NCBI GenBank assembly: GCA_947474205.1
Contig: CANJIC010000106.1
Span: 1 to 7,029 of the forward strand
Source: Planctomycetaceae bacterium
GTDB lineage: Bacteria > Planctomycetota > Phycisphaerae > Phycisphaerales > SM1A02
Reading direction: 5' to 3'
DNA: 7,029 nt
How positions within the stretch are numbered: the stretch's first letter is position 1; every line of letters starts with the position of its first letter. Made by a program: the position numbers and the translations under genes. Shown here in pieces: positions 1-7,029 of this stretch. The notes below the pieces were generated by a model. That model was not told the DNA's origin and made no database searches. It saw only the letters and a list, made by a program, of their open reading frames with translations.

Positions 1-4
1 GGAG
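1..4 (+). promoter_or_regulatory. Shine-Dalgarno site of the permease gene
   Basis: GGAG lies seven bases before the ATG at 12. It supports that start. It is one of the few clear ribosome-binding sites in this window. The window starts here, so anything upstream is not visible. Confidence 0.6.
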
Positions 5-11
5 CCACGCC

Positions 12-791
12 ATGAAAAATATTCTGCGCGTTGCGCTGCCGCCCATCTTCACAGCCATAGCGCTGCTACTGGTGTGGGAAATTGCGGTGATGGTATTCAA
101 GCCCGCCGCATATTTGCTGCCATCGCCGCTTGCCATTCTGCGCGCCGCCAACATTGATTCGCGCCAACTGATCAACGCCACGCTTTCAACCGCAATCAGC
201 GCGGGTCTTGGGTTTGTAATTGCGGCGGTGGTGGGAATGGTGTGCGCAAGCGTGTTGAGTCAAAGTCAATTTTTGCAGCGCGGGCTTTATCCGCTCGCGT
301 CTCTTTTTCAAATGGTTCCGCTTGTCGCAATCGCGCCGCTGTTGGTGATTTGGTTTGGCTATGGGCTAAGCGCAACGGTTGCCAGCGCCGCCATTGTGGC
401 TGTGTTTCCAGTGTTGGCCAACACGCTTGATGGACTTCGCTCCACTGATCCTGGGCTGCATGAATTGTTCCGCATTTACAACGCCAATCGTTTCACGCGT
501 TGGTGGAAGTTGGAATTGCCAAGCGCCACGCCAAACATTGTCACGGGTTTGCGCATTGCGGCGGGCTTGGCGGTGATTGGCACGGTGGTTGGCGAATTTG
601 TTTCTGGTTACGCCGGCGAAGACGCACCACTTGGAATGGTGGTGCTTGCGTCCATGCGCAGCGCGCGGACGGATTTGGTTTTTGCCGCGGTGGCGTTGTC
701 GGCGGCGGTTGGCTTCGTATTGTTCGGTGCCGTTAGTTTTTTAGGATGGCTCTCGCTTCGCAAGTGGCACGCGTCTACGCTTTCGCGCTAG
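12..791 (+). CDS. ABC transporter permease, SsuC/ThiX/TauC-like (nitrate/sulfonate/thiamine-precursor family)
   Basis: This 259-residue inner-membrane permease belongs to the BPD_transp_1 fold used by importers of nitrate, sulfonates, taurine or thiamine precursors. It forms the membrane channel and contacts an ATPase that is not in the window. Six hydrophobic segments are visible, at about residues 7-29, 61-82, 99-116, 122-142, 178-197 and 223-247. The family's LPSP motif is at 36-39. The cytoplasmic EAA coupling loop runs from about 151 to 170 (ELFRIYNANRF, then KLELP) and is followed by the typical GLRIAAGLAVIGTVVGEF stretch. Length is normal for the family. The ATG follows a GGAG site. 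The gene ends in TAG, 75 bases before the chosen start of the substrate-binding protein, so the two probably share an operon. The substrate cannot be fixed from sequence: pyrimidine/thiamine precursors, sulfonates and nitrate are all possible. Confidence 0.92.
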   Translation: MKNILRVALPPIFTAIALLLVWEIAVMVFKPAAYLLPSPLAILRAANIDSRQLINATLSTAISAGLGFVIAAVVGMVCASVLSQSQFLQRGLYPLASLFQMVPLVAIAPLLVIWFGYGLSATVASAAIVAVFPVLANTLDGLRSTDPGLHELFRIYNANRFTRWWKLELPSATPNIVTGLRIAAGLAVIGTVVGEFVSGYAGEDAPLGMVVLASMRSARTDLVFAAVALSAAVGFVLFGAVSFLGWLSLRKWHASTLSR

Positions 792-866
792 TCACTGTGT
801 GCGCGTGGCTGGCATGCGCGGCATTTCTACTTTCTTCAAAAATTTTTATATACATTGAACAACAAC

Positions 867-1637
867 ATGCGACACACTTCAAAAATAATTGCAGACATGG
901 GCGCCACGCCGTGGCAAATTTTAAAATCTTGCATTCAATGCGCAACTGTGCTTGCGGCACTCTTGTGCGTGAGCGCATGCGACGGCGGGAACACTGCAAC
1001 TGGCGCGACCAAAATTCGATTGCAGCTGAATTGGGTTCCAGAGCCTGAATTTGGCGGCATTTACGCCGCGGCTCAAGATGGTTTGTTCAAGGCGCAAGGT
1101 CTTGATGTTGAAATTATCAAAGGGGCGGCGGGAACTTCCGTGTCGCAACTTATTGCGCAAGGCGCATGTGAAGCCGGCGTTGTCAGCGCCGATCAAGTGT
1201 TGACGTTGCGCGAGCAAGGCGGAAATATTGTCGCCACGTTTTCTATCTTTGAGCGCTCGCCCATGGGCTTCATGACGCACGCATCGTCAAGTGCCAACTC
1301 ATTGGAGCAGGTTTGGAAAGGTTCAGGCAAGTTGGCCATTGAGCCAGGCATGCCATTCTTAAAGTGGATGGAAAAAACATACGGACCATCCACATGCACG
1401 CTTATTCCATACGGCGGCTCGTTGGTTGTCTTTCAAAGCGATCAAGCCGCGGCCACACAATGCTTTGTCACGGCGGAACCGGTGGAGATGGATTTGAAAA
1501 AGATTCCCGTGAAAGTTTTTGATATTGCTGAAAGCGGCTACGACCCTTTCACGGCCGTGGTGTGCAGCTCTCAAACATGGCTGGATAAGAATCGTGAGAC
1601 CGCCATTAAGTTGTCGCGCGCCATGCGCGTAGGCTAG
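867..1637 (+). CDS. ABC transporter substrate-binding lipoprotein, NMT1/THI5-like, cut short by an in-frame TAG
   Basis: This is the periplasmic binding component paired with the upstream permease. Counting from ATG 867, a hydrophobic stretch (about 25-37) ends in the lipobox VSAC, with Cys38 as the likely lipid-anchored residue. Next comes the family hallmark LQLNWVPEPEFGGIYAAAQD, then GLF and GLDVEI (about 50-80). The region GACEAGVVSADQVLTLREQG follows, and then an AIEPG segment. This matches NMT1/SsuA/ThiY-like proteins that bind pyrimidine or sulfonate-type ligands. The frame stops at TAG 1635-1637 after 256 residues, short for a family of roughly 320-350, and continues in phase to 1916. 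The start is uncertain. TTG 855, ATG 867 and ATG 897 share the frame and none has a convincing ribosome-binding site. ATG 897 would give a shorter, conventional signal peptide. If the stop is real, the protein lacks its C-terminal helices and is probably non-functional. Confidence 0.8.
   Translation: MRHTSKIIADMGATPWQILKSCIQCATVLAALLCVSACDGGNTATGATKIRLQLNWVPEPEFGGIYAAAQDGLFKAQGLDVEIIKGAAGTSVSQLIAQGACEAGVVSADQVLTLREQGGNIVATFSIFERSPMGFMTHASSSANSLEQVWKGSGKLAIEPGMPFLKWMEKTYGPSTCTLIPYGGSLVVFQSDQAAATQCFVTAEPVEMDLKKIPVKVFDIAESGYDPFTAVVCSSQTWLDKNRETAIKLSRAMRVG
1635..1637 (+). other. In-frame TAG at an expected Trp codon of the binding protein
   Basis: The reading frame reads ...KLSRAMRVG, then TAG, then VNNRNDPAKYNPAIAAMNP... 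without any shift. Related binding proteins usually have a Gly-Trp pair here, before a D-P-x-x-x-N segment. TAG differs from the Trp codon TGG by one base, so a G-to-A change explains it. TAG also ends the permease (789-791), this gene (1914-1916) and the large minus-strand gene (2934-2936), which argues against a reassigned TAG in this organism. Confidence 0.75.
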
Positions 1638-1916
1638 GTTAATAACAGGAACGATCCAGCGAAATACAATCCCGCCATCGCGGCCATGAATCCTTCCATG
1701 TCGCTTGAAGCCATGAATATTGCAGCGCAACGCATGCGCAAATATGTGCTTGGTCCGTGGACGCAGGCGCATGGATATGGATCTATGGATCCCGCGCGCT
1801 GGACCGCGCTTGTATCGCAAATGCAATCCATGGGGCAACTCACCAAAAGCGTTCCCGCTCAAGAAGTGATGGTGGATTTGCTCATGTCGGAGCCAGTTGT
1901 GGCGGCACAAAAGTAG
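1638..1916 (+). pseudogene. C-terminal segment of the substrate-binding protein, in phase beyond the TAG
   Basis: The frame stays open for 92 codons after the TAG and ends with TAG at 1914-1916. It encodes family-like sequence: NDPAKYNPAIAAMNPSMSLE, then AMNIAAQRMRKYVLGP and a C-terminal helical stretch. In NMT1/SsuA-type proteins, N-P-x-M-S-x-E-A marks the last lobe helices, so this is the missing end of the protein at 867-1637. The whole frame from 867 would be about 349 residues, normal for the family. An internal ATG at 1686 has no ribosome-binding site, and a separate C-terminal peptide would not fold as a binding protein. It is best read as one gene broken by a nonsense change or a base error. 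Confidence 0.75.
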
Positions 1917-1957
1917 TCAAGCCTGCGGAATAAAAAAAACTTGCATCACTGCGCACA

Positions 1958-1986
1958 TTGTCAAAACTGCAGTGTGAATTTTTAGT
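1958..1986 (+). promoter_or_regulatory. Weak candidate promoter of the methyltransferase gene
   Basis: TTGTCA (1958-1963) is 17 bases from TTTAGT (1981-1986). They match the sigma-70 consensus at 5/6 and 4/6 positions and lie in an AT-rich gap just before the methyltransferase. A 6-bp inverted repeat, CACTGC (1947-1952) with GCAGTG (1969-1974), brackets the -35 element and could be an operator or chance. No experimental support is possible here. Confidence 0.3.
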
Positions 1987-2004
1987 TTGAATAGACTGCT
2001 TTGC

Positions 2005-2802
2005 ATGAAACCAACGCCACGGCCCACGCTGAAAGTGTTTGCAACCACGCTTTGGGAATATCCCAGTCAGCACTATGACGCCGTGGACAAGGACGGTTTC
2101 AAAGTCACCATGCAGGGCGACAAGGATTATGTGGGCGCCACGCCGTCGTGGGTGTTGTGGCAGTTATTGACCCGCTACACGCGCGTGGGCGACAGCGTGC
2201 TTGATCCCATGTGCGGTTCTGGAACCACCATTGATGTGTGCGCGCACTTGGAGCGCAAACCCGTTGCATTTGATTTGGATCCGTCGCGCGAGGACATTGC
2301 GCAGGCCGACGCGCGCAAACTTCCCATCGCCGATGCAAGCGTGGACTTTGCATTCATTGATCCACCATATTCGACGCACGTGAATTACTCCGAGGACCCG
2401 CGCTGTATCGGCAAGCTTGACGCGGGCGATGAGAATGGTGGACGTGACTATTACCAAGCCATGCATTTGGTGCTGAAGCAGATGCACCGCGTGTTGAAGA
2501 ACCGCCGCTATATGGCGATTTATGTCAGCGATTCGTGGCGCAAGCGCCGCGGCGAGGCGGGCAAGGGGGCGGGGGTATTCATGCCGATTGGGTTTGAGTT
2601 GTTCGCCATGATGCGCGAGTTGTTTCAGCCCGTGGACATTATTTGCGTGGCGCGCAAAAATTCAAAGTTGGAAAGCGGCGCGTTCCGCAAAGGCGCCGAG
2701 GACGGAAATTTTTATCTGCGCGGATTCAACTATTTAATGATTGGCAAGAAGGTGGATGATGAAGCGCCAACGCCAGCGCCAAGCAAAAAGTGGAAGGCTT
2801 GA
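2005..2802 (+). CDS. Orphan N4/N6-type DNA methyltransferase-like protein (SAM-dependent)
   Basis: This is a 265-residue class I S-adenosylmethionine methyltransferase from ATG 2005; an in-phase TTG at 1987 would add six residues. Neither start has a clear ribosome-binding site. The SAM-binding loop DPMCGSGTT is at 67-75, and an acidic strand end (FDLDP) follows at about 89-93. The catalytic DPPY is at 119-122, followed by STHVNYSEDPRCIG. The N-terminal TTLWEYPSQHY and the late FYLRGFNYLMIGKK stretch look like conserved parts of bacterial proteins annotated as DNA methylase N-4/N-6. DPPY fits methyl transfer to an exocyclic amino group, most often adenine N6. Motif I before the catalytic motif, with DARKLP...SVDFAFIDPPY between them, also recalls Trm11-type RNA methyltransferases, so the substrate is open. 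No restriction enzyme gene is adjacent, so an orphan role is likelier than a restriction system. The final 15 residues (PTPAPSKKWKA) are a basic, proline-rich tail. Confidence 0.85.
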   Translation: MKPTPRPTLKVFATTLWEYPSQHYDAVDKDGFKVTMQGDKDYVGATPSWVLWQLLTRYTRVGDSVLDPMCGSGTTIDVCAHLERKPVAFDLDPSREDIAQADARKLPIADASVDFAFIDPPYSTHVNYSEDPRCIGKLDAGDENGGRDYYQAMHLVLKQMHRVLKNRRYMAIYVSDSWRKRRGEAGKGAGVFMPIGFELFAMMRELFQPVDIICVARKNSKLESGAFRKGAEDGNFYLRGFNYLMIGKKVDDEAPTPAPSKKWKA

Positions 2803-2840
2803 AATTTCTATTTGAATGAGCAACGGAAATTGACGCGCTG

Positions 2841-2860
2841 AAATTGGAAGGCTTCAATTT
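2841..2860 (+). terminator. Weak hairpin after the methyltransferase gene, possible terminator
   Basis: AAATT, a bulged G and GAAG pair with CTTCAATTT around a very short centre. The hairpin lies 38 bases after the stop codon and is followed by AT-rich sequence without a true T-run. Position between convergent genes suits a terminator, but stem and tail are weak. Confidence 0.3.
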
Positions 2861-2867
2861 AATATTT

Positions 2868-2886
2868 AAATGTGCAACGCACATTT
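2868..2886 (-). terminator. Hairpin between convergent genes, candidate terminator for the minus-strand lipoprotein gene
   Basis: AAATGTGC (2868-2875) and GCACATTT (2879-2886) form a perfect 8-bp stem around a 3-base AAC loop. Read on the minus strand it lies about 48 bases after the stop of the large lipoprotein gene and is followed by an AT-rich stretch (AAATATTAAATT), not a pure T-run. It may act on both strands. Confidence 0.45.
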
Positions 2887-2933
2887 CACCACAAACATGA
2901 GATACAGCGCGCTTGTAAGTTGCGGGTGCTGGT

Positions 2934-5336
2934 CTAATTCGCCGAATAAATCCAGGGCGTATCCACCCACTCGGTCAGTTTGCTCCACGCGTTGGAATCT
3001 TCGCCAGCCATCAGCGCCATTTCGCGTAACGCGCGCACATTAATTTCATCGCGCACATTCAGCAAAATCGCCAGCACGGGCGCACGTCGTTGCAGTTGAT
3101 CAAAATTATTTTTGGAAATGGTGAAGTCATCATTTGCCCACAGTTTGCGCGCCACAATAATTCTGTTGAGTAATTCATCTTGCGCGCTTTGGCGTGTGGC
3201 AAGCAGTTCGGTGGCGTGCTCGCGGCTTTCATTCGGTGGCAATTCCACCATAATTTGATCAAACATATCGTCGGCGGGGTGGCGGTCGTAGAAAATTTCC
3301 GGATAGGCGAAGCGCCAATACGCGTTTTTCAGTTCGCGCACGTCGTCGCTGGCAAGGGCAAGGCACGTGTCATGTAAAAGTTCCTGCTGCACGGCAACGC
3401 GCGCGCGGACTGTTGGCTCCACGCTCTTGGTCGCCGCGGCAAGAATTTCACGCAAGCGCTCCTCGCTGGCCACTTGGTCCTTCTCGTCAAACTTGAACTC
3501 CATGGTCATTTTTTTCATGTTCAACACAAAGCTTCGAAGCGCGTCAATGGTGGCGGTGCGCAGACGATCTGAACTTTCTACCAGCGCAACCGCTGCGTCA
3601 ATAATGGCAGCGTCCGTAATGGCGCTGGCCGCTGGCGAAAGTTTGGCCTGCGCGAACGCGGTTGGAACATCAATGGTGGCTTCGCGGTCAATCTTCATCA
3701 GCGAACCCATGGGAATTTTTCGCCAGTCAATACTAGAGGCAATCACGACACGTTCAATGCGCAGCCGTTCAATACGCGGATCACTTTGATCAAGACCAAG
3801 CACGGCCGCAAGCTCAGCGATTGTGTCGTCTTCAATCTTGGTGAGCGCGTTGCGCGCGATATCAACTTCAGACACAAGAGCGCGCAACCGCCGCTGCGCC
3901 TCGGGAACGGACATGTCGGGCGAAGACGCTTCTTTCAGGCGGTCCTCGGCCACTTTTATTTTGGTCAAGTGTTCTTGAAAGGTCTTGTTCCAACTTTCAA
4001 CACTGTCAGCAAGTAGCGTCATGGACACTGCGTTTTCACTGTCGCCCTGTGGCTGCAACGGGCGAAGGCGGCTTTCCACCCATGGCTGAAAGTCTGGCGG
4101 CAGAAACAGCGCGAACGTTTCCGCGCTCTTGCGAATGGGCCAACCATCTGGCGCGGCGTCGGGCGGCTCTGGCGTGAGCACGGCGAACACATCGCTAAGC
4201 GATTCGCTTGGCAACAGCGCGGCAATGCTTTCACGAAGTTGTTGACCGGACTGCTTGCGAAGTGGCGCGAGTAAATCCTTGTATGGATCGCCAGCCACCT
4301 TGATCATGGCCATGTTGCGTTGCTTCAACAATTCTTGGCGCGCATCCTTTGCCAGTTGCGCGCGCGGATCATCTTTGCCGCGCAGCATTGCGGTTGCAAT
4401 TCGCAGCGCGATTTCGCGATCATCTTTCTCCCACTCCAGCACAATCTTGGCAACCTCAACCCGTTGCGATTGCTGCAAGTTTGGCAAGCGCGTAATCAAC
4501 AATGGCGCGACCTTTTGCCAATCGGAGGGCTTCCAAGATTCGTGATTCACAAATCCAATCTTGAAGCGCTCCACCACGTCTTGATCCGTAATGCCTTGCA
4601 GCATTTCAATGGTGCGCACATTCAGCGCAGTCATTTTGCTCTTGGCTAAATTAATGGCATCGTCATTGCCATCCATGGGCCGGCGAATTGACGCGGCCGC
4701 GAATTCGTTGGCCGCTGGAAGCAAGGCGCGGGTGTAGGTCTTCATGTGTTCGTCAAACAAGGCGCGCTGCTCTGGCGTGAATTTCAAGGTGTTCAACACC
4801 TCGCGTAAATCAATAAATGATTGAGCGGCTGGATTGACAATGCCTTTGGCGCGCGCAATGGCGCGGTCCGTGGAAAGATCCTCCATCATTGACGCATGAT
4901 CCGCGCCAACACAATCGCTCCACTGCGCGAACAAATTTTGGTCCAACAATGAAAGTTGCGACAACAACGCCCCGTGGCGCTTGCGCAGGTGCTCCATAAA
5001 TTCCTGGTCTTTCAACCACGATCCTTCCATGCGCGGATCAAGCGCATTGTTGCGTTGACTGATGGAAGCGATGATTGATGTCATTTCCCGTTGCACCGCG
5101 GCTTGCCACTGCAGTAAATATTCGTCATGAATCTTGTCAATGCACGTCCAGCTTTTTTGGTCACCGCGATAGCCGGCGCGAATCAAACTGCTGCTTCCCA
5201 CGGGCATGGGCACCACATCAAATCGAAATGGATTTTCTTTGCACGCGGGCAGTGCCAGCGCGCACAAAGCCAGAAGCATGCTGAGATGAAAGACTCGCGG
5301 CAGCCATTTCAGGTGTTGAAGAAATCCACAACGCAT
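2934..5336 (-). CDS. Large putative lipoprotein of unknown function, mostly alpha-helical
   Basis: I do not recognise this 800-residue protein. The N-terminus has basic residues, a hydrophobic stretch at about 18-29 and the lipobox-like LPAC ending at Cys32. That suggests export and lipid anchoring, although Pro at position -2 is not ideal. The rest has no membrane segment and is rich in Ala, Leu, Glu, Arg and Lys, as in an all-helical protein. The segment LKFTPEQRALFDEHM (about 184-198) recalls the helical LTxxQ-type pattern of periplasmic Spy/CpxP-like proteins, a weak resemblance only. Charged, coiled-coil-prone helices run from about 445 to 530. No catalytic motif is visible. The start is ATG 5336 (reading leftward) with only a weak AAAGA upstream; Met20 is too close to the lipobox to be a better start. 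It ends in TAG, converges with the methyltransferase and diverges from the hairpin array. The full length is open and codon-like, so it is a real gene. Confidence 0.85.
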   Translation of the reverse strand: MRCGFLQHLKWLPRVFHLSMLLALCALALPACKENPFRFDVVPMPVGSSSLIRAGYRGDQKSWTCIDKIHDEYLLQWQAAVQREMTSIIASISQRNNALDPRMEGSWLKDQEFMEHLRKRHGALLSQLSLLDQNLFAQWSDCVGADHASMMEDLSTDRAIARAKGIVNPAAQSFIDLREVLNTLKFTPEQRALFDEHMKTYTRALLPAANEFAAASIRRPMDGNDDAINLAKSKMTALNVRTIEMLQGITDQDVVERFKIGFVNHESWKPSDWQKVAPLLITRLPNLQQSQRVEVAKIVLEWEKDDREIALRIATAMLRGKDDPRAQLAKDARQELLKQRNMAMIKVAGDPYKDLLAPLRKQSGQQLRESIAALLPSESLSDVFAVLTPEPPDAAPDGWPIRKSAETFALFLPPDFQPWVESRLRPLQPQGDSENAVSMTLLADSVESWNKTFQEHLTKIKVAEDRLKEASSPDMSVPEAQRRLRALVSEVDIARNALTKIEDDTIAELAAVLGLDQSDPRIERLRIERVVIASSIDWRKIPMGSLMKIDREATIDVPTAFAQAKLSPAASAITDAAIIDAAVALVESSDRLRTATIDALRSFVLNMKKMTMEFKFDEKDQVASEERLREILAAATKSVEPTVRARVAVQQELLHDTCLALASDDVRELKNAYWRFAYPEIFYDRHPADDMFDQIMVELPPNESREHATELLATRQSAQDELLNRIIVARKLWANDDFTISKNNFDQLQRRAPVLAILLNVRDEINVRALREMALMAGEDSNAWSKLTEWVDTPWIYSAN

Positions 5337-5501
5337 GCAAGCATCTTTGCAACTATTTCTGCAAATTGACTTCAGTCGGTGGTCAATCTGACCGAATTCG
5401 TAAAAAGAGGCAGATTTTTGGCTTCATTAGATGAATTTAAGAAATTTCACAAAGGAATTTGCATTTTGAAAATTGAATTCGACATTGTTTCCAGTGCAAG
5501 A
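5337..5501. other. AT-rich divergent intergenic region, presumed promoters for both directions
   Basis: This stretch separates the minus-strand lipoprotein gene from the plus-strand hairpin array. It is clearly more AT-rich than its surroundings, especially 5395-5490. It holds small palindromes: TGCAA (5336-5340) with TTGCA (5347-5351), and GGTCA (5381-5385) with TGACC (5389-5393). -35-like hexamers such as TTGACT (5366-5371) and TTGCAT (5459-5464) lack a good -10 partner, so no promoter is assigned. A start site for the array is expected near its right edge. Confidence 0.4.
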
Positions 5502-5579
5502 CGGGCCACGGAGGGGTGGTCCGAAAGGCAAGTTGGGAACGGCCTCGCAGGCGTAAGGAACCCGCGAGGTTGGAAAAGG

Positions 5580-5607
5580 GTTCGCGTTTGGGAAAGCGCG
5601 AATGTTG
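5580..5607 (+). repeat. Hairpin repeat, copy 1 (TTTGGGAAAG loop)
   Basis: The stem GTTCGCG (5580-5586) with CGCGAAT (5597-5603) encloses TTTGGGAAAG, in which TTT and AAA can also pair and leave GGG exposed. It matches copy 2 (5649-5676) at 24 of 28 positions, and the 18-base core is identical. Confidence 0.75.
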
Positions 5608-5648
5608 GAAAGAACTCGCGGGCGGGAACCCGTGAGAGTTGCAAAGGA

Positions 5649-5676
5649 ACTTGCGTTTGGGAAAGCGCGAGTGTTG
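5649..5676 (+). repeat. Hairpin repeat, copy 2 (TTTGGGAAAG loop)
   Basis: The stem ACTTGCG (5649-5655) with CGCGAGT (5666-5672) encloses the same TTTGGGAAAG loop as copy 1, 69 bases away. All four differences from copy 1 fall in the stem and keep pairing: T-A becomes C-G, G.U becomes A-U, and C-G becomes U.G. Confidence 0.75.
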
Positions 5677-5863
5677 AAAAGAGAGTGCGGTTGAGTGAAG
5701 TTCGACCGCAATATGAAATGGCTCGCCGCGGAGGGAAACCGCGAGCGAGTGGGGGGAAAAGGGTTGGACGCGAGGAGGGTCGCGCCCAACTGAACTGCGA
5801 AATGGATTGTGGCGGTTGGAGTGAAAAGCAAATTCAAATCAGCGCGTCGGTGGTGAAGTTGTG

Positions 5864-5888
5864 TTGCGTGACGTCCTTCGTCACGCAA
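5864..5888 (+). promoter_or_regulatory. Perfect 10-bp hairpin just upstream of the beta-helix gene
   Basis: TTGCGTGACG (5864-5873) and CGTCACGCAA (5879-5888) pair fully around the loop TCCTT. No T-run follows, so it is not a standard intrinsic terminator on the plus strand. It lies 29 bases before the ATG at 5918. Its pyrimidine loop is the exact complement of AAGGA, which occurs in the array (5555-5559 and 5644-5648), and can pair over four bases with the AAGG of the ribosome-binding site. A regulatory switch is possible but unproven. Confidence 0.55.
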
Positions 5889-5903
5889 AATCAAGTCAAC
5901 TCT

Positions 5904-5909
5904 GAAAGG
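5904..5909 (+). promoter_or_regulatory. Shine-Dalgarno-like site of the beta-helix gene
   Basis: GAAAGG lies eight bases before ATG 5918 and decides that start. Confidence 0.5.
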
Positions 5910-5917
5910 CGCTCATC

Positions 5918-7012
5918 ATGAACAATACAAATCAATCAAATCAACTTGGACAAATGCAAAGCAACCAGAAGCAAATTCTTGGCGGCCTAAGTTTGACTCT
6001 CGTGGTGGCGGCTTCATTGGTGGCGTTGTGGCGCGGTTCATTTGTGAGCTCATTGAACGCCGATATCGCGAATTTGGTCGAAGACACATCCACGGCTCAT
6101 GTTGACGATGTCAGTGATAACACCCGCAGCGTGATTTTGGTTCCAGAACAAGTTTCAAGCATTCAAGCAGCTATCAATCAAGCGACTGACGGCGCCATTA
6201 TTTTTGTGGCGCCTGGCCAATACCGTGAAAATATCCGTATTCAAGGCAAAAATATTGTGCTCCATTCCACCGGGGGAGCGGCAAGCGTCAGCATTCTTGG
6301 CGATGGCCGCGATGGTCCGATCGTGCTGATTGAGAATTCCAAATTCATGCTCGATGGGTTTTGTATGCAAGGTGGCCGCGGTGAGAATGGCCGTGGCATG
6401 GTGCTGCAAGGCAGCAACGCCACCATTATGAATTGCACATTCACCAACAACATGGGTGGCGTGTCGCTGACCAATTCACAAGCGCAATTTGATCACTGCG
6501 CGATCGCGCTGAATCAATCGGCTGTGCAAGGCGGAGGTCTATGGGCTTGGCAATCCGATGTGCGCATGAGTGATTGCACCGTGAACGACAACGCGACTGG
6601 AACATTTGGTGGAGGCGTGTACGCCCTGGGCGGTTGCATGCAACTGTTCAACGTTTCATTCATGAACAATCGCGTAAAAAGCGGCGCGTGGGGCGGTGGT
6701 TTGTACAGCGACCGCGCCAATGTCAATTTGACCGAATGCGTGATGCAGGGAAACTTCTCGCATGAATCGGGCTCGGCCATGTACGTGCTTGATGCCAGCG
6801 CGACGATTCGTGCTAGTTCGTTTAAGAACAATAGTTTTACCGGCGCGGCCACCGTGGTGGGCGCCAACGCGCAGTTTGATATTCAAAATTCAATTTTGGA
6901 GGCGGACAATGAAAGCATTGCCGCGGCGGTTTCAAGCAATGAAGCGGCCATTGCAATGGCGCAAGCGGATGCCATTGAAACTGAATCGCAGATGATTGCA
7001 GTGAAACAATGA
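5918..7012 (+). CDS. Membrane-anchored right-handed parallel beta-helix (PbH1) protein
   Basis: This 364-residue protein has a polar Gln/Asn-rich start (1-20), then one hydrophobic segment at about 21-38. That segment lacks an obvious cleavage site or lipobox, so a signal anchor with the rest outside the cytoplasm is likely. The first beta-helix cap reads ILVPEQVSSIQAAINQATDG, then IIFVAPGQYRENI (about 73-106), a pattern common in bacterial beta-helix proteins. From about 135 to 328 there are about seven coils with repeated N-C-T-F-T-N-N-like turns and GGGL/GGGV corners. Cys residues at 173, 194, 220 and 274 and Asn residues recur at similar coil positions, suggesting internal ladders. A final Ala/Glu-rich helical tail covers about 329-364. 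Such folds bind or cleave polysaccharides or act as surface proteins; no catalytic set is recognisable, so no enzyme activity is assigned. The gene follows the hairpin array and is the only candidate for control by it in cis. It ends in TGA. Confidence 0.85.
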   Translation: MNNTNQSNQLGQMQSNQKQILGGLSLTLVVAASLVALWRGSFVSSLNADIANLVEDTSTAHVDDVSDNTRSVILVPEQVSSIQAAINQATDGAIIFVAPGQYRENIRIQGKNIVLHSTGGAASVSILGDGRDGPIVLIENSKFMLDGFCMQGGRGENGRGMVLQGSNATIMNCTFTNNMGGVSLTNSQAQFDHCAIALNQSAVQGGGLWAWQSDVRMSDCTVNDNATGTFGGGVYALGGCMQLFNVSFMNNRVKSGAWGGGLYSDRANVNLTECVMQGNFSHESGSAMYVLDASATIRASSFKNNSFTGAATVVGANAQFDIQNSILEADNESIAAAVSSNEAAIAMAQADAIETESQMIAVKQ

Positions 7013-7029
7013 GCACGCCACAAGCATGA

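Follow-up and report, generated by a model that had tools for sequence, protein, structure and literature searches.

A conserved array of hairpins upstream of a planctomycete beta-helix gene: a probable structured mRNA leader and tentative CsrA target

What an array of regularly spaced hairpins does between two divergent open reading frames is the question raised by the DNA studied here, a 7,029-nt stretch of Planctomycetaceae bacterium (GenBank assembly GCA_947474205.1, contig CANJIC010000106.1, forward strand), hereafter the window (W). From left to right, the window carries a BPD-type permease, an NMT1/THI5-like binding protein, a DNA methylase, an 800-aa ORF on the minus strand and a beta-helix ORF, and the array occupies the intergenic space between the last two:

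2934..5336, minus strand: divergent 800-aa ORF with a lipobox-like N-terminus (read by eye), the 5′ limit of the intergenic region
5918..7012, plus strand: beta-helix ORF of 364 aa (PF13229, E = 3.6e-11), the gene downstream of the leader

The 800-aa ORF had no match in Pfam or NCBIfam. For the beta-helix protein, NCBIfam returned a sub-cut-off NosD match alone (37 vs 300 bits), the profile matched none of the solved structures, and 36 related proteins were listed, one of them 99% identical. Sequence related to the lipoprotein-like ORF seemingly lies divergent to the beta-helix gene in several relatives (by eye). Further left, the NMT1/THI5-like ORF (855-1916, plus strand) has one in-frame TAG at 1635-1637, with the same frame open on to 1916, and may be a pseudogene or reflect a sequencing or assembly error. 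The N6/N4 DNA methylase gene (1987-2802, plus strand) is solitary and close to the beta-helix locus; a similar methylase C-terminal stretch seemingly lies upstream of the beta-helix gene in L071 (by eye).

The preliminary description of the window had proposed about ten hairpins in this interval. All six stems that it named were found, with ends at most one base off (5502-5523, 5615-5636, 5686-5710, 5721-5750, 5762-5791 and 5864-5888), and the centre-to-centre spacing of hairpins 1 to 8 was as it had claimed (43.5, 35.5, 34, 35, 37.5, 37.5 and 41). Its count is fair, since we count eight hairpins as solid, the first of them enclosed by an outer stem (P0), plus a solid terminal hairpin (5864-5888) and weaker pairing at 5793-5840. 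The unpaired parts are purine-rich, as it had also said: within 5491-5791, purines make up 86% of the unpaired bases (115/133) and 50% of the paired ones (84/168). The elements of the array are as follows, all on the plus strand:

5491..5536, plus strand: P0, outer stem around hairpin 1 (5491-5497 with 5528-5536); 97.4% of cells paired in 11 sequences, no pair changed on both sides
5502..5523, plus strand: H1, 8-bp stem with an invariant GGAGGG loop; compensatory changes in two pairs (5504-5521 and 5509-5516) in 11 sequences, 5504-5521 being A-C in L005-L007
5540..5572, plus strand: H2, loop containing AAGGAAC; compensatory changes in three pairs in 10 sequences
5581..5602, plus strand: H3, 9-bp stem with a GGGA loop (UGGGAA if the last A-U opens), a repeat unit with H5; three one-sided pairs, none compensatory
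5615..5636, plus strand: H4, 8-bp stem with a CGGGAA hexaloop; two one-sided pairs, none compensatory
5649..5672, plus strand: H5, 10-bp stem with a GGGA loop; two compensatory pairs with L063 included
5686..5710, plus strand: H6, 9-bp stem, its loop without GGA in the window; one compensatory pair, with L063 as sole source
5721..5750, plus strand: H7, 11 pairs with a bulged A and an AGGGAAA loop; stem letters invariant in 11 sequences
5762..5791, plus strand: H8, 11 pairs with one mismatch; three compensatory pairs in 13 sequences, GGAGGG loop in 8 of 15 loci
5864..5888, plus strand: H10, terminal 10-bp hairpin; two compensatory pairs in ten sequences

We then compared the folding energy of positions 5480-5920 with that of 100 dinucleotide shuffles. 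Results showed that the plus strand folds at -180.9 kcal/mol against -147.2 ± 5.1 for the controls (z = -6.56), none of which was as good, which bears out the earlier claim that pairing of this density is not expected by chance. The minus strand is equally stable relative to its shuffles (z = -6.64), so the strand cannot be told from energy alone. The array owes its regularity partly to repeats: two 45-nt units, one around H3 and one around H5, share 82% identity, and the unit between them 62%.

Sequence comparison required relatives. A genome scan with the beta-helix protein as sole query gave no loci; repeated with a 12-member family alignment, it gave 15 (L001-L015), of which L001-L012 had their upstream DNA examined. 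The complete array was present in L001-L009, with a mean column identity with the window of 90%. In L010, L011 and L012 we found a shorter row; H1 is part of it, and the 22-nt core of its H8 matches the window letter for letter. Genome G399 (L063) carries P0, H1, H2, one H5-like hairpin, H6, H7 and an H8-like hairpin, with no counterparts of H3 and H4, and G439 (L099) carries a short form that was found through the H8 core. Together with the window these make 15 loci, the other 14 in further genomes, all within one family of the collection's taxonomy: the full array in nine close relatives and reduced forms in five more distant ones. In all 15 the array lies 5′ of the same beta-helix gene, most loci having been found through that gene and G439 through the H8 core. 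The relatives are recorded as Phycisphaerales from Lake Baikal, Planctomycetota, Planctomycetia, a Singulisphaera and uncultured bins; the other bins are presumably lake samples, judging from their codes. Motif search and reading of the upstream DNA revealed no recognisable array in 13 more distant genomes of the family that have a beta-helix homologue, some of whose gene starts are unsure.

Searches with the nucleic acid itself outlined the same distribution. With blastn, 13 genomes had one matching locus each, ten at E = 1.9e-22 or better and three (G010-G012) by the H8 core only (E = 1.7e-5 to 3.7e-4); among the matches listed, the next ones were at E = 0.055 or worse, except for a second piece of the G399 locus. 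A covariance model of P0-H2, run with stricter filters over 181 genomes of the family, gave matches at E = 0.01 or better in 12 genomes, ten of them strong (E = 2.3e-18 or better). That search recovered the known locus of G010 (E = 0.0036) and missed the short forms in G011, G012 and G439; its matches in G455 and at a second place in G010 fall in coding DNA and look by eye like chance. Allowing up to two mismatches, the H8-core pattern matched 13 of the 181 family genomes vs three for a reversed control (G377, G338 and G429 were left uninspected) and 7 of 298 genomes of the class vs four for the control (G090, G161, G281, G296 and G060 uninspected). A class-wide protein search, of which the top rows were used, found a beta-helix match at E = 0.001 in 202 of the 298 genomes. 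No match to the region was found in a phage collection.

These relatives allowed us to ask whether stems are preserved. Of 1067 cells in the ten close sequences 97.4% are paired, and sliding the partners lowers this to 30-44%; among the columns, 48 of the 133 unpaired ones and 36 of the 168 paired ones vary. Across the nine hairpin blocks, 13 of the 93 pairs are compensatory over 10-13 rows, none of them in H3, H4 or H7; the cells of these 93 pairs comprise 843 Watson-Crick, 133 G-U, 10 A-C, 18 other and 3 gaps. In this table L063 was aligned manually for P0/H1, H5, H6 and H7, as were L010-L012 for H8; fitting the columns cost L063 one loop base in H6; L063 was excluded for H2, H3, H4, H8 and H10, and L099 was excluded throughout. 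Within the close group alone, 4 pairs change on both sides against a shuffle mean of 1.9, and 34 of 500 shuffles reach 4, a weak signal that follows from the ∼90% identity of the sequences. When L063 is added for P0-H2, 4 both-side pairs are seen against 1.3 in shuffles, a count reached by 2 of 500. Thus, covariation in homologues, which had been suggested as a check and which we counted by pair tables against shuffles, is present and modest. Having no varying pairs, H7 is uninformative in this respect and points instead to a sequence-specific constraint. Its stem is unchanged letter for letter even in L063, where other stems differ, a constraint that exceeds the needs of pairing.

The changes also speak to the strand. 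One-step departures from Watson-Crick pairing are G-U in 22 pair columns and A-C in 8 (P = 0.016, kinship ignored), an excess that favours the plus strand, which is the strand of the beta-helix gene. The same excess bears on whether the region is merely a DNA-level repeat or mobile element, or else an undetected coding region. Internal repeats in H3-H5 would fit the former. For the latter, a 180-codon ORF (5379-5921) spans the array, and within 5500-5795, 8 of the 10 close loci keep one forward frame open and all 10 keep two reverse frames open. Nevertheless, G-U departures exceed A-C ones, codon periodicity is absent, among the matches listed each of 13 genomes has a single matching locus, and the number of hairpins differs in L063, L010-L012 and L099; we disfavour this explanation as highly improbable. 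The coding reading was rejected on the distribution of variable columns by position modulo 3, which is 32, 24 and 31 of 99, 99 and 98 (5500-5795, ten loci). The earlier statement that no protein explains the pairing is consistent with this lack of codon-like conservation across the region.

To our question of whether the RNA belongs to a named family, the Rfam search that the preliminary description had called for gave a negative answer: nothing in the region reached a gathering score, in agreement with its remark that it knew of no such family. Among matches listed to E = 5 in the window, the region was overlapped just by STnc490 (20.2 bits vs a gathering score of 56) and, on the minus strand, SNORD25 (20.3 vs 39), and in the loci of six relatives nothing but a tRNA rose above gathering. 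The Rhodopirellula-1 motif, a candidate structured RNA of Proteobacteria and Planctomycetes, bears no Rfam number in the portion of its description consulted, and the Rfam scan may therefore not cover it (Weinberg 2010, PMC2864571). The accessible literature on CsrA and structured RNAs in Planctomycetes and on CsrA-titrating leaders, in which subscription journals are mostly not represented, yielded no description of the array RNA. Taken together, conservation with changes that keep the stems in 14 further genomes, the lack of a convincing match in Rfam and the lack of a coding signal support the original suggestion of an undescribed structured RNA.

Conservation does not stop at the last hairpin, continuing through a further helix, P9, into the ribosome-binding region of the beta-helix gene. 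At the other end, the array is preceded by a block that resembles a promoter:

5458..5487, plus strand: promoter-like block TTTGCATTTTGAAAATTGAATTCGACATTG, directly 5′ of the RNA, near-identical in W and L001-L009
5838..5916, plus strand: P9, predicted helix closing the 3′ domain in MFE folds (window pairs 5841-5845 with 5909-5913)
5857..5901, plus strand: P10, AGTTG/CAACT around hairpin 10 (5857-5861 with 5897-5901); 98% of cells paired in 10 sequences
5905..5909, plus strand: Shine-Dalgarno-like AAAGG of the beta-helix gene, abutting P9 (read by eye)

By eye, no standard -35/-10 pair was recognised in the block, and a CTTGC...TTGAAT/TTGGAT stretch partly similar to it occurs in L063, L032, L064, L012 and L099. 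The block may be a promoter, with a presumed transcription start near 5485-5490. P9 covers bases between the Shine-Dalgarno sequence and the start codon and is predicted in 13 of the 15 loci. MFE folding of the 3′ domain gives P9 in W, L001-L009 and L063; in L012 and L099 its place is taken by a helix whose sequence is quite unlike it (GAUCC/GGAUC and CAAGAUCC/GGAUCUUG); L010 has a shorter P9 over part of the Shine-Dalgarno sequence, and L011 has none. The helix of the window has five pairs in the MFE fold and one C-C mismatch, its 3′ arm starting at the last G of AAAGG; in relatives it extends to 5838/5916, and in several of them it has eight or nine pairs and ends a few bases before the AUG. 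In ten sequences 95% of the P9 cells are paired, with zero changes on both sides. P10 appears in a span-limited fold of W and its stretch is paired otherwise in the MFE of the whole 3′ domain, so that this helix is uncertain in the window. P0 was not seen in L010-L012 and L099. H10 was rejected as an intrinsic terminator on reading the window, where AATCAAG and no U-tract follows it.

Three features argue for a 5′ leader rather than a free-standing RNA: where the array lies, the lack of a U-tract behind its final hairpin, and the helix that covers the ribosome-binding region. The alternative, a CsrB-like sRNA between divergent genes that acts only in trans, has in its favour GGA motifs in hairpin loops and linkers, a layout like that of CsrB (PMC7652899, as far as its text was available). 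It is very unlikely, since the window reads without an intrinsic terminator after H10, conservation runs via P9 into the ribosome-binding region and the array precedes the same gene in all 15 loci, although that gene was the route to most of them. We consider that the array is very probably a conserved structured leader, ∼430 nt long, of the beta-helix mRNA, as modelled by these folds. Leader and gene would be transcribed as one mRNA, P9 would limit translation, and by its predicted anatomy the leader may be a translation switch with an expression platform.

We next considered what such a leader might bind. Of 31 loops read by hand in six loci, 24 contain GGA; permuting bases within loops gives an expectation of 13.8, and none of 5000 permutations was as high. 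Without L099 it is in 20 of 26 loops against 12.0 expected (P = 0.0006). These loops come from six chosen loci of the 15, were typed by hand from folds and not always as in the MFE (H2 was taken with its inner GG/CC, and the loops of L011, L063 H6 and L099 were read by eye), and L012 and L099 are close kin. GGG and GAA are likewise enriched in the loops, so a preference for G-rich or GNRA-like loops could also account for the count. Over the whole RNA the enrichment of GGA is weak in the window (16 vs 12.6 expected, P = 0.127) and has P < 0.05 in 4 of 11 loci tested; for csrB the same count gave 22 vs 14.7 (P = 0.003).

In the available text of PMC7652899, the SELEX consensus for CsrA is RUACARGGAUGU, which we read as placing GGA at loop positions 3-5, and most ligands have at most four contiguous pairs. 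In H4 the loop has six bases and GGA occupies positions 3-5, as would be the case in H3 and H5 if one A-U pair opens; the stems of the array, at 8-11 bp, are longer than those of most such ligands. The sequence CANGGANG is named for high-affinity CsrA sites in the part of PMC4894983 seen. H1 of the window, CACGGAGG, fits CANGGANG, which is present in H1 of 11 of the 15 loci (W, L001-L009 and L063), occurs twice in the linkers of L010 and is missing from L011, L012 and L099. Some positions lack the motif: the H8 loop in L003 and L005-L009 and the H4 loop in L008 have no GGA, L063 has two GGGG loops, and the Shine-Dalgarno sequence of the window contains no GGA. No RNA specificity of any planctomycete CsrA is known to us from the literature.

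On these grounds, CsrA as the ligand of the leader is a tentative hypothesis. The RNA would begin near 5490 with a row of independent hairpins (P0/H1-H8) separated by purine linkers, followed by the 3′ domain (P9, H10), whose outer helix would sequester bases lying between Shine-Dalgarno sequence and start codon. CsrA dimers could dock at many sites along the hairpin row, in its loops with GGA (GGAGGG, NGGGAA, AAGGAA); once bound, CsrA would alter the 3′ domain and thereby how well the mRNA is translated or how long it lasts, and a leader present in large amounts would also titrate CsrA away from other targets. This whole mechanism, a beta-helix leader bound by CsrA across its GGA loops and acting via the 3′ domain, is the reading that we tentatively favour. 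A bolder version is rather doubtful: an outsized mRNA-borne CsrA sponge and sensor that takes up several dimers, gates its own surface-protein gene via P9 and buffers the CsrA-FliW balance, present in one clade and built by duplication of a ∼35-nt hairpin-plus-linker unit.

The hairpin row could instead be read by a different RNA-binding protein or by a metabolite, again acting on translation via P9. Such a leader would share all the leader evidence (folding energy, compensatory pairs and P9), and the invariant H7 stem together with the H8 core, identical in 8 of 15 loci (W, L001, L002, L004, L010, L011, L012 and L099), distant ones included, suggests recognition beyond GGA; GGGA and GGAA loops can also be read as GNRA tetraloops. 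We regard this as possible but somewhat improbable, given that it lacks a candidate ligand, that the downstream beta-helix gene does not evidently encode a metabolic enzyme or a transporter, and that the number of hairpins differs among lineages, unlike in an aptamer. Nor need a specific regulator be involved at all, if SD-like GGAGG loops and stable hairpins captured the 30S subunit or blocked nucleases on the mRNA of an abundant surface protein. GGAGGG in H1 of 15 of 15 loci and in H8 of 8 of 15, the regular spacing and the purine content of the unpaired bases would suit a ribosome standby site or mRNA stabiliser of this kind, which is nonetheless unlikely, as the H8 GGAGG has become GGCGG, GAAGG or GGTGG in L003 and L005-L009, several loops are GGGA and not SD-like, and the invariant H7 stem is left unexplained.

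Returning to the CsrA hypothesis, we examined whether the genomes that carry the RNA also encode the protein. A CsrA match was found in all 14 RNA-bearing genomes (12 of 12, plus G399 and G439), and the CsrA translated from G009 (P0037) keeps L4 and R44. A strong-scoring CsrA is present in 13 of the 14, adjoining FliW in 12 and cut by the contig end in G005; G439 has a weaker form only. FliW is found in 12 of the 14. Compared with relatives that have a beta-helix homologue and no RNA, the difference is marked for strong CsrA (13/14 vs 2/13, Fisher P = 7e-5, kinship ignored) and FliW is likewise in 2 of those 13, a correlation of FliW-linked CsrA that comprises few independent lineages and MAGs of unknown completeness. 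CsrA is, however, found in 59 of 61 genomes of the family, and strong CsrA in 13 of 14 RNA carriers vs 45 of 59 genomes without the RNA (P = 0.27). Being near-universal in the family, its presence does not single out the RNA carriers, and as a discriminator it was rejected against this background. Eleven relatives with a beta-helix homologue have neither FliW nor strong-scoring CsrA (G309, G188, G208, G337, G341, G345, G239, G362, G378, G389 and G400); in these, motility genes may have been lost at the same time as any such leader or earlier.

CsrA control is known mainly from proteobacteria and Bacillus. If CsrA binds the array, this control would be extended to an uncultured planctomycete lineage, and a leader would be seen to soak up several dimers in bacteria that have FliW; with another ligand, the array is still a conserved candidate regulatory leader of ∼430 nt. 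Among known systems, the Campylobacter jejuni flaA leader binds and titrates CsrA through two GGA hexaloops in a host with FliW and CsrA (PMC4894983, consulted in part). It is alike in belonging to a surface-structure gene, in its GGA-loop stem-loops, in the presence of FliW and CsrA in the host and in a CANGGANG-like site; the two are likened by layout, the flaA hexaloops being 21 nt apart, whereas here eight hairpins extend over 300 nt and a separate helix covers the initiation region. The Salmonella fimAICDHF leader, which belongs to a surface-fibre mRNA and acts as a CsrA antagonist according to the same partial source, is likened by description; it works beside CsrB/C and in another host phylum. 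CsrB and RsmZ likewise string hairpins in a row and carry GGA both in loops and in unpaired stretches (PMC7652899, in the text available); csrB is 369 nt long. Unlike the array, which has neither a terminator nor an Rfam match, CsrB and RsmZ are free-standing sRNAs, and csrB has 6.0 GGA per 100 nt, compared with 3.7 for the window and a range of 3.5-5.1 for the remaining loci counted. By analogy, if our reading is right, the array would work like the known CsrA-binding leaders, with many more sites and a separate start-region helix.

Finally, contigs of just 1.3-1.6 kb, about the length of gene plus leader, carry close homologues of the beta-helix protein (P0001, P0004 and P0006-P0010). These may be transcript assemblies, which would show expression.
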